This document shows positions 1-64,000 of a DNA stretch of 64,000 bases, piece by piece (position 1 is the stretch's first letter; each line of letters starts with the position of its first letter). Under the pieces are notes generated by a model. That model did not search any database, was not told the DNA's origin, and saw only the letters and a program-made list of their open reading frames with translations. The DNA comes from Flavobacterium psychrolimnae (GTDB lineage: Bacteria > Bacteroidota > Bacteroidia > Flavobacteriales > Flavobacteriaceae): assembly GCF_003312425.1 (NCBI RefSeq), contig NZ_QNUX01000001.1:1-64000 (forward strand), written 5' to 3'. Made by a program: the position numbers and the translations under genes.

Positions 1-49
1 TTGTTTTCCTCTTCGTTTGATTCACATCGTGTCTCTCTGGAAGCGGGTG

Positions 50-79
50 CAAAAGTACAACTTTCTTTTTAACTGGCAA
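50..79 (-). promoter_or_regulatory. Promoter 1 of a leftward tandem array (rRNA type)
   Basis: On the minus strand there is a TTG at 79-77, a 19-base spacer and TACTTTTG at 57-50, matching the Bacteroidota TTG / TAnnTTTG promoter pattern. The -7 box is followed directly by CACCCGC. It is the promoter nearest the left edge. The off-window target is inferred. Confidence 0.75.
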
Positions 80-174
80 GAAAAATTTGAAGTTTTTTTT
101 AAGATAAATTTTATCTCGTTTGCTTCTCTTTCTCTCATCAATCTGTCAAGGAACTTTGCGCGTTTTGCGGGGTG

Positions 175-205
175 CAAATGTAACATCAGTTTTCTAATCT
201 CACAA
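175..205 (-). promoter_or_regulatory. Promoter 2 of a leftward tandem array (rRNA type)
   Basis: Minus strand: TTG at 205-203, a 20-base spacer and TACATTTG at 182-175, followed by CACCCCGC. Same layout and same downstream box as the copies at 50-79 and 296-325, at a spacing of about 120 bases. Confidence 0.75.
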
Positions 206-295
206 GCTTTTTGAAATCTTTTTTGAAAATAAATTTTCTGTCTTAATTAACTTTGCTTGCCAGTATTTGAAAGAACGTCTGCGTTGTTGCGGGTG

Positions 296-325
296 CAAAA
301 CTACACCGTTTATTGAGTTATTCAA
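296..325 (-). promoter_or_regulatory. Promoter 3 of a leftward tandem array (rRNA type)
   Basis: Minus strand: TTG at 325-323, a 19-base spacer and TAGTTTTG at 303-296, followed by CACCCGC. Promoters 2 and 3 also share AGCTTG around the -33 box. Three such promoters in series is the usual arrangement ahead of rRNA operons. Confidence 0.75.
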
Positions 326-759
326 GCTTTTTCAACGCTTTTTTTTGATGTTTTCTTAACCTAATCTTTAACTCGCTGAAACCGTGAATTTTGAAAGTAA
401 AAGTTTTTGCCTCTGCACAACCCAATCAAAAGCAAAGGTTGCCTTTATCGTACAAGAATAGGCATTTCTATAGCCTTAACCCATTTAACAACGGCCGCGC
501 CTTACCCATACAATCTTGTTCAATTTATCATTTGTCACCTATTTCTTGGTTCGTCTCTTCGTATCTTCTCCTATTAAAAGTTTGTCTTGCCTATTTTCTA
601 TGGAGAAAAACTGTTGTATCAATAAAATGACTTTATCCTCTACATTATATATGACATAGCTTTTCTAATATCTCCTACATATAAGGTTACTGGATTTTGT
701 ATTGGTGTGAGTTCCTTTGCTCTTGATTAAACTATATATCCTAATAATTCCAGGGTAGC

Positions 760-840
760 GTTAGGGATAGCAGTGAATAGCCCACAGTCTCGTTGAGTCT
801 CAAACTCAACCAGACGAGGACTTGTAGTGAATAGCCCGAC
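760..840 (+). repeat. Flavobacterial intergenic hairpin element, copy 1
   Basis: Begins GGGATAGCAGTG and carries an exact 12-base direct repeat, AGTGAATAGCCC, at 772-783 and 826-837. Between the repeats is an imperfect hairpin whose inner stem is TTGAGT (793-798) / ACTCAA (804-809). It belongs with the elements near 28318-28392 and 49728-49828, which share GGGAT(A/G)G.AGTG at one end and TA/GA-AGCCCGAC at the other. Confidence 0.55.
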
Positions 841-869
841 TTACACTATAAGGAACGCACAAATGAATT

Positions 870-1442
870 TTATTTCTGCAGATTTTCGATTGTCCTATTA
901 GAAATTACGGATTTATCTTGAAGTAGAATATCTTTATCGCCCGCATATTGATCCTTTGACTTTATCAAAAGCCATGTATTTTCCTGTTTCGTTTTAAGTT
1001 TCACCAATACGAATTCGCCTTTCAGTTTTTTTCCATTAAGAATAAAACTAAGATGTCCTTTTTGCAAATCGGATTGTAATTTGCTTTCAGTATTATCTGC
1101 ACCAGCTTCATCAGCTAAAGTATACGTTCCATTATCCCAAACAATAACATTTCCAGCACCGTAATTGCCCTCTGGAATAGTGCCTTCAAAATCTTTATAA
1201 CTATAAGGATGGTCTTCCACCATAATAGCCAATCTTTTATCAGCGGGATTCATTGACGGTCCTTTGGGTATTGCCCAACTTTTTAACACTCCATCCATTT
1301 CCAAGCGAAAATCATAATGCAAATGAGAAGCCGCATGTTTTTGCACAACGAAAATTAATTCGGATGTTGATTTCTTAATTTCACCTTCTGGTTCAGCTGT
1401 AGAATTAAAATTACGCTTTTGATTGTATTCCTTTAAAGACAT
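870..1442 (-). CDS. Stand-alone LigD 3'-phosphoesterase domain protein
   Basis: This 190-aa protein matches the phosphoesterase (PE) module of bacterial DNA ligase D, which trims 3'-phosphate or 3'-ribonucleotide ends during non-homologous end joining. Visible hallmarks are the HLHYDFRLE stretch near residues 40-50, carrying the catalytic His and Arg, the WAIPKGPS segment, and EDHPYSYKDFEG followed by IPEGNYGAG near residues 90-115. The polymerase and ligase modules of full LigD are absent and no Ku gene is in the window. It either works alone or serves a ligase encoded elsewhere. The gene lies 43 bases downstream of the acidic protein gene and has its own -7 box in that gap. Family confidence is high; the in vivo role is inferred. 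Confidence 0.88.
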   Translation of the reverse strand: MSLKEYNQKRNFNSTAEPEGEIKKSTSELIFVVQKHAASHLHYDFRLEMDGVLKSWAIPKGPSMNPADKRLAIMVEDHPYSYKDFEGTIPEGNYGAGNVIVWDNGTYTLADEAGADNTESKLQSDLQKGHLSFILNGKKLKGEFVLVKLKTKQENTWLLIKSKDQYAGDKDILLQDKSVISNRTIENLQK

Positions 1443-1473
1443 AATTAGTCAGTTTAGCATTTAAAATTTACGA

Positions 1474-1481
1474 CAAACCTA
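1474..1481 (-). promoter_or_regulatory. Candidate -7 box for the LigD-PE gene
   Basis: Minus strand TAGGTTTG at 1481-1474, 32 bases ahead of the start codon at 1442. No clear TTG is seen at the expected -33 distance, so this is only a partial promoter match. Confidence 0.35.
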
Positions 1482-1485
1482 TCTA

Positions 1486-1851
1486 CTAAATTTTATCCCC
1501 AGAATTCTCTTCTAAATTATTGTGATCATCACCACCGATACTGTAATGATTGTTTTCCTCGTCTTCATTTCCGGAATTTTCCTTTTCATCATCTAATTCT
1601 GAGCCAGGTACATCTAAATCTCCACCAGAAACATCCTCCTCAAAATTTTTTTCATTCAATTCTGTGGCATTATTGATTTCAACTGGCACTTTATTTTTAG
1701 AAATATCTTCCGGATCTATATCCGATTCTTTTTTAAATTGACTGTATATATCTTCGCTTGGAGGGTACAAAAGAGAATCTGGTACTTTATTTTTATCTTT
1801 CTTCCCCGGTTTTCTTTTGTCAAAGTTCAATTTATCGTTTCTATTATTCAT
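1486..1851 (-). CDS. Small acidic low-complexity protein, conserved-type, unknown function
   Basis: A 121-aa protein with a basic N-terminus (RKPGKKDKNK, residues 13-22) and a strongly acidic Asp/Glu/Asn-rich second half. A short YPPSEDIYSQ motif near residues 29-38 precedes a DIDPEDISK stretch, and the tail ends NNHYSIGGDD and similar. It has no signal peptide or membrane segment and is probably largely disordered. I recall similar short acidic proteins with YPPSEDIY near LigD or stress genes in Bacteroidota, but that is memory, not a search. It sits upstream of the LigD-PE gene on the same strand. No function is proposed. Confidence 0.6.
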   Translation of the reverse strand: MNNRNDKLNFDKRKPGKKDKNKVPDSLLYPPSEDIYSQFKKESDIDPEDISKNKVPVEINNATELNEKNFEEDVSGGDLDVPGSELDDEKENSGNEDEENNHYSIGGDDHNNLEENSGDKI

Positions 1852-2011
1852 TTTACCTTTATTTAATTGATTTTCAATATACTAAGTTAAACATTTTAAA
1901 TAGAAATGCTGTTTATATTTATATATATAAAATCAAATTATTCAAGGATTTCAAAGTGCCAAAAAGAGATTTTCAATCCAAAAAGGTTTAAATAAACCAT
2001 AGTACACCTTT

Positions 2012-3595
2012 TTAAGTACCCCAAATTCTATTTTTAAAAAGGTCAAATGTTTGTCTTAAATGCTGATTAAGCAATAGAAAAACAACGACAATAACCATTA
2101 AATAACCAATAACGGTAAAGATTTCCATATTGGACAATAAAACTGATTGTTTTGAAACTGAACTAATAATTTGTTTCATCGCTAATGCATTGGAGTCATC
2201 CACAGTATAGCCTTTAGCCATAAAATTTCTGGTGAGTTGCTCCACACGTCTTTGTGTTTCTGGACTTTCGGGAATAATAAATTGTCTGAATTTTGTAAAA
2301 TGAGTACTTTGCAAAAACAATCCTGCATTTTGAATCATGGCAAAACCCATTATACTTCCCCAAAAACGGCCTGCAACTCCCACTACTCCTGCAAACGGAG
2401 CATAATGCGTAGGAACAGCAGTTACGGTGAACAAGACTAACGGAACAAAGATTATTCCGACAGCAACGCCCTGTAACATATACGGAATCGCAATGTCTGA
2501 CAAGGAAGCATCCGGCACAAAAAGAAAAGTAAACCAGAAATGAAATAGCGCAAAAATTGAAAATCCGATTATAAAAATATAACGCGAAGCTACGGATTTA
2601 GACAAAAACACCACAGTCAAAATCATCCCAATTACATTTCCTGTCAAATTTAAATACTGCACATGCGCCACTCTTGAAGGTTCCCAATTCCAAATAACGG
2701 CCATCGTACTGTGACAAATATTCAAAGTCGATCTGGCAATATAAAAAACCACAGACAGCAACAATCCGGTTCGTAAATTCGCATACCGAAAAACTCGCAT
2801 ATCAAAAGTAGGTCTCTTCACCAGCATTTGTCGGGCGATAAAAAAGCCTCCTGCTAGTAAGGCTACAATGAGTGCTGAAAGAATTTGGGGAGATTCAAAC
2901 CAATATTTTTTTTGGCCATAAACCACAAAATAACTACCGCACAAAATAGCGGTAAGCACCAGAATAAAACTGGCCCAATCAATTTGATATAACGGGATTT
3001 TTTTATGAAAACGATTGTTATTAAAAGTAATCATAACCAAAGCCACACATACAATTTGGAAAAAAGCGGAACCATACGCCATATATTTCCAATCGTAATT
3101 CTCCAGCAACCACACCGCAATATTCATTATAAAAGGAGAAGCCAGCATCAAGGCTCCATAATTAATTGTAAAAGCAATAATCACAGCATTTTTAGACTTA
3201 AATCGTGCAATCAAAAACTGTCGTAAAGGCAAAACTGGCAATGCCATCAAGATACCTTCGGCCATTCGTAACATAATAAACAAAGGGAAATTTTCAGTAT
3301 CAGCGGTCAAAAAAAATGTTAAGGCAGCCAGACTGTAAATAACCAGAAAATATTTTTTGGTTGGAAAAAATTTAAAAAACCTGCTTTCAATCAGTAATGT
3401 AGCCAAAAATGTCCCATAAGTAACACACATTGAAAACTGCAAATCTTCTACCTCTACATCCAAAAAACTCGCTGCATACGTCATATTAGAAGTATATACT
3501 CCCAATAAAACCATGGAATGCAACATGCAAAAAAATATTATAGCAATTATGGCCCAATTAGGAACCCAAGATTTAAAAACACTTGTATTTGACAT
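2012..3595 (-). CDS. MFS drug-efflux transporter, DHA2/EmrB-like
   Basis: An inner-membrane major facilitator of about 527 aa with some 14 hydrophobic segments spread over its whole length, the size and pattern of the DHA2 (EmrB) drug:H+ antiporters. It would pump small molecules through the HlyD adaptor and TolC-like channel encoded directly upstream. I chose the ATG at 3595 (MSNTSVF) over the longer frame opening at 3628. The shorter start leaves a 4-base gap after the stop of the HlyD gene, whereas the longer one would overlap it by 29 bases with a non-hydrophobic extension. It is the last gene of the tolC-hlyD-mfs operon. The substrate cannot be told from sequence. Confidence 0.88.
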   Translation of the reverse strand: MSNTSVFKSWVPNWAIIAIIFFCMLHSMVLLGVYTSNMTYAASFLDVEVEDLQFSMCVTYGTFLATLLIESRFFKFFPTKKYFLVIYSLAALTFFLTADTENFPLFIMLRMAEGILMALPVLPLRQFLIARFKSKNAVIIAFTINYGALMLASPFIMNIAVWLLENYDWKYMAYGSAFFQIVCVALVMITFNNNRFHKKIPLYQIDWASFILVLTAILCGSYFVVYGQKKYWFESPQILSALIVALLAGGFFIARQMLVKRPTFDMRVFRYANLRTGLLLSVVFYIARSTLNICHSTMAVIWNWEPSRVAHVQYLNLTGNVIGMILTVVFLSKSVASRYIFIIGFSIFALFHFWFTFLFVPDASLSDIAIPYMLQGVAVGIIFVPLVLFTVTAVPTHYAPFAGVVGVAGRFWGSIMGFAMIQNAGLFLQSTHFTKFRQFIIPESPETQRRVEQLTRNFMAKGYTVDDSNALAMKQIISSVSKQSVLLSNMEIFTVIGYLMVIVVVFLLLNQHLRQTFDLFKNRIWGT

Positions 3596-3599
3596 TGGA

Positions 3600-4652
3600 T
3601 TATTTGTGTTCGGCAATAACGGTAACATTCATACCGGCTCTCAGAAAGTCCGTTTGTGCATCACTTTCTTTTAATTTTATTCGAACCGGAATTCTTTGCT
3701 CTATTTTTATAAAGTTACCCGTTGCATTATCAGGAGGCAATAATGAAAAACGTGCGCCACTGGCTGGCGATAAAGATTCAATAGTTCCAGTAAATTCTCT
3801 TCCGCTTATCGCATCTGCCTTTAGCTCCACTTCCTGGCCAATGGATAAATATTGCAGTTGTGTTTCCTTGAAATTAGCTGTAATCCACTTTTCCTTGCTA
3901 ACGATGGAAACTAAGGTTTGTCCTTCTTTTATCATTTGTCCCGATTGAATCATTTTTTTTCCCACCCAACCATCATAAGGCGCTGTAATTACGGTATAAG
4001 AAAGAAACAAAGTGGCATTGTCTGCAAATGCTTGTTTGGACTGAATTACCGTCTGAGCCGTTGGAATTTTAGCCGAAGCTTCAGATGTGTTCAATGCCGC
4101 CGATTGAATCGTGTTAGTTATTTCCTGATAATGCGCTTGTGCCAATTCATAATCCGCTTTTACTTTTTCAAGCTGTTGTTCAGTAGCCGCTTCTTGGCTT
4201 ACTAATCCTTTATAGCGATTGTATTCCAATTTTGTTTTCCAAACTTCTGTTTTTGCAGCTTGTAACTGCGATTGTCTAACGGAAGTTACATTAGAAGTTG
4301 TTGCGACATTTTTTTCAATCACAATGCTATTGCTTTTTGCATTTTCAACATCGGCCAATGCCATGTCTAAATGCGCTTTGTATTCCCTATCGTCAATTAC
4401 TAGTAATGTATCGCCTTTGTGAACAAATTGATTTTCATTATAACGCACTTCAGTAACATAACCTGTAATTCGGGCCATAATTGGCGTAACATATTGATCC
4501 ACCTGAGCATCATTAGTTTCTTCGTGATTTTTATTAAAAATATAAAACCAAATCCCTAAAACAATTCCGCCGAGAACCAGCATACCGGATATCACGGTAA
4601 TTAATCTATGAAACGATCGATGAGCTCTTGACGAATTATGAACTTTTACCAT
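3600..4652 (-). CDS. HlyD/EmrA-family membrane fusion protein
   Basis: This 350-aa periplasmic adaptor has one N-terminal membrane anchor (about residues 18-38) followed by ETNDAQVDQYVTPI, a typical start of the biotinyl-lipoyl-like domain. A central alpha-helical hairpin lies at about residues 90-210, and a beta-barrel domain begins around YTVITAPYDGWVG. The order and length fit EmrA/AaeA-type adaptors that link an MFS pump to an outer-membrane channel. It lies 35 bases downstream of the TolC-like gene and 4 bases upstream of the MFS gene, so the three are very likely co-transcribed. Confidence 0.9.
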   Translation of the reverse strand: MVKVHNSSRAHRSFHRLITVISGMLVLGGIVLGIWFYIFNKNHEETNDAQVDQYVTPIMARITGYVTEVRYNENQFVHKGDTLLVIDDREYKAHLDMALADVENAKSNSIVIEKNVATTSNVTSVRQSQLQAAKTEVWKTKLEYNRYKGLVSQEAATEQQLEKVKADYELAQAHYQEITNTIQSAALNTSEASAKIPTAQTVIQSKQAFADNATLFLSYTVITAPYDGWVGKKMIQSGQMIKEGQTLVSIVSKEKWITANFKETQLQYLSIGQEVELKADAISGREFTGTIESLSPASGARFSLLPPDNATGNFIKIEQRIPVRIKLKESDAQTDFLRAGMNVTVIAEHK

Positions 4653-4687
4653 ATAAATTTGAAACTAAATTATATTAAATTGAATTA

Positions 4688-6055
4688 TTATTTGTTGAGT
4701 AATCCTGCCGTATGGAGCAATTCATACTGTTTCATAACCATATCTATTCTAGTGGAAACTTTGTTGAATTTTGACTGAAGCAACGCATTATCCGCATCGA
4801 CCATTTCCGTAATCAAAACCAGTTGGTTAAGGTATTTTACTTTTACAATGCGATAATTTTCATTGGCTAAATCCAATGCTTTATCTATAACCGGTAACTT
4901 GTCCAGTATTTCCTGATATTGGGTATGCTTTCTAAACAATTTGTCCACCATTTCATTTTTCACAAGCTCCGATTCATTTTCTTGTAAATCCACTTTTAAA
5001 TTGGCAACCTGAACTTTGGTTTTATTTTTATATAAACCCGACAAATTATAAGTAGCCTCTATTCCTATTTGTCCTATGGTATAGAGATAAGGACGATTTA
5101 GCGTAAACAACATGTAGTCAGGATATTTTAGATTATAATTTCCAAATAAGCTCACCTTCGGATAATAATTCCCTTTCACCATTTTTAATTCTGTTTTTTT
5201 AACGTCCACTTCCCTATTTGCGATACGCATTTCTTCGTTTTGAAGTGTCTCTTTAAAATAAAAATCATAGTCTTTCAACGGTGTAATATCAAGCAATCCT
5301 TCTGTATCAATAGTAATTTCTGATTCTTCGGGCAACTGCAATAGTGTTTTTAACTCTTGAAGTGCAATTTTGATATTTTTTTTATTGGTCAATGAATTAA
5401 GTTCCCTGTCCGATAATTGCAGTTCTGAACGTAGTACTTCGTTTTTAGTAACGGTTCCAAAGGTTTTGAAAGCTTTCACTTCCTTTAATCGTTCCTGTTC
5501 TTCTTTAATACTTTGGTCAATGATTTTCTGGAGTTCCATCATTTTATAAATACCCAAAAAAGTAGCTATCACCTGTAATTGAATGTTATTCTGCGTCTTC
5601 TCTACCTTGATTTTGGCAATTTCGTTTTCCTCTTTCGACTTTTTAATCGCATTATTGATTTTATTACCAGCATAAAGCGGCACATAAAATTTTGTAACGG
5701 CATCATATAGTACGGTTCCAGGTTCAGGAGTATAGGTATGTTTGTCTGAGAAAAAACCGCCTTCGTATTCCGTCAAGTCAGATAATCGGGAATACATCGC
5801 ATTAAAATTAACTTCCGGCAAACGAAGATTTTTTGTCACGGCAATCTCCTTGTCTGAAATACGCTGTTCAATATGAGATTTATGAATCGTCTTGTTATTT
5901 TCTTTCGCGATTTTTAAAGCATCATTCAAAGAAATTGAGGAAACTTGCTGTGCGTGTAATGAAGTAATTCCATGAAAGAAGAGGAATAGCAACAAGTAAT
6001 TTTTCGAAAAATTAATTCTCGTTTGGTTCAAAAAAACCTGATTTTTAAGAAACAT
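4688..6055 (-). CDS. TolC-family outer membrane efflux channel
   Basis: A 455-aa protein with an N-terminal signal peptide (hydrophobic core about residues 20-34, ending HAQQ), then the paired long amphipathic helices and repeat structure of outer membrane efflux proteins (for example LNDALKIAKENNKTI at residues 43-57). It supplies the outer-membrane exit duct for the HlyD/MFS pump encoded downstream. The gene follows the AraC regulator gene on the same strand after 145 bases, and an AACTTTGTA sequence just upstream could be part of a promoter, but the match is weak. The family call is firm; the substrate is unknown. Confidence 0.88.
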   Translation of the reverse strand: MFLKNQVFLNQTRINFSKNYLLLFLFFHGITSLHAQQVSSISLNDALKIAKENNKTIHKSHIEQRISDKEIAVTKNLRLPEVNFNAMYSRLSDLTEYEGGFFSDKHTYTPEPGTVLYDAVTKFYVPLYAGNKINNAIKKSKEENEIAKIKVEKTQNNIQLQVIATFLGIYKMMELQKIIDQSIKEEQERLKEVKAFKTFGTVTKNEVLRSELQLSDRELNSLTNKKNIKIALQELKTLLQLPEESEITIDTEGLLDITPLKDYDFYFKETLQNEEMRIANREVDVKKTELKMVKGNYYPKVSLFGNYNLKYPDYMLFTLNRPYLYTIGQIGIEATYNLSGLYKNKTKVQVANLKVDLQENESELVKNEMVDKLFRKHTQYQEILDKLPVIDKALDLANENYRIVKVKYLNQLVLITEMVDADNALLQSKFNKVSTRIDMVMKQYELLHTAGLLNK

Positions 6056-6200
6056 AATATAGATAAAGGAATAGAATACAAAGTTCCCTAATTTAATCTA
6101 TGCCGTAAAATCAACAAAAGCCAACTATTTATTCATTTCAGACAATTATAAAACAAGCACACTCACTATAACGATTTCAGGAAATGAGTGCTGTGAAAAA

Positions 6201-7019
6201 CTACTTTTTTAATATTTCAATCCCTTTTAAATAATCAGAAGGACGTTGTCCTAAAATCTTGAAAAATGTGTTGCTAAAAGTTGGAACGCTACTATATCCT
6301 ACAGCTTGTGCCACTTCGCTAACAGATAGTTTTTTTTCAAGTAACAATTCTATTGCTTTTAAAATTCTCCGAATCGTGAAATATTGAATGAATGACATGC
6401 CTAAATCTTTTTGAAACAAACGATACAAAGAGCGCTCACTGAACCCAAAACGATTGGCCAAATCAGAGAACAAAATAGTTTCTCCTAAGTTTTTATCTAA
6501 ATAGGTAATGATTTTATTCAGTCTAATATCCTTTGCCAAAGGCAATGATAACGGTAAATTAGTCAGACAGATTTCTGGTAAAATGGCTTTTATGGCATTG
6601 GCAATACTAAAATTTCTAGTTCCCTTTTTTAGATTTCCGTTCCATCGATTTGTGAAAAGCATCATTTGTAACAATAAATCGTTAATGGGATAAATACCTT
6701 CTTTTTGATAAAAAAGATCTTCATTTGAATCTATTGGAAAATACAAATTCCGCATCATAACATGTTCCGAATTGGGATGAATACTATGTTTTATTCCGGC
6801 TGGAATCCAGATAAAATGACGCGCAGGAAGAAAATAAGATTTGGTTTCGGTGGTAACGTGAACAATACCACCTTCTGAATAGAGCATTTGGGCTTTTTCA
6901 TGCTTGTGAGTTGGAATTAACAATTCACCCATCAAATCATGGTGGCAATAAATACTTTTTTTATCGGTATCAACCTCTTTAATATAATATTTCTCTTCTA
7001 AAGTTTCGGATGGACCCAT
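6201..7019 (-). CDS. AraC-family transcriptional regulator with N-terminal cupin
   Basis: A 272-aa regulator. Residues about 20-110 form a cupin-like sensor region, with HHDLMGELLIPTHKH and the phrase IWIPAGIKHSIHP. Residues about 165-270 form the double helix-turn-helix AraC DNA-binding domain (LANRFGFSERSLYRLFQKDLG, then VSEVAQAVGYSSVPTFSNTF). It stands directly upstream of the TolC-HlyD-MFS genes on the same strand and divergent from the CoA-transferase, so it most likely controls the efflux operon. The inducer is unknown. Confidence 0.88.
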   Translation of the reverse strand: MGPSETLEEKYYIKEVDTDKKSIYCHHDLMGELLIPTHKHEKAQMLYSEGGIVHVTTETKSYFLPARHFIWIPAGIKHSIHPNSEHVMMRNLYFPIDSNEDLFYQKEGIYPINDLLLQMMLFTNRWNGNLKKGTRNFSIANAIKAILPEICLTNLPLSLPLAKDIRLNKIITYLDKNLGETILFSDLANRFGFSERSLYRLFQKDLGMSFIQYFTIRRILKAIELLLEKKLSVSEVAQAVGYSSVPTFSNTFFKILGQRPSDYLKGIEILKK

Positions 7020-7176
7020 TGTGGCTGAAATGAATATTTAAATGACTTATTACGATATTTATCCAATTCTTAATTTCACTAAAATTGTATATGATATAAA
7101 TCAAAATCTAAAAATTGATTTAATTCATTATCAAAACATCAATTTCTGGTTATTTTTTTATTAAAAACACATAATT

Positions 7177-8691
7177 ATGCAGTCGGACAGAATTAGATTT
7201 CAAAGTTACAAAGACAAAGTTATTTCTGCACAAGAAGCCGCTTTATTTTTCAAAGACAAAATGACTATCGGTACCAGTGGATTTACAAAAGCTGGTGACA
7301 GTAAAGCCGTTTTACCTGCTTTTGCCGAAAGAGCAAAATTAGAAACTATTGGAATCACATTAATTACCGGTGCTTCTTTAGGGCATACCACTGATGCAGA
7401 TTTGGCTAATAATGATGCTTTATACAAGAGAATGCCGTTTCAGGTTGATGCTACTCTACGAAAAAAAATAAACGAAGGAAAAGTACTTTTTATAGACCAA
7501 CATTTAAGTGAAACGGCCGAATTATTAGAAAACAAACACCTTCCAAAAATTGACATTGCTGTAATTGAAGCTACGTATATTGATGAGAATGGAAATGTAA
7601 TTCCGACAACTTCAGTTGGAAATTCAGCTACTTTTGCGCATGCCGCCGATAAAATCATCATCGAAATAAATACTTCCATACCACTTGAATTCAAAGGGAT
7701 TCATGATATTTATATTTCAAAAAGTTATCCCAATCGAGACGTTTTAAACATTACAGCTGCAGATGAAAGAATTGGGACCGATTATATCACCATTGATCCT
7801 AACAAAGTCATTGGAATTGTTTTCACAGAAATTCCCGATAGTCCGGCACAAGTAACTGCAATAGATCCCAAAACGGCTGCTATTGCCAATCATTTACTGG
7901 CTTTTTTTGAAAATGAAATTAAAGAAGGACGCTTAACCAAATCATTGATGCCGTTGCAAGCGGGAATAGGAAAAGTAGCTAATGCGGTCATGTCTGGCTT
8001 TGCAAAAGGAAATTTTGAAAATTTAGTAATGTATTCCGAAGTCTTGCAGGACAGCACTTTTGAACTTATTGACAGCGGAAAATTAGATTTTGCATCGGCT
8101 TCTTCCATAACCGTTTCTGAAAATTGCTACAAACACATTCTTAATAATTTCGAAAAGTACAAAGACAAAATTCTACTTCGACCGCAAACCATCAGCAATT
8201 CAGCCGAAGTAATCCGAAGATTAGGAGTTATAGCCATTAATACGGCAATTGAATTTGATATTTATGGAAATGTCAATTCTACTCATATTTCTGGAACCAA
8301 GATGATGAACGGTATTGGTGGTTCGGGTGATTTTGCCAGAAATGCGTACTTGAGCATTTTTGTTACGCAATCATCATCCAAAGAATTTAATGCAATTTCT
8401 CATGTTTTACCAATGGTTTCGCATGTAGACCATACGGAACATGATGTTGATATTTTAATCACCGAACAAGGCATTGCCGATTTAAGAGGGCTTTCGCCCA
8501 GAGAACGCGCCAAAGTTATTATTGAAAATTGCACGCATCCGGATTACAAAGAGGAATTATCCGATTATTTTAATCGGGCTTGTATGCGAGGAGGCCATAC
8601 GCCGCACATTTTAGAAGAAGCATTCAAATTGCACTCCAGATATATTGAAACCGGAAGTATGAAACAAAACTGTTTAGTCGAAATAGGCTAG
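7177..8691 (+). CDS. Acetyl-CoA hydrolase/transferase family protein (succinate/acetate CoA-transferase type)
   Basis: This 504-aa cytoplasmic enzyme has the full length of the succinyl-CoA:acetate CoA-transferase family (Cat1/AarC/ScpC). It moves CoA between short carboxylic acids through a glutamyl-CoA intermediate. The catalytic Glu is probably E288 in MYSEVLQ. The CoA-binding glycine loop NGIGGSGDFARNAY lies near residues 380-395, and the N-terminal TSGFTKAGDSKAV region is also typical. It is transcribed away from the AraC regulator and ends in a clear terminator. It could serve acetate or propionate metabolism; the exact acids cannot be read from sequence. Confidence 0.88.
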   Translation: MQSDRIRFQSYKDKVISAQEAALFFKDKMTIGTSGFTKAGDSKAVLPAFAERAKLETIGITLITGASLGHTTDADLANNDALYKRMPFQVDATLRKKINEGKVLFIDQHLSETAELLENKHLPKIDIAVIEATYIDENGNVIPTTSVGNSATFAHAADKIIIEINTSIPLEFKGIHDIYISKSYPNRDVLNITAADERIGTDYITIDPNKVIGIVFTEIPDSPAQVTAIDPKTAAIANHLLAFFENEIKEGRLTKSLMPLQAGIGKVANAVMSGFAKGNFENLVMYSEVLQDSTFELIDSGKLDFASASSITVSENCYKHILNNFEKYKDKILLRPQTISNSAEVIRRLGVIAINTAIEFDIYGNVNSTHISGTKMMNGIGGSGDFARNAYLSIFVTQSSSKEFNAISHVLPMVSHVDHTEHDVDILITEQGIADLRGLSPRERAKVIIENCTHPDYKEELSDYFNRACMRGGHTPHILEEAFKLHSRYIETGSMKQNCLVEIG

Positions 8692-8713
8692 TATTATTAT
8701 TTTTATCTTTTTT

Positions 8714-8756
8714 AATATCTCCAAACACGCTTCATTGTTTGGGGATATTTTTTTTT
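8714..8756 (+). terminator. Terminator after the CoA-transferase
   Basis: A 14-base stem AATATCTCCAAACA / TGTTTGGGGATATT (one G-T pair) with an 8-base loop, followed by a T run to 8756. Confidence 0.8.
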
Positions 8757-8924
8757 GAAATCAATTCATTTTTTGTAGCTTAAAATTAGTATTTCTTTCA
8801 TTTAATACAACATAAATCACTAACTTTAAGCAACTTAATAATTTAATTAAATCACCTACATTTTATAATTTATATAAAATATCTGAAATTAAATTAATGT
8901 AAAACTATTTAAAAAAGACTAAAA

Positions 8925-9308
8925 ATGGAAACTACAAAAACAATTTATCAGCTACACGAAGAACACAAAACATGGCTAAACAAACTTTTATTCTATAAAG
9001 ATGAGCTCAAAATTATGGCTAATCGAATTATGGAAGTTACAGAAAAGAATACTTCTAATGAGGTACGTTCCTTAGCAGATCATTTTCAAAATCAGTTAAT
9101 CATTCAAAAAGAACAAATTGATATTTTAAATCATGATATTAAAAGCCACGAATCGTATCTTCAAAAAGCAGTGCAAAAAAATCCAAACACTATTGAACAT
9201 GAAAAATTTTCAGACCATATAAACCATCGAGAAAGTATCGCCGTTTTTGAAAAGTTATTTAGAGAATTAAGAGAAGAGTTGATTGATTTTCTATCGAAAT
9301 GGATGTAA
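8925..9308 (+). CDS. Small helical/coiled-coil protein of unknown function
   Basis: A 127-aa protein, nearly all predicted helix, rich in Glu, Lys, Gln and His, with heptad-like spacing (for example residues 14-60 and 95-125). No signal peptide, Cys pair or membrane segment is present. It starts with an ATG at 8925 after a 233-base spacer from the CoA-transferase, and ends 84 bases ahead of arsR. It resembles hypothetical proteins common in Bacteroidota but I cannot name a family. The ars promoter lies after it, so it is probably an independent gene. Confidence 0.65.
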   Translation: METTKTIYQLHEEHKTWLNKLLFYKDELKIMANRIMEVTEKNTSNEVRSLADHFQNQLIIQKEQIDILNHDIKSHESYLQKAVQKNPNTIEHEKFSDHINHRESIAVFEKLFRELREELIDFLSKWM

Positions 9309-9343
9309 ATTTTAAAGAATTTTAAAAATTCACTATCCTAAAA

Positions 9344-9380
9344 TTGCTTTTTAAACATCTATATCGTAATATTGCAATAT
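9344..9380 (+). promoter_or_regulatory. ars operon promoter with overlapping ArsR operator
   Basis: TTG at 9344-9346, a 20-base spacer and TAATATTG at 9367-9374 form a promoter with one mismatch in the -7 box. An imperfect inverted repeat (8 of 10 positions paired) spans 9361-9380 and covers the -7 box. That is where an ArsR repressor would be expected to bind. Confidence 0.6.
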
Positions 9381-9392
9381 AAATATATAACG

Positions 9393-9725
9393 ATGGGAAT
9401 TACTAAATCAGAACATTTCACAGACGAGCAAAACGAGTTGGCAACTTTGGCGAAAGCCATAGGTCATCCAGCCCGAATTGCTATTATTCAGCACCTCATC
9501 AAAGTAAACAGTTGTGTGTGTGGCGATATTGTAAACGAACTGCCTCTGGCCCAACCTACCGTTTCGCAGCACTTGAAGGAACTAAAAAATGCCGGACTTA
9601 TAAAAGGCAATTTTGAAGGAAATGCCATTTGCTATTGCCTCAACGAAGAAGGTTTTAATAAAATAAAGGACTTTTTTCAGCACATCAATACCTATTTAGA
9701 AAACAAGAAAAATCAATGTTGCTAA
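9393..9725 (+). CDS. arsR: ArsR-family arsenic-responsive repressor
   Basis: A 110-aa winged-helix repressor. The CVC pair (C41 and C43) lies in the first DNA-binding helix region, as in metalloid-sensing ArsR/SmtB proteins. [20 protein letters not shown] (51-70) is the recognition helix-turn-helix, and the protein ends in a Cys-Cys tail. I use the ATG at 9393, because the longer frame opening at a TTG at 9372 would begin inside the promoter/operator. It heads a five-gene arsenic operon with short gaps. Arsenite binding should release it from the operator just upstream. Confidence 0.92.
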
Positions 9726-9744
9726 TTTTTAAATTACAAGAATC

Positions 9745-10215
9745 ATGAAATTATCAGAAATTAAAAAAGAGTTAAGCACGTTGGACAACGTTGCTTTTGT
9801 ATTGCCAAATGGGACCTATGTTCCAGAACATTTTCACGTAACTGAAGTAGGTTTAATCACCAAAAACTTCATTGATTGTGGTGGAAAAGTTCGAAAAGAA
9901 ACTGTGGTAAACTTTCAATTATGGGATGCCAATGACTTTGAACACCGTCTGAAACCTAAAAAATTATTGGATATAATTGAATTATCTGAGAAAGTATTAG
10001 GCATTGAAGATTATGAAGTAGAAGTTGAATTTCAAGCAGAAACTATTGGTAAATACGATATTGATTTCAACGGAACAGCTTTTACATTATTAAACAAACA
10101 AACTGCTTGTTTAGCAGAGGACCAATGCGGAATTCCAGCAGAAAAACAAAAAGTAAAATTATCCGAAATCCCAAGTCAAACCAATAGCTGCACTCCAGGT
10201 GGAGGTTGTTGCTAA
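9745..10215 (+). CDS. DUF6428-type arsenic-operon protein with Cys-rich tail
   Basis: A 156-aa protein I associate with the family DUF6428, often found in bacteroidotal ars operons; its function is not established. The N-terminal 115 residues look like a compact alpha/beta domain (NGTYVPEHFHVTEVG near 22-36, conserved His residues). The C-terminal end carries cysteines at about 122, 128, 149, 155 and 156 (ACLAEDQCG and SCTPGGGCC). Such clustered cysteines could bind As(III), by analogy with ArsD; this is inference. It lies 19 bases after arsR and 18 bases before the arsenate reductase gene. Confidence 0.82.
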   Translation: MKLSEIKKELSTLDNVAFVLPNGTYVPEHFHVTEVGLITKNFIDCGGKVRKETVVNFQLWDANDFEHRLKPKKLLDIIELSEKVLGIEDYEVEVEFQAETIGKYDIDFNGTAFTLLNKQTACLAEDQCGIPAEKQKVKLSEIPSQTNSCTPGGGCC

Positions 10216-10233
10216 TTTTTTTAAAACTGTAAA

Positions 10234-10869
10234 ATGGAACTAACCAAAACAACCCTATTTCCAGAAATTGCAAAAACAATTTCTTCTTTTAATTTCGAAA
10301 GGATTTCGGCAGAACGTAAAATCATTTTGCAACCACTTATTGATTTTATTCAAGCAAAAGCATCGAATCAACAACAAATTAGGTTAAACTTGATTTGTAC
10401 TCATAATTCCAGAAGAAGCCATTTATCTCAAGTTTGGGCACAAACTGCAGCGGCACATTTCAATATAAAAAATGTATTTTGCTATTCTGGTGGGACCGAA
10501 GCAACAGCTTTATTTCCAATGGCAGCTAAAACATTAGAACAGTCAGGATTTAAAATCAAAACCATCGCGGCAGGAACTAATCCTATTTATGCCATAAAAT
10601 ATGCGGAGAACGAGCATCCAATTATCGGTTTTTCTAAAACTTATGATGATGAATTTAATCCGAAAAGTGAATTTGCAGCGATATTGACTTGTTCGCAAGC
10701 TGATGGCGGTTGCCCATTTATTGCCGGTGCTGAAATGCGTATTCCAATCACTTTTGAAGATCCAAAAGCATTTGACAATACGCCTCAACAAGCAGAAAAA
10801 TATCAGGAACGCAGTTTGCAAATTGCAACCGAAATGTTTTATGTTTTCTCTCAAATAAAATCACAATAA
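10234..10869 (+). CDS. arsC: Thioredoxin-coupled arsenate reductase (LMW-phosphatase fold)
   Basis: A 211-aa protein with a low-molecular-weight tyrosine phosphatase loop, ICTHNSRRS, with nucleophile C55. A second pair, C153 and C160, is set in TCSQADGGCP. This matches the Cys10 plus Cys82-x6-Cys89 redox relay of the Staphylococcus-type thioredoxin-linked arsenate reductases. It is longer than those enzymes (about 130 aa) because of an extra N-terminal segment of roughly 45 residues. The position equivalent to Cys15 is Arg. It would reduce arsenate to arsenite for export by the next gene, whose start codon overlaps this stop (TAATG). Confidence 0.87.
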   Translation: MELTKTTLFPEIAKTISSFNFERISAERKIILQPLIDFIQAKASNQQQIRLNLICTHNSRRSHLSQVWAQTAAAHFNIKNVFCYSGGTEATALFPMAAKTLEQSGFKIKTIAAGTNPIYAIKYAENEHPIIGFSKTYDDEFNPKSEFAAILTCSQADGGCPFIAGAEMRIPITFEDPKAFDNTPQQAEKYQERSLQIATEMFYVFSQIKSQ

Positions 10870-11915
10870 TGGCTTCTAAAAAAAGATTAAATTTTCTCGA
10901 CAGTTATCTTACACTTTGGATTTTTCTCGCAATGGCGATTGGCGTTTCCATTGGATATTTTATACCATCCAGCAGCGGTTTCATCAATTCCTTTTCAAGC
11001 GGAACGACCAATGTTCCTTTGGCAATTGGATTGATATTAATGATGTATCCGCCTTTGACTAAAATTGATTTTTCAAAAATTCCTTTAATGTTTGAAAAAC
11101 CAAAATTACTTACTGCCTCTTTCTTTATCACCTGGATTGTTGGTCCATTTTTAATGTTTTCACTGGCAACATTCTTTTTGAAAGATTATCCGGAATACAT
11201 GATGGGTTTAATTATAATTGGTATTGCGCCTTGCATAGCAATGGTAATTGTCTGGAATGAATTAGCCGAGGGAAACAGAGAATTAACAGCGGGTTTAATC
11301 GGGATTAATAGTTTGCTTCAAGTGTTCTTCTTTAGTTTATATGCTTATTTCTATTTGGAAATCATGTTGCCGTTATTCGGAATAAAAGGGTTAGAATTAA
11401 ATATTACGATTGCTGAAATTGCTACAACAGTCGGGATTTATTTAGGGATTCCATTTGCATTAGCAGTAATTAGCCGTTATGCCATTAAGAAATTCATTGG
11501 TGACAAATGGTTCAATCAAAAGTTTATTCCGTTTGTTTCTCCCATTACTTTGATTGCGTTGCTTTTTACAATCGTAGTCATGTTTAGTTTAAAAGGGGAA
11601 ATGATTGTTGATTTGCCAATGGATGTGATTCGAATTGCCATTCCACTTGTCATTTTCTTCACCATTATGTTTTTCCTCATGTTTTTTGTTTCCAAAAAAA
11701 TCGGAGCCAATTATAGAGATGCCGTTGCGCTTTCATTCACTGCATCGGGAAATAATTTCGAATTAGCAATTGCAGTTTCCATTGGTGTATTCGGTATCAA
11801 TAGCGGACAGGCATTTGCAGGAGTTATTGGGCCATTAGTAGAAGTTCCTGCTTTGATTATTCTGGTAAATGTTGCTTTTTGGCTAAAGAAAAAATATTAC
11901 ACTAAAACAACTTAA
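10869..11915 (+). CDS. acr3: ACR3-family arsenite efflux permease
   Basis: A 348-aa inner-membrane transporter with about ten hydrophobic segments and the ACR3 hallmarks: the IGIAPCIAMVIVWNELAEG region with its conserved Cys, and a FTASGNNFELAIAVSIGVFG stretch near residues 290-315. It exports arsenite made by the reductase. Its ATG overlaps the stop of the reductase gene by one base, which suggests translational coupling. The family assignment is firm. Confidence 0.93.
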   Translation: MASKKRLNFLDSYLTLWIFLAMAIGVSIGYFIPSSSGFINSFSSGTTNVPLAIGLILMMYPPLTKIDFSKIPLMFEKPKLLTASFFITWIVGPFLMFSLATFFLKDYPEYMMGLIIIGIAPCIAMVIVWNELAEGNRELTAGLIGINSLLQVFFFSLYAYFYLEIMLPLFGIKGLELNITIAEIATTVGIYLGIPFALAVISRYAIKKFIGDKWFNQKFIPFVSPITLIALLFTIVVMFSLKGEMIVDLPMDVIRIAIPLVIFFTIMFFLMFFVSKKIGANYRDAVALSFTASGNNFELAIAVSIGVFGINSGQAFAGVIGPLVEVPALIILVNVAFWLKKKYYTKTT

Positions 11916-11927
11916 AGTAAAATCCCA

Positions 11928-12986
11928 ATGCACAAAATTCTAGATGTTATTGTTATTGGCGGCGGACAAAGCGGATTAGCTTGCGGATATTATTTACGAC
12001 GCCATAAACTCAACTTTCTCCTCTTAGACAAAGAAGAAAAGTGCGGTGGCGCTTGGCTTCATGCTTGGGACAGTCTCACGCTTTTTTCTCCAGCCGAACA
12101 CAGTTCTCTTCCAGGCTGGCTGATGCCAAAATCTAAGAATCTGTTTCCTTTAAAGCAAGAAGTAATTGATTATTTGTGCCAATATGAAAAACGTTACGAA
12201 CTGCCAATAGAGCGCTCCGTTAATGTAGAAAACATAACTTCTGAAAATAAAATATTCAAAGTTTACACCAATAAAGGAATCTATTTTTCAAAAGCAATTA
12301 TTGCCGCGGCGGGAACTTGGAGCAACCCTTTTATTCCAAAGATTAAAGGAATAGAAACTTTCAAAGGAATTCAAATCCATTCTGCTAATTATAAAAATCC
12401 GGAAGAGTATAGGAATTTAAAAGTTCTGGTTGTTGGCGAAGGAAATTCAGGTGCGCAAATTGTAGCAGAAGTTTCTAAAGTTACCACCGTGAAATGGTCT
12501 ACCAGAAAACCACCACAATATTTACCGGATGAAGTGGACGGGTTTTATCTTTTTAATGTGGCAACCGCCAAATACAATGCTGAAAAAGAAGGAAAACCAT
12601 TTAATGCTGCCAATTATGATTTGGGAAATATTGTAATAGTGCCACCAGTAAAAGAAGCTCGATCCAGAGGAGTTTTGATTTCAAGCGGCAGTTTTGAAAG
12701 CATGCATGAAAACGGTGTGATTTGGTCTGACGGAACCAAAGAAGATTTTGATGCGATAATCTGGTGTACCGGTTTTGGTTATGCAACCTCTTTTTTGAAA
12801 AATATAGTTTCTGCAGATGAACGTGGCATTGTAAAAACTGAAGAAAGCAAAGCAATTGAAGTTCCCGGATTGTGGTTGACAGGTTACGGCAGTTGGACTG
12901 GTTACGCCTCAGCAACACTCATTGGAATAAACAGAAATGCCAAACAAACCTGTACCGAAATCATAGAATATCTGAAGCAAATCTAA
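11928..12986 (+). CDS. arsO: ArsO-type NAD(P)H-dependent flavin monooxygenase
   Basis: A 352-aa flavoprotein with two Rossmann motifs: FAD-binding GGGQSG (11-16) and NADPH-binding GEGNSG (170-175). A flavin-monooxygenase fingerprint FKGIQIHSANY lies at 145-155. It sits 12 bases after acr3, the usual place for ArsO. The reaction of ArsO enzymes is not well fixed; oxidation of an arsenical is the common suggestion. It ends the ars operon and faces the DUF389 gene across 46 bases. Confidence 0.85.
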   Translation: MHKILDVIVIGGGQSGLACGYYLRRHKLNFLLLDKEEKCGGAWLHAWDSLTLFSPAEHSSLPGWLMPKSKNLFPLKQEVIDYLCQYEKRYELPIERSVNVENITSENKIFKVYTNKGIYFSKAIIAAAGTWSNPFIPKIKGIETFKGIQIHSANYKNPEEYRNLKVLVVGEGNSGAQIVAEVSKVTTVKWSTRKPPQYLPDEVDGFYLFNVATAKYNAEKEGKPFNAANYDLGNIVIVPPVKEARSRGVLISSGSFESMHENGVIWSDGTKEDFDAIIWCTGFGYATSFLKNIVSADERGIVKTEESKAIEVPGLWLTGYGSWTGYASATLIGINRNAKQTCTEIIEYLKQI

Positions 12987-13032
12987 ATCCGTTTATCATA
13001 AAAATTAGTTCATTCCAATAGTTTAAACGAAT

Positions 13033-14328
13033 TTATTGTCTTTTATAAATTTCAACAACATCCGTTTTGAATTTGTTTTTTAACCATGCAGCCAACTTTT
13101 GTTTTTCGGCAGTATTGATATCTGTTTTACTTTCATAAAGAACAACTGTAATCACTTTTTTGGTCGCCATTTTTTCATTAAAGACATGATTTGCAATGGC
13201 AATATTCTCAATATCAGGAAACAAAATCTTAGTTTCATTCAAAATAGCATTGTTATCGAATTTCAAAGAAGTAATTTGACTTTGTAGCTTGGCAATAATC
13301 AAATCTTTCTCACTCATCGTTTTATTGTTAAAAGTGATTTCATTCAAAATATCCTGCTTTAAATCGGTTGTGTCTTGAATAATATTTAATACCGTATTTT
13401 TCAATTCATACGTTTTCAATTTTCCGTTAAGTTCTTTTATTTCGTCCTTATCCAATCTTTTTCTTAAAAAAGCAATATCTATTTTTTTTGGATTTGACGT
13501 GAACTGCGTTTTTTTGTACAGAACAGTAAACCCTTTATCAATAAACTCTACTTTTAAAAATTGTTCTACTTTTTGCTTGTATTTTTTTTCTTGAAAAAGC
13601 TGATACGCAAAAAATATACTCGGTACAATTAAAGCTAAAGTCAGAAAAGAAATCATATACTTCACTTTTTTTTCCGTCTTTACATTCGTTTGTTTAACAA
13701 TTGGATATTTTAAATATTTGACAATTATAAAGGTTGCAATACATATAAAAACACAATTGATAGTATACAAATACATCGCACCAAAAAAGAATTTAAAATT
13801 CCCCAAAGCCAAACCGTAACCCGCCGTACACAAAGGCGGCATCAATGCCGTTGCAATAGCAACACCGGGAATTGGATTTCCTTTATCTACCCTTGTAATG
13901 GCTATTACACCAACCAGTCCTCCAAAAAAAGCGATGAAAATATCGTAAATATTAGGTGATGTTCTAGCCAAAAGTTCCGACTGTGTATCTTTGAAAGGGC
14001 TTAAATAAAAGTAAACAGTGGAAACCACCAAACTCACCACCGTAGCAATAAGCAAATTTTTAAGTGATCTTTTAAGCAGATTAAAATCATAAATTCCCAA
14101 ACCAAAACCAGCTCCAACGATAGGTCCCATCAAAGGTGAAATTAGCATAGCTCCAATAATTACCGCAGTTGAATTTACATTCAGTCCTACAGAAGCCACT
14201 ACAATTGCACAGGCCAAAATCCACAAGTTGGATCCTCGAAAAGAGATGTTTGATGTAACATTGTCTAAGACTTTCTTTTTGTCTTCTTCTCCGCTATGTA
14301 GGTCAATAAAATTTACTACTTTATTCAT
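13033..14328 (-). CDS. DUF389-family membrane protein
   Basis: A 431-aa membrane protein of the DUF389 (TIGR00341-like) family, function not known. The N-terminal half has about six membrane segments with the hallmark AVIIGAMLISPLMGPIVGAG (residues about 56-75) and ALMPPLCTAGYGLA. The C-terminal half, from about residue 250, is a soluble domain rich in Lys with predicted helices and strands. It converges on arsO and has its own long upstream region. No partner gene is evident. Confidence 0.87.
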   Translation of the reverse strand: MNKVVNFIDLHSGEEDKKKVLDNVTSNISFRGSNLWILACAIVVASVGLNVNSTAVIIGAMLISPLMGPIVGAGFGLGIYDFNLLKRSLKNLLIATVVSLVVSTVYFYLSPFKDTQSELLARTSPNIYDIFIAFFGGLVGVIAITRVDKGNPIPGVAIATALMPPLCTAGYGLALGNFKFFFGAMYLYTINCVFICIATFIIVKYLKYPIVKQTNVKTEKKVKYMISFLTLALIVPSIFFAYQLFQEKKYKQKVEQFLKVEFIDKGFTVLYKKTQFTSNPKKIDIAFLRKRLDKDEIKELNGKLKTYELKNTVLNIIQDTTDLKQDILNEITFNNKTMSEKDLIIAKLQSQITSLKFDNNAILNETKILFPDIENIAIANHVFNEKMATKKVITVVLYESKTDINTAEKQKLAAWLKNKFKTDVVEIYKRQ

Positions 14329-14753
14329 GCTTCTTTGTTGTATTACTTTTCAAGATTAATTGTTTAATCCGAATTTTATGGTTGTAATGATCAGTGAAGT
14401 CAGCAAGATAAACAATTTTGAAGTAATTAAAGGTTTCAAAATTCATCTATTAAAATATTTAAACTTAAAAATTTTTATCTAAATCCTGATCCTAATAGTC
14501 CGTCAAAAACATAGTAAAAGCTTTTTTTAATTCTTCGCATTGATTTTAAGTATGCTTTTCTGGAAGGCAGATGATATATCAGATACCAAATCAAATTTTG
14601 AAAACAGCTATTTTTATGGATTTAATTTTTTTATCGATTAAATTTTAAGTTATCAATAATAAAACAACATTCAAACATTTTTATTAAACATAATATATCA
14701 TAATTAACATTTTATTTAGATATTTGACACAAATAATCTTAAATAATCCAAAA
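14329..14753. other. Divergent intergenic region ahead of susC
   Basis: About 425 AT-rich bases between the divergent DUF389 and SusC genes. No coding frame is supported. I looked for full TTG / TAnnTTTG promoters on both strands and saw only partial ones (TAATCTTG leftward near 14350, GATATTTG rightward near 14718). The rest holds nothing I can name. Confidence 0.5.
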
Positions 14754-17741
14754 ATGAAAATTAAATTCAAACATTTTTTGAGTTTACTAATTGTACTCTC
14801 CGTACAATTGACATTTGCTCAAGAAAGTACAGTGTCAGGTAAAGTTACCGACATGGGTGGCCTTCCCGTTCCAGGTGCTAATATTGTAGTAAAAGGAACT
14901 ACTATCAGCGCTCAAACAGGTTTTGATGGTGATTTTACCATTAACGCAAAAAAAGGACAAATTTTAATCGTCAGTTTTATAGGAATGAAAACGGTAGAAA
15001 TTCCTGTATCTGCTTCAATGCTGATTAAATTAAGTGACGCCTCCAATCAATTAGAAACTGTAGTTGTTGTGGGTTACGGAACTCAAAGCAAAAAGAAACT
15101 AACGGATAATATTGCTCGTGTAACAGCAAAAGACATCCAACAAATTCCTGTATCAAATGTGCAAAATGCTTTAGTTGGTAAATTAGCGGGTGTTCAAATC
15201 ACGCAGACCAATGGTAAAGTTGATGGAGGAATAAACATTCGTGTACGTGGTGCTGCCAGTATTAGTGCGGGAACACAACCCCTATATGTTTTGGACGGAA
15301 TTCCTTTGGTAACTACAAATGAATCCAGTAACGGCGCACCAACCAACCCGCTGCTAACTTTAAGCCCAAACGAAATTGAATCTATTGATGTCCTAAAAGA
15401 TGCATCATCTGCAGCGATTTATGGAGCCAGAGGTGCTAATGGTGTGGTATTAATAACTACTAAACGAGGAAAAGAGGGTAAAGGAACTTTCTCTATCAAC
15501 CTTTCTCAAGGAGTTAGTCAAGCTACTAACAAAAGAAAATGGTTGAATGCAGACCAATACATAGAATTATTCACAGAAGCTTCCATTAATGGACTTGGTG
15601 ATGCGGCGGAAGCGGAAGACGCTTTCGATTCCTTTGCAGTAGGTACAGATTGGAGAAACAGAGAAGTAGACACCGATTGGCAGGATACTGCATTTCAGGA
15701 CGGATTCAATACCGATGCTGATTTTTCAGTATCTGGAGGAGATGCGAATACACGCTATTTCTTTTCTGGAGCTTACAACAATACGACAGGAATCATCAAT
15801 AGTAATGCGTTAGAGAGAGTAACTGCGCGTACAAATGTATCGCATAAGCTTTCTGACCGATTCACTGCAGGTATGAATTTAAGTTTCTCCAGATCAGAAA
15901 TTAGTCGTGTTCAAGATGACAACTCTTTCACAACTCCTTTGCAAGCTGTAGCGCAATCGCCATTGTCTCCTGATCGTTTTGAAGATGGAACAGCTAATCC
16001 AAATACATTGTATGCTAATTATTTATTAGCCATTGACAATTCATTTTGGAAAACATTAATGAGAAGAGTTACCGGAAAAGTGTACGGAGAATTTAAAATT
16101 ATTCCTTCCTTAAAGGCTAATTCTGATTTTTCTTATGACCTTTTATCACAAACAGAAGATGCTTGGTACGGTAAAGATTCTCCTTTTATGGCTACCGATG
16201 GTGAAGCTTACGCCACTTCTGTAAATAATGAGACCTATATTTTCAGTAATTATTTGACCTTTGACAAAACCTTTGGAGAGAAACATGATATTAATGCCGT
16301 TGCCGGTATGGAATTCAATAAATTCAATCGCAGGTTTCAAAGTGTGACCAGTATTTATTTTCCAAATGACTCGTTCCAAACCGTAGATGGTGGAGCAGAA
16401 GTATCTGCAGGTTCTGGAAATGAAACAGATTACACCTTTGTTTCTCAATTTGGCCGAATCACTTATTCATTCGATGATAAATACATTTTCAAAGCAAGTA
16501 TTCGTCGTGATGGTTCTTCTCGTTTTGGTAAAAATGAACGATTTGGAACTTTTCCAGCCTTCTCAGCTGGTTGGATAATTTCAGAAGAAAGCTTCTTAAA
16601 AGACAATGCTACTTTGACATTTTTAAAATTAAAAGGAAGTTGGGGTAAATTAGGAAATGCAGAATTAGGAAATTTTGCTTCTCGCCAATTGTACGGTTCA
16701 AATCCGTATAACTTAAAATCAGGACTTTCGTTCACGCAAGCCGGAAATGATAATCTTACTTGGGAAAAATCTACGCAAATCGATTTTGGTGTTGAATTTG
16801 GTTTATTAAACCGAATCAGCGTTGAAGCGGATTATTATAAAAAAAATACCGATGGATTATTGTTTAGCGTACCATTAGCTTTAAGTTCTGGTGCAACTTC
16901 CATTAATCAAAATATTGGTGAAGTTCAAAGTAGTGGTGTCGAATTTACTTTAAACACAAAAAATATTGATTCTGATAAACTAAAATGGAATACTAGCTTA
17001 AATATTACCACAAATCAATCTGAAGTAATATCGATGCCTAACAATAACAAAGACATCATTGGTACATTTACTATTAACAGAGTTGGAGAAAATATATCTT
17101 CCTTTTTCTTGGCAGAATATGCCGGAGTTGATCCTGCTAACGGTGACGCTTTATATGTAAAAAACACTCTTCTTGCTGATGGATCTTTGGACAAATCAAC
17201 TACAAATGATTATGCCGAGGCGTCAAGAGTTGTTTCAGGAAATCCATTCCCAACCTTGATGGCTGGTATGACTAACACTATTAATTATAAAGGGATTGAT
17301 TTTTCTTTTACTTTCCAAGGAGAATGGGGCGCCAGTATTTATAACTCAGCTGGTAAATACCAATCTGTAGCTGCTGATTATTTTGACAACCAAACTGTTG
17401 ATCAATTGGATCGTTGGCAAAATCCTGGAGACATCACTAATGTTCCTCAAGCCAGATTATATGGTAGCAACGGAACTGGGGAATCTACACGATTTTTAGA
17501 TAAATCTGATTTTGTACGTTTAAGAAACCTAACCATAGGATATTCACTTTCCGGGAATGCTATTAAAGAACTTGGAATGAGCAGCGTTCGTCTTTACGCA
17601 ACGGGTGTCAACTTGCTTACATTCACAAACTATTCTGGTTATGACCCAGAAGCAAGAAGAGATGATACAGGTATTGGAGAAGAATTTTATTCTGCACCAC
17701 CTGCAAGAACAATTGCTTTAGGAGTAAATATTAATTTTTAA
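14754..17741 (+). CDS. SusC/RagA-type TonB-dependent outer membrane transporter
   Basis: A 995-aa outer-membrane receptor. The signal peptide covers residues 1-22 (ending TFAQ). A CarboxypepD_reg-like domain follows at about 25-100 (VSGKVTDMGGLPVPGANIVVKG). The TonB-box region VVVVGYGTQ comes next, then the plug domain (LAGVQITQTNGKVDGG, LYVLDGIPL) and a large beta-barrel with SSAAIYGARGANGVVLITTK. The start at 14754 gives a proper signal peptide; an upstream TTG frame at 14724 does not. It is paired with a SusD gene 11 bases downstream and would import an oligomeric nutrient in an energised way. No glycosidase, peptidase or sigma/anti-sigma pair lies beside it, so the substrate is unknown. 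Confidence 0.92.
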   Translation: MKIKFKHFLSLLIVLSVQLTFAQESTVSGKVTDMGGLPVPGANIVVKGTTISAQTGFDGDFTINAKKGQILIVSFIGMKTVEIPVSASMLIKLSDASNQLETVVVVGYGTQSKKKLTDNIARVTAKDIQQIPVSNVQNALVGKLAGVQITQTNGKVDGGINIRVRGAASISAGTQPLYVLDGIPLVTTNESSNGAPTNPLLTLSPNEIESIDVLKDASSAAIYGARGANGVVLITTKRGKEGKGTFSINLSQGVSQATNKRKWLNADQYIELFTEASINGLGDAAEAEDAFDSFAVGTDWRNREVDTDWQDTAFQDGFNTDADFSVSGGDANTRYFFSGAYNNTTGIINSNALERVTARTNVSHKLSDRFTAGMNLSFSRSEISRVQDDNSFTTPLQAVAQSPLSPDRFEDGTANPNTLYANYLLAIDNSFWKTLMRRVTGKVYGEFKIIPSLKANSDFSYDLLSQTEDAWYGKDSPFMATDGEAYATSVNNETYIFSNYLTFDKTFGEKHDINAVAGMEFNKFNRRFQSVTSIYFPNDSFQTVDGGAEVSAGSGNETDYTFVSQFGRITYSFDDKYIFKASIRRDGSSRFGKNERFGTFPAFSAGWIISEESFLKDNATLTFLKLKGSWGKLGNAELGNFASRQLYGSNPYNLKSGLSFTQAGNDNLTWEKSTQIDFGVEFGLLNRISVEADYYKKNTDGLLFSVPLALSSGATSINQNIGEVQSSGVEFTLNTKNIDSDKLKWNTSLNITTNQSEVISMPNNNKDIIGTFTINRVGENISSFFLAEYAGVDPANGDALYVKNTLLADGSLDKSTTNDYAEASRVVSGNPFPTLMAGMTNTINYKGIDFSFTFQGEWGASIYNSAGKYQSVAADYFDNQTVDQLDRWQNPGDITNVPQARLYGSNGTGESTRFLDKSDFVRLRNLTIGYSLSGNAIKELGMSSVRLYATGVNLLTFTNYSGYDPEARRDDTGIGEEFYSAPPARTIALGVNINF

Positions 17742-17752
17742 AAATTAAAAAA

Positions 17753-19144
17753 ATGAAATCAAATAAATTAATCTTATTTATTCTTTTCGCTACTTTTTTT
17801 GCAAGTTGTGATAATGAATTAGAAATTGATCCGAAACAAAATGAGGATGCAACAGTAACATTAAGTACGGAAACTGGTATCACTAACATATTAACAGGTG
17901 CGTATGCTATTGCGGCTGACGGCGATGTTTACGGAGGTCGCATATTGACTTCTGCAGATTTATTAGCACAAACCGGAATAACAGCAACCACTGATTTTAG
18001 ATGGAGAGGAACTTTTGGTGAATGCCGACAATTTTACTCTAAAAGTATTCTTGTTAACAATGCTTTTGTTCAGCAAATCTATGCTAGAAATTATCAAATA
18101 ATAAATGCAGCCAACACTGTTATTGAAAATATAGATAAAGTCCAAGATACTGAAAGACAAACAACAATGGTTGCCGAGGCTAATTTTTTAAGGTCAATGG
18201 CATACTTTGATTTGGTTCGTTTCTTTGCAAAACCATACGAAGCAGGTCAGGCAAATCCACAATTAGGTGTGGTTATACGACCAAATGCCATCTATGATTT
18301 TACTATTGATTTAGCAAAAGAAAGAAGCACTGTTGACGAAGTATATACAGTAATAATTGCAGGTTTGAATCTAGCTTACAATGACCTTCCGGAAGACAAT
18401 AGTTTTTATGCTGATAAATATGCTGCCAAAGCGTTGTTAGCAAGAGTTTATCTTCAACAAGGAAATTATCCTGCGGCCAGAGATGCGGCTCATGATGTAA
18501 TTGAAAATAGCGGACGCAGTTTATCTGCGAGATATGCTAATGCTTTTAATCATGATGAAAACCAAAGCGAGGATATTTTTGCAATCCAAATCACAAAACA
18601 AACTGGAGAAAATGAAATGACCAATTTATATGCTTCTGAAAATAATGGTGGTCGTGGTGGCGATATCGAAATCAGATCTACTTATTTAGCTAAATTTACA
18701 GATCCTGCTGATGAAAGACGCAACTTTAATTACATCAACCCGGACAATGGCAGAAGATTGACTTCTAAATATACCAACCAATTTGGCGATGTTCCGTTAA
18801 TTCGTTTGGCTGAAATGTATCTTATCAGAGCGGAAGCTAATTTTAGAGCTGGAACTTTTACAGGAAATACACCGGTAGCTGATATTAATTTATTGAGAAC
18901 ACGTGCAAATGCTACAAACTTCCTTACGGTAAACTTAGCTACAATTTTAAGAGAACGCGAATTAGAATTAGCAATGGAAGGTTTTGCCATTCATGATTTA
19001 AAAAGAACAAAAGCTTCAATTGATGTTTTTGCTGATGGAACAGAATTAATTCCATATAATGACAACTCTTTGGTATTCCCTATTCCTTTAAGAGAAATGG
19101 ATACCAACAGTAAAATCAGTCAAAATCCTGGATACGGAGGATAA
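17753..19144 (+). CDS. SusD/RagB-type nutrient-binding lipoprotein
   Basis: A 463-aa surface lipoprotein with signal peptide and lipobox Cys (FFASCDNELEIDPKQ, Cys near residue 19). The typical SusD helices and TPR-like units follow, including FLRSMAYFDLVRFFAKPY and the C-terminal RLAEMYLIRAEANFRAG and IRERE-like LRERELELAMEGF signatures. It caps the SusC barrel and captures ligand. The gene starts 11 bases after susC and ends before a strong hairpin terminator. Ligand unknown. Confidence 0.92.
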   Translation: MKSNKLILFILFATFFASCDNELEIDPKQNEDATVTLSTETGITNILTGAYAIAADGDVYGGRILTSADLLAQTGITATTDFRWRGTFGECRQFYSKSILVNNAFVQQIYARNYQIINAANTVIENIDKVQDTERQTTMVAEANFLRSMAYFDLVRFFAKPYEAGQANPQLGVVIRPNAIYDFTIDLAKERSTVDEVYTVIIAGLNLAYNDLPEDNSFYADKYAAKALLARVYLQQGNYPAARDAAHDVIENSGRSLSARYANAFNHDENQSEDIFAIQITKQTGENEMTNLYASENNGGRGGDIEIRSTYLAKFTDPADERRNFNYINPDNGRRLTSKYTNQFGDVPLIRLAEMYLIRAEANFRAGTFTGNTPVADINLLRTRANATNFLTVNLATILRERELELAMEGFAIHDLKRTKASIDVFADGTELIPYNDNSLVFPIPLREMDTNSKISQNPGYGG

Positions 19145-19167
19145 TCCAATTCCAATTTATTAGATAC

Positions 19168-19204
19168 AAAAAGCCCGAAATCTAAATTGATTTCGGGCTT
19201 TTTT
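19168..19204. terminator. Bidirectional terminator between susD and arginase genes
   Basis: A 15-base stem AAAAAGCCCGAAATC / GATTTCGGGCTTTTT with a 6-base loop, giving a U run in both directions. It serves the convergent susD and arginase/ornithine aminotransferase operons. Confidence 0.88.
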
Positions 19205-19219
19205 ATACATTCTAAAAAA

Positions 19220-20182
19220 TTATTCAGTAGGAATAATAAGCTCCGCGCTAATCGCTTCTAAAACTTCAAAAGCAGTTTCTGCCATTTTATTTCCTTTGGT
19301 ATCTAATAAAGGATTAATCTCAACAAACTCGATACAAACTACCTTTTTGGTTTGGATAATTTGATTGATGATTGCAATAATTTCATACTGATCAAAACCT
19401 TTTGGAACCGGAGTTCCTGTTCCATAAGAAATCATATCGCAATCCATAGAATCCACATCAAAAGAAATATACAAAACTTCACAATGCGACAATTTTGACA
19501 ATGCTTCAGTAACACATTTGTGCAAACCTCGATAACGCACTTCGTCAACCTTATAATTTTTGATCTGCAATTTTTCAATTTGCTTATCTTCCTCTTCTTC
19601 GGTATCCCGAACACCAAAATAAATCAGATTTTCGGCTAAAACTTTCGGTCCTTTATAGCCAATATTTTTCATGTCTTCCCAATGCTGTTGCGTTTCAGCT
19701 GGGACTTCGTTATTCTGACAACTCAAATTATCATCGCCTAGTGCTGCAGACAATGGCATTCCGTGAATATTTCCAGATGGCGAAGTGTAAGGCGAATGCA
19801 AATCAGCATGGGCATCAATCCAAAATACACCAATATTTTGCTCTGGATACGCCGCTTTGATTCCACTTAAAGTTCCTAATGCTGAAGAATGATCTCCCGA
19901 TAATACTATTGGAAAATAATTCCCTTCTATATTTTTTTTGACCGCATTACAAACTCGGGTGCATTGCTCCACAACGTGCTCAATCCTTTTGGCCGAGGAA
20001 CTGCGATTTTTATCATAAATCGATTCGTTATGCGTTTTTACATCTTCAAACTCAAATTGATTAAAATAATCACTGTTTTGATTTATTGCAGCAATTTCGA
20101 CAGCATCAATTCCTAAATCGGAGCCACGTGTACCGGCTCCAATATCAGATCTGTTCTTTATTAATTTTATCGTTTTTCCCAT
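19220..20182 (-). CDS. rocF: Arginase (ureohydrolase family)
   Basis: A 320-aa manganese enzyme that hydrolyses arginine to ornithine and urea. All metal-binding motifs are visible: SGDHSS (H98), WIDAHADLHSP (D123, H125, D127) and ISFDVDSMD (D242, D244), plus SGNIHGMPLS for substrate binding. Length and motifs fit arginase better than agmatinase. Its ATG overlaps the stop of the ornithine aminotransferase gene (TAATG), so the two enzymes of arginine breakdown are made together. Confidence 0.9.
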   Translation of the reverse strand: MGKTIKLIKNRSDIGAGTRGSDLGIDAVEIAAINQNSDYFNQFEFEDVKTHNESIYDKNRSSSAKRIEHVVEQCTRVCNAVKKNIEGNYFPIVLSGDHSSALGTLSGIKAAYPEQNIGVFWIDAHADLHSPYTSPSGNIHGMPLSAALGDDNLSCQNNEVPAETQQHWEDMKNIGYKGPKVLAENLIYFGVRDTEEEEDKQIEKLQIKNYKVDEVRYRGLHKCVTEALSKLSHCEVLYISFDVDSMDCDMISYGTGTPVPKGFDQYEIIAIINQIIQTKKVVCIEFVEINPLLDTKGNKMAETAFEVLEAISAELIIPTE

Positions 20183-21465
20183 TATCTGAAATCATTTAAT
20201 GCTCTTTCGATAATAGCCAAACATTCGTGTATTTGAGCTTCCGTAATTACCAATGGCGGTGCAAATCGAATTTTGTTTCCATGTGTTGGCTTTGCCAATA
20301 ATCCATAATCTCTGAATTTCATACAAATATCCCAAGCCAAATCAGATTCTTCATCACTGTTGACAACTATGGCATTCAATAATCCTTTTCCTCTCACCAA
20401 TGTAATTAATGGATTTCTGGAAGCAATCTCATTCAGTCCCGTTCTTAAAACCTCTCCTAAGTAAGCTGCATTTTGCGCCAAATTTTCATCTTTTACTACT
20501 TCAAGTGCAGCAATAGCAACAGCAGCTGCAATAGGATTTCCTCCAAAAGTAGATCCGTGTTGTCCCGGTTTGATAACATTCATAATGTGATCATTTGCTA
20601 AAACTGCCGAAACCGGATATACACCACCAGAAATTGCTTTTCCTAAAATAAGGATATCTGGTTTCACTTCTGGAGTATTTTCACATCCTTTTTTACAATC
20701 GCAATTTCCACAAGTGGCCAATAATCTTCCCGTGCGCGCAATTCCTGTTTGCACTTCATCCGCAATAAACAAAACATTATGTGCTTCACAAAGTGCTTTC
20801 GTTTTTGCTAAATATCCTTCGGAAGGAACATAAACTCCTGCTTCACCTTGAATAGGTTCCACTAAAAATCCTGCTATATTTTTTGTTGATTTTAAAACGT
20901 TTTCCAATGCTTCGACATCATCGTATGGAATTTTAATAAACCCAGCTGTGAATGGTCCGAAGCTTTTACGGGCAGTTTCATCGTTCGAAAATGAAATGAT
21001 TGTTGTAGTCCTTCCGTGAAAATTGTTTTCACAAACGATAATTTGCGCTTGATTTTCAGGAATTCCTTTAACCTCATAAGCCCATTTTCTGCATAACTTT
21101 AAAGCCGTTTCTACTGCTTCTGCACCAGTATTCATGGGCAACACTTTATCAAAATCAAAATACTTAGTCACATATTCCTCAAAAGGTCCTAATTGATCAT
21201 TGTGAAAAGCACGCGACGTCAGCGTCAATGTTTGCGCTTGTTTTATCATGGCACCCACAATTTTTGGATGACAATGTCCTTGATTTACGGCAGAATATGC
21301 CGACAAAAAATCATAATATTTTTTTCCGTCTACATCCCAGACATAAACACCTTCGCCTCTTTCTAAAACTACTGGTAAGGGATGGTAATTGTGTGCACCA
21401 TATTGATTCTCTTTTGCTATCAAAGCTTCAGATTTTGAAGAAAGGTTTTGTTCTGTATGTGTCAT
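20182..21465 (-). CDS. rocD: Ornithine aminotransferase with Cys-rich insertion
   Basis: A 427-aa class III PLP aminotransferase that converts ornithine and 2-oxoglutarate to glutamate semialdehyde and glutamate. Motifs include [16 protein letters not shown] (111-126), the NFHGRT loop (148-153), EVQTG with D236 just before, and the PLP lysine K276 in ILGKAISGG. An unusual Cys-rich segment, [10 protein letters not shown] (C252, C255, C257, C261), is inserted just before the KPDILILGK motif and could form a small metal site. I recall similar segments in other flavobacterial members. It is the first gene of the operon with arginase and is divergent from an Lrp regulator. Confidence 0.9.
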
Positions 21466-21493
21466 GATATTTCGGATTTACTATTTGAAAGCA

Positions 21494-21523
21494 CAAAATT
21501 AGTATTTTTTTTTAATTTACCAA
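21494..21523 (-). promoter_or_regulatory. Promoter of the rocD-arginase operon
   Basis: Minus strand: TTG at 21523-21521, a 19-base spacer and TAATTTTG at 21501-21494, a full match to the Bacteroidota consensus, 28 bases ahead of the rocD start. The Lrp gene diverges about 200 bases away, so Lrp could act here. Confidence 0.7.
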
Positions 21524-21696
21524 TAAAAATAAATATTTTGACTTTTAAAAAGAGTATATATAAAAATATTTATTTAATTTAGATGAAAAATAAGTCATAT
21601 TTTAAATTTAAAATTCGATTTACAGTTCTATTTCGAAATAAATAAAAATAAGTACTTTTATACAAACACAGAAGCATCATTTATAATTAAGCCAAC

Positions 21697-22149
21697 ATGG
21701 ATATAGTAGACGAATTCGATATTAATATTATTAAAGAATTAGAGAAAGATGGAAGAATGGCATATTCAGCCATTGCAGCAAACTTAAAAATATCAAATAC
21801 AATGGTGCATCAGCGCATCAACAGATTAATGGATCAAGGAATACTTACCGGGATAAAACCTATAATCAATGAAAAAAAAGTAGGATATGATTGGGGATCT
21901 TTTACAGGAATCACGCTGAATAAAGATCAAGATTCGGATAGAATTATTGAAGAACTAAAAAAAATACCAGAAATAACCGAGTGTTATTACATTACGGGAT
22001 CGTTTACCCTTTACATAAAAATTATTGCCAAAGACCACGAACACATGCGCAAAGTCCTTTATGAAAAAATTGATACTATTCCCGGCATTGCCAAAACAGA
22101 TTCTATAATTGAATTGGGTTGTGCTTTTAAAAGAAATGTTTCTTTGTAA
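21697..22149 (+). CDS. Lrp/AsnC-family regulator
   Basis: A 150-aa regulator. The N-terminal helix-turn-helix spans about residues 8-55 (DINIIKELEKDGRMAYSAIA, then NTMVHQRINRLMDQGIL). A RAM ligand-binding domain follows from about 65 (GITLNKDQDSDRII, CYYITGSFTLYIKI). Lrp proteins sense amino acids. Its place, divergent from rocD-arginase and 40 bases ahead of the cyanophycinase-like gene, makes arginine or ornithine a sensible effector; this is inferred. Confidence 0.88.
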   Translation: MDIVDEFDINIIKELEKDGRMAYSAIAANLKISNTMVHQRINRLMDQGILTGIKPIINEKKVGYDWGSFTGITLNKDQDSDRIIEELKKIPEITECYYITGSFTLYIKIIAKDHEHMRKVLYEKIDTIPGIAKTDSIIELGCAFKRNVSL

Positions 22150-22189
22150 TATTCATTTTGAAATTGAATTAACTTCCAAAAAATAACCA

Positions 22190-23053
22190 ATGCTAAAATT
22201 AACTCATTCCCTACTCTATTTCAAATTTTTCATTGGCTTACTTGCATTTTTATTTTGCGGAAGTTTACAAGCGCAAAAAACGAAAGGAAAGTTATTCATC
22301 ATTGGTGGTGGACATCGATCTGATGCATTGATGACGCAATTAGTAACACTGGCGGATTTGGGGAAAAAAGATTATGTGGTTGTGTTACCAATGTCAACCG
22401 AAGAACCGGATAGTGCTTATATTTATTTCAAAAAGCAATTCGAAAAACTGACTCCAAATCCAATTGTTATGTTAAATTTTGACAATACAACGGCTTTTAA
22501 TAAAGTATTGAACGATTCCTTGCAAAACGCCAAGTTAATTTTCATTAGCGGAGGCGATCAATCCCGGTTTATGAATGTCGTTAAAAACACTCCAACATTT
22601 ACAGCAATTCACCACGCTTACAAAAACGGAAGCACAATTGCCGGCACCAGCGCCGGAGCGGCAGTAATGTGTGAGCACATGATTACGGGAAATCAGAAAT
22701 TAGAGTCCAAATACACCGAAACTTTTAACAATATCAGATACGATAATCTGGAAACAACTATCGGTTTGGGACTTGTAAAAAACGTGATTATCGACCAGCA
22801 TTTTCTAAAAAGAAGCCGCTACAACCGTTTACTCTCTGCTTTGATTGAATTTCCAACTCACATAGGAATTGGCATCGACGAAAGTACTGCGCTGATTGTT
22901 CGCAATAAAGAAATAGAAATTGTTGGCGAAAGCGAAGTTATTGTGGTCAAAAAGCCGAAAGGAATTACCAGATTTAAAAAAGAGAATTTAGTAAGTATCA
23001 AAAGCTTAGAAATGGCTGTGTATCACGAAGGTCAAAAATTTAAAATTAAATAA
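22190..23053 (+). CDS. Exported cyanophycinase-like peptidase (family S51)
   Basis: A 287-aa protein with a signal peptide (hydrophobic core about residues 11-28, ending LQAQ). Its catalytic domain matches cyanophycinase: the nucleophile S154 in AGTSAGA, GGDQ (121-124), the IDQHFLKRSRYNRL segment carrying the catalytic His, and GIGIDEST. Cyanophycinases cut the Asp-Arg polymer cyanophycin to beta-Asp-Arg dipeptides; S51 relatives can have other peptide substrates. It is 40 bases after the Lrp gene and 2 bases before the acylase gene, so a three-gene unit is likely. Confidence 0.85.
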   Translation: MLKLTHSLLYFKFFIGLLAFLFCGSLQAQKTKGKLFIIGGGHRSDALMTQLVTLADLGKKDYVVVLPMSTEEPDSAYIYFKKQFEKLTPNPIVMLNFDNTTAFNKVLNDSLQNAKLIFISGGDQSRFMNVVKNTPTFTAIHHAYKNGSTIAGTSAGAAVMCEHMITGNQKLESKYTETFNNIRYDNLETTIGLGLVKNVIIDQHFLKRSRYNRLLSALIEFPTHIGIGIDESTALIVRNKEIEIVGESEVIVVKKPKGITRFKKENLVSIKSLEMAVYHEGQKFKIK

Positions 23054-23055
23054 AA

Positions 23056-25257
23056 ATGAAATATTTTAAGAATCATTTAGCAGCTGCAGTATTCATTTTT
23101 TGTTTTAGTTTTCCAATGTTGTCGCAGCATGCAACGACTGCCGAAATAGAACGACTAAAAAAAATATCGCAACAAGTCACCATCATCAGGGACAATTGGG
23201 GAATTGCACATGTATATGGAAAAACCGATGCGGATGCCGTTTTTGGAATGTTATATGCGCAATGTGAAGACGATTTCAAACGCGTAGAAATGAATTACAT
23301 TGAAAAACTCGGACGACTCTCGGAAATCAAAGGACAGTCCGTTTTGTATAATGATTTAGAAATTAAACTTTTGATGGACACCGAAGAAGCCAAAGCCGAT
23401 TATAAAAAAGCTGCGCCTTGGTTGAAGAAATTATTAAACAGTTATGCGGACGGAATCAACTTTTACCTGTACAATCACCCCGAAGTAAAACCCGCTTTAT
23501 TGACTCATTTTGAACCGTGGTTCCCGTTGCTTTGGACCGATGGAAGCATTGGAGCCATAAGCACAGCTGATCTTTCAACGGGAGAATTGAAAGCTTTTTA
23601 CTCCGGAAATACGGATAAAGTGTCGTATAAAGAACGCGAAAAAGATGTGCAAACCGGCTCAAACGGATTTGCAATTGCTCCTTCAAAAACGGCATCAGGA
23701 AATTCCATTTTATACATTAATCCACATACTACTTTTTATTTCAGGCCAGAAATACAAATGAGCAGCGAGGAAGGATTGAACGCTTACGGAGCAGTGACTT
23801 GGGGACAGTTTTTCATTTACCAAGGATTTAATGAGAATTGTGGTTGGATGCATACCTCTTCAAATGTGGATGTAGCGGATATGTATGCTGCGAAAATCGT
23901 GACCAAAAACAACCAATTATTTTACGAATACGATAATAAGTTGGTTCCGGTTATCGAGAAAAAAATAACCATCAAATATTTGGAAAACGGGAAATTGATT
24001 CCTAAAACATTCAACACCTATCATACCAATCACGGTCCGATTATGGCCAAAAGAGACGGAAAATGGATTAGCTTAAAATCTAATAATCGTTCGATGAAAA
24101 GTTTGGAGCAAAGTTGGATACGAACAAAATCGAAAAGCTTCGCAGACTACAAAACAGCAATGGATTTGAAAGCCAATACCTCAAATAATACCGTTTATGC
24201 TGATAAAGAAGGAAATATTGCCTACTGGCACGGGAATTTCGTTCCTATTCGGGACAAGAAACTGAATTGGTCAAAAGTGATGGACGGCACAACACCGGCA
24301 ACACAATGGAAAGGATTGCACGAAGTGTCAGAAACGGTACATTCTTATAATCCGATAAACGGTTGGTTGCAAAACTGCAATTCTACACCTTACACCGTGG
24401 CGGGTGACAATAGTCCAAAAGAAGAAAACTACTTGCCATACATGGCCCCGGACGGTGAAAGTTTCAGAGGATTAAATGCAGTTCGGTTATTGAGCAAAGG
24501 TGATAAATATACCTTAGACAAAGTAATTGCTGATGGCTACGACACGAAACTGACAGCTTTCGAATTTCTGATTCCTGCGTTAGTTTCTAGTTTCGAAAAA
24601 AACATCAGCGTTGAAGATCCCCTTTACGCAGAACTTTCAGAACCGATAGCGCTACTGAAAAATTGGGATTATTACGCCAAAGAAAATTCTGTGGCTACAA
24701 CTCTGGCTGTGGAATGGGCTTATAAATTAGATCCAATTATTCAAAAAGTGTATACTGATGAAGGAGAATTCGACCAAGTGGAAAACACGATGAATTTTAC
24801 AAAAAATGCTTTTCCGGATCAACTGATTCCGCAATTGCAAATGGTGGTGAATGAATTGAAAATTAAATTTGGAACCTGGCAAATTCCTTGGGGAGAAATC
24901 AATCGTTTCCAAAGAACTTCCGGCGACATTAATTTGATTTATAACGATGCTCTTGAAAGTTTGCCCATAGGTTACGGACCGGCACTTTGGGGAAGTTTAC
25001 CCGCTTACAAAAGCAATTACCAAAAAGATACTAAAAAACGCTATGGAACAAACGGCAACAGTTTTGTGTGCGCAGTCGAATTTGGGCCAAAAATAAAAGC
25101 CAAATCAATACTTGCAGGCGGAAACAGCGGTGATCCAAAATCGAAACACTTTTACGACCAAGCTGAAATGTATCGAAAAGGACAATTCAAAGACGTTTTG
25201 TTCTACAAAGATGATGTCCAAAAAAATGCCGAAAAAACGTATCATCCCGGAGAATAA
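23056..25257 (+). CDS. Penicillin acylase-family Ntn hydrolase, exported
   Basis: A 733-aa secreted or periplasmic amidase with a signal peptide (residues 1-23). It has the family layout: alpha chain (about 24-200, including IIRDNWGIAHVYGKT), then the self-cleavage point G201|S202 in QTGSNGFAIAP where Ser202 becomes the N-terminal nucleophile, then the beta chain with the NENCGWMHTSSNVDVADMY region. It resembles the acyl-homoserine-lactone/aculeacin acylase branch. It follows the cyanophycinase-like gene after 2 bases. Amide, acyl-lactone or peptide substrates are all possible. Confidence 0.86.
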   Translation: MKYFKNHLAAAVFIFCFSFPMLSQHATTAEIERLKKISQQVTIIRDNWGIAHVYGKTDADAVFGMLYAQCEDDFKRVEMNYIEKLGRLSEIKGQSVLYNDLEIKLLMDTEEAKADYKKAAPWLKKLLNSYADGINFYLYNHPEVKPALLTHFEPWFPLLWTDGSIGAISTADLSTGELKAFYSGNTDKVSYKEREKDVQTGSNGFAIAPSKTASGNSILYINPHTTFYFRPEIQMSSEEGLNAYGAVTWGQFFIYQGFNENCGWMHTSSNVDVADMYAAKIVTKNNQLFYEYDNKLVPVIEKKITIKYLENGKLIPKTFNTYHTNHGPIMAKRDGKWISLKSNNRSMKSLEQSWIRTKSKSFADYKTAMDLKANTSNNTVYADKEGNIAYWHGNFVPIRDKKLNWSKVMDGTTPATQWKGLHEVSETVHSYNPINGWLQNCNSTPYTVAGDNSPKEENYLPYMAPDGESFRGLNAVRLLSKGDKYTLDKVIADGYDTKLTAFEFLIPALVSSFEKNISVEDPLYAELSEPIALLKNWDYYAKENSVATTLAVEWAYKLDPIIQKVYTDEGEFDQVENTMNFTKNAFPDQLIPQLQMVVNELKIKFGTWQIPWGEINRFQRTSGDINLIYNDALESLPIGYGPALWGSLPAYKSNYQKDTKKRYGTNGNSFVCAVEFGPKIKAKSILAGGNSGDPKSKHFYDQAEMYRKGQFKDVLFYKDDVQKNAEKTYHPGE

Positions 25258-25369
25258 TAACACCTCGGTTCATTATAAGAATTAAAAATACTGTTATCAA
25301 TTAAAAAAATCATAGTTATAATTTCAGAATAAATTAATTGAGATATTTGTAAAAATAAAAACAATCAAT

Positions 25370-26140
25370 ATGAAAAATATTTTCTTTGCCTTATTAGGAT
25401 TTCTCTTGTTTTCCAATGGCGCTATTGCACAATTGAAAGCAGTAAAATACACAGACGGAAATCAAAAATTAAACGGACTATCAATTGCTCCAAAAAAAGG
25501 AAGCAAAACTAAACCTGGAATCTTGATTCTTCCTGCTTGGAAAGGTATTGATGCCCACTCCAAACAATCAGCAGAAAAACTATCAAAAATGGGTTATTAT
25601 GCATTTGTAGCTGATATTTATGGTGAAGGAAATTATCCAACAAACACTCAAGAAGCCGGAAAGCAAGCTGGTTTTTACAAAACTAATTTTGCTGATTATC
25701 AAAGACGCATTCAATTAGCTTGGGACCAATTAATAAAATCGGGTGCAAATCCAGACAATATTGTAGTAATTGGATATTGTTTTGGAGGAACAGGAGCACT
25801 TGAAGCAGCAAGAGCAGGAATGAAAATTCAAGGAGCAGTTTCTTTTCACGGTGGTTTAGGGCGTGATGCGTCGAGAGTAAATAATCCAATCACTGCAGAA
25901 ATTTTAGTTTTGCATGGCGCTGATGACTCGTATGTGCCAGCTGCGGAAGTAGCCGCTTTCCAACAAGAAATGAGAGATACAAAAGCAGATTGGGAAATGA
26001 TTTACTACGCAAATTCCGTACATGCCTTCACTGAAATTGAAGCTGGAAACGATAATTCTAAAGGTGCAGCCTATAATGAAAAAGCAGCTAAACGTTCTTG
26101 GGAACGCATGAATTCTTTCTTAAAAGAAGTTTTGAAATAA
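25370..26140 (+). CDS. Dienelactone hydrolase-family protein, exported
   Basis: A 256-aa alpha/beta hydrolase with a signal peptide (residues 1-20, ending AIAQ). The nucleophile is Cys137 in GYCFGG. The Asp (HGADDSYVP) and His (NSVHAFTE) of the triad are present. DLH-like enzymes cleave lactones and esters; an exported form cannot be given a substrate from sequence. It is preceded by a 112-base gap and stands alone. Confidence 0.85.
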   Translation: MKNIFFALLGFLLFSNGAIAQLKAVKYTDGNQKLNGLSIAPKKGSKTKPGILILPAWKGIDAHSKQSAEKLSKMGYYAFVADIYGEGNYPTNTQEAGKQAGFYKTNFADYQRRIQLAWDQLIKSGANPDNIVVIGYCFGGTGALEAARAGMKIQGAVSFHGGLGRDASRVNNPITAEILVLHGADDSYVPAAEVAAFQQEMRDTKADWEMIYYANSVHAFTEIEAGNDNSKGAAYNEKAAKRSWERMNSFLKEVLK

Positions 26141-26241
26141 GATAGAAAATATAATTTTTTCAAAAACAGTATAAGTTCCATTTTTTTGTTAGTTTTATCA
26201 ATTGAAATTTAACAGAAATCTAGAATTTATACTGTTTTTTT

Positions 26242-27255
26242 ATGTCAAAAAGTAAAATCAGAACCGACAAAACCTGCCTCAATTGCAGGTATGTGGTTGA
26301 AAATAGATTCTGTCCTAATTGTGGACAAGAAAATACCGATACCCGAAAAACGTTTCACCACCTCTTTATCCACTTTTTTGAGGACTTGACACATTATGAA
26401 AATGCTTTTTGGCGCACCATAAAAAATCTTTTATTCAAGCCCGCAGCACTAACCAAAGAATACCTTTCCGGAAAAAGATTGTCTTATTTAGCTCCTGTTC
26501 GGCTTTATATTTTTATCAGTTTTATCACGTTTTTAATAGTTGCGATTTTCCCCAATACCGTTAATTCTTTAGAAAGCACTCCAAAAAAGGAATCAACTAT
26601 AACCACAAAAAACAAATCATTCCAAAGTAAGATTTCCAAAAATGATTCTATACAAAATCATCAAACTGAAATCGAAGAACAAAATCAAATATTCAATTTT
26701 GGATATGAATCTGTAGAACAATTAGACTCCATCCAAAAACATGCACCAGAATCTGAAAAATTATCCGATTTTAATTATTGGATGAATAAAAAAATTCAAA
26801 TCGTTAAAGAAAACAACACACAAAGTGAAATTATTGAAAAATTCATAAGCTCCTTTACCCACAATTTACCGAAAGTTCTGTTTGTATTCATGCCTCTTTT
26901 CGCTTTTTTTCTTTGGCTATTCCATAATAAAAAACGTTGGTACTACTTTGATCACGGAATTTTTACCTTACACTATTTCTCTTTTTTATTGTTGATTTTT
27001 CTACTTTTGTTTCTCATTAACAAAGCGTTATCCCCTTTTACAGAATCAAGTTTTGTTACTTTTATTCAGATTATAGTTAATTTTATTGGTATCGGATGGA
27101 TGATTTATTATTTTTATCCCGCGCACCATCGTTTTTATGGCGAAACGCGCTTGATATCTTTTATTAAAAGTAGCCTGTTATTTTTTATCAATTTTATTCT
27201 TATCATAATTATTTTATCAATTTTTGCTATTTACACCTTTATTAATTTACATTAA
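26242..27255 (+). CDS. DUF3667 membrane protein with N-terminal zinc ribbon
   Basis: A 337-aa protein. The N-terminal zinc ribbon uses C12, C15, C24 and C27 (TCLNCRY and FCPNCGQ). The phrase HHLFIHFFEDLTHYENAFWR and FKPAALTKEYLSGKR match DUF3667. A membrane segment lies near 88-105, a hydrophilic Lys/Glu-rich loop at about 110-210, and four more membrane segments follow. Function unknown. It ends 4 bases before the start of the M28 peptidase. Confidence 0.85.
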   Translation: MSKSKIRTDKTCLNCRYVVENRFCPNCGQENTDTRKTFHHLFIHFFEDLTHYENAFWRTIKNLLFKPAALTKEYLSGKRLSYLAPVRLYIFISFITFLIVAIFPNTVNSLESTPKKESTITTKNKSFQSKISKNDSIQNHQTEIEEQNQIFNFGYESVEQLDSIQKHAPESEKLSDFNYWMNKKIQIVKENNTQSEIIEKFISSFTHNLPKVLFVFMPLFAFFLWLFHNKKRWYYFDHGIFTLHYFSFLLLIFLLLFLINKALSPFTESSFVTFIQIIVNFIGIGWMIYYFYPAHHRFYGETRLISFIKSSLLFFINFILIIIILSIFAIYTFINLH

Positions 27256-27259
27256 AAAA

Positions 27260-28273
27260 ATGAAAAAAATCCCTTTATTAGGTTTAATGGTTGTTTTGAC
27301 CGTAAGCTGCACCACTCAAAAAGCGAGTGTTACTCATGTCGACCCAACAAAATACATGAATACAATTACCGCTGATGAACTAAAAACGCACCTTTACATT
27401 GTTGCTTCAGACGAAATGGAAGGCCGTGAAACCGGTTCAGCTGGTCAGAAAAAAGCAGGTGTATACCTCATCAATGAATATAAGAAAAACGGCATCAGTT
27501 TCCCTACTGGCGCATCTGACTTTTACCAAAAAGTACCCGCAGCTTTCCTGAATGCCAAACGCAATGAAAACTTACCCGATTCTGAAAACGTTTGGGCTTA
27601 CATTGAAGGATCTGAGAAACCAAATGAAGTCTTGGTGATTTCTGCCCATTACGATCACGTAGGTACAAAAAAAGGAGAAATTTATAACGGTGCCGACGAT
27701 GATGGTTCCGGAACTGTTGCATTATTAGAAATTGCTCAGGCATTCCAAATAGCAAAAAAAGCAGGACATGGACCAAAACGTTCTATCTTGTTTCTACATG
27801 TAACTGGCGAAGAACACGGATTACACGGTTCCCGCTATTACTCGGAAAATCCTTTGTTCCCGTTAGCAAATACTATTACTGATATTAATATTGACATGAT
27901 AGGTCGTCGTGATGAAGCGCACGCTGGCAGCAATAATTACGTATACGTTATTGGAGCAAACCGATTATCGACTGATTTAGATAATATTTGTACCATTGCA
28001 AACACTAAATACACCCAATTAGAGCTGGATTATAAATACAATGACCCAAAAGATCCGAACCATTTCTATGAGCGTTCTGATCATTACAACTTTGCTAAAC
28101 ACGGAATTCCATCGGTATTCCTTTTCAACGGAGTGCATGCTGATTACCACAAACCTACGGACAGTCCAGACAAAATTGAATACGATGCGTTGACTAAAAG
28201 AGCAAAATTTGCATTTGTAACCGCTTGGGAATTGGCAAACCGTACCGAAAGACCTATTGTTGATAAAAAATAG
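27260..28273 (+). CDS. M28-family metallopeptidase lipoprotein
   Basis: A 337-aa zinc aminopeptidase-type lipoprotein; the lipobox Cys is C17 (LTVSCTTQ). The dizinc site shows SAHYDHVG, NGADDDGSG, VTGEEHGLHGS, NIDMIGR and HADYHKPTDSPD, the full ligand series of family M28. I start at the ATG at 27260, which gives a clean lipoprotein signal, rather than 27224 inside the previous gene. It likely degrades peptides at the cell envelope. Confidence 0.9.
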   Translation: MKKIPLLGLMVVLTVSCTTQKASVTHVDPTKYMNTITADELKTHLYIVASDEMEGRETGSAGQKKAGVYLINEYKKNGISFPTGASDFYQKVPAAFLNAKRNENLPDSENVWAYIEGSEKPNEVLVISAHYDHVGTKKGEIYNGADDDGSGTVALLEIAQAFQIAKKAGHGPKRSILFLHVTGEEHGLHGSRYYSENPLFPLANTITDINIDMIGRRDEAHAGSNNYVYVIGANRLSTDLDNICTIANTKYTQLELDYKYNDPKDPNHFYERSDHYNFAKHGIPSVFLFNGVHADYHKPTDSPDKIEYDALTKRAKFAFVTAWELANRTERPIVDKK

Positions 28274-28317
28274 TTTTATACTTTGGGCACATCCACACTT
28301 TCACTAGCGTTACAGTG

Positions 28318-28392
28318 TGGTCGGGCTATACGTTACAATCTTTATTATCTCGTTAAAAAACGAGATAATAAAGGATTTCCACTCCTATCCCT
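28318..28392 (-). repeat. Flavobacterial intergenic hairpin element, copy 2
   Basis: Read on the minus strand it runs GGGATAGGAGTGG...ATCCTTT, a perfect 12-base stem (28341-28352 with 28361-28372, 8-base loop), then AAAGATTG and ending TATAGCCCGACC. It is the same layout as the element at 49728-49828, with a different stem sequence. Confidence 0.6.
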
Positions 28393-28406
28393 TGTGCAAA
28401 CCCCAT

Positions 28407-28445
28407 AAAAAAAGAGCTTTGAATCACTTCAAAGCTCTTTTTTTT
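28407..28445. terminator. Bidirectional terminator, M28 peptidase / histidine kinase
   Basis: Stem AAAAAAAGAGCTTTGA / TCAAAGCTCTTTTTTT around a 6-base loop between two convergent genes. Confidence 0.85.
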
Positions 28446-28457
28446 ATTCTTCATTTA

Positions 28458-29654
28458 TTAAACTCTTTCGTCAAATTGTATTTTATCCGCGCTATCAATT
28501 TTATACAAAGGCTTTTCAAGAGGTAACGTAAAGTAAAAAGAGGTACCTTTTCCTTCTTCACTTTCAACCCATATTTCTCCATCATTTCTTTCTAAAAATC
28601 CTTTCACCAATAACAGTCCAATTCCGGCACCTTTGTTGTCTTTCCTAGCTTTAGAAAGTGTACTCATTTGCGGGGTAAAAAGTGTTTCTTGAACATCCTT
28701 AGACATCCCAATTCCACCATCCTTAATCTGAATTATGATTATTTCGCCTTCAATTTTCGCTAAAACCGAAATTTCGCCTTCAGGCAAAGAATGCTTTATT
28801 GCATTAGAAAGTATATTTTGAAAAACCGATATTAACATTTTTCCATCTGCAAACACAGTGGTACCGGGTATGATTTCATTATGGAGTTTAATCGCATTCA
28901 AAGAAGCCATTTCGTGCAATGATTCAAAAACCTTTTCAACATAATCAAATAGCACAATTTTTGTTGGAGAAAATACCTCCGATGCATATTTGATTCTGGC
29001 CCATTCTACTAGATTATCTAGCATGTTCAACTCATCAACAGCTGTTTTCTGGAGTAAATCAAGCATTTCTTTTGCCTTACTGGATTCCAATCTGTCCAGA
29101 TTTTTTTTCAAATATTCCGCCGTTCCTATAATTCCGGATAAAGGACTTCTTAAATCGTGGGAAACAATGGCAAGAACATTCTCTTTGTGTGTATTAAGAT
29201 CTTCCAGTTCTTTTACATATTTTTTTATAGCATCTTCCGATTTTTTTCGCTCGGTCAAATCTCGCAGGATTTTAACGTATCCTAACATCTCGCCTTCACT
29301 CCCAATAAGCGGAAAAACCAAACCATACGCATAAAATTCGCTCCTATCCTTACAAATATGTAATCTGTTGTCTGTTGCTCTTCCTTCTTTTAATGCTGTT
29401 TGAATTTCTTTTTGCGGAATACCATTATTTATATCTTCTTCCGTGAAAATCACATCAAAAGGCTTTCCTATAATTTCATCTGTTTCATATCCAAATATTT
29501 TTGTTGAACCAGAACTCCAGCTGTTAATTATATATTCATTGTCAAGAGTAAAAATCGAATAATCTTGTAAACTATCTATTATCTGGCTGTAAAACTCAGC
29601 GGTTGGAATGTAATTACTTTTAAGAATTTTAGAATTGGTTTTCTCTTTTTCCAT
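28458..29654 (-). CDS. PAS-domain sensor histidine kinase
   Basis: A 398-aa soluble kinase. The PAS domain spans about residues 23-135 (DYSIFTLDNEYIINSW, IFGYETDEIIGKPF, GYVKILRDLTERK). HisKA follows with phospho-acceptor H166 (SHDLRSPL), then HATPase_c with N, G1 and G2 boxes (NILSNAIKHS, IKDGGIGM, GAGIGLLL). No membrane segment and no receiver domain are seen, and no response regulator is adjacent. It would sense an internal signal through PAS. Confidence 0.9.
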   Translation of the reverse strand: MEKEKTNSKILKSNYIPTAEFYSQIIDSLQDYSIFTLDNEYIINSWSSGSTKIFGYETDEIIGKPFDVIFTEEDINNGIPQKEIQTALKEGRATDNRLHICKDRSEFYAYGLVFPLIGSEGEMLGYVKILRDLTERKKSEDAIKKYVKELEDLNTHKENVLAIVSHDLRSPLSGIIGTAEYLKKNLDRLESSKAKEMLDLLQKTAVDELNMLDNLVEWARIKYASEVFSPTKIVLFDYVEKVFESLHEMASLNAIKLHNEIIPGTTVFADGKMLISVFQNILSNAIKHSLPEGEISVLAKIEGEIIIIQIKDGGIGMSKDVQETLFTPQMSTLSKARKDNKGAGIGLLLVKGFLERNDGEIWVESEEGKGTSFYFTLPLEKPLYKIDSADKIQFDERV

Positions 29655-29722
29655 TAAATTATGTAAATAATATTTAAAATTTTGAAAGCTTATTTTCGAT
29701 TGATTTAACTATGCAATGCGTT

Positions 29723-29730
29723 CAAAGATA
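29723..29730 (-). promoter_or_regulatory. Candidate -7 box upstream of the histidine kinase
   Basis: Minus strand TATCTTTG at 29730-29723, about 70 bases ahead of the kinase start. The -33 region is weak. Confidence 0.35.
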
Positions 29731-29897
29731 CACAAAAGAAAATACGATTTCTGTAAAACACAGAATATAACCCCTAACAGAAGAATGTATGTCCGAAATC
29801 CTACATGACTTCTTTAATACCACTCTAATACTATTTCCCTTTTACAATATTCAAGCCAATAAAAATATCATCATAATTTCACGAGACTTTATTCCAC

Positions 29898-29928
29898 AAA
29901 AAAAGCCTCGAATTTCTTCGAAGCTTTT
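29898..29928 (-). terminator. Terminator downstream of tRNA-His
   Basis: Minus strand hairpin AAAAGCTTCGAA / TTCGAGGCTTTT (one mismatch) with a short loop, running into a T run. It lies 9 bases after the tRNA 3' end. Confidence 0.75.
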
Positions 29929-29936
29929 GCTTTCTG

Positions 29937-30011
29937 GGTGGGAGACGGGGCTCGAACCCGCGACCCTCGGTACCACAAACCGATGCTCTAACCAACTGAG
30001 CTACAACCACC
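29937..30011 (-). tRNA. tRNA-His (anticodon GTG)
   Basis: Full cloverleaf on the minus strand: D arm GCTC/GAGC, anticodon stem TCGGT/ACCGA with loop TTGTGGT (anticodon GTG), a 5-base variable loop and T loop TTCGAGC. The extra G-1 and discriminator C73 typical of tRNA-His are present. The acceptor stem GTGGTTG / CTCCCAC has two adjacent mismatches (5:68 and 6:67). CCA is not fully encoded. It has its own promoter and terminator. Confidence 0.92.
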
Positions 30012-30027
30012 ATTTGCTTAGCGGTGG

Positions 30028-30057
30028 CAAATATACGACATAAGTTTACTTCTGCAA
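30028..30057 (-). promoter_or_regulatory. tRNA-His promoter
   Basis: Minus strand: TTG at 30057-30055, a 19-base spacer and TATATTTG at 30035-30028, followed by CCACCGC. A full consensus match, with the same downstream box as the rRNA-type promoters at the left edge. Confidence 0.75.
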
Positions 30058-30085
30058 ATATTTTTCCCAAAAAAATACATGAAAT

Positions 30086-30802
30086 TTATATCAAATCTGC
30101 TAAGCTATTGACTGCCAAATATCTTTCTACAGTAAAACCTTCCGCATGATCTACTCCTGTGAGCCTTCCTAAATCCCTGGAACGGTAATTCAGGCTTTCC
30201 AAGAAGTTTTTACTCGTTATTGGCGACTCCGGTTCATTTGAATTTGCATCATAAAACTGTGAACTGTACGCCAAAATAGATTCAATTTTTTTATCGGTGA
30301 AACCAGTAATGTCAACTACAAAATCCGGTTCTATATTTTTCCACTGTATATAATGATACACTAATTTAGGTCTCCAAGCCTTTTGTTGCTCTCCTTCCAA
30401 TGCAGTTTCTATCTTCATTAATCCAGATAAGAAACAAGCATCAGAAACTAATTTACTTCCCTTTGCATGATCAATGTGTCGGTCATCAATAGCATTACAC
30501 AATACAATCTCCGGTTGATACTTGCGAATCATTTTTATGATTTCTAATTGGTGCTTTTCGTCATTGACAAAAAACCCATCACGCATTTCCAGATTCTCAC
30601 GTGCTGAAACACCTAGAATTTTTGCAGCAGCATTTGCTTCCTGATCCCTGATTTCCGCTGAACCACGAGTTCCTAATTCACCACGTGTCAAATCTATAAT
30701 TCCAACCGTTTTTCCTAAAGAAATTTCTTTTAAAATGGTTCCTGCACAACCCAATTCCACATCATCAGGATGCGCACCAAAAGCAAGTATATCTAATTTC
30801 AT
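30086..30802 (-). CDS. bshB1: Bacillithiol biosynthesis deacetylase BshB1
   Basis: A 238-aa zinc N-deacetylase of the PIG-L/LmbE fold. It removes acetyl from GlcNAc-malate in bacillithiol synthesis. Motifs: GAHPDDVELG (H11, D13, D14), TRGELGTRGSAEIR, and DDRHIDHAKG with the third zinc His, plus a C-terminal SQFYDANSNEPESP segment typical of BshB1. The bshA and bshC genes are not in the window. It lies between tRNA-His and menF on the minus strand. Confidence 0.9.
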   Translation of the reverse strand: MKLDILAFGAHPDDVELGCAGTILKEISLGKTVGIIDLTRGELGTRGSAEIRDQEANAAAKILGVSARENLEMRDGFFVNDEKHQLEIIKMIRKYQPEIVLCNAIDDRHIDHAKGSKLVSDACFLSGLMKIETALEGEQQKAWRPKLVYHYIQWKNIEPDFVVDITGFTDKKIESILAYSSQFYDANSNEPESPITSKNFLESLNYRSRDLGRLTGVDHAEGFTVERYLAVNSLADLI

Positions 30803-30850
30803 CTAAAATTCGTTTAATGTTTTTTTGTTTAATGTTTAAAGTTGCGAATA

Positions 30851-31921
30851 TTACTTCAAATCCAATATTTTCTTCATAGTCATTGATTTATTGACACTTT
30901 CCCTCCATTCTTTTTCAGGAATACTGTCCTTTGTAATACCACATCCCATATATAAATGTGCTTGATTATCTTTGATTTGCATGCATCGCAAATTCACATA
31001 CAAATCTGATTTAATCTCTCCTTTATTAAATCCTTCTTTGTTTAATTCTCCTAAAAAACCTGTGTAATATTCTCGGTCATAGCCTTCATGTTTCAAAATA
31101 AAATTTTTAGCAACCTCTTTTGGCAATCCGCAAACAGCAGGAGTTGGATGCAAAACAGAAACAACTTCTTTCAAACTTGAATTGTCATTAATAACCCCTT
31201 CAATATCTGTTTTAATGTGTGCTATAGTTCCAGCTTGTGCAGTGTAAGGGCTTGAAACGGACACTTCTGAAGTCAATTCCTTTAGATTATCCAAAATAAA
31301 ATCAGTAACAAACTGCTGCTCTTCTATTTCTTTTTTCTCCCAGACAACTTCTTTATCACCTTGAATTTTTTGCGTTCCGGCTAATGACATTGTATAAAAA
31401 GTATTCGTATTAGCCTTTAGTAATCGCTCCGGTGTGGCGCCCATCCATAAACCTATTTTTGGATGAAACCAGCAATAGCAAAAAGCGGTGGGATAATTTT
31501 GAATTAATTTTTCGAAAATTGAAACTAAATCAAAATTTGACAAACCAACAATTTCTTTTCGTGACAAGACCACCTTTTTCAAAGTCCCTTTTGCAATAGC
31601 ATCAATTCCTTTTTGAACAAACCTTTCAAAATCTTCTTTCGCTTGAATATCTTCTGAATCTATGAAATCCGAATCCTCATTTTCCTTGGAAGAAGTAATC
31701 AGGGTTTCCCATTTTACCGATTGATTTCTAGGAATCAGTATCATCTGACTGCCGTCAAAAGGAGCGAAAACAAATCCCGTTTCTTCAAAATTCTCGGCAA
31801 AATATAAGTGGTCGTTATTTTGAAAAAAACCTATTAATTTGATGTTATTTGGTTTTCGGTATAATACAAAAGGTAGATTTTGAGCTTTTTGTTGCTTTAC
31901 TTTTATAAAAAAATCGATCAT
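30851..31921 (-). CDS. menF: Isochorismate synthase
   Basis: A 356-aa chorismate-utilising enzyme that makes isochorismate, the first step of menaquinone synthesis. Family motifs are KVVLSRKE, WMGATPERLLK, MSLAGTQ, HPTPAVCGLPK, YYTGFLGE and YMGCGITKDSIPEKEW near the C-terminus. It follows a thioesterase gene of MenI type on the same strand (gap about 130 bases), which supports the menaquinone role. Siderophore isochorismate synthases look alike, but no siderophore genes are near. Confidence 0.88.
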   Translation of the reverse strand: MIDFFIKVKQQKAQNLPFVLYRKPNNIKLIGFFQNNDHLYFAENFEETGFVFAPFDGSQMILIPRNQSVKWETLITSSKENEDSDFIDSEDIQAKEDFERFVQKGIDAIAKGTLKKVVLSRKEIVGLSNFDLVSIFEKLIQNYPTAFCYCWFHPKIGLWMGATPERLLKANTNTFYTMSLAGTQKIQGDKEVVWEKKEIEEQQFVTDFILDNLKELTSEVSVSSPYTAQAGTIAHIKTDIEGVINDNSSLKEVVSVLHPTPAVCGLPKEVAKNFILKHEGYDREYYTGFLGELNKEGFNKGEIKSDLYVNLRCMQIKDNQAHLYMGCGITKDSIPEKEWRESVNKSMTMKKILDLK

Positions 31922-32053
31922 ATATAATGTATTAAAATATAAATTCCACTAAACCTAAAGGCATTATGATTTGCTTAATCGTATCGAAACCATCTTGGTC
32001 AATTTGACCGAAACTGATTTTTAACTTTAGCTACAGTTAAATCCAATTATTGA

Positions 32054-32491
32054 TTATTGATTTTCGCTTTTTCTTTTTGGCAAAACCATATTCGTCAGCT
32101 TGCAAAGTGAAATTAAGTTATTGTTTTCATCCGTAATTCGTATTTCCCAAAGATGAATGCTTCGGCCCTTGTGGACAATCTTAGCGGTTGCTGTTACAAT
32201 TCCATCTCGTTTTGCTTTCAAGTGATTGGCTGAGATTTCAATTCCGCGCACCTCGCTTAGTTCTGAATTTACATAAATCATAGAGGCGGCGCTGCCCACA
32301 CTTTCTGCTAAAGCTACCGATGCACCGCCATGCAATAATCCCATTGGTTGATGCACGGAAGCATTAACGGGCATTGTTGCAACAAGAAAATCTTCTCCTG
32401 CGTCCGTATATTCAATATTCAACGTTTGCATTAAGGTGTTTTTAGAAACGTGATTGCAATAATGAAGTATTTTTTCTTTGTCGAATGTCAT
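32054..32491 (-). CDS. menI: Hotdog-fold thioesterase, probable DHNA-CoA hydrolase
   Basis: A 145-aa hotdog protein of the PaaI/YdiI group. The VHQPMGLLHGGASVALAES motif closely follows E. coli YdiI (MenI), with the catalytic Glu in ALAES, and IHLWEIRITDENN and LCKLTNMVLP complete the fold. MenI frees 1,4-dihydroxy-2-naphthoate from CoA in menaquinone synthesis. Placement next to menF supports this. The start at 32491 is preferred; the frame opening at 32551 overlaps the promoter region. Confidence 0.82.
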   Translation of the reverse strand: MTFDKEKILHYCNHVSKNTLMQTLNIEYTDAGEDFLVATMPVNASVHQPMGLLHGGASVALAESVGSAASMIYVNSELSEVRGIEISANHLKAKRDGIVTATAKIVHKGRSIHLWEIRITDENNNLISLCKLTNMVLPKRKSENQ

Positions 32492-32514
32492 GTTTTTGTC
32501 TTTAAAAATGTAAA

Positions 32515-32546
32515 AATAATTAAAAGATAAGTCACTTAACAGTAAA
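32515..32546 (-). promoter_or_regulatory. Candidate promoter of the menI-menF genes
   Basis: Minus strand: a TTG, a 19-base spacer and TATCTTTT (one mismatch in the -7 box), lying about 25-60 bases upstream of the menI start at 32491. Exact bounds are approximate. Confidence 0.45.
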
Positions 32547-32606
32547 TACAATTGTTATTCTGATTTCGAAATAGATTTTTCCTATTTTTACAAAAAATAT
32601 AACTAA

Positions 32607-34133
32607 ATGCGTCCCAAAATATTATTGTTTTTTATTGGAATCATATTGACTATCTGTTCCTGCCGTTCTGATTTTGAGACCGTAGCCAGCACAGGAGATT
32701 TAGAATTTTCCAAGGACACGATTTATCTTGACACTGTTTTCTCTAACATCGGTTCCAGCACATACCGACTCAAAGTGTACAACAAAAGTAAAAATGACAT
32801 TACGATTCCAAGCATTAAATTAGGAAAAGGTTTGAGTTCTAAATACCGAATATCCGTTGACGGAATGCAGGGAACAGACGGGAAAATTTTTAACAATGTG
32901 GACCTTTTAGCAAAAGACAGTTTGTATATTTTCATAGAAACAACCGCAAATAGTACTGAAGCCAATGCTTCTGATTTTTTGTACACTGATCAAATTCAGT
33001 TTGACAGTGGCGAAAACCTTCAAAATGTAGAATTGGTAACACTCATTCAAGACGCTGTTTTCCTGTATCCAAAACGTTTTACTGACGGAACCACTGAAAC
33101 ACTTCCAATAGGAAACGAAAAAATTGATGGCTTTTATCTGGATGAAAATGACCCCGTAAATGGAAATGAATTGCAGTTTACCAATGAAAAACCGTACGTA
33201 ATTTATGGATATGCAGCAGTTCCTTCGAATAAAACGGCCACTTTTGAGGCTGGAACCCGAGTGCATTTTCATGCTAATTCTGGACTTATAGTAGCCAATA
33301 ATGCCTCAATCAATATTAATGGAACTCTATCACAAACGGATAAATTAGAAAACGAAGTCATTTTTGAAGGAGACCGTTTAGAACCTGATTTTTCAGATGT
33401 GCCGGGACAATGGGGAACCATTTGGCTGACTGATGGCAGTACAAATAATACCTTGAATCACCTCACTATTAAAAATGCAACCATTGGTTTGTTAATTCAA
33501 AACAATGATGGCACAACAGTCTCTATCAAAAATACCCAAATCTACAATAGCAGCAACTACGGAATTTTGGCACAGACCGCAAAAATAAGCGGAGAAAATG
33601 TAGTCATCAACAATGCCGGATTAGCCAGTTTAGCCTGTACCTATGGCGGGAATTATAGTTTTACTCATTCCACTTTCAACAATAATTGGAACAGCTCGCA
33701 ACAAGTGGCGGTTTTGGTTAGCAATTATATTTTGGGAGCAGTTCCAGAAGTAAAAGATTTAACCGCAGCTACGTTTAACAATTGCATTATTTATGGTTCT
33801 TATTCAAACGAAATGAGTTTGACCAAAAAAACGGGAGCCGCTTTTGAATACCAATTCAACAATTGCTTGATAAAATTTGATAACATATCCAATCAATTTA
33901 CAACCAATCCCGATTATCAATTCAATACGGATACCGCACATTACAACTCGATAATTTTGAACAAGGAACCAAAATTTTTCAATGTATCTCGGAACAAATT
34001 TAATATTGACGAAACTTCAGCCGCTTTCGCAAAAGGGAATTCGGCGTATCTAATTCCACTTGATATTTTAGGAAACACGAGAACTTTACCGCCAGATTTA
34101 GGTGCGTACCAAAACAAAGCTTTTCCAAAATAA
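32607..34133 (+). CDS. Right-handed beta-helix lipoprotein, unknown function
   Basis: A 508-aa exported lipoprotein (lipobox at C17/C19, TICSCRSD). Residues about 25-160 look like a beta-sandwich (LEFSKDTIYLDTVFSNIGSS). From about 215 to 420 it shows the repeating Asn/Gly-rich turns of a parallel beta-helix (for example FHANSGLIVANNASININGT, LNHLTIKNATIGLLI, ISGENVVINNAG). It ends in the phrase DILGNTRTLPPDLGAYQ, common at the end of such surface proteins. It may bind or cut polysaccharide, but no catalytic residues can be assigned. Confidence 0.78.
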   Translation: MRPKILLFFIGIILTICSCRSDFETVASTGDLEFSKDTIYLDTVFSNIGSSTYRLKVYNKSKNDITIPSIKLGKGLSSKYRISVDGMQGTDGKIFNNVDLLAKDSLYIFIETTANSTEANASDFLYTDQIQFDSGENLQNVELVTLIQDAVFLYPKRFTDGTTETLPIGNEKIDGFYLDENDPVNGNELQFTNEKPYVIYGYAAVPSNKTATFEAGTRVHFHANSGLIVANNASININGTLSQTDKLENEVIFEGDRLEPDFSDVPGQWGTIWLTDGSTNNTLNHLTIKNATIGLLIQNNDGTTVSIKNTQIYNSSNYGILAQTAKISGENVVINNAGLASLACTYGGNYSFTHSTFNNNWNSSQQVAVLVSNYILGAVPEVKDLTAATFNNCIIYGSYSNEMSLTKKTGAAFEYQFNNCLIKFDNISNQFTTNPDYQFNTDTAHYNSIILNKEPKFFNVSRNKFNIDETSAAFAKGNSAYLIPLDILGNTRTLPPDLGAYQNKAFPK

Positions 34134-34227
34134 ACCGCTCTGAATTAGCGCATTATAACTATTTAAAAATTAAAAAGGACCTTTCTCGAATTAAACATTT
34201 AGTAACCTCCAATATCAATTTAAATAG

Positions 34228-34235
34228 TAGTTTTG
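34228..34235 (+). promoter_or_regulatory. Candidate -7 box for the first endonuclease I gene
   Basis: TAGTTTTG, 57 bases ahead of the ATG at 34292; no clear TTG at -33. Confidence 0.35.
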
Positions 34236-34291
34236 TCAAAATTTTAATCCATAAATCAAATTAATTTTAAACCAAGTAATCCACTTAAAGT

Positions 34292-36142
34292 ATGAAACAA
34301 ATCTACTCGTTACTCTTTTTATTCCTTTTCACAGCAGGTTTTGCACAAGCGCCAGATGGCTATTATGCCAATGCCACAGGAACCGGCTACACGTTGAAAA
34401 CTCAATTGTACAATATTATCAAAGACCATACAGTTCTTAGCTATGGAGATTTATATGTTACCTATGAAACGTCAGATATTGATAATTTCTTTGAAAAAGA
34501 TGGTTCGGTTTTAGACATGTATTCTGAGAATCCTGCAGGAACAGATCCTTACATTTATAGTATTGCAAATACGCAAAGATGCGGAAGCAGCGGTTACGCA
34601 AAAGAAGGAGATTGTTACAACAGAGAACACATTATACCACAATCTGTGTTCGGTGAACAATCACCTATGGTTTCTGATGCACATTTCATCACACCTACAG
34701 ATGGAAAAGTAAATGGAATAAGGAATAATTACCCACATTCTGTAGTAGCAACTGCTACTCAAACTACTCTTAATGGGAGTAAACTTGGTGAAAGCACTAC
34801 AACTGGTTACACAGGTCCAGTTTTTGAACCAATTGATGAATTCAAAGGTGATATTGCCAGAATGTATTTCTATTTTGCCACTCGTTATGAAAATACTGTA
34901 GCCGGATATAATTACCCAATGTTTAATAATTCAACCAATAAAGTATTTACACCTGCATTTTTAAATCAATTACTGGCTTGGCACAATCAAGATCCGGTAA
35001 GTGCTAGGGAAATTACGCGTAATAACGCCATTTATGCACGTCAAAATAATAGAAATCCTTTTATTGATCATCCAGAATATGCAGTGTCGGTATGGACTAC
35101 AGAACCTGCAGATACTGAAGCGCCAACGGCAGCAACAAATTTGGCGGTAACCACTACTACTTCAAACTCGGCTACTTTAACATGGACGGCAGGGACAGAT
35201 AATATTGCCGTTACCGGTTATGATGTGTATGTAAACGGTACTTTCAAATCAACAGAAACTAGTCTAACAGCTACTGTATTAGGTCTTATACCGTCTACTA
35301 CTTATTCCTTTTATCTAATAACAAGAGATGCTGAAAGAAATTCTTCACTTGCCAGTATACCTGCGGAAGGAACTACAATAGCTGCACCTACTGGCGGAAC
35401 TACTGCATCAGGAATATTCTTCTCAGAATACGTTGAAGGTGGCGGTAATAATAAATTATTAGAAATTGCTAACTTTACTGGAGCTACAGTTGATCTAACA
35501 GTCTATTCTATAAAAAAACAATCAAATGGTGATGGAGCTTGGGGTTCAGGATTAGCCTTAACAGGATCCATAAATACTGGTTCAGCGTATGTAATTGCAT
35601 ACAATTTAGCAGCTACAACTTGTTACAATCCTGCAAGTGCTAATTTATCAACTGCATCTACTGAGGTACAGTATAATGGAAACGATCCTATTGGTTTATT
35701 CAAGAATGATGTTTTAATAGATATCATTGGAACATTTAACGGAGGATCGGCAAATTTTGCAGTTGACGAGACTTTGAGAAGAAAAGCAAGTATTTCAGCC
35801 CCAAATACAACTTTCAACAAAACTGCTGAATGGGATCTATATGCTAAAGACATTTGTAACGGTTTAGGAAGTCATTCATTGGCAACCCTTTCTAACGTTG
35901 ATTTTGATTCTAATGAATTCAATATCTATCCAAATCCATCAAACGGAAATATCAAAATAAATTTCGAAAATTCAAATGAAAAATATTCTGTTCAAGTGTT
36001 TTCAGTATTAGGACAAAAAGTTTTTGAAAAAGAATATAAAAACAGTTCTTCTGCTACTGTCAACAATCTTCAAAAAGGAGTTTACTTAGTTAAAATAACA
36101 ACCGACACAAAATCAGTTACTAAAAAATTAATTGTGAACTAA
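34292..36142 (+). CDS. Secreted endonuclease I with FN3, lamin-tail and type IX sorting domains (copy 1)
   Basis: A 616-aa secreted nuclease. Signal peptide at 1-18 (ending FAQA). The endonuclease I (His-Me finger) domain spans about 22-265 with CYNREHIIPQSVF (general-base H113), DAHFITPTDGKVNG and GDIARMYFYFATRYE. A fibronectin III domain follows at about 277-365, a lamin-tail-like domain at about 372-520 (FFSEYVEGGGNNKLLEI), and a C-terminal type IX secretion sorting tail at about 545-616 (FNIYPNPSNGNIKI, ending TKKLIVN). It degrades DNA or RNA outside the cell. It is a tandem paralog of the next gene. Confidence 0.9.
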   Translation: MKQIYSLLFLFLFTAGFAQAPDGYYANATGTGYTLKTQLYNIIKDHTVLSYGDLYVTYETSDIDNFFEKDGSVLDMYSENPAGTDPYIYSIANTQRCGSSGYAKEGDCYNREHIIPQSVFGEQSPMVSDAHFITPTDGKVNGIRNNYPHSVVATATQTTLNGSKLGESTTTGYTGPVFEPIDEFKGDIARMYFYFATRYENTVAGYNYPMFNNSTNKVFTPAFLNQLLAWHNQDPVSAREITRNNAIYARQNNRNPFIDHPEYAVSVWTTEPADTEAPTAATNLAVTTTTSNSATLTWTAGTDNIAVTGYDVYVNGTFKSTETSLTATVLGLIPSTTYSFYLITRDAERNSSLASIPAEGTTIAAPTGGTTASGIFFSEYVEGGGNNKLLEIANFTGATVDLTVYSIKKQSNGDGAWGSGLALTGSINTGSAYVIAYNLAATTCYNPASANLSTASTEVQYNGNDPIGLFKNDVLIDIIGTFNGGSANFAVDETLRRKASISAPNTTFNKTAEWDLYAKDICNGLGSHSLATLSNVDFDSNEFNIYPNPSNGNIKINFENSNEKYSVQVFSVLGQKVFEKEYKNSSSATVNNLQKGVYLVKITTDTKSVTKKLIVN

Positions 36143-36164
36143 TTTAAAAACGAACTATTTATTT

Positions 36165-36191
36165 AAAGCGGCATTTATTGCCGCTTTTTTT
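36165..36191 (+). terminator. Terminator after endonuclease copy 1
   Basis: Stem AAAGCGGCA / TGCCGCTTT, loop TTTAT, then a T run. Confidence 0.85.
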
Positions 36192-36348
36192 GTTTACAAT
36201 TATTCAAAAAAAATACTTCTAAATACCGGTACAAAGCAGATTGCTTCTAACCTAAAAATAAAACTACTTTCCTTAAAATGTTAATAATTGTGTTAAGAAA
36301 ATCATAATAAAATTCATAATTTCTTAACACTAAACATATTAAAAGTTA

Positions 36349-36356
36349 TAAATTTG
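36349..36356 (+). promoter_or_regulatory. Candidate -7 box for the second endonuclease I gene
   Basis: TAAATTTG followed by CGCG, about 83 bases ahead of the ATG. The -33 region has only TTCTTA. Copy 2 is therefore probably transcribed on its own, after the terminator of copy 1. Confidence 0.45.
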
Positions 36357-36438
36357 CGCGTCTTCAGTATTTTAAATTTTACAAATTAAGCTTTAAAAAT
36401 CTGAGATTAACCCCAAAAAACCAAAACAAATTTAAATT

Positions 36439-38994
36439 ATGAAAAAAATCTACTCAGCCTTATTATTGCTATTCGTCACCGTTGGTATTGCCCAAATACC
36501 CAGTGGCTATTACACTACCGCCACAGGAACTGGCTACACCTTGAAAACACAATTATACAACATCATCAAAGGGCATACGGATAACGGATATGCTGGTTTA
36601 TATACGATATATCAAACATCCGATAGGGATTATTACTTTGAAAATGACGGTACAATTTTAGACATGTATTCTGAAAATCCTGCCGCAACAGATCCTTATA
36701 ATTACTCCGCAGGAACAACACAACGATGCGGGACTTATAGTGTAGAAGGCGATTGCTACAATAGAGAACACATTATTCCACAATCAGTATTCAGCGAACA
36801 ATCCCCAATGGTTTCGGACGCACATTTCATAACACCAACCGATGGAAAAGTAAACGGACAACGTTCTAATTATCCACACGGACCGGTAACTTCTGCAACT
36901 TGGACTTCCTTAAATGGAAGTAAACTTGGAACAAGCACAACTTCTGGTTATTCCGGACCTATTTTTGAACCTATAAATGAATTCAAAGGCGATATCGCAC
37001 GTATGTATTTTTATTTTGCGACTCGTTACGAAAATACTGTTTCCGGTTATTCTTATGCAATGTTTAATGGTACTAGCAATCAGGTTTTCACGACCGCTTT
37101 TTTAAATTTATTACTTACTTGGCACAATCAAGATCCGGTTAGTAACAGAGAAATTGCTCGTAACAATGCAATTTATAATTCTCAAAATAATAGAAATCCA
37201 TATATCGATCATCCCGAATATGTACAAGCAATTTGGAACCCAACTGCTGATGCACAAGCGCCTACTGCTCCAACGAATTTGTTAGCTAGCGGAACAACAT
37301 CAAACTCCGTTTCATTAAGTTGGACGGGTTCAACTGATAATATTGGAGTGACTGGATATAATGTTTATATGAACAGCGCTTTAAAAACAACTGTAACCGG
37401 AACAACTACTACTGTCACTGGGCTAACAGCTTCAACAGCCTATTCCTTTTATGTTGTCGCTAAAGATGCTGCTGGAAATTCTTCGGCTTCAAGTAATGTA
37501 GTAAATGCTACAACAGCTGCCGGAACATCAATTACGTATTGTGCTTCTCAAGGAAACAGCACTGCAGATGAAAAAATAGGAAAAGTCGTTTTTGGTTCCA
37601 TAAATAATACCACTACAGGAACTGCCGGTTATGAAAATTTCACTGCTATAACCACAAATGTAACTTCAGGAACGGCAAATACCATTACTATCACGCCGTC
37701 ATGGACAGGTACAGCTTATAGCGAAGGATATGCGGTTTGGATTGATTATAACAAAAACGGATTATTTACAGATGCAGGAGAATTGGCTTGGTCAAAAGCT
37801 ACTTCAACAACAACTCCGGCAACAGGAACAATCACGATACCAGCTTCGGCGACATTAGGAACTACGAGAATGAGAGTTTCAATGAAATACAATGCCATTC
37901 CAACTTCGTGCGAAGCTATTCCGTATGGTCAAGTAGAAGATTATACTGTAAATATAATTGCAGGGACTGCGGATACAACAGCTCCATCTGCACCTACAGC
38001 TTTGACAGCATCAGGAACAACTCAAACTACAACCACTTTATCTTGGACTGCTGCAACTGATAATGTTGGAGTAACCGGATACAACGTGTATAGAGGAACT
38101 ACATTAATAGGTACTGTTTCAACGACATCGTATAATGTTACGGGATTAACTGCTGCAACAGCTTATACTTTTTCAGTAAAAGCTAAGGATGCAGCCGGAA
38201 ATGTTTCTGCTTCAAGCAATGTTGTAAATGTTATAACAACTAGCAGTGGTTCCACTGCAACGGATTTATTGTTTTCTGAGTATATTGAAGGCTCTTCAAA
38301 CAATAAAGCGTTGGAAATTTCAAATGCAACTGGCGCAGCAATTAACTTATCGATTTATAGCATCAAAAAACAAACCAACGGTGCTGGTGCTTGGAGCACA
38401 GGACTATCTTTAACAGGAACGTTGAATAACGGAAGTAAATTTACTATTGTAAATAGTGCAATGGCGTCAAGTTGTTATCCTATAAGTTCTGCAAATCTTT
38501 CTACAGCGGCGACTGAAATGGCTTTCAATGGAAATGATGCCGTAGGTTTATTCAAAAATGGCGTCTTAATTGACATCATTGGAACTTTTAACGGCGGAAC
38601 AGCAAACTTTGCTGCGGATGAAACAATCCGAAGAAAAGCTACTGTTACTTCTCCTACAACTACTTTCAATAAAACAACCCAATGGGATTCATTTGCATCA
38701 GATACTTGTAACAATTTAGGAAGTCGAATTGTTGTAAAAGAGTCGAAAATTGAAATAGTTTTAGATATTAATGATATTGCTATCTATCCAAATCCATCCA
38801 ATGGAACTTTCTCTGTCAATAATTCGAATAAAATGTATTCTATCGAAATTTATTCTATCATTGGTCAGAAAATTTACAGCGAAGAAAACAGTACCAAATC
38901 AGAAATTACACTGCCAAACATTGCTAAAGGAACGTACTTAGTTCGTGTTAGCATCGATTCGGATTCAGTCATAAAAAAATTAATAATCAACTAA
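36439..38994 (+). CDS. Secreted endonuclease I with two FN3, GEVED, lamin-tail and type IX sorting domains (copy 2)
   Basis: An 851-aa paralog of the preceding nuclease. The signal peptide ends near VGIAQ (residue 19). The His-Me finger domain is nearly the same (CYNREHIIPQSVF, DAHFITPTDGKVNG). It then has a first FN3 (about 273-360), a GEVED-like adhesion domain (about 365-510, GYAVWIDYNKNGLFTDAGE and YGQVEDYTV), a second FN3 (about 515-605), a lamin-tail domain (about 612-755) and the type IX sorting tail (AIYPNPSNGTFSV...KKLIIN). The extra GEVED and FN3 units are the main difference from copy 1. Confidence 0.9.
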   Translation: MKKIYSALLLLFVTVGIAQIPSGYYTTATGTGYTLKTQLYNIIKGHTDNGYAGLYTIYQTSDRDYYFENDGTILDMYSENPAATDPYNYSAGTTQRCGTYSVEGDCYNREHIIPQSVFSEQSPMVSDAHFITPTDGKVNGQRSNYPHGPVTSATWTSLNGSKLGTSTTSGYSGPIFEPINEFKGDIARMYFYFATRYENTVSGYSYAMFNGTSNQVFTTAFLNLLLTWHNQDPVSNREIARNNAIYNSQNNRNPYIDHPEYVQAIWNPTADAQAPTAPTNLLASGTTSNSVSLSWTGSTDNIGVTGYNVYMNSALKTTVTGTTTTVTGLTASTAYSFYVVAKDAAGNSSASSNVVNATTAAGTSITYCASQGNSTADEKIGKVVFGSINNTTTGTAGYENFTAITTNVTSGTANTITITPSWTGTAYSEGYAVWIDYNKNGLFTDAGELAWSKATSTTTPATGTITIPASATLGTTRMRVSMKYNAIPTSCEAIPYGQVEDYTVNIIAGTADTTAPSAPTALTASGTTQTTTTLSWTAATDNVGVTGYNVYRGTTLIGTVSTTSYNVTGLTAATAYTFSVKAKDAAGNVSASSNVVNVITTSSGSTATDLLFSEYIEGSSNNKALEISNATGAAINLSIYSIKKQTNGAGAWSTGLSLTGTLNNGSKFTIVNSAMASSCYPISSANLSTAATEMAFNGNDAVGLFKNGVLIDIIGTFNGGTANFAADETIRRKATVTSPTTTFNKTTQWDSFASDTCNNLGSRIVVKESKIEIVLDINDIAIYPNPSNGTFSVNNSNKMYSIEIYSIIGQKIYSEENSTKSEITLPNIAKGTYLVRVSIDSDSVIKKLIIN

Positions 38995-38998
38995 TTCT

Positions 38999-39026
38999 AA
39001 AAGCGGCAAATTTGCCGCTTTTTTTA
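38999..39026 (+). terminator. Terminator after endonuclease copy 2
   Basis: A perfect palindrome with arms AAAAGCGGCAAA (38999-39010) and TTTGCCGCTTTT (39011-39022), then a T run. Its core is the same as the copy 1 terminator. Confidence 0.85.
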
Positions 39027-39051
39027 TAGCCAAAATTTAATCTTAATTGTC

Positions 39052-39059
39052 TAAATTTG
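39052..39059 (+). promoter_or_regulatory. purL promoter -7 box with GCACCGC extension
   Basis: TAAATTTG followed by CACCGC, 28 bases ahead of the ATG at 39087. The downstream box matches that of the rRNA-type and tRNA-His promoters. The -33 box is not clear. Confidence 0.6.
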
Positions 39060-39086
39060 CACCGCAATACAACAAACTACATAACA

Positions 39087-42000
39087 ATGATCCATTTCTT
39101 TGAAAACCAAAGCAAAACTGTTTTTGCCGTACACACGCAAAACGAAATTTCGGCTCAAGACATTTCAAAACTTAACTGGCTTTTTGCCGATTCAAATAAA
39201 ATAGAAAAATCCGTACTGACGGATTTTTTTGTTGGTCCTCGAGCCACTATGATAACGCCTTGGAGCACTAATGCTGTAGAAATCACCCAAAACATGGGGA
39301 TATCCGGCATCATTAGAATTGAAGAATTTCATAAAGCAACTGCTGATTTTTCTGATTTTGATCCAATGCTTTCGCAAAAATACGCCGAGTTAAATCAAGA
39401 TATTTTCACTATCAACGTACTACCGGAAGCAATTTTGGATATAGATGATATTGCTGCTTACAACCAAAAAGAAGGATTGTCTTTAAGTCCTGATGAAGTG
39501 GAATATTTAGATAATCTTGCGATTAAATTAGGGCGAAAACTAACGGATTCTGAGATTTTTGGTTTTTCACAAGCCAATTCAGAACACTGTCGTCATAAGA
39601 TTTTCAACGGAAAATTCATTATTGACGGAGAAGAAAAAGAATCTTCTTTATTCAAATTAATCAAAAAAACATCTCAGGAAAACCCTAACGATATTGTTTC
39701 GGCTTATAAAGATAACGTTGCTTTTGTAAAAGGGCCACGAGTACAACAATTTGCTCCAAAAAGTGCAGATAAGCCTGATTTTTATGAAGTAAAAGAATTT
39801 GATTCGGTTATTTCATTAAAAGCAGAAACACATAATTTCCCAACAACAGTAGAGCCTTTCAATGGTGCTGCAACTGGTTCTGGTGGAGAAATTCGGGACC
39901 GTTTAGCAGGTGGACAAGGTTCTTTGCCAATGGCTGGAACGGCAGTTTACATGACTTCATATTCTCGTTTAGAAGGTCCATTCGACTCCGCTCAGGGTAG
40001 CAGACCTTGGGAAAACGGCATGACCGAAAGAAAATGGTTGTATCAAACGCCAATGGATATTTTGATTAAAGCTTCCAACGGAGCTTCTGATTTTGGGAAT
40101 AAATTTGGGCAACCATTGATTACAGGTTCTATTCTGACTTTCGAACACGAAGAAGACGCTCGCAAACTAGGTTTCGACAAAGTGATTATGCAAGCGGGTG
40201 GAATTGGATACGGAAAATTAGACCAAGCGATTAAGAAAAAACCACAAACAGGTGATAAAATTGTCATCCTTGGTGGTGAAAATTATAGAATTGGAATGGG
40301 TGGAGCTGCAGTTTCTTCAGCAGATACCGGAGCTTTTAGTTCAGGAATTGAATTGAATGCGATTCAACGTTCGAACCCAGAAATGCAAAAACGTGCTGCC
40401 AATGCCATTCGTGGTTTGGTAGAAAGCGATATCAATCCAATTGTCTCGATTCACGATCACGGAGCTGGAGGACATTTAAACTGTCTTTCGGAATTAGTGG
40501 AAGATACTGGGGGATTAATTGATTTAGACAAATTGCCTGTGGGAGACCCTACCCTTTCGGCAAAAGAAATTATTGGTAACGAATCTCAAGAAAGAATGGG
40601 ATTGGTTATCGCCAAAGAAAACATCGATTTATTACAAAAAATAGCTGACCGTGAGCGTTCTCCAATGTACCAAGTGGGAGATGTAACCGGAGATCACCGT
40701 TTTACTTTCGAATCAAAATCAACAGGTGCTAAACCAATGGATTTTGCCTTGGAAGACTTTTTTGGAAGTTCTCCAAAAGTGGTCATGACAGACAAAACAA
40801 TCGAAAGAAATTATACTGATTTAAGTTACGACAAGAAAAACATTTCAACCTACTTAGAACAAGTACTTCAACTGGAAGCAGTTGCTTGTAAAGACTGGTT
40901 GACCAATAAAGTAGACCGTTGTGTGGGTGGTAAAGTAGCCAAACAACAATGTGCCGGTCCATTGCAATTGCCATTGAACAATTGTGGTGTAATGGCCTTG
41001 GATTATCAAGGAATAGAGGGAATTGCCACTGCGATTGGACACTCTCCTATTGCTTCATTAATTGATCCGGTGGCAGGAACAAGAACTGCTATTGCTGAGT
41101 CTTTATCAAACATTGTTTGGGCTCCAATAAAAGACGGATTAAAAGGAATTTCACTTTCGGCAAATTGGATGTGGGCGTGTAAAAACGAAGGAGAAGACGC
41201 TCGTTTATACGCTGCGGTGGAAGCTTGTTCCGATTTTGCAATCGAATTGGGAATCAATATTCCAACCGGAAAAGATTCACTTTCGATGAAACAGAAATAT
41301 CCAAATGAAGAAGTAATCGCACCGGGAACGGTAATTATTTCAGCAGGTGGAAATTGTACGGACATTAGAAAAGTAGTAGAGCCTGTTTTACAAAAAGACG
41401 GTGGTTCTATTTATTACATCAATTTGTCCCAAGATGATTTCAAATTAGGCGGTTCTTCGTTTGCGCAAACGTTGAATACTATTGGAAAAGAAGTACCAAC
41501 AATTAAAGACGCTGCGTTTTTCAAAAGAGCCTTTAATACCATTCAAGAATTAATTTTAGAAAACAATATCCTTGCAGGACATGACATTGGAAGTGGTGGT
41601 TTGATCACGACTTTATTAGAAATGTGTTTTGCAGATGTGAATTTGGGAGCAAAAATAGATTTCTCTGCTTTCGAGGAAAAAGATTTGATAAAAATCCTAT
41701 TCTCTGAAAACATTGGAATTGTTATTCAAGCGAAATCAGATACCGAAGTGGAATCTAAATTAAACGCAAATAATGTTTCTTTCTATAAAATAGGAACAGC
41801 TACAAATGAAGCGACTTTAGATTTTGGTCCTTGTACATTAGACATTGCTAAATACAGAGATGTTTGGTACAAAACATCGTTTTTATTAGACCAAAAACAA
41901 TCCAAGAACGGAACAGCTCAAGCGCGTTTTGACAATTATAAAAACCAAGCGTTACACTATACTTTTCCAACACATTTTACAGGAAAAAAACCAGTTATCG

Positions 42001-42761
42001 ACAATTCTAAGCCAAAACCAAAAGCAGCTATTATCCGTGAAAAAGGAAGTAACTCGGAGCGTGAAATGGCAAATGCAATGTACTTAGCCGGATTTGATGT
42101 AAAAGACGTTCACATGACCGATTTGATTTCAGGCCGTGAGACTTTGGAAGATATTCAGTTCATTGGAGCTGTTGGTGGATTCTCCAATTCAGATGTATTG
42201 GGTTCTGCCAAAGGTTGGGCCGGAGCCTTTTTATACAATGAAAAAGCAAAAACAGCTTTAGACAATTTCTTCAAAAGAGACGACACGTTGTCTGTTGGAA
42301 TTTGTAATGGTTGTCAATTGTTTATGGAATTGGAAGTGATTAATCCGGAGCATGAAGTACACGGAAAAATGTTGCACAACGAAAGTAACAAACACGAAAG
42401 TATTTTTACATCAGTAACGGTACAGGAAAACAATTCGGTAATGCTTTCTTCATTAGCAGGAAGTACACTTGGAGTTTGGGTTTCGCACGGAGAAGGAAAA
42501 TTCAACTTGCCAATGGGTGAAGAAAATTATAATATTGTTTCTAAATATGCCTATGAAGGCTATCCTGCTAATCCAAACGGTTCTGATTATAATACAGCGA
42601 TGTTGTGTGATAAAACGGGTCGCCACTTGGTGATGATGCCACACATTGAGCGTTCTACATTTCAATGGAACTGGGCATATTATCCAAAAGATAGAAACGA
42701 TGAAGTTTCGCCTTGGCATGAAGCTTTTGTCAATGCCAGAAAATGGATGGACAAAAAATAA
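39087..42761 (+). CDS. purL: Phosphoribosylformylglycinamidine synthase, single-chain
   Basis: A 1224-aa enzyme of purine synthesis (FGAR to FGAM, using glutamine and ATP). It has the large-type layout: N-terminal domain, two AIRS-like synthase halves (SEHCRHKIFNG, ETHNFPTTVEPF, GASDFGNKFGQP, HDHGAGG, PTGKDSLSMKQ) and a C-terminal glutamine amidotransferase (AIIREKGSNSE, and nucleophile Cys in GICNGCQ). The start at 39087 is used because the longer TTG frame begins inside the promoter box. Residues about 296-305 hold an odd segment, GPFDSAQGS, encoded by a common repeat sequence (see findings); it keeps the frame. Confidence 0.95.
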   Translation: MIHFFENQSKTVFAVHTQNEISAQDISKLNWLFADSNKIEKSVLTDFFVGPRATMITPWSTNAVEITQNMGISGIIRIEEFHKATADFSDFDPMLSQKYAELNQDIFTINVLPEAILDIDDIAAYNQKEGLSLSPDEVEYLDNLAIKLGRKLTDSEIFGFSQANSEHCRHKIFNGKFIIDGEEKESSLFKLIKKTSQENPNDIVSAYKDNVAFVKGPRVQQFAPKSADKPDFYEVKEFDSVISLKAETHNFPTTVEPFNGAATGSGGEIRDRLAGGQGSLPMAGTAVYMTSYSRLEGPFDSAQGSRPWENGMTERKWLYQTPMDILIKASNGASDFGNKFGQPLITGSILTFEHEEDARKLGFDKVIMQAGGIGYGKLDQAIKKKPQTGDKIVILGGENYRIGMGGAAVSSADTGAFSSGIELNAIQRSNPEMQKRAANAIRGLVESDINPIVSIHDHGAGGHLNCLSELVEDTGGLIDLDKLPVGDPTLSAKEIIGNESQERMGLVIAKENIDLLQKIADRERSPMYQVGDVTGDHRFTFESKSTGAKPMDFALEDFFGSSPKVVMTDKTIERNYTDLSYDKKNISTYLEQVLQLEAVACKDWLTNKVDRCVGGKVAKQQCAGPLQLPLNNCGVMALDYQGIEGIATAIGHSPIASLIDPVAGTRTAIAESLSNIVWAPIKDGLKGISLSANWMWACKNEGEDARLYAAVEACSDFAIELGINIPTGKDSLSMKQKYPNEEVIAPGTVIISAGGNCTDIRKVVEPVLQKDGGSIYYINLSQDDFKLGGSSFAQTLNTIGKEVPTIKDAAFFKRAFNTIQELILENNILAGHDIGSGGLITTLLEMCFADVNLGAKIDFSAFEEKDLIKILFSENIGIVIQAKSDTEVESKLNANNVSFYKIGTATNEATLDFGPCTLDIAKYRDVWYKTSFLLDQKQSKNGTAQARFDNYKNQALHYTFPTHFTGKKPVIDNSKPKPKAAIIREKGSNSEREMANAMYLAGFDVKDVHMTDLISGRETLEDIQFIGAVGGFSNSDVLGSAKGWAGAFLYNEKAKTALDNFFKRDDTLSVGICNGCQLFMELEVINPEHEVHGKMLHNESNKHESIFTSVTVQENNSVMLSSLAGSTLGVWVSHGEGKFNLPMGEENYNIVSKYAYEGYPANPNGSDYNTAMLCDKTGRHLVMMPHIERSTFQWNWAYYPKDRNDEVSPWHEAFVNARKWMDKK
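39974..40002 (+). repeat. Repeat fragment inserted in frame within purL
   Basis: The bases TTCGACTCCGCTCAGG (39980-39995) match a motif widely scattered in Bacteroidota intergenic DNA and often mis-annotated as FDSAQ or LSEVEG peptides. Here it encodes FDSAQG inside PurL, between MTSYSRLE and RPWENGMTERKWLYQ. Confidence 0.55.
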
Positions 42762-42780
42762 TTTTTTGATTATAATATTG

Positions 42781-42810
42781 AAAGCGTTCTTGAAAAAGAG
42801 CGCTTTTTTT
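42781..42810 (+). terminator. purL terminator
   Basis: Stem AAAGCGTTCTT / AAGAGCGCTTT (one G-T pair) with loop GAAA, then a T run. Confidence 0.8.
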
Positions 42811-42958
42811 GTTCTAATTCAACGCTAAAATTTCACTTCAAGAAAACGATTTCGTTGATAATCAACAATGCGTTCAAAATTTTGCGATATAATTTCCAAT
42901 TTTTAAAATTTATCCCTATTTTTTTTTTAATTTGCAAGCAAATCCAATATTATCCATA

Positions 42959-44734
42959 ATGATAAATATCACCCGCCTCTTCGATTTCCCTTATTATCAG
43001 CAAGAAAAATACAATAACATTCCGGATGCTTTAGTAAGCAAACAGAATGGTGTCTGGGTAAAAACATCGACCCAAGAATATATAGCTAAAGCAAATGCCA
43101 TTTCGAGAGCACTACTCCGATTGGGCGTTCAAAAAGACGATAAAATTGCCATCATTTCCTCTAATAACAGGACCGAATGGAATGTTATGGACATTGGTGT
43201 ACTGCAAACCGGAGCGCAAACTGTTCCCATTTATCCTACCATTTCCGAGGAAGATTACGAATACATTTTGAACCATTCCGGTTCAATTTATTGTTTCGTA
43301 TCGGATGCTGAGGTGCTTCGAAAAGTAAACATAATCAAACATAAAGTTCCTACGCTTAAAGAAGTGTATTCGTTTAACGAAATTGAAGGTTGTACCAACT
43401 GGAATGATTTGTTGGTTCTTGGTGTAGACACCGGAAATCAAGACGAAGTAGAACAACGTAAGAACAACGTAAAAACTGAAGATTTAGCGACTATAATTTA
43501 TACTTCGGGAACAACAGGAAGACCAAAAGGAGTTATGCTTTCGCACAAAAATATTGTGTCAAATGTATTGGACAGTGCTTCTAGAATTCCATTTGAAGCC
43601 GGAAAAAGCCGCGCTTTGAGCTTCCTTCCTATTTGCCATATTTTCGAAAGAATGATTTTGTATTTATACCAATATTATGGTGTTTCCATTTATTTTGGAG
43701 AATCCATTGAAAAAATCAGTGACAACATCAAGGAAGTGAAACCAACAGTAATTACAGCTGTTCCAAGACTTTTAGAAAAAGTATATGATAAAATTTATGC
43801 CAAAGGAACGGAGTTAACCGGCATCAAAAAGAAATTATTCTTTTGGGCGATTGACTTAGGTTTAATCTATGAGCCGTATGGCAAAAATGGATTTTGGTAC
43901 GAATTCCAACTTAAAATTGCGCGCAAACTGATTTTCAGCAAATGGAAAGAAGGTTTGGGTGGAAACCTGGATTTAATGGTTTCCGGAAGTGCTGCTTTGC
44001 AACCAAGATTAGCTCGCATTTTTGCCGCTGCCGAAATTCCGGTTATGGAAGGCTACGGATTAACTGAAACTTCTCCCGTAATCTCTGTAAATGACATCAG
44101 AAATGGTGGTTTCAGAGTAGGAACTGTGGGTAAAGTAATCGATAATGTAGAAGTTATTATTGCTGAAGACGGCGAAATCCTTTGTAAAGGGCCTAACGTA
44201 ATGATGGGTTATTTCAAAGATGAAAAATTAACAAACGAAGTAATCACGGACGGATTTTTCCATACGGGAGATATTGGAATTTTTGACGAAGATGGATTCT
44301 TGAAAATCACCGATCGTAAAAAAGAAATGTTCAAAACCTCAGGAGGAAAATACATAGCGCCACAATTAATTGAAAATACGATGAAACAATCCCGTTTCAT
44401 TGAACAAATCATGGTTATTGGTGACGGGCAAAAAATGCCGGCGGCCTTTATTCAGCCAAGTTTTGATTTTATCAAAGAATGGGCCGTTATCCACGGAATC
44501 GACATTGGAAAAAGCAATGAAGAAATAATTGCCAACGAAAAAGTAATCGAAAGAATCCAGTTGGAAGTGGACAATCTGAACGAAAAATTCGGAAACTGGG
44601 AGAAAATAAAACGTTTTGAGTTAACACCGGATTTATGGTCTGTGGAAGGCGGACAGCTTACACCTACCCTGAAACTGAAACGAAAAATAGTAATGGAAAA
44701 ATACATTGATTTATTCCATAAAATCTACAACTAG
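42959..44734 (+). CDS. Long-chain fatty acid-CoA ligase (AMP-forming)
   Basis: A 591-aa adenylate-forming enzyme that activates long-chain fatty acids to acyl-CoA. The AMP motif IIYTSGTTGRPKG (179-191), the GYGLTETSPV motif, FHTGDIG and the DRKKEMFKTSGGKYIAP hinge are present. It resembles the FadD15/ACSL-like branch. The start at 42959 (MINITRLFDFPYY) is chosen over a TTG at 42932 that lies next to a promoter-like TTAATTTGC. The beta-oxidation operon is about 5 kb downstream, so the two regions probably act in one pathway. Confidence 0.9.
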   Translation: MINITRLFDFPYYQQEKYNNIPDALVSKQNGVWVKTSTQEYIAKANAISRALLRLGVQKDDKIAIISSNNRTEWNVMDIGVLQTGAQTVPIYPTISEEDYEYILNHSGSIYCFVSDAEVLRKVNIIKHKVPTLKEVYSFNEIEGCTNWNDLLVLGVDTGNQDEVEQRKNNVKTEDLATIIYTSGTTGRPKGVMLSHKNIVSNVLDSASRIPFEAGKSRALSFLPICHIFERMILYLYQYYGVSIYFGESIEKISDNIKEVKPTVITAVPRLLEKVYDKIYAKGTELTGIKKKLFFWAIDLGLIYEPYGKNGFWYEFQLKIARKLIFSKWKEGLGGNLDLMVSGSAALQPRLARIFAAAEIPVMEGYGLTETSPVISVNDIRNGGFRVGTVGKVIDNVEVIIAEDGEILCKGPNVMMGYFKDEKLTNEVITDGFFHTGDIGIFDEDGFLKITDRKKEMFKTSGGKYIAPQLIENTMKQSRFIEQIMVIGDGQKMPAAFIQPSFDFIKEWAVIHGIDIGKSNEEIIANEKVIERIQLEVDNLNEKFGNWEKIKRFELTPDLWSVEGGQLTPTLKLKRKIVMEKYIDLFHKIYN

Positions 44735-44755
44735 CCGTTATAAAACCGTTCCGTT

Positions 44756-45808
44756 ATGAAACTAAAATTCTTAATTTGCTCCGTTATCAGTGTGTTCTTT
44801 TTCTCTAATTGTCAGGAAAAACCAAAGGAAGATCCTATAAAAGCAAATTATTTAGATTTCTCTAAACGGGACGACCAACTCACGGGCGGTATCAAAATGA
44901 TTCCGATTCAAACACCAAAAGGCACGTTTAAAGTCTGGACTAAACGAGTGGGCAACAATCCTAAAATAAAAGTGTTGTTGCTACACGGCGGTCCCGGTTT
45001 GACACATGAATTATACGAGGCATTCGATGGTTATTTCCCTAACGAAAGCATTGAATACATTTATTACGACCAGTTGGGCTCGTATTACAGCGACCAACCT
45101 AATGACAACAGTTTATGGACCAATGACCGTTTTGTAGAAGAAGTTGAGCAAGTACGCATCGCATTAGGCTTAGACAGTTCAAATTTTTACCTGATGGGAC
45201 AATCTTGGGGCGGAATCCTCGCAATGGAATACGCTCTGAAATACCAAAAGAATCTAAAAGGCTTGATTATCTCTAATATGATGGCGAGTGCAGCGGAATA
45301 TAATGCTTACGCAAAAGACGTTCTAGCACCGCAAATGGATCCAAAAATCCTAAAACAATTGCAGGATATCGAGAATAATAATGATTTTGATAATCCAAAA
45401 TACAGCGAATTACTGTTCAAATATTACTACACCGAACATGTTTTGAGAATGCCTCTCGAAGAATTGCCGGAATCCATCAACAGATGTTTCAAGCACATTA
45501 ATCCTAATGTATATGTGTTTATGCAAGGCCACAGTGAATTTGGCATCACTGGAAATGCGACCCTTAAAAATTGGGATGTCAAAGCCAGACTAAAAACTTT
45601 GACCGTTCCTACGTTGAGTATTGGTTCTAAATACGACACAATGGATCCCGAACACATGAAATGGATTGCAAACGAAGTCCAAAACGGACGTTTCTTATTT
45701 TGCCCTAACGGAAGCCACCTTTCGCAATACGATGACCCAAAAACCTACTTTCCGGGCGTGATTAAGTTCTTGAAAGATGTGGATAATGGGGCGTTTAGGA
45801 AGTCTTAG
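44756..45808 (+). CDS. Proline iminopeptidase-like alpha/beta hydrolase lipoprotein
   Basis: A 350-aa hydrolase with a lipoprotein signal (C19 in FFFSNCQ). It has the oxyanion motif LLLHGGPGLTHELY (about 75-88), YYDQLGSYYSDQP, nucleophile S150 in MGQSWGG, then Asp in SKYDTMDPEH and His in PNGSHLSQYDDP. These are the features of the prolyl iminopeptidase/tricorn F1 family (S33). It starts 21 bases after the ligase gene and converges on the large minus-strand gene after a 9-base gap. Confidence 0.88.
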   Translation: MKLKFLICSVISVFFFSNCQEKPKEDPIKANYLDFSKRDDQLTGGIKMIPIQTPKGTFKVWTKRVGNNPKIKVLLLHGGPGLTHELYEAFDGYFPNESIEYIYYDQLGSYYSDQPNDNSLWTNDRFVEEVEQVRIALGLDSSNFYLMGQSWGGILAMEYALKYQKNLKGLIISNMMASAAEYNAYAKDVLAPQMDPKILKQLQDIENNNDFDNPKYSELLFKYYYTEHVLRMPLEELPESINRCFKHINPNVYVFMQGHSEFGITGNATLKNWDVKARLKTLTVPTLSIGSKYDTMDPEHMKWIANEVQNGRFLFCPNGSHLSQYDDPKTYFPGVIKFLKDVDNGAFRKS

Positions 45809-45817
45809 AAAAAATAT

Positions 45818-48800
45818 TTAATTACTATTTCTAGGATTAATTACAGTAAGAAATATATTTATTACTTCATCATAAAAATTAACGAATAGTTTAAACTCTA
45901 AGAATATATTTTCACTGAATTTTAAAATAGTTTCATTAGGCATACCATAAATAGCATTACTTATAATCTTTGAAGCATAATTATTTTTAGATTCAATTGT
46001 TAATGTCTGTAATAAATACAATTCTTTTAAAAACTTACTTAACATAATAGTAATATCTGAATTACCATTTATCGAAAATTGCAAATTCTCAAGACATAAC
46101 TCATAGTAATTCTCTTTATTAGCTAATAAATCTGAAAATTCATTTTTTAATGTTTCAAGATTTATGTCAATTCCCAAATAATTTGCTTTTAACAAAAATC
46201 TATAAAACTCTGAATTACATTTTTCTGGATAATAGGTTAAAAGATATTTTTCTGGATTTAAATAATTATTGTTGATTTTATTTGCCTTTAATAAATATGC
46301 AGAAACATCACTACTAATTAATCTATGATTTTCTCTTATTGAAAGATGCAATGAATCAATAAGATTGTTCATAATAGACCTTTCTAGTTTACCTTCGTTT
46401 TTAGTAAGTTTTAAAACCACATCTAATTTCTCTGCCACTAAATCAATATCACAATTAATCTCAATCCAATCTATTATTGATTTTAAAAAATCTATTCTCT
46501 TGTTGTTAATACCTTCCGGATAAATATGATTTACAATACCTTCAGAAGTTATATTAACACTTAAAGTTGATTCTGGCGAATTTGTTATTACAGAAACTTC
46601 ATTTTCTATTTGAAATTTTTTATTCTTAGAAACAATAAATTTATGTTTAAATTTAAATTTTAATTCTTTTTCCAAATAATAGAATAACATTAATGAGCTG
46701 AAATCCAAAGCAAATTGAACTTTATGATTTTCTTTATCTATATCCCCAGTAATTATATTTGGTATCGTAGTGAATCTAGCATTTTTACTGCTCGTCAAAT
46801 GTAAATAAGCATCAACAAATTTGCTCTTAAATACTGCACTTACAACGGATAGAAACCCAATTCGATAGTTATAATAATCATCTAAACCTTTATCGGCTAT
46901 GATTTTTTCTTCAGTTCCATTGGTACCAAATTGTTCAACTAGAAATTTTGAAAAATCGTTTATATCCGCAGGAATTTCTAAGGATCGAAATCCTAATTCA
47001 TTTATAGGATTTTCAGCTTCAATTGTTATATCTCTATATAGATTTAATGCATCATTGAATATTTCGATTATTTCAATTGTACTTTCTTTGTTCATTAAGG
47101 TATTAACATTAGTGAATTTTTCACCTATTTTTTTACCTAAAAAATCTTTTTGAATTCCTTCTGATTTTAAAATTTTTCTTTTTTCTTTTTTTCCATCAAC
47201 ATTATGAATTACCCAGTGACCTAACTCAACTGAATCATAATTTTTAAAATGTTCTTTAAATAATAATGAACCGCCAAAATAGTTTTGTCTTGCTTCCGTA
47301 TTATTATAATCTATTGCTAAATTGTATAAAATTTCAAATCCTTTTTTAGTGTTATTTTTATTTCTTAATAGGATTCCACTAATTGCAATACCTATTCTTT
47401 CTTCCTCGTAAATATTAGGAATTACGATTGAAAGTTTTTTAATTTTATCAAAATTGGATTTTTTCTCAAGTACTGCTAGATAAAAGTATAAATAATTAAG
47501 ATTCTCTGGAAAATTACTATAAAGTAAGTAGTCTATTTCTTCAAGATTATCTAAATCATTTATTTTTTCGAATAGATCATGCTCAATACGCAATAAATCT
47601 TCATCAATATAGCTGCTCTTCTCTCTCCAAAACTTCAATAATTTTATTAATTCATTACCTTTCCCTTTTGGCGTGTCTTCTTTACTTTGTAACAAGTTGT
47701 GAAGAAAAAATATATACAATTTAAGTGATTCGGATACAATGGTTTTATCAATATAAGTATCCATGAAATTTAATGATTCAAGAGGTTTGCCAAGTTGATT
47801 CAAATTTTCAGCAATGAGATTTTTACAATTATTATCAAATAAATTATTATTTTTAATAGAATTTAAAGAAGCTAAAATTTCTTCTCTATCATACTTTCTT
47901 ATGTATATTAATTCAACAGTTACTTTTAACAATACTTTTAAATCATCAAAAGCGAATTTCCTATCTAAAACTTTTTCAAGTTGAAATATAAACTTGCTTT
48001 TATCATCAAAATGTTGCTGAATATTAAAGAAGGCATTTATCAAGTTAAATAAGTGGTTTTCATCGATGACATCTAATGATTTTAAGTAATTATCATAAAG
48101 GCTATTTACTTCATCATGTCTTGAAAGAAAATGAAGTACAACAGATTTAAAAAGATAGAATTCTGAATGCAATTCACCTTTCAATTTTTCGTATTCCACT
48201 AAACAGTCTAAAGATAATTGAAACTCTTTTTTATGATTTGCTAATTGACAATAGAAACGAGTGTAAATCCATTGAGGTTTTCCTAATTCTTTATATAGCT
48301 CACCCAACGAATTAAAAGACATATCATCATTGGAATTCAAATATTTTAGATAATTCAAGTAAAATTTTTGATGTTTTGAAGTATATGAAATTTCTGTAGA
48401 CTCTAAGCTTTTTGTATAAACATCTAGCAGACTTATTGCCTCAATTATTTCAGGGTCATTTTCAATAATGAAGTTTTCTCCAGATATGTATTTAATTGCA
48501 GTTTTATTAATAATCGAAGTAACTAATAGATCGAGTGTAATTATCCATCCTTGTTTATTTTCAAAGGTAACTACTTTGTATTTTTCAAAATCAAATGATA
48601 ATTGAAGACCATAATTATTCAAATCGTTGAACCTTTTTAGTTTTCCTCCTAATAGGTTAAAAATTATATTTTGCTGGAAATTGTAATTATTAAAAACGAC
48701 TTTAGGAAGAGATTGTAAAAAAGATTTAATATCATCCGATGTTACCGATTTTACAAACCATGCTGTAAGATTATAATTATCTAAATTTAAAATATTATCA

Positions 48801-49219
48801 GCTAAATCTATTGCATTTTTTCTATCTGATATATTTAGATATTCGATACAAGCTCTAGTTTTTAATTCCTCATCTTCCTTATTTAGATTGTAGGCTTTAA
48901 TGAAATCTAATGCAGATTCTTCTTTTGAAAAATTCTCTAATTCTCTTTTACAAAGTGCTTTTAGAAAAAGTATTTTACTAGATATTTTATTATCATTTGG
49001 TATATTAGTCTCTGTAATACGTTTTTCTAAATCAATAAGTAAATCAAGTGCAGTTATTGGTTTAAATTCCAAAATCAATCTGTTAATGTTTTTAATTTGT
49101 GCTTGATAATCAGACAGAAGAAAAGCCAAGCCTTCAATTACATTTGTTACATTATAAGTGTCTCCAATATTAGCATTATTGGCATGAATTGTTCCTGTAT
49201 TTAAATTTTTAATTTCCAT
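45818..49219 (-). CDS. Large TPR / GreAB-C-like / PIN-like protein with N-terminal tag; putative conflict-system effector
   Basis: A 1133-aa protein from the ATG at 49219. Residues 4-22 form a short tag (KNLNTG...NIGDTY) like the C-terminal tag of the upstream protein. Residues about 45-650 are repeated helix pairs of TPR type. Residues about 663-703 (ELGHWVIHNVDGKKE...LGKKIGEKF) resemble the beta-barrel C-terminal domain of GreA/GreB. Residues about 834-865 (FALDFSSLMLFYYLEKEL) look like the start of a PIN nuclease domain with D839, and LISSDVSAYLL (D971) could be a later acidic motif. I recall a named PIN-TPR-GreABC family linked to bacterial conflict systems; this was not looked up. The gene overlaps the upstream one by 11 bases and is visibly more AT-rich than its neighbours. 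Cleavage of RNA is a guess from the PIN-like part. Confidence 0.75.
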   Translation of the reverse strand: MEIKNLNTGTIHANNANIGDTYNVTNVIEGLAFLLSDYQAQIKNINRLILEFKPITALDLLIDLEKRITETNIPNDNKISSKILFLKALCKRELENFSKEESALDFIKAYNLNKEDEELKTRACIEYLNISDRKNAIDLADNILNLDNYNLTAWFVKSVTSDDIKSFLQSLPKVVFNNYNFQQNIIFNLLGGKLKRFNDLNNYGLQLSFDFEKYKVVTFENKQGWIITLDLLVTSIINKTAIKYISGENFIIENDPEIIEAISLLDVYTKSLESTEISYTSKHQKFYLNYLKYLNSNDDMSFNSLGELYKELGKPQWIYTRFYCQLANHKKEFQLSLDCLVEYEKLKGELHSEFYLFKSVVLHFLSRHDEVNSLYDNYLKSLDVIDENHLFNLINAFFNIQQHFDDKSKFIFQLEKVLDRKFAFDDLKVLLKVTVELIYIRKYDREEILASLNSIKNNNLFDNNCKNLIAENLNQLGKPLESLNFMDTYIDKTIVSESLKLYIFFLHNLLQSKEDTPKGKGNELIKLLKFWREKSSYIDEDLLRIEHDLFEKINDLDNLEEIDYLLYSNFPENLNYLYFYLAVLEKKSNFDKIKKLSIVIPNIYEEERIGIAISGILLRNKNNTKKGFEILYNLAIDYNNTEARQNYFGGSLLFKEHFKNYDSVELGHWVIHNVDGKKEKRKILKSEGIQKDFLGKKIGEKFTNVNTLMNKESTIEIIEIFNDALNLYRDITIEAENPINELGFRSLEIPADINDFSKFLVEQFGTNGTEEKIIADKGLDDYYNYRIGFLSVVSAVFKSKFVDAYLHLTSSKNARFTTIPNIITGDIDKENHKVQFALDFSSLMLFYYLEKELKFKFKHKFIVSKNKKFQIENEVSVITNSPESTLSVNITSEGIVNHIYPEGINNKRIDFLKSIIDWIEINCDIDLVAEKLDVVLKLTKNEGKLERSIMNNLIDSLHLSIRENHRLISSDVSAYLLKANKINNNYLNPEKYLLTYYPEKCNSEFYRFLLKANYLGIDINLETLKNEFSDLLANKENYYELCLENLQFSINGNSDITIMLSKFLKELYLLQTLTIESKNNYASKIISNAIYGMPNETILKFSENIFLEFKLFVNFYDEVINIFLTVINPRNSN

Positions 49220-49595
49220 AATCATCCCCAATTCTGAAATCACCTCCTCTAGTATTTACATTTCCAGTATTTACATTTTTACTATAAGAAATAGTATTCT
49301 CGATTTTTGGTATTTTTTCAATAATCTCTTTTAAAAAGTTTTCAAATTTAAGATTATCTTCGAGAGAGTTTTCGATTATCACCTTCACTATATTGAGCTT
49401 TTCTTTATTTCCAGGATCTTCTTGAAGTTCTAACAATACTTTCTTTGGTTTATCATCTTTAAAAAACAAAGATTTAAACCAGCTAATTGCTTCTTCTGAA
49501 ACACTCTCAAATCCTTTTTCAGTAAATTTTTCAATACCTTTTTTTCCTAATTCAAGTAAAAAAGGTGTAATGATTGCCATTGTGATCGGTTCCAT
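49209..49595 (-). CDS. Small helical protein with C-terminal tag, partner of the large effector
   Basis: A 128-aa protein. Residues about 1-50 are helical (MEPITMAIITPFLLELGKKG, then SEEAISWFKSLFFKDD). Residues 50-98 contain a second helical unit (LLELQEDPGNKEKLNIVKVI). The C-terminal 106-126 is a Gly/Asn/Asp-rich tag (KNVNTG...RIGDDY). Similar small proteins with an LxxLxxDPxxxxx helical core and a short Gly-rich tail accompany NTPase- or protease-based conflict systems in other bacteria; this is from memory. It has a promoter 34 bases upstream and its stop lies inside the start region of the large gene, so the two are translationally linked. An alternative start is M6 at 49580. Confidence 0.75.
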   Translation of the reverse strand: MEPITMAIITPFLLELGKKGIEKFTEKGFESVSEEAISWFKSLFFKDDKPKKVLLELQEDPGNKEKLNIVKVIIENSLEDNLKFENFLKEIIEKIPKIENTISYSKNVNTGNVNTRGGDFRIGDDYGN

Positions 49596-49628
49596 AATAT
49601 TTTAATTTTTCATTATTCCAATTTCCCT

Positions 49629-49657
49629 CAAATATAACTATAATAAACTACTTACAA
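49629..49657 (-). promoter_or_regulatory. Promoter of the two-gene tag/PIN cassette
   Basis: Minus strand: TTG at 49657-49655, an 18-base spacer and TATATTTG at 49636-49629, a full -7 match, 33 bases ahead of the ATG at 49595. Confidence 0.6.
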
Positions 49658-49727
49658 TTACGTAAACCCATAATCCCAACAATTATACTACAATCCCTAA
49701 TCATTCTCCTTATTAGGATTCGCGTAA

Positions 49728-49828
49728 GGGATGGAAGTGGCATCCTTTTATAAATCCTCATCCCGAAGCTTCGGGATTGGGAATTTATAAAAGATACAAC
49801 GAAGAGCCCGACCCGCAGGGATACGCCC
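49728..49828 (+). repeat. Flavobacterial intergenic hairpin element, copy 3
   Basis: Runs GGGATGGAAGTGGCATCC, an 11-base stem (49745-49755 with 49783-49793) enclosing an 18-base perfect palindrome (49760-49777), then AAAGATAC and GAGCCCGACC. Same plan as copy 2. It sits between the leftward tag/PIN cassette and the rightward MarR gene. The open frame read across it on the minus strand is not a gene. Confidence 0.65.
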
Positions 49829-49928
49829 AAAAAATATTAATTACTCTTAAAAAACGGTATAATCTCCTCTATTTCAGCGGGGATTTTTTATATTTAATGC
49901 TTTTTAACAAAAAAATATTTTAATATAT

Positions 49929-49959
49929 TATGCATGCATAGTATTTTTTATTATATTTG
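49929..49959 (+). promoter_or_regulatory. marR promoter with 12-base palindrome (likely operator)
   Basis: A -7 box TATATTTG at 49952-49959 lies 18 bases before the marR start. A perfect palindrome TATGCATGCATA at 49929-49940 covers the place where the -33 box would be. That is a fitting site for MarR autoregulation. Confidence 0.5.
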
Positions 49960-49977
49960 AAATCGATATAGTTACTT

Positions 49978-50487
49978 ATGAAAGATAAAACGATAGATTA
50001 TATTTTACGTGCCACCTGGCAAGCAGTGGCCAGAATGTATAATGAAGAAGCATCGAAATACGATGCGAGCATGGCTACTGGTTTCGCTTTATTGAGTATT
50101 GATAAGGAAGGTGGAACGCCATCGACCTCGTTAGGTCCAAAAATGGGAATGGAAGCTACGAGTCTGACTAGAACGCTGAAATCTATGGAGGAAAAAGGCT
50201 TAATCATTCGCAAGAAAAACCCTGTGGATGGCCGTGGGGTTTTGATTTACCTGACGGATTTTGGTAAAGAAAAAAGAGAATTGTCAAAAAATACCGTGTT
50301 GAAATTTAATGAAACGGTCAAACAAACTATTTCGGCAGAAAAACTGCAGCATTTTATAGAAGTTGCGGAAACCATCAATGAATTGATTCAAGACAAAAAT
50401 ATATTTACACATACGAGCGTCAGCGAACTGGCGGAACAAACTGAAAAAACAGAGAATGACACTACTAAAATTGATTCCCATCAATAA
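49978..50487 (+). CDS. MarR-family regulator of the beta-oxidation operon
   Basis: A 169-aa winged-helix regulator with the MarR fold: MATGFALLSIDKEGGTPSTSLG, then MEATSLTRTLKSMEEKGLI (recognition helix and wing) and KKNPVDGRGVLIYLTDFG. It heads the fadN-fadA-fadE genes with a 42-base gap. MarR repressors in such places usually respond to acyl-CoA or fatty acids; here that is inferred from context. Confidence 0.88.
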   Translation: MKDKTIDYILRATWQAVARMYNEEASKYDASMATGFALLSIDKEGGTPSTSLGPKMGMEATSLTRTLKSMEEKGLIIRKKNPVDGRGVLIYLTDFGKEKRELSKNTVLKFNETVKQTISAEKLQHFIEVAETINELIQDKNIFTHTSVSELAEQTEKTENDTTKIDSHQ

Positions 50488-50529
50488 AATAGCGCTGTTG
50501 TTTTCTAATGAAAATCAAATATTATTTAT

Positions 50530-52920
50530 ATGAAACGCACAATTAAAAAAGTTGCAGTAATTGGATCCGGAATTATGGGTTCAGGAATTGCCTGCCATTT
50601 TGCTAACATTGGAGTCGAAGTCCTATTATTAGACATTGTTCCAAGAGAACTTACCGAAGCGGAAGCTAAAAAAGGACTGACTTTAGAAAGCAAAATCGTT
50701 AGAAACCGATTGGTAAATGAGCATTTGGCTAATTCCCTGAAATCGAAACCCTCTCCTATTTACAGTCAGAAATTTGCAAGCAGAATCACAACTGGAAATA
50801 CTACTGATGACATGGCGAAGATCGCTACTGTGGATTGGATTATTGAGGTTGTAGTGGAACGTTTGGACATCAAGAAAATGGTTTTTGAACAAATTGAGAA
50901 ATTTAGAAAACCGGGAACCTTAGTGACTTCAAACACTTCTGGAATTCCAATTCACTTTATGAGTGAAGGAAGAAGCGAAGATTTCCAAAAGCATTTCTGC
51001 GGGACACACTTTTTTAACCCTGCGCGTTATTTAAAATTATTCGAAATCATTCCTGGTCCACAAACAGCATCGGAAGTTTTGGATTTCCTAACTGATTATG
51101 GTTCAAGATTCTTAGGGAAAACTTCGGTCGTGGCCAAAGATACTCCGGCATTTATTGGTAACCGAATCGGGATTTACGGGATTCAAAGTTTGTTTCATTT
51201 GGTTAAAGAAATGGGATTAACGATTGAAGAAGTGGATAAATTGACTGGTCCAGTTATTGGAAGACCAAAATCGGCTACTTTCAGAACGGTTGACGTAGTT
51301 GGATTGGATACTTTGGTACACGTTGCCAACGGAATCTATGAAAATTGTCCGAATGACGAACAACACGATTTGTTTAAATTACCAGATTTCGTCAACAAAA
51401 TGATGGAAAACAAATGGTTGGGTAGCAAAACAGGTCAAGGTTTTTACAAAAAAGTAGACAAGGATATTCTGTCTTTGGATTTAGATACTTTAGAATACCG
51501 TGCTGCTAAAAAAGCTTCATTCGCTACTTTGGAACTGACAAAAACAATTGATAAACCAATTGACCGTTTTAAAGTTTTGGTAAAAGGAAAAGACAAAGCA
51601 GGAGAATTTTACAGAAAAAGTTTTTCTGGAATGTTTGCTTATGTTTCCAACAGAATTCCTGAAATCTCAGATGAATTATACAAAATTGACGATGCAATGA
51701 AAGCCGGTTTTGGATGGGAAAATGGTCCTTTCGAAATTTGGGATGCCATTGGTGTCGAAAAAGGAATTGAAATCATGAAAGCGGAAGGTCTTGAGCCAGC
51801 TGCTTGGGTTACTGAAATGTTAGCTTCTGGAAGTACTAGTTTTTATTCTATAAAAGAAGGGGCAACTTTTTTCTACAATATCCCTACAAAATCGCAAACT
51901 AAAATTCCTGGTCAGGATTCATTTATCATCCTGAACAACATTCGCGAAAGCAAAAAAGTGTGGAGCAATAGTGGAGCGATTATACAAGACTTAGGAGACG
52001 GAATTTTGAATTTAGAATTCCAATCTAAAATGAATACGATTGGCGGCGATGTTTTACAAGCTATCAATAAAGCCATTGACTTATCTGAAAAAGAATATCA
52101 AGGTCTAGTTATTGGAAATCAAGCAGCGAATTTCTCTGTTGGAGCTAATATCGGAATGATTTTCATGATGGCAGTCGAGCAAGAATACGATGAGTTGAAT
52201 ATGGCGATCAAAATGTTCCAAGACACGATGATGCGCGTACGTTACTCCGGAATTCCAGTTGTAGTTGCGCCACACGGAATGACTTTTGGTGGTGGATGCG
52301 AAATGAGTTTGCATGCTGACAAAGTTGTTGCTGCAGCAGAAACGTATATGGGATTGGTAGAATTTGGTGTTGGGGTAATTCCTGGCGGTGGAGGATCGAA
52401 AGAAATGGCATTGCGTGCAGCAGATTTATTCCATAAAAATGACGTGGAATTGAACGTATTGCAAGAATATTTCTTGACAATTGCTATGGCAAAAGTATCT
52501 ACTTCAGGTTACGAAGCTTTTGATACCGGACTTTTACAACAAGGGAAAGATATCATCGTAGTCAACAAAGACCGTCAGATTGCCGAAGCGAAGAAACACG
52601 CTTTACTAATGGCAGAAGCAGGTTACACACAACCAATTCGCAGAAGCGATGTGAAAGTTCTTGGAAAACAAGCTTTGGGAATGTTCTTAGTAGGAACTGA
52701 CCAAATGGAAGCCGGAAAATACATCTCGGAACATGACAAGAAAATCGCTAACAAACTGGCTTATGTAATGGCTGGTGGTGATTTATCTGAACCAACTTTA
52801 GTAACCGAACAATATTTATTGGATTTGGAACGTGAAGCTTTCTTGTCTTTGTGTACCGAAAGAAAAACATTGGAGAGAATCCAGTTTATGTTAACGAAAG
52901 GGAAACCGCTACGTAATTAG
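50530..52920 (+). CDS. fadN: 3-hydroxyacyl-CoA dehydrogenase / enoyl-CoA hydratase, FadN type
   Basis: A 796-aa bifunctional beta-oxidation enzyme. The dehydrogenase half comes first (NAD motif VAVIGSGIMGSG at 8-19; HFFNPARYLKLFEIIPG), the second dehydrogenase C-domain near 310-430 follows, and the enoyl-CoA hydratase half is at about 480-740 (ANFSVGANI, TFGGGCEMSLHAD, GVGVIPGGGG). This order is the reverse of E. coli FadB and matches Bacillus FadN. It is followed by the thiolase gene after 76 bases. Confidence 0.92.
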   Translation: MKRTIKKVAVIGSGIMGSGIACHFANIGVEVLLLDIVPRELTEAEAKKGLTLESKIVRNRLVNEHLANSLKSKPSPIYSQKFASRITTGNTTDDMAKIATVDWIIEVVVERLDIKKMVFEQIEKFRKPGTLVTSNTSGIPIHFMSEGRSEDFQKHFCGTHFFNPARYLKLFEIIPGPQTASEVLDFLTDYGSRFLGKTSVVAKDTPAFIGNRIGIYGIQSLFHLVKEMGLTIEEVDKLTGPVIGRPKSATFRTVDVVGLDTLVHVANGIYENCPNDEQHDLFKLPDFVNKMMENKWLGSKTGQGFYKKVDKDILSLDLDTLEYRAAKKASFATLELTKTIDKPIDRFKVLVKGKDKAGEFYRKSFSGMFAYVSNRIPEISDELYKIDDAMKAGFGWENGPFEIWDAIGVEKGIEIMKAEGLEPAAWVTEMLASGSTSFYSIKEGATFFYNIPTKSQTKIPGQDSFIILNNIRESKKVWSNSGAIIQDLGDGILNLEFQSKMNTIGGDVLQAINKAIDLSEKEYQGLVIGNQAANFSVGANIGMIFMMAVEQEYDELNMAIKMFQDTMMRVRYSGIPVVVAPHGMTFGGGCEMSLHADKVVAAAETYMGLVEFGVGVIPGGGGSKEMALRAADLFHKNDVELNVLQEYFLTIAMAKVSTSGYEAFDTGLLQQGKDIIVVNKDRQIAEAKKHALLMAEAGYTQPIRRSDVKVLGKQALGMFLVGTDQMEAGKYISEHDKKIANKLAYVMAGGDLSEPTLVTEQYLLDLEREAFLSLCTERKTLERIQFMLTKGKPLRN

Positions 52921-52996
52921 AAAATAGAACAAAGAGAATAGATTATAGATTTAAAATATTCTATTCTCTATATTCTCAACTCTTAAAAGAAAAAAA

Positions 52997-54178
52997 ATGA
53001 AAACAGCCTATATAGTAAAAGCATACAGAACAGCCGTGGGGAAAGCTCCAAAAGGCGTGTTTAGATTTAAACGCCCTGATGAATTGGCAGCAGAAACGAT
53101 TCAGTTTATGATGAATGAGTTGCCTGATTTCGACAAAAAACGTATTGACGACGTTATGGTGGGAAATGCGATGCCGGAAGCAGAACAAGGACTAAACGTG
53201 GGACGATTAATTTCCTTAATGGGATTGAAAATCGAAGATGTTCCGGGTGTAACCGTAAACCGTTATTGCGCGTCAGGTTTAGAAACAATTGGTATGGCTA
53301 CAGCCAAAATCCAGTCTGGAATGGCGGATTGTATCATTGCAGGTGGAGCCGAAAGCATGAGTTTTATTCCAATGGGAGGTTACAAACCGACACCGGATTA
53401 CGCTGTTGCAAAAGCTGGAAACGAAGATTACTATTGGGGAATGGGACTAACTGCGGAAGCGGTTGCCAAACAATTCAATGTATCTCGTGCGGACCAAGAT
53501 GAGTTTGCTTATAACTCACACATGAAAGCCCTTAAAGCACAAGCTGAAGGCAAATTTGACAAACAAATTGTTCCTATTACTGTGGAACAAACGTTTATCA
53601 ATGAAAATGGTAAAAAAGAGACTAAATCGTATATCGTAAATAAAGATGAAGGTCCTAGAGCAGGAACTTCTGTAGAAGCTTTGGCAGGTTTAAGACCAGT
53701 TTTTGAAGCGAACGGAAGCGTAACGGCAGGAAACTCTTCTCAAATGAGTGATGGAGCAGCATTTGTTCTAATTATGAGCGAAGAAATGGTAAAAGAATTG
53801 AACCTTACTCCTATTGCCCGTTTGGTAAACTTTGCATCAGCTGGGGTGGAACCAAGAATCATGGGAATTGGACCAGTAAAAGCGATTCCAAAAGCCTTGA
53901 AGCAAGCGGGATTAACATTGAATGATATTGATTTAATTGAGTTAAACGAAGCGTTCGCCTCACAAGCATTAGCAGTAACGAGAGAACTAAACCTAAATCC
54001 TGATATTATCAATGTCAATGGTGGAGCAATTGCATTAGGTCACCCACTGGGTTGTACCGGAGCTAAACTTTCTGTTCAATTATTCGATGAAATGCAACGC
54101 AGAGGAAGCAAATACGGAATTGTGAGTATGTGTGTGGGAACTGGCCAAGGAAGCGCTGGGATTTATGAGTTGCTTTAA
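52997..54178 (+). CDS. fadA: Acetyl-CoA C-acyltransferase (thiolase)
   Basis: A 393-aa thiolase for the last step of beta-oxidation. Catalytic residues: C91 in NRYCASGLE, H349 in ALGHPLG and C379 in SMCVGTGQG. Other motifs are GGAESMSFIPMGG and IELNEAFASQALA. The gene sits between fadN and fadE, like the Bacillus fadNAE operon. After its stop comes a purine-rich tandem repeat and an inserted S23-type gene. Confidence 0.92.
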   Translation: MKTAYIVKAYRTAVGKAPKGVFRFKRPDELAAETIQFMMNELPDFDKKRIDDVMVGNAMPEAEQGLNVGRLISLMGLKIEDVPGVTVNRYCASGLETIGMATAKIQSGMADCIIAGGAESMSFIPMGGYKPTPDYAVAKAGNEDYYWGMGLTAEAVAKQFNVSRADQDEFAYNSHMKALKAQAEGKFDKQIVPITVEQTFINENGKKETKSYIVNKDEGPRAGTSVEALAGLRPVFEANGSVTAGNSSQMSDGAAFVLIMSEEMVKELNLTPIARLVNFASAGVEPRIMGIGPVKAIPKALKQAGLTLNDIDLIELNEAFASQALAVTRELNLNPDIINVNGGAIALGHPLGCTGAKLSVQLFDEMQRRGSKYGIVSMCVGTGQGSAGIYELL

Positions 54179-54185
54179 AAATTTA

Positions 54186-54269
54186 GAGTAAAGAGTAAAG
54201 AATAAAGAATAAAGAGTAAAGAATAAAGAATAAAGAGTAAAGAGTAAAGAGTAAAGAGTAAAGAGCAGA
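54186..54269 (+). repeat. Tandem 7-base repeat GARTAAA
   Basis: Eleven uninterrupted 7-base units, GAGTAAA or GAATAAA (54186-54262), and one degenerate unit (GAGCAGA), directly after the thiolase stop. A related sequence in inverted orientation, ATTCTTTACTCTA, lies at 54758-54770 on the far side of the next gene. Confidence 0.8.
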
Positions 54270-54379
54270 GAATTTAGAATATTGAGGAGAAAATATGGAA
54301 TAAAGAGTTTTGAATAACAATCTAATCTGGAATAAGGGAAAATCTTTTTCTGCTCTCTTTTTTCAATTTTCTAAAAAAA

Positions 54380-54730
54380 ATGAGACATAATTATAAAAAT
54401 TTAAAAATCTGGCAAATTGGAATCCAAATTGCAAATGACGTTTCTGATATTCTATCAACCTTTCCTAAACATGAAAGATTTGATTTAAGTTCACAATTGA
54501 GTCGATGTTCTGTCTCAATTCCTAGTAATATTGCGGAAGGTTCTTCAAGAACTGACAAATCATTTAGCCATTTCATAGACATCTCTTTAGGCTCTTCATT
54601 TGAATTAATTACACAGCTAATAGTAGCAAAACATAGAAAATATATAAACGAACAAATATTTAACCAATTAGAAACGAAAGTAGAAGAATTTCAAAGAATG
54701 ACAATGGGTTTCCAAAATGGTCTGAAATAG
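54380..54730 (+). CDS. Four-helix-bundle S23-type protein
   Basis: A 116-aa protein of the 23S-rRNA intervening-sequence/four helix bundle family (TIGR02436-like). Visible marks: NLKIWQIGIQIANDV at the N-terminus and SIPSNIAEGSSR near residues 49-60, then two more helices. Function unknown. It interrupts the otherwise tight fadA-fadE order and lies between short inverted purine/pyrimidine-rich repeats, suggesting a small mobile or inserted unit. Confidence 0.88.
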   Translation: MRHNYKNLKIWQIGIQIANDVSDILSTFPKHERFDLSSQLSRCSVSIPSNIAEGSSRTDKSFSHFIDISLGSSFELITQLIVAKHRKYINEQIFNQLETKVEEFQRMTMGFQNGLK

Positions 54731-54795
54731 ATTCATTTTTAAAAATCTATATTCTATATTCTTTACTCTAAAATCTATCATCTAAAAACAAAGTC

Positions 54796-56586
54796 ATGAG
54801 CGACGTAACCAGAGGAGGTCAATTCCTAGTAAAAGAAACCAAATGCGAAGATATCTTCACTCCAGAAGATTTTTCGGAAGAGCAATTAATGATGCGCGAC
54901 TCTGTAAAAGAGTTTGTAGACAAAGAATTATGGGCACATAAAGATCGTTTTGAGAAAAAAGATTACGCCTATACAGAAGAAACCATGAGAAAAGCAGGAG
55001 ACTTAGGACTTTTAGGAGTTGCAGTTCCTGAGGCTTATGGCGGATTAGGAATGGGATTTGTTTCCACAATGTTGGTTTGTGATTATATTTCGGGAGCAAC
55101 GGGTTCATTCTCTACTGCTTTTGGAGCACACACCGGAATTGGTACAATGCCAATCACTTTATACGGAACAGAAGAACAAAAACAAAAATACGTGCCTAAA
55201 TTAGCTTCAGGCGAATGGTTTGGTGCCTATTGTTTAACAGAACCAGGCGCAGGATCGGATGCTAATTCCGGAAAAACAAAAGCCGTTTTATCAGAAGATG
55301 GAACACATTACAAAATCACAGGACAAAAAATGTGGATTTCAAATGCAGGATTTTGTTCTTTGTTTATAGTTTTCGCCCGTATTGGTGATGACAAAAACAT
55401 TACCGGTTTTATCCTTGAAAACACTCCAGATAACGGAATTTCAATGGGTGAAGAAGAACATAAATTAGGTATTCGTGCGTCTTCTACACGTCAGGTTTTC
55501 TTCAATGAAACGAAAGTTCCTGTTGAAAACATGTTATCAGAAAGAGGAAATGGTTTCAAAATCGCCATGAACGCTTTGAACGTAGGACGTATCAAATTAG
55601 CAGCTGCTTGTTTGGATGCACAACGCAGAGTTATTTCAGGTTCAGTGAAATATGCAAATGAAAGAATCCAATTCAATACTGCAATTTCTCAGTTTGGTGC
55701 TATTCGCGCAAAACTAGCAGAAATGGCTACAAATTGTTATGCTGGAGAAAGCGCTTCTTACCGTGCTGCCAAAGATATTGAAGACAGAATTTCAGCTCGT
55801 GAAGCCGAAGGAGTTTCTCATCAAGAAGCAGAATTAAAAGGAGTTGAGGAATATGCAATCGAGTGTTCTATCCTAAAAGTAGCGGTTTCTGAAGATGTAC
55901 AAAACTGTGCCGATGAAGGAATCCAAATTTTTGGTGGAATGGGATTCTCAGAGGATACTCCGATGGAAAGTGCTTGGAGAGATGCTCGTATTGCACGTAT
56001 TTACGAAGGAACAAACGAAATCAACAGAATGCTTTCAGTTGGAATGTTGATCAAAAAAGCGATGAAAGGTCATGTTGATTTATTAGGACCTGCAATGAAA
56101 GTTTCTGAAGAATTAATGGGAATTCCATCTTTTGAAACACCTGATTATTCTGAATTATTTGCTGAGGAAAAAGAAATCGTTAGAAATTTAAAAAAATCAT
56201 TTTTAATGGTTGCCGGAAGTGCTGTTCAAAAATTTGGCGCAGACCTAGACGCTCACCAACAATTATTGATGGCAGCTTCAGATATGTTAATCGAAGTATA
56301 TATGGCGGAAAGTACCATCTTGCGTACTGAAAAACTAGCAAAAAAAGAAGGAGAAGATAAAGTGCAAGAGCAAATTGCAATGGCAAAATTGTATTTGTAC
56401 AAAGCGGTAGATATTGTGAATCAAAAAGGAAAAGAAAGCATTATTTCTTTTGCCGAAGGCGATGAACAACGTATGATGCTAATGGGATTACGTCGTTTTA
56501 CAAAATACACAAACATGCCAAATGTAGTGGCATTGAGAGAAACAATTACAGCAAAATTAGTGGCTGAAAATGAATATTGTTTCTAA
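54796..56586 (+). CDS. fadE: Acyl-CoA dehydrogenase, FadE (YusJ) type
   Basis: A 596-aa flavoenzyme that starts beta-oxidation of acyl-CoA. Motifs: YCLTEPGAGSDA, KMWISNAGFCSLFIVFA, and the catalytic base Glu in RIYEGTNEINR (about residue 405). The extra C-terminal domain of about 170 residues beyond the usual 380-aa dehydrogenase matches the long FadE of the fadNAE operons. It ends before a strong terminator. Confidence 0.92.
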   Translation: MSDVTRGGQFLVKETKCEDIFTPEDFSEEQLMMRDSVKEFVDKELWAHKDRFEKKDYAYTEETMRKAGDLGLLGVAVPEAYGGLGMGFVSTMLVCDYISGATGSFSTAFGAHTGIGTMPITLYGTEEQKQKYVPKLASGEWFGAYCLTEPGAGSDANSGKTKAVLSEDGTHYKITGQKMWISNAGFCSLFIVFARIGDDKNITGFILENTPDNGISMGEEEHKLGIRASSTRQVFFNETKVPVENMLSERGNGFKIAMNALNVGRIKLAAACLDAQRRVISGSVKYANERIQFNTAISQFGAIRAKLAEMATNCYAGESASYRAAKDIEDRISAREAEGVSHQEAELKGVEEYAIECSILKVAVSEDVQNCADEGIQIFGGMGFSEDTPMESAWRDARIARIYEGTNEINRMLSVGMLIKKAMKGHVDLLGPAMKVSEELMGIPSFETPDYSELFAEEKEIVRNLKKSFLMVAGSAVQKFGADLDAHQQLLMAASDMLIEVYMAESTILRTEKLAKKEGEDKVQEQIAMAKLYLYKAVDIVNQKGKESIISFAEGDEQRMMLMGLRRFTKYTNMPNVVALRETITAKLVAENEYCF

Positions 56587-56613
56587 TAAAAATTAGTTTT
56601 TAGTTTTTTTTTT

Positions 56614-56652
56614 AAACCGCCTTGTTCCTGAAAACAAGGCGGTTTTTTTATT
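56614..56652 (+). terminator. Terminator of the fad operon
   Basis: Stem AAACCGCCTTGTT / AACAAGGCGGTTT with loop CCTGAA, then a T run. Confidence 0.88.
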
Positions 56653-56670
56653 TATTCAAAAGTCTATAAT

Positions 56671-57099
56671 CTATTTTTTCTCAAAACGCATCATTACAAT
56701 GTCTCCCATTATAAAATTCAGCGTTTTTCCATCTTCAGAAACAGAATAAGAATCTATTTTTTGAAGGGTATTCATGTAAACATTCTCACCTTCACCAGAA
56801 CAAAACATTTTAGTTACCATCATAGGTTCTTTGAAATTGATTTTACTTTCATCAGCATTTAATTTCCCTGCATAACTATTACAACTGTTTTTTCCGGAAA
56901 CGCTTGTATCTTTTAAGTTAAAAGTGATGGTTGGTTTATTGTCTGGATACAATCCAGAAAAGGCGATTCGTGGTCCTGATATAAAATTCAATTCCCAAGC
57001 ACCTTGCAATGCAGCTTTTTGACTATTAGCCGTTTTTACGGAATTACAAGAAATAAGTACCGAACAAAATAGTGTCAGTGACAAAATTATTTTTTTCAT
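56671..57099 (-). CDS. META-domain lipoprotein (HslJ-like)
   Basis: A 142-aa lipoprotein (C18, LISCNSV). The META-type domain shows LQGAWELNFISGP, PTITFNL, GKNSCNSYAGKLNAD and the final LNFIMGDIVMMRFEKK. Such proteins are linked to heat or drug stress in other bacteria, but the function is not established. It converges on the fad operon and lies downstream of the YihY gene. Confidence 0.85.
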   Translation of the reverse strand: MKKIILSLTLFCSVLISCNSVKTANSQKAALQGAWELNFISGPRIAFSGLYPDNKPTITFNLKDTSVSGKNSCNSYAGKLNADESKINFKEPMMVTKMFCSGEGENVYMNTLQKIDSYSVSEDGKTLNFIMGDIVMMRFEKK

Positions 57100-57153
57100 T
57101 TGTTTTATTTTAATATTTATGTAGAATTTGTTTATTGACCAGAATTAAATTTA

Positions 57154-58101
57154 TTATTTTTCATCTTCAGGAATGACATCGGTCTTTTTTTTCTTTATCT
57201 CTGTAACCTCTACTTTTATTCCAACAGCATAAGCATTTGGAATAATTTTTTTTCCATGGGCATTGGCATACACTTTAGTAAATTCGGCTCCAAAATATAA
57301 GATTATAGCTGAATAATAAACCCAAATTAAAATAATGATTACGGATCCGGCCGCACCGTAAACAGTAGCAACGGTTGAGCTTCCTAAATAAAAACCAATA
57401 GCAAATTTCCCTATCATAAAGAAAAAAGAAGTAAAACTGGAACCTATCAATGCATCTCGCCAAGCAATATGTCCATCAGGCAACGTTTTAAAAATAATAG
57501 CAAACAAAATAGTTGTAGTTACAAATAATATTAAAATATTAAAAACATAAAATATGTAAACCGTTGTGTCTGGAAAATAAACTAATAATCGCGTATTGAC
57601 AACGTCCATTACCGTATTGACCATTAAACTTACCATTAGCAAAAACCCAACAGAAGCAATCATAGAAAACGACATTAATCTGTTTTGAACGAATTTCACA
57701 ATTCCTTTATTCGGTTTTGCTTTTAATCCCCAAATAGAATTAATAGAACTTTGTATTTCAGCAAATACACCCGAAGCTCCTACTAATAACATAATTCCTC
57801 CCAGTATTGTTGCAAATGTAACGCTGTCAGACAATTCAATATTCTTGATGGTTTCCTGAATTTGGATAGCAGCTTCGTTACCTACCATTCCGTTAATTTG
57901 ACCAAAAAATCTTCCTGTAACAGCTTCTCTTCCAAAGAAAAAACTAAAAATAGATAAAATAATAATCAATAATGGAGGTAATGAAAAAATAGTATAATAA
58001 GAAAGTGACGCACTTAATTTAAATCCGTTATCATCATCAAATTCATTATAAGTTCGCTTTAATAAACCCCAACTCAAAACTGCTATTTCTTTATGTTTCA
58101 T
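57154..58101 (-). CDS. YihY/BrkB-family membrane protein
   Basis: A 315-aa membrane protein with about six hydrophobic segments. The N-terminal KLSASLSYYTIFSLPPLLIIIL, FGREAVTGRFFGQINGMVG and the C-terminal GSVIIILIWVYYSAIILYFGAEFTKVYA are hallmarks of YihY/BrkB. I start at the ATG at 58101 (MKHKEIAVL), because two -7-like boxes at 58216-58231 would put the RNA start downstream of the longer start at 58242. Function unknown. Confidence 0.85.
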   Translation of the reverse strand: MKHKEIAVLSWGLLKRTYNEFDDDNGFKLSASLSYYTIFSLPPLLIIILSIFSFFFGREAVTGRFFGQINGMVGNEAAIQIQETIKNIELSDSVTFATILGGIMLLVGASGVFAEIQSSINSIWGLKAKPNKGIVKFVQNRLMSFSMIASVGFLLMVSLMVNTVMDVVNTRLLVYFPDTTVYIFYVFNILILFVTTTILFAIIFKTLPDGHIAWRDALIGSSFTSFFFMIGKFAIGFYLGSSTVATVYGAAGSVIIILIWVYYSAIILYFGAEFTKVYANAHGKKIIPNAYAVGIKVEVTEIKKKKTDVIPEDEK

Positions 58102-58215
58102 TTCTGTAACTATTTTTAATATTTTATTTTCAATAAAAAACCTAACTCTTAAACTTGTTTTTAATAATTGAAAAGTATGGTTAACACCTTGAATTATCTC
58201 AAATGGTATTGCTTT

Positions 58216-58231
58216 CAAAATTACAAAGATA
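58216..58231 (-). promoter_or_regulatory. Two adjacent -7 boxes upstream of the YihY gene
   Basis: Minus strand TATCTTTG (58231-58224) and TAATTTTG (58223-58216) lie back to back. Neither has an obvious TTG at -33. Either would give a leader of about 110 bases and would favour the start at 58101. Confidence 0.4.
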
Positions 58232-58404
58232 TTATTTACCAAATAGAAATAGATTTTATAAAATTCCTTTGCTCTTTGTATATTCTAAACATAATAGAAG
58301 CAAAAACCTAACCAAATTTTAAGTCTTTATTAACCCATTCCTATCATTTAATGTTTAAATTTATATTCTATTTTAATAACCTTTTTAGGATAAATTTTCA
58401 AATT

Positions 58405-59181
58405 ATGGAAAATAACAATACACGAAGAAATTTTTTAAAACAAACAGCAATACTTTCAACAGGAACAATTATTGGTTCTAGCTTATTTAATTCAGTATTA
58501 GCTGCTGAAAACAATTTGAAAACTGAAAATCAAGTCTTGGAACCGGAAAATTTCGACTTTCAAGGAAACTACAGCCTTCCAAAATTACCGTATTCGTATG
58601 ATGCTTTAGAGCCACATATTGATAAAGCTACAATGGAAATTCATCATTCTAAGCATCATCAAGCTTATGTGACGAATTTGAATAAAGCCATAGAAACTTT
58701 GGACAAAAATTTAGTGGAACATTCAAAATCATTAGAAAATATCTTTGAAAAAATGTCCAAATTCCCTGAAGCGATTCGTAATAATGGTGGTGGGCATTAC
58801 AATCACAGTTTGTTCTGGAGTTTAATGAAACCAAACGGAGGTGGTACTCCAAAAGGCAAACTAGGAGATGCTATAATGAGTACTTTTGGTTCTTTTGACG
58901 AATTCAAAAAGCAATTTAGTGATGCTTCCATGAAAAGATTTGGTTCTGGCTGGGCTTGGTTAGTGGTACAAGACGGAAAATTAGTGATAGGTTCCACAGC
59001 AAACCAAGACAATCCATTGATGCGATTGCGAGGAAAAGGACTAAAAGGAAAACCTGTTTTAGCATTGGACGTTTGGGAACACGCGTATTATCTTAAAAAT
59101 CAAAACCGACGAGCGGATTATATCGCTTCTTTCTGGAATGTTGTCAATTGGGATGAAGCAGAAAAATTATTCAATTCATAA
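58405..59181 (+). CDS. Tat-exported manganese-type superoxide dismutase
   Basis: A 258-aa dismutase with an N-terminal twin-arginine signal (TRRNFLKQ at 6-13, hydrophobic region to about 33). The mature domain starts near 55. Metal ligands: H80 (MEIHHSKHH), H134 (HYNHSLFW), D222 and H226 (LDVWEHAYY). GGGHYNH and Q201 in STANQDNP point to the Mn or cambialistic type rather than Fe. The start at 58405 gives the Tat signal at the very N-terminus; the frame from 58351 does not. It removes superoxide in the periplasm. Confidence 0.9.
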
Positions 59182-59199
59182 AAAAAACCTTAATAAAAG

Positions 59200-59233
59200 C
59201 CCTGAATTATACATCTATATTTCAGGGTTTTTG
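59200..59233 (+). terminator. Terminator of the superoxide dismutase gene
   Basis: Stem CCCTGAA / TTCAGGG with a 14-base loop, then a T-rich stretch. A weaker hairpin than the others. Confidence 0.6.
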
Positions 59234-59381
59234 CTTTTAAAAAACGAAAATACAGCCTGATAAATTCCTATGATTATCCGCAATAAATTATTCCTTTTCA
59301 AAATCTAAAAAAACAGCGCTAATTAAATGTAATATCTGTGTTAAACTAAAATACACCCGTTAAAACTACCGCAAAAAAGTA

Positions 59382-59389
59382 TAGCTTTG
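59382..59389 (+). promoter_or_regulatory. Candidate -7 box for the LETM1-related gene
   Basis: TAGCTTTG, 18 bases ahead of the ATG at 59408; it overlaps the alternative TTG start at 59387, which it makes unlikely. Confidence 0.45.
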
Positions 59390-59407
59390 TACCTTCAAAA
59401 TAAAGCA

Positions 59408-60607
59408 ATGATTAACCCTTCAGCATCCGGTTGGATAGATAAATTTTTTATTGAACAAAAATTTTCAAAAGATACTGTTTCTAAAACTACTGATATTTTT
59501 TATCAAAAAGTGAGAGATACAGGATTTATTTATGGACATATAATTGCTTTTGAAACCGCAACAACAATACAAACGAAAGGTTGGTTCAAAGAAGAGATTT
59601 CAAAAGTTGCGCTTTTGAACACTTTATATCAAGTTTTTTGTTTGACAAATGAAGATATCAGTCCCGAGAATTTTATTGAACAAGGAAATGCTTTTTATAA
59701 TCAAATGAATCCTCAAGGATTTAATTTGTTTAAAAAAATTCTTCCGAAAAACTCTCCTGCTTTAACTTTAGAAAAAATCATTGATGAACGTGTACAGACC
59801 AATGACAGCATCATCAGCAAAAGTTTCTCTCATCTGGTTACAAACGCTTTATTATTCATTGATGTGCTCGCTTTTCGTCAATATTTGATTCACGGTGAAA
59901 TTCCCGAAAAATATCTAAAAAAAATTGAAGAAACGGTCGTTAATATTGTAACACTTGCGTTAAAAATCAAGTCTAGAAAATCACAATATGATGATTTACT
60001 AATCAAACTTTTTGAGGCTTCCATTCGCTACAGCAAATTTTCTAAAGTTTCTGTTCAAAGTTTAGAAATGCTACATTTAGATTACTTTACAAATGAATTG
60101 GAAAAATATTATTTAATAGATATTGCCGGGATGGCTTTGTGGAGCGATGGAAAAGTAGAAAATGACGAGAGATATTTTTTGCATTCTTTGGCTGAAATTG
60201 TATCGGTTCCAGATTCTTTTGTTGACGAAAGTATCAATAGTACCAATGAATTTATTGATACACACAAAAAAGAAATTCCTTATTTCAATTACTCAAATCC
60301 TGTCAAACATTTTTATGATCAAACTACACAAAGCGTGGTTACACTCATTGGCAGGAATAAAAACCGATTGATTAAGGAAATTGTGCAAAGCAAAGAATTG
60401 ATGGTGCTCCTCGCCTATTCTACTCGCAGAGATTTGGACGAAAAAGAAAAGAAAAAAGTCAAAAAACAATTACTGGAGATTTGTAAAACCATTCCATCAC
60501 TAACCATTTTTCTGCTTCCTGGCGGCAGTTTATTGTTACCCATTTTGATTAAATTCATACCCACATTGTTGCCTTCTGCTTTTAATGAAAATCTAGATAC
60601 TGAATAA
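59408..60607 (+). CDS. LETM1-related protein
   Basis: A 399-aa cytoplasmic or membrane-linked protein. The body is mostly helical with no recognised domain; a TerB-like acidic stretch (ALWSDGKVENDERYFLHSLAEI) lies near residues 244-265. The C-terminus, from about 335, carries KKVKKQLLEICKTIPSLTIF and LLPGGSLLLPILIKF, a clear LETM1-type ribosome-binding-like motif. Flavobacterial relatives are labelled LETM1-related biofilm-associated; I recall this name but did not check it. The start at 59408 follows from the promoter position. Confidence 0.8.
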   Translation: MINPSASGWIDKFFIEQKFSKDTVSKTTDIFYQKVRDTGFIYGHIIAFETATTIQTKGWFKEEISKVALLNTLYQVFCLTNEDISPENFIEQGNAFYNQMNPQGFNLFKKILPKNSPALTLEKIIDERVQTNDSIISKSFSHLVTNALLFIDVLAFRQYLIHGEIPEKYLKKIEETVVNIVTLALKIKSRKSQYDDLLIKLFEASIRYSKFSKVSVQSLEMLHLDYFTNELEKYYLIDIAGMALWSDGKVENDERYFLHSLAEIVSVPDSFVDESINSTNEFIDTHKKEIPYFNYSNPVKHFYDQTTQSVVTLIGRNKNRLIKEIVQSKELMVLLAYSTRRDLDEKEKKKVKKQLLEICKTIPSLTIFLLPGGSLLLPILIKFIPTLLPSAFNENLDTE

Positions 60608-60634
60608 AAAAAAATCCGCTACATGAGCGGATTT
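60604..60634 (-). terminator. Terminator of the carbonic anhydrase gene
   Basis: Stem AAATCCGCT / AGCGGATTT with loop ACATG. The A run on the plus strand gives a U run for the minus-strand transcript; it may also serve the gene ending at 60607. Confidence 0.8.
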
Positions 60635-60652
60635 CATAATTTAATTTCTCAA

Positions 60653-61288
60653 TTAAAATTTCAACTGATAAACTGCATCCAAATCTTTTTCAGAACTGAT
60701 GTTAACCTCTAAATCTGTTACAAAACCAGAGTTAAGTCCATAAGCCCATCCGTGTAATGTCAAATCTTGACCGTTTCTCCAAGCAGCCTGAACGATTGAA
60801 GTTTTAGCCAAATCAAAAACTTGTTCTTTTACGTTTAATTCGACAAAAGTATTAAAACGTTCTGTTTCATCCTCAATTGAATCTAAATACGCGCTGTGCA
60901 AACGATATACATCTTTGATGTGACGAATCCAGTTGTCAATGATACCAATGGAATCATTTCCCATTGCCGCTTTAACACCACCGCAACCATAATGACCGCA
61001 AACTAAAACATGTTTTACTTTCAAAACATTTACAGCATAATCCAAAACACTCAACATATTCATGTCAGAGTGAACCACCATATTAGCAATGTTTCTGTGT
61101 ACAAAAACTTCTCCAGGCTTTGCTCCTACAATTTCATTGGCAGGTACACGACTGTCAGAACAGCCAATCCATAATAACGGCGGCGTTTGACCTTTGGCAA
61201 GATCTTGGAAATAATTAGGGTCACTTGCTAACGAAGTTTCCACCCATTTTTTATTATTTTCTAATATTTTTTTATAAAAATCGCTCAT
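60653..61288 (-). CDS. Beta-class carbonic anhydrase
   Basis: A 211-aa zinc enzyme interconverting CO2 and bicarbonate. Zinc and catalytic residues: C43, D45 and R47 (IGCSDSRVPAN), H99 and C102 (CGHYGCGG). Length is normal for the beta class. It lies 88 bases after the SulP transporter gene on the same strand, suggesting joint handling of bicarbonate. Confidence 0.92.
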   Translation of the reverse strand: MSDFYKKILENNKKWVETSLASDPNYFQDLAKGQTPPLLWIGCSDSRVPANEIVGAKPGEVFVHRNIANMVVHSDMNMLSVLDYAVNVLKVKHVLVCGHYGCGGVKAAMGNDSIGIIDNWIRHIKDVYRLHSAYLDSIEDETERFNTFVELNVKEQVFDLAKTSIVQAAWRNGQDLTLHGWAYGLNSGFVTDLEVNISSEKDLDAVYQLKF

Positions 61289-61376
61289 AATTCTTGTTTT
61301 ATTATTTTTATTAATACAAACGTTCTGTAACTCTAATGCAATGTAAAGGAAGTTTTTTTCAACTTAAGTTCCTTAA

Positions 61377-63047
61377 TTAGTTGCCATTTTCTTGTTTAAG
61401 AAATTCTTCGTCAGTGATTTCTTTTTTAACCATAACTCTTTTAGCCGCATCATAATAGTGCTCAATAGAAACATAATTTTGAGTATCAATGCTATTTTCC
61501 AGATGATAGGCTTTTTTAAATCCTTTTAGTTTTACCTTAATGTTGTTGTCTAACGCTCTTGTAGTTTTAAACTCATGTATTAAATCCAAAATATCATGTG
61601 CAATGTAAACCGTATCTTTTGCATCAATAATCACTTTAGAATTTTCCGGAAGATGATTCAGGGTTTGTTTAATGGCCGCTTTATTCAAAAAAGAAACTTC
61701 TTGAGCCAAATCAATATGGATCACATCACCATCAGCATATTGTTCTTTTCTAAAAAAGTAAGCTCTTTTGAGATTTCCTTTTAAAACAAAAATAATACTG
61801 ATGATAATCCCCAAGGTAACACCTTTCAATAAATCTAAAAATACTACAGCTAATAATGTGGCAATAAAAGGAACAAACTGATATTTCCCTTTTTCCCAAA
61901 AATGTATAAATGTTGCCGGTTTTGCTAATTTGTAACCTACCAAAATTAAGATAGCTGCCAAAGTAGCCAAAGGAATTTTGTTCAGAATGACTGGAATAGC
62001 AAGTACACTTACTAACAACAACGCTCCGTGAATGATGGTCGACATTTTAGATCTTGCTCCAGAATTGCTATTTGCAGAAGAACGCACAATTACTGAGGTC
62101 AAAGGTAAACCACCTAAAAGCGAACTCACCATATTACCAATTCCTTGCGCTTTCAACTCCTTATTCGTGTCAGTATATCTTTTTTGAACATCCATTCTAT
62201 CGGAAGCTTCTATACTTAATAATGTTTCAATAGACGCTACGATTGCTATAGTCAAGGCTACTACCCATACTTTAGGATTCATCACTCCAGAAAGATTAGG
62301 CGTGACAATAATTGCTTTAAATTCTTCGAAAGAAGATGGAACTGGTAGCGAAACTAAATGTTCTTTTCCAATAGCTAATGCACTTCCGTTAGCAATGAAA
62401 ATTTCATTTAAAATAACACCTAGAGCAACCGCAATCAAAGCTCCTGGGACTAATTTTAATTTTTTCAAAAAAGGAACTTTATCCCAAGAAATCAAAATTA
62501 CCATCGAAACCAAAGTGATCACTATTGAGCCAATTTGGATGTAATCAAAAATACTAAACAGCGCAGAAAATGTGTTACTGCCATCCGTTTGTGAAAACGC
62601 TTGGTCTCCTTCAAAATCATTGTCGTATCCAAAAGCATGTGGCAATTGTTTCAGAATAATGATAATTCCGATACCTGCAAGCATTCCTTCAATGACATTC
62701 GTTGGAAAATAATTAGAAATACTTCCCGCCTTGGCAAATCCTAATATTAATTGTAGCAAACCTGCGATGAAAACCGCAGTCAAAAAAACATCAAAAGCAC
62801 CTAAATCCGTGATTGCCGTAAGAACAATAGCTGTTAAACCCGCAGCTGGACCGGAAACACTAATGTGCGACGTACTGAAATAGCCTACTACTATTCCTCC
62901 AATAATTCCTGAAATAATTCCTGAAAATAAAGGAGCACCTGAAGCCATTGCAATACCTAAACACAATGGTAGCGCCACCAAAAAAACCACTAAACCAGAT
63001 GCGAAATCGGATTTAAGGTTAGCAAAAAGATTAATTTTTTTTGACAT
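61377..63047 (-). CDS. SulP-family anion transporter with STAS domain
   Basis: A 556-aa transporter with about 12 membrane segments and the SulP signatures (ALPLCLGIAMASGAPLFSG, VSGPAAGLTAIVLTAI, NMVSSLLGGLPLTSVIVRS). A C-terminal STAS domain starts at about residue 445 (VIIDAKDTVYIAHDILDLI). SulP proteins carry sulfate or bicarbonate; pairing with carbonic anhydrase favours bicarbonate, as in BicA. The ion is not proven by sequence. Confidence 0.9.
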   Translation of the reverse strand: MSKKINLFANLKSDFASGLVVFLVALPLCLGIAMASGAPLFSGIISGIIGGIVVGYFSTSHISVSGPAAGLTAIVLTAITDLGAFDVFLTAVFIAGLLQLILGFAKAGSISNYFPTNVIEGMLAGIGIIIILKQLPHAFGYDNDFEGDQAFSQTDGSNTFSALFSIFDYIQIGSIVITLVSMVILISWDKVPFLKKLKLVPGALIAVALGVILNEIFIANGSALAIGKEHLVSLPVPSSFEEFKAIIVTPNLSGVMNPKVWVVALTIAIVASIETLLSIEASDRMDVQKRYTDTNKELKAQGIGNMVSSLLGGLPLTSVIVRSSANSNSGARSKMSTIIHGALLLVSVLAIPVILNKIPLATLAAILILVGYKLAKPATFIHFWEKGKYQFVPFIATLLAVVFLDLLKGVTLGIIISIIFVLKGNLKRAYFFRKEQYADGDVIHIDLAQEVSFLNKAAIKQTLNHLPENSKVIIDAKDTVYIAHDILDLIHEFKTTRALDNNIKVKLKGFKKAYHLENSIDTQNYVSIEHYYDAAKRVMVKKEITDEEFLKQENGN

Positions 63048-63134
63048 AATACCTAACTAAAATTGAATACAGCGTTTTTTTCGCACAAAATAATGCGACA
63101 ACAGATTTTGAAATGATTCAAAATCATACTTGTA

Positions 63135-63416
63135 TTAAGCCTCGTTGGGCGGAGGAATAAATATGGAGGAAGTAATCTTATCATGTTTTGATAGATTCTC
63201 AGATAAAATGGCGCTAGAAGTTGATTCTATTGGAACCAAAACTTCTGAAAAATGATCTACATAAAAAAAAGTCTTGATTTCTTTGAGCGAATGTTCCTCT
63301 TCAGAGATGCTATAGAAAATAGATATATCAGCGCTTTTCTCAATCACAGTAACAATTGTTGGAGTGACAAGAAATGCAAAAAATATGATTAAGAATATTT
63401 TAGATATAATTTTCAT
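63135..63416 (-). CDS. Small membrane-anchored protein of unknown function
   Basis: A 93-aa protein with an N-terminal hydrophobic segment (about residues 4-26, signal or anchor) and a polar remainder (SISEEEHSLKEIK, ending IPPPNEA). A -7 box TATTTTTG lies at 63429-63422, immediately before the ATG. It lies just upstream of the SulP gene, on the same strand, and might be part of that unit. No family is recognised. Confidence 0.6.
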   Translation of the reverse strand: MKIISKIFLIIFFAFLVTPTIVTVIEKSADISIFYSISEEEHSLKEIKTFFYVDHFSEVLVPIESTSSAILSENLSKHDKITSSIFIPPPNEA

Positions 63417-63421
63417 TGTCG

Positions 63422-63429
63422 CAAAAATA
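63422..63429 (-). promoter_or_regulatory. Candidate -7 box giving a near-leaderless transcript
   Basis: Minus strand TATTTTTG, 5 bases before the ATG at 63416. The RNA would start at or next to the start codon. Confidence 0.4.
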
Positions 63430-63491
63430 GAATTAAGTTCATTAGAAAAAACATTAGTTCTATTAAATTTAAAAAAAAATTAACATTCAAA

Positions 63492-63532
63492 AAAAAACCA
63501 GAATAAAATCTTATGATTCCATCTGGTTTTTT
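63492..63532 (-). terminator. Terminator of the dps gene
   Basis: Stem AAAAAACCAGA / TCTGGTTTTTT with a 19-base loop, U runs in both directions; it lies 18 bases after the dps stop codon. Confidence 0.75.
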
Positions 63533-63549
63533 CTATTTCGTTATTAAAA

Positions 63550-64000
63550 TTACAAAGTCTCTTCCAACCAAGCTTGCATCATCCAAATTGTTTTTTCTTG
63601 CTCTGATATAAAATCACTCATCATTGAATTTGTTCCTTCGTCATTAATTTCACCCGATTTATTAAGAATTTCTCTTTCTATTTTTAGCAAATGTGACAGT
63701 GAAGTAACAATCAAATGAACCGCTTTCTCGTCATTAGAAACATTCTTCCCTACAACTAATTGATTATTTTTTATGTAATCCTCAAAAGTATGTAGCGGAG
63801 TTCCTCCTACAGTCAACACTCTTTCAGCGATTAAATCAATTTTAATTTGGGCATCCGTATACAATTCTTCAAATTTAACATGCAAATCAAAAAAACGTTT
63901 CCCTCTTATATTCCAATGAATTCCTCTTAAATTTTGATAATACACTTGAAAATTAGATAACAAAACATTCAATTCACTTACAATCAATTCTGATTCTTTA
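63550..64000 (-). CDS. dps: Dps-family ferritin-like protein, 5' end outside the window
   Basis: A DNA-protecting mini-ferritin that oxidises and stores iron. The NLRGIHWNIRGKRFFDLH segment carries the inter-subunit ferroxidase His and Asp, and FEELYTDAQIKIDLIAERV carries the Glu. The reading frame is open to the window edge (KESEL precedes IVSELNVLLSN), and known Dps proteins have about 10-15 more N-terminal residues, so the true start lies beyond 64000. A TTG at 63987 is not a likely start. Confidence 0.9.
   Translation of the reverse strand, partial: KESELIVSELNVLLSNFQVYYQNLRGIHWNIRGKRFFDLHVKFEELYTDAQIKIDLIAERVLTVGGTPLHTFEDYIKNNQLVVGKNVSNDEKAVHLIVTSLSHLLKIEREILNKSGEINDEGTNSMMSDFISEQEKTIWMMQAWLEETL

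Follow-up and report, generated by a model that had tools for sequence, protein, structure and literature searches.

Part of the phosphoribosylformylglycinamidine synthase (PurL) of Flavobacterium psychrolimnae is very probably the translated copy of a small REP-like repeat, lying in a stretch of the enzyme, between the residues SRL and RPWE, that has probably captured this repeat many times, the survivors presumably having been filtered by selection. The DNA analysed (the window, 64,000 nucleotides) comes from a genome of 3.65 Mb in 23 contigs, 99.9% complete, with a single PurL match. The gene, purL (39087..42761, + strand, 1224 aa), is an open frame with the Pfam domains FGAR-AT_N, FGAR-AT_linker, FGAR-AT PurM_N-like, AIRS_C and GATase_5, and with matches to solved PurL structures (best E 1.5e-213); its start was placed by reading at the ATG at 39087, the open frame reaching back to a TTG at 39057. 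Upstream of purL lie two tandem homologous ORFs of 616 and 851 aa (34292-36142 and 36439-38994), their products presumably resembling secreted nucleases and ending in similar C-terminal tails.

A sequence-only reading of the window had claimed that a repeat fragment sits within PurL and keeps the frame, and this proved correct: TTCGACTCCGCTCAGG at 39981-39996 (+) is in the purL frame and encodes FDSAQG, residues 299-304 as numbered from the ATG at 39087. It is the sole match in the window at up to three mismatches, where 0.04 would be expected by chance, which rules out a fortuitous likeness to the repeat; an assembly artefact is ruled out by the occurrence of like inserts in many assemblies. 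Aligned around the insert, the comparison that reading had pointed to, PurLs of relatives vary in length: the stretch EGPFDSAQGS (39972..40001, +) between SRL and RPWE is reduced to AEN in the tree row closest to the F. psychrolimnae PurL, a member of the same genus (L017), which is 21 nt, or seven residues, shorter. Within the lengthened stretch, the exact repeat core TTCGACTNCGCTCAG (N = C; 39981..39995, +) reads FDSAQ and is embedded in a REP-like hairpin unit of CCA, core and GG (39978..39997, +), delimited from the consensus and covarying pairs of 155 copies; the site at which those copies carry a TGACA tag (39998..40002, +) here reads TAGCA, whether changed or native. The stretch faces a gap in two solved PurL sequences in the alignments examined, and probably forms a tolerant surface loop; an AlphaFold model of residues 1-710 (mean pLDDT 44.4) was too low in confidence for use.

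The derivation of the FDSAQG residues from a dispersed repeat, also proposed by the sequence-only reading, is borne out by the core TTCGACTNCGCTCAG, found exactly in 221 of the 398 Flavobacterium genomes searched, at 0 to 160 copies per genome, while a reversed control gave two matches in total. The repeat is thus frequent, as had been asserted, in the genus, but not in F. psychrolimnae itself, where only six exact cores occur: one in PurL, one in an HsdM-like gene, one that no open frame longer than 60 aa surrounds, and three that belong to an array on contig 21. This intergenic array (C21:140292-141358; L003, L362) comprises two subfamilies, CTTCGACTCCGCTCAG in three copies and CTTCGTCTACGCTCAG in seven, together with TCGAGCGCAGTCGAG palindromes. 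Drawn from 155 distinct copies at 121 loci (the first places listed per genome and their neighbours, hence not a random draw), the consensus is R-N-N-C-TTCGACTNCGCTCAG-N'-N'-TGACA, some 25 nt in length. Its outer pairs covary: pair -2:16 is kept in 140 of the 155 copies (500 shuffles: mean 61, maximum 77) and pair -3:17 in 121 (mean 59.5, maximum 74), and pairs outside -3:17 are no better than shuffles in the same copies. The conserved tag, TGACA at positions 18-22 (TGTCA on the opposite strand), is present on one side only. Neighbouring copies on opposite strands lie 31-44 nt apart, start to start (for example in G052:C44, G338:C11, G244:C45, G402:C18 and G455:C96). In its anatomy the repeat is accordingly REP-like: a small hairpin, imperfectly paired, that carries its tag on one side.

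Occurrence of the insert among PurLs is patchy. A 110-residue PurL segment was matched in 145 of 150 genomes, and the majority of the rows fetched are short, of the form SRL-(3 residues)-RPWE, the others being longer with FDSAQ-like residues. A length pattern matched 57 of the 398 genus genomes, comprising 43 of FDSAQ type (a lower bound, as the pattern requires certain codons), one with another palindrome, six with longer unrecognised stretches, six longer by one or two residues, and one false match (G170). The same register as in F. psychrolimnae is found in Flavobacterium glaciei (ESLDSAQSS), whose PurL shows no difference, across the stretch compared, from the PurL of another genome of the genus (G029; L006, L095), and in L093 (APFDSAQGS), with drifted versions in others. 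The insertion had been called recent; taken to mean confined to F. psychrolimnae, that description is unsupported, F. glaciei and L093 sharing the insert and the nearest row lacking it. The insert is real and repeat-derived, and neither unique nor very recent. Outside Flavobacterium, the named loci bearing FDSAQ-type inserts are those of Muricauda sp. M10 (L115), Aequorivita xiaoshiensis (L118) and a metagenome-assembled genome titled Chlorobiota (L155), which the PurL tree places among Flavobacteriaceae. In an order-wide draw, the pattern was present in 12 of 395 genomes, namely 8 of the 37 drawn from the genus plus four from outside it; none of these four is of FDSAQ type, one (G764) carrying a second palindrome, two (G101, G670) longer unrecognised stretches, and one (G508) matching apparently by chance.

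All 54 inserts assembled from PurLs occupy one place, in one orientation and one frame. They measure 5-8 residues and fall into nine registers, some of these having arisen by subsequent shortening; the core is exact in 29 and the TGACA tag in 30. Among the 43 with no more than one mismatch, pairs -2:16 and -3:17 are kept in 40 and 38, respectively, and because these outer hairpin pairs hold, a Ser preceding the core tends to be accompanied by an Asp following it, and a Pro by a Gly. Stem variants include TCC..GAT, CCC..GGT and CCG..GGC, and drifted peptides include LDSAQS, SADSTQ and ASDATP. The identity extends to codons: where residues are identical, insert codons agree at 92-97% at all distances and 60 flanking codons at 72%, falling to 53%, although the 45 of 54 rows compared were those with up to two mismatches, a selection that inflates insert identity. 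Synonymous sites of the insert are exact even where two PurLs are separated by more than 0.6 changes per site. Convergent evolution of the protein, by which FDSAQ-like residues would have been selected for function and their likeness to the repeat would be accidental, could draw on the identical residues seen in some distant Bacteroidota, yet it is scarcely credible in the face of a DNA-level match that includes third positions and reaches stem and tag, of peptides that drift, and of an unrelated palindrome found at the same place.

This second palindrome, CCCGATANNNATCGGG, lies in frame at that place in three PurLs, those of L069 (G379), L107 (Flavobacterium luteum) and L183 (G764, of another family). 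It is dispersed in both genomes searched, with 54 matches per strand in G379 and 10-11 in G764, the PurL copy included. The CCCGATAGCTATCGGG palindrome, which we take to be a common repeat of flavobacteria and for which a published name was not found, thus resembles the FDSAQ repeat in being dispersed and in its place in PurL, but is a perfect palindrome of unrelated sequence.

The history of these inserts was examined on a PurL tree built without the loop (LG+G4, quick search) from 227 rows, less 17 duplicates; 10 longer rows matching neither repeat were treated as a separate class. Of the resulting 210 rows, 143 lack any insert. The FDSAQ label requires 32 changes, at least 26 of them forced by well-supported branches, and a label for any insert requires 41, with 31 on such branches, counts into which purL transfer and local tree error may enter, the tree having been built from PurL itself. 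In a 117-row subset (from which two uninserted rows that failed the loop pattern, L200 and L256, were left out), 19 independent pairs differ in the insert on well-supported branches. Genomes with the insert hold more copies of the repeat (median 11 in 43 genomes versus 0 in 74, p 3.6e-8), but the link is not significant with independent pairs of that subset (median p 0.22, 0.29 and 0.38). An ancestral PurL motif inherited vertically across Bacteroidota was rejected on the grounds of the uninserted majority, the forced changes and the codon identity of the inserts. The same residues in distant Bacteroidota, named in the sequence-only reading as the observation that would tell against it, do occur literally in a few loci (those of Muricauda sp. 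M10 and A. xiaoshiensis); since the tree is patchy and the match to the repeat extends to DNA, repeated insertion is favoured over such a motif.

An alternative would posit a small number of old insertions, perhaps just one, and a very large number of later losses. Inserts and empty stretches indeed alternate within a large clade around L012-L221; the site reads TGACAGA in nine uninserted PurLs, five of which belong to that clade, as if a scar of the tag had remained, and some losses within the genus are likely. Gains and losses are moreover not fully separable, as the number of gains depends on the cost assigned to loss: when both cost the same, the tree takes 27 gains and 5 losses, and as loss is cheapened to a half, a third and a quarter of the cost of a gain, the respective figures become 15 and 23, 7 and 42, and 2 and 60. 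A history with just one gain, however, needs 65 losses, the registers and stem variants differ among inserts, and synonymous sites have stayed exact between distant PurLs. We therefore regard this history as improbable, and gains as probably the majority of the changes.

Capture of the repeat extends to other genes. Although the repeat is mostly intergenic, as the sequence-only reading had supposed, 25 of the 155 copies lie in open frames of at least 150 residues, and 12 of these, from 11 loci, were assessed as lying inside a gene; the other 13 were judged terminal or spurious, 10 (nine loci) being N-terminal, two in the frame of a repeat array (L268) and one C-terminal (L287). Pfam fits were obtained for six proteins with an internal copy, namely MvaD, a radical SAM protein of the HemN/HemW type, a cyclase-family protein, RmlD, HsdM and a VapE-like protein, while two further cyclases, a second RmlD, a glycosyltransferase-like protein and an unnamed protein were identified by reading. 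The frames FDSAQ, STPLS, LSGVE and ERSRS are all seen among the in-frame copies, and RmlD carries the repeat in two frames. The HsdM-like gene bears the repeat at apparently the same C-terminal place in the source genome (L433, C12:167008-167023), where it reads LSAVEG, and in G372 (L049), where it reads LSGVEG. The cyclase-family (PF04199) protein contains a second capture stretch: a search for this protein gave a match in 111 of 121 genomes, and the core, at up to two mismatches, was present in one stretch of 14 of the 30 best loci (L395-L424), a proportion that overstates the rate in the genus because those loci were drawn with a repeat-bearing query. Its 17 cores, with two copies in three loci, share one frame (STSLS/STPLS).

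Four frames of the consensus are free of stops when read by hand, and the uniform orientation and frame of the PurL inserts exceeds what is expected from random insertion with a no-stop filter alone; either the place accepts no frame other than FDSAQ, or the repeat is inserted in a directed way. Under the latter alternative, a single-strand DNA-processing enzyme would put the repeat at TGTC-like targets in fixed orientation, the N/D-R-P-W codons (often ..ACAGA) supplying the target in PurL. This would accommodate the 54 concordant inserts, the 17 cyclase-stretch cores in one frame (their ancestry partly shared), the tag exact in 30 of 54 inserts, and some uninserted relatives that read TGACAGA. 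The TGACAGA of uninserted PurLs such as L117, L120, L122, L128 and L131 may represent either scars of lost repeats or pre-existing targets. For the insert of L072, however, the nearest empty site (L208) reads GAACGT and the tag arrived with the insert; junctions vary, and the two frames in RmlD also speak against a fixed mode. Nor was an enzyme linked to the repeat: PF01797 genes occur in 14 of 16 genomes searched (13 above cut-off), but none of 30 such loci, several shortened by contig ends, has an exact core within 1.5 kb; at two of them there is a related CTTCGTCTTCGCTCAG, which differs from the core by one change. A REPtron link is not supported. We consider directed integration unlikely, though less so than an old insertion subjected to massive loss. 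A bolder form of the idea, to which we would assign a similarly small chance, treats the PurL stretch as a site at which a Bacteroidota repeat, directed by its tag and processed as a single strand, is actively integrated in one orientation; an unrecognised enzyme would drop REP units beside TGTC-like codons, and cells might even use the peptide, for example in partner binding; if true, the same peptide would be written convergently into one enzyme of many species.

Repeated capture with filtering of survivors remains our preferred explanation. New copies of the repeat would arise by some process, through whatever mobilising agent may act, and those landing in genes would mostly be lost. Survivors would be those with a net length that is a multiple of three, with no stop, in a protein that tolerates extra residues at that point, and the SRL-RPWE stretch would be such a tolerant place, where the repeat could be captured many times. 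Capture may often involve the whole unit and its tag with replacement of a few native bases, and the peptide, probably neutral, would then drift, shorten or disappear. Comparisons of junctions indeed suggest that a few native bases are replaced and that, in L185, a one-base loss in the tag restores the frame, a picture closer to imprecise copying or repair than to strict transposition. The PurL loop may be viewed as a natural record of selfish DNA turning into protein: a dense series of exact, shortened, drifted and empty states of one repeat, spanning the genus and slightly beyond, which makes testable the old question of whether it takes directed insertion, or only a selection filter, to turn small repeats into protein. 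It also counsels caution, as FDSAQ, STPLS and LSGVE segments of such proteins, which can originate from the repeat, ought not to be taken for conserved motifs.

No paper on the FDSAQ repeat strings, the CCCGATA palindrome or the FDSAQ peptide was found in the open-access literature, and within the literature searched the repeat family, its tag and its recurrence in PurL appear undescribed. RepRanger attributes numerous predicted REPs to two Flavobacterium species, the portions of that report seen making no mention of intragenic copies (PMC12306157). The GTAG and CGTC superfamilies of REPs, according to the parts of their description consulted, include intragenic members, RPE-4 and RPE-6 being counted as CGTC REPs, and two Xanthomonas recB genes have REPs at about the same site (PMC3733652). 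The FDSAQ repeat is like these in being a short imperfect hairpin (within the 20-40 nt of REPs generally) whose covarying outer pairs surround a conserved core, with a conserved one-sided tag, many mainly intergenic copies (up to 160 exact cores per genome), opposite-strand pairs of the BIME/REPIN kind and some copies in frame (PMC3733652, as far as seen). It differs in that the tag at the foot of its hairpin is TGACA rather than GTAG or CGTC, that no tyrosine transposase gene flanked by the repeat was found at the 30 PF01797 loci, and that at least 26 changes are forced at one place in PurL. TnpAREP/RAYT subclasses 2.4 and 2.6 are known in Bacteroidetes, with REP inserts that keep the frame of coding genes (PMC6006769, in the part available); the FDSAQ repeat shares the phylum and the in-frame insertion, but was associated with none of the 30 PF01797 loci, two of which have a related core. 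Rickettsia palindromic elements offer a further parallel, being in-frame palindromic repeats in unrelated protein genes, as the FDSAQ repeat is in PurL and in MvaD-, HemW-, RmlD-, HsdM-, cyclase- and VapE-type genes; the likeness is one of description rather than of RPE sequence, and the FDSAQ repeat is set apart by its phylum, its inserts of 5-8 residues in PurL and its recurrence at one site across genera. Intragenic REPs and Rickettsia elements are thus already known, and what is new is that a single site in a housekeeping enzyme should capture, time and again, a repeat that bears its own tag in place of GTAG or CGTC.
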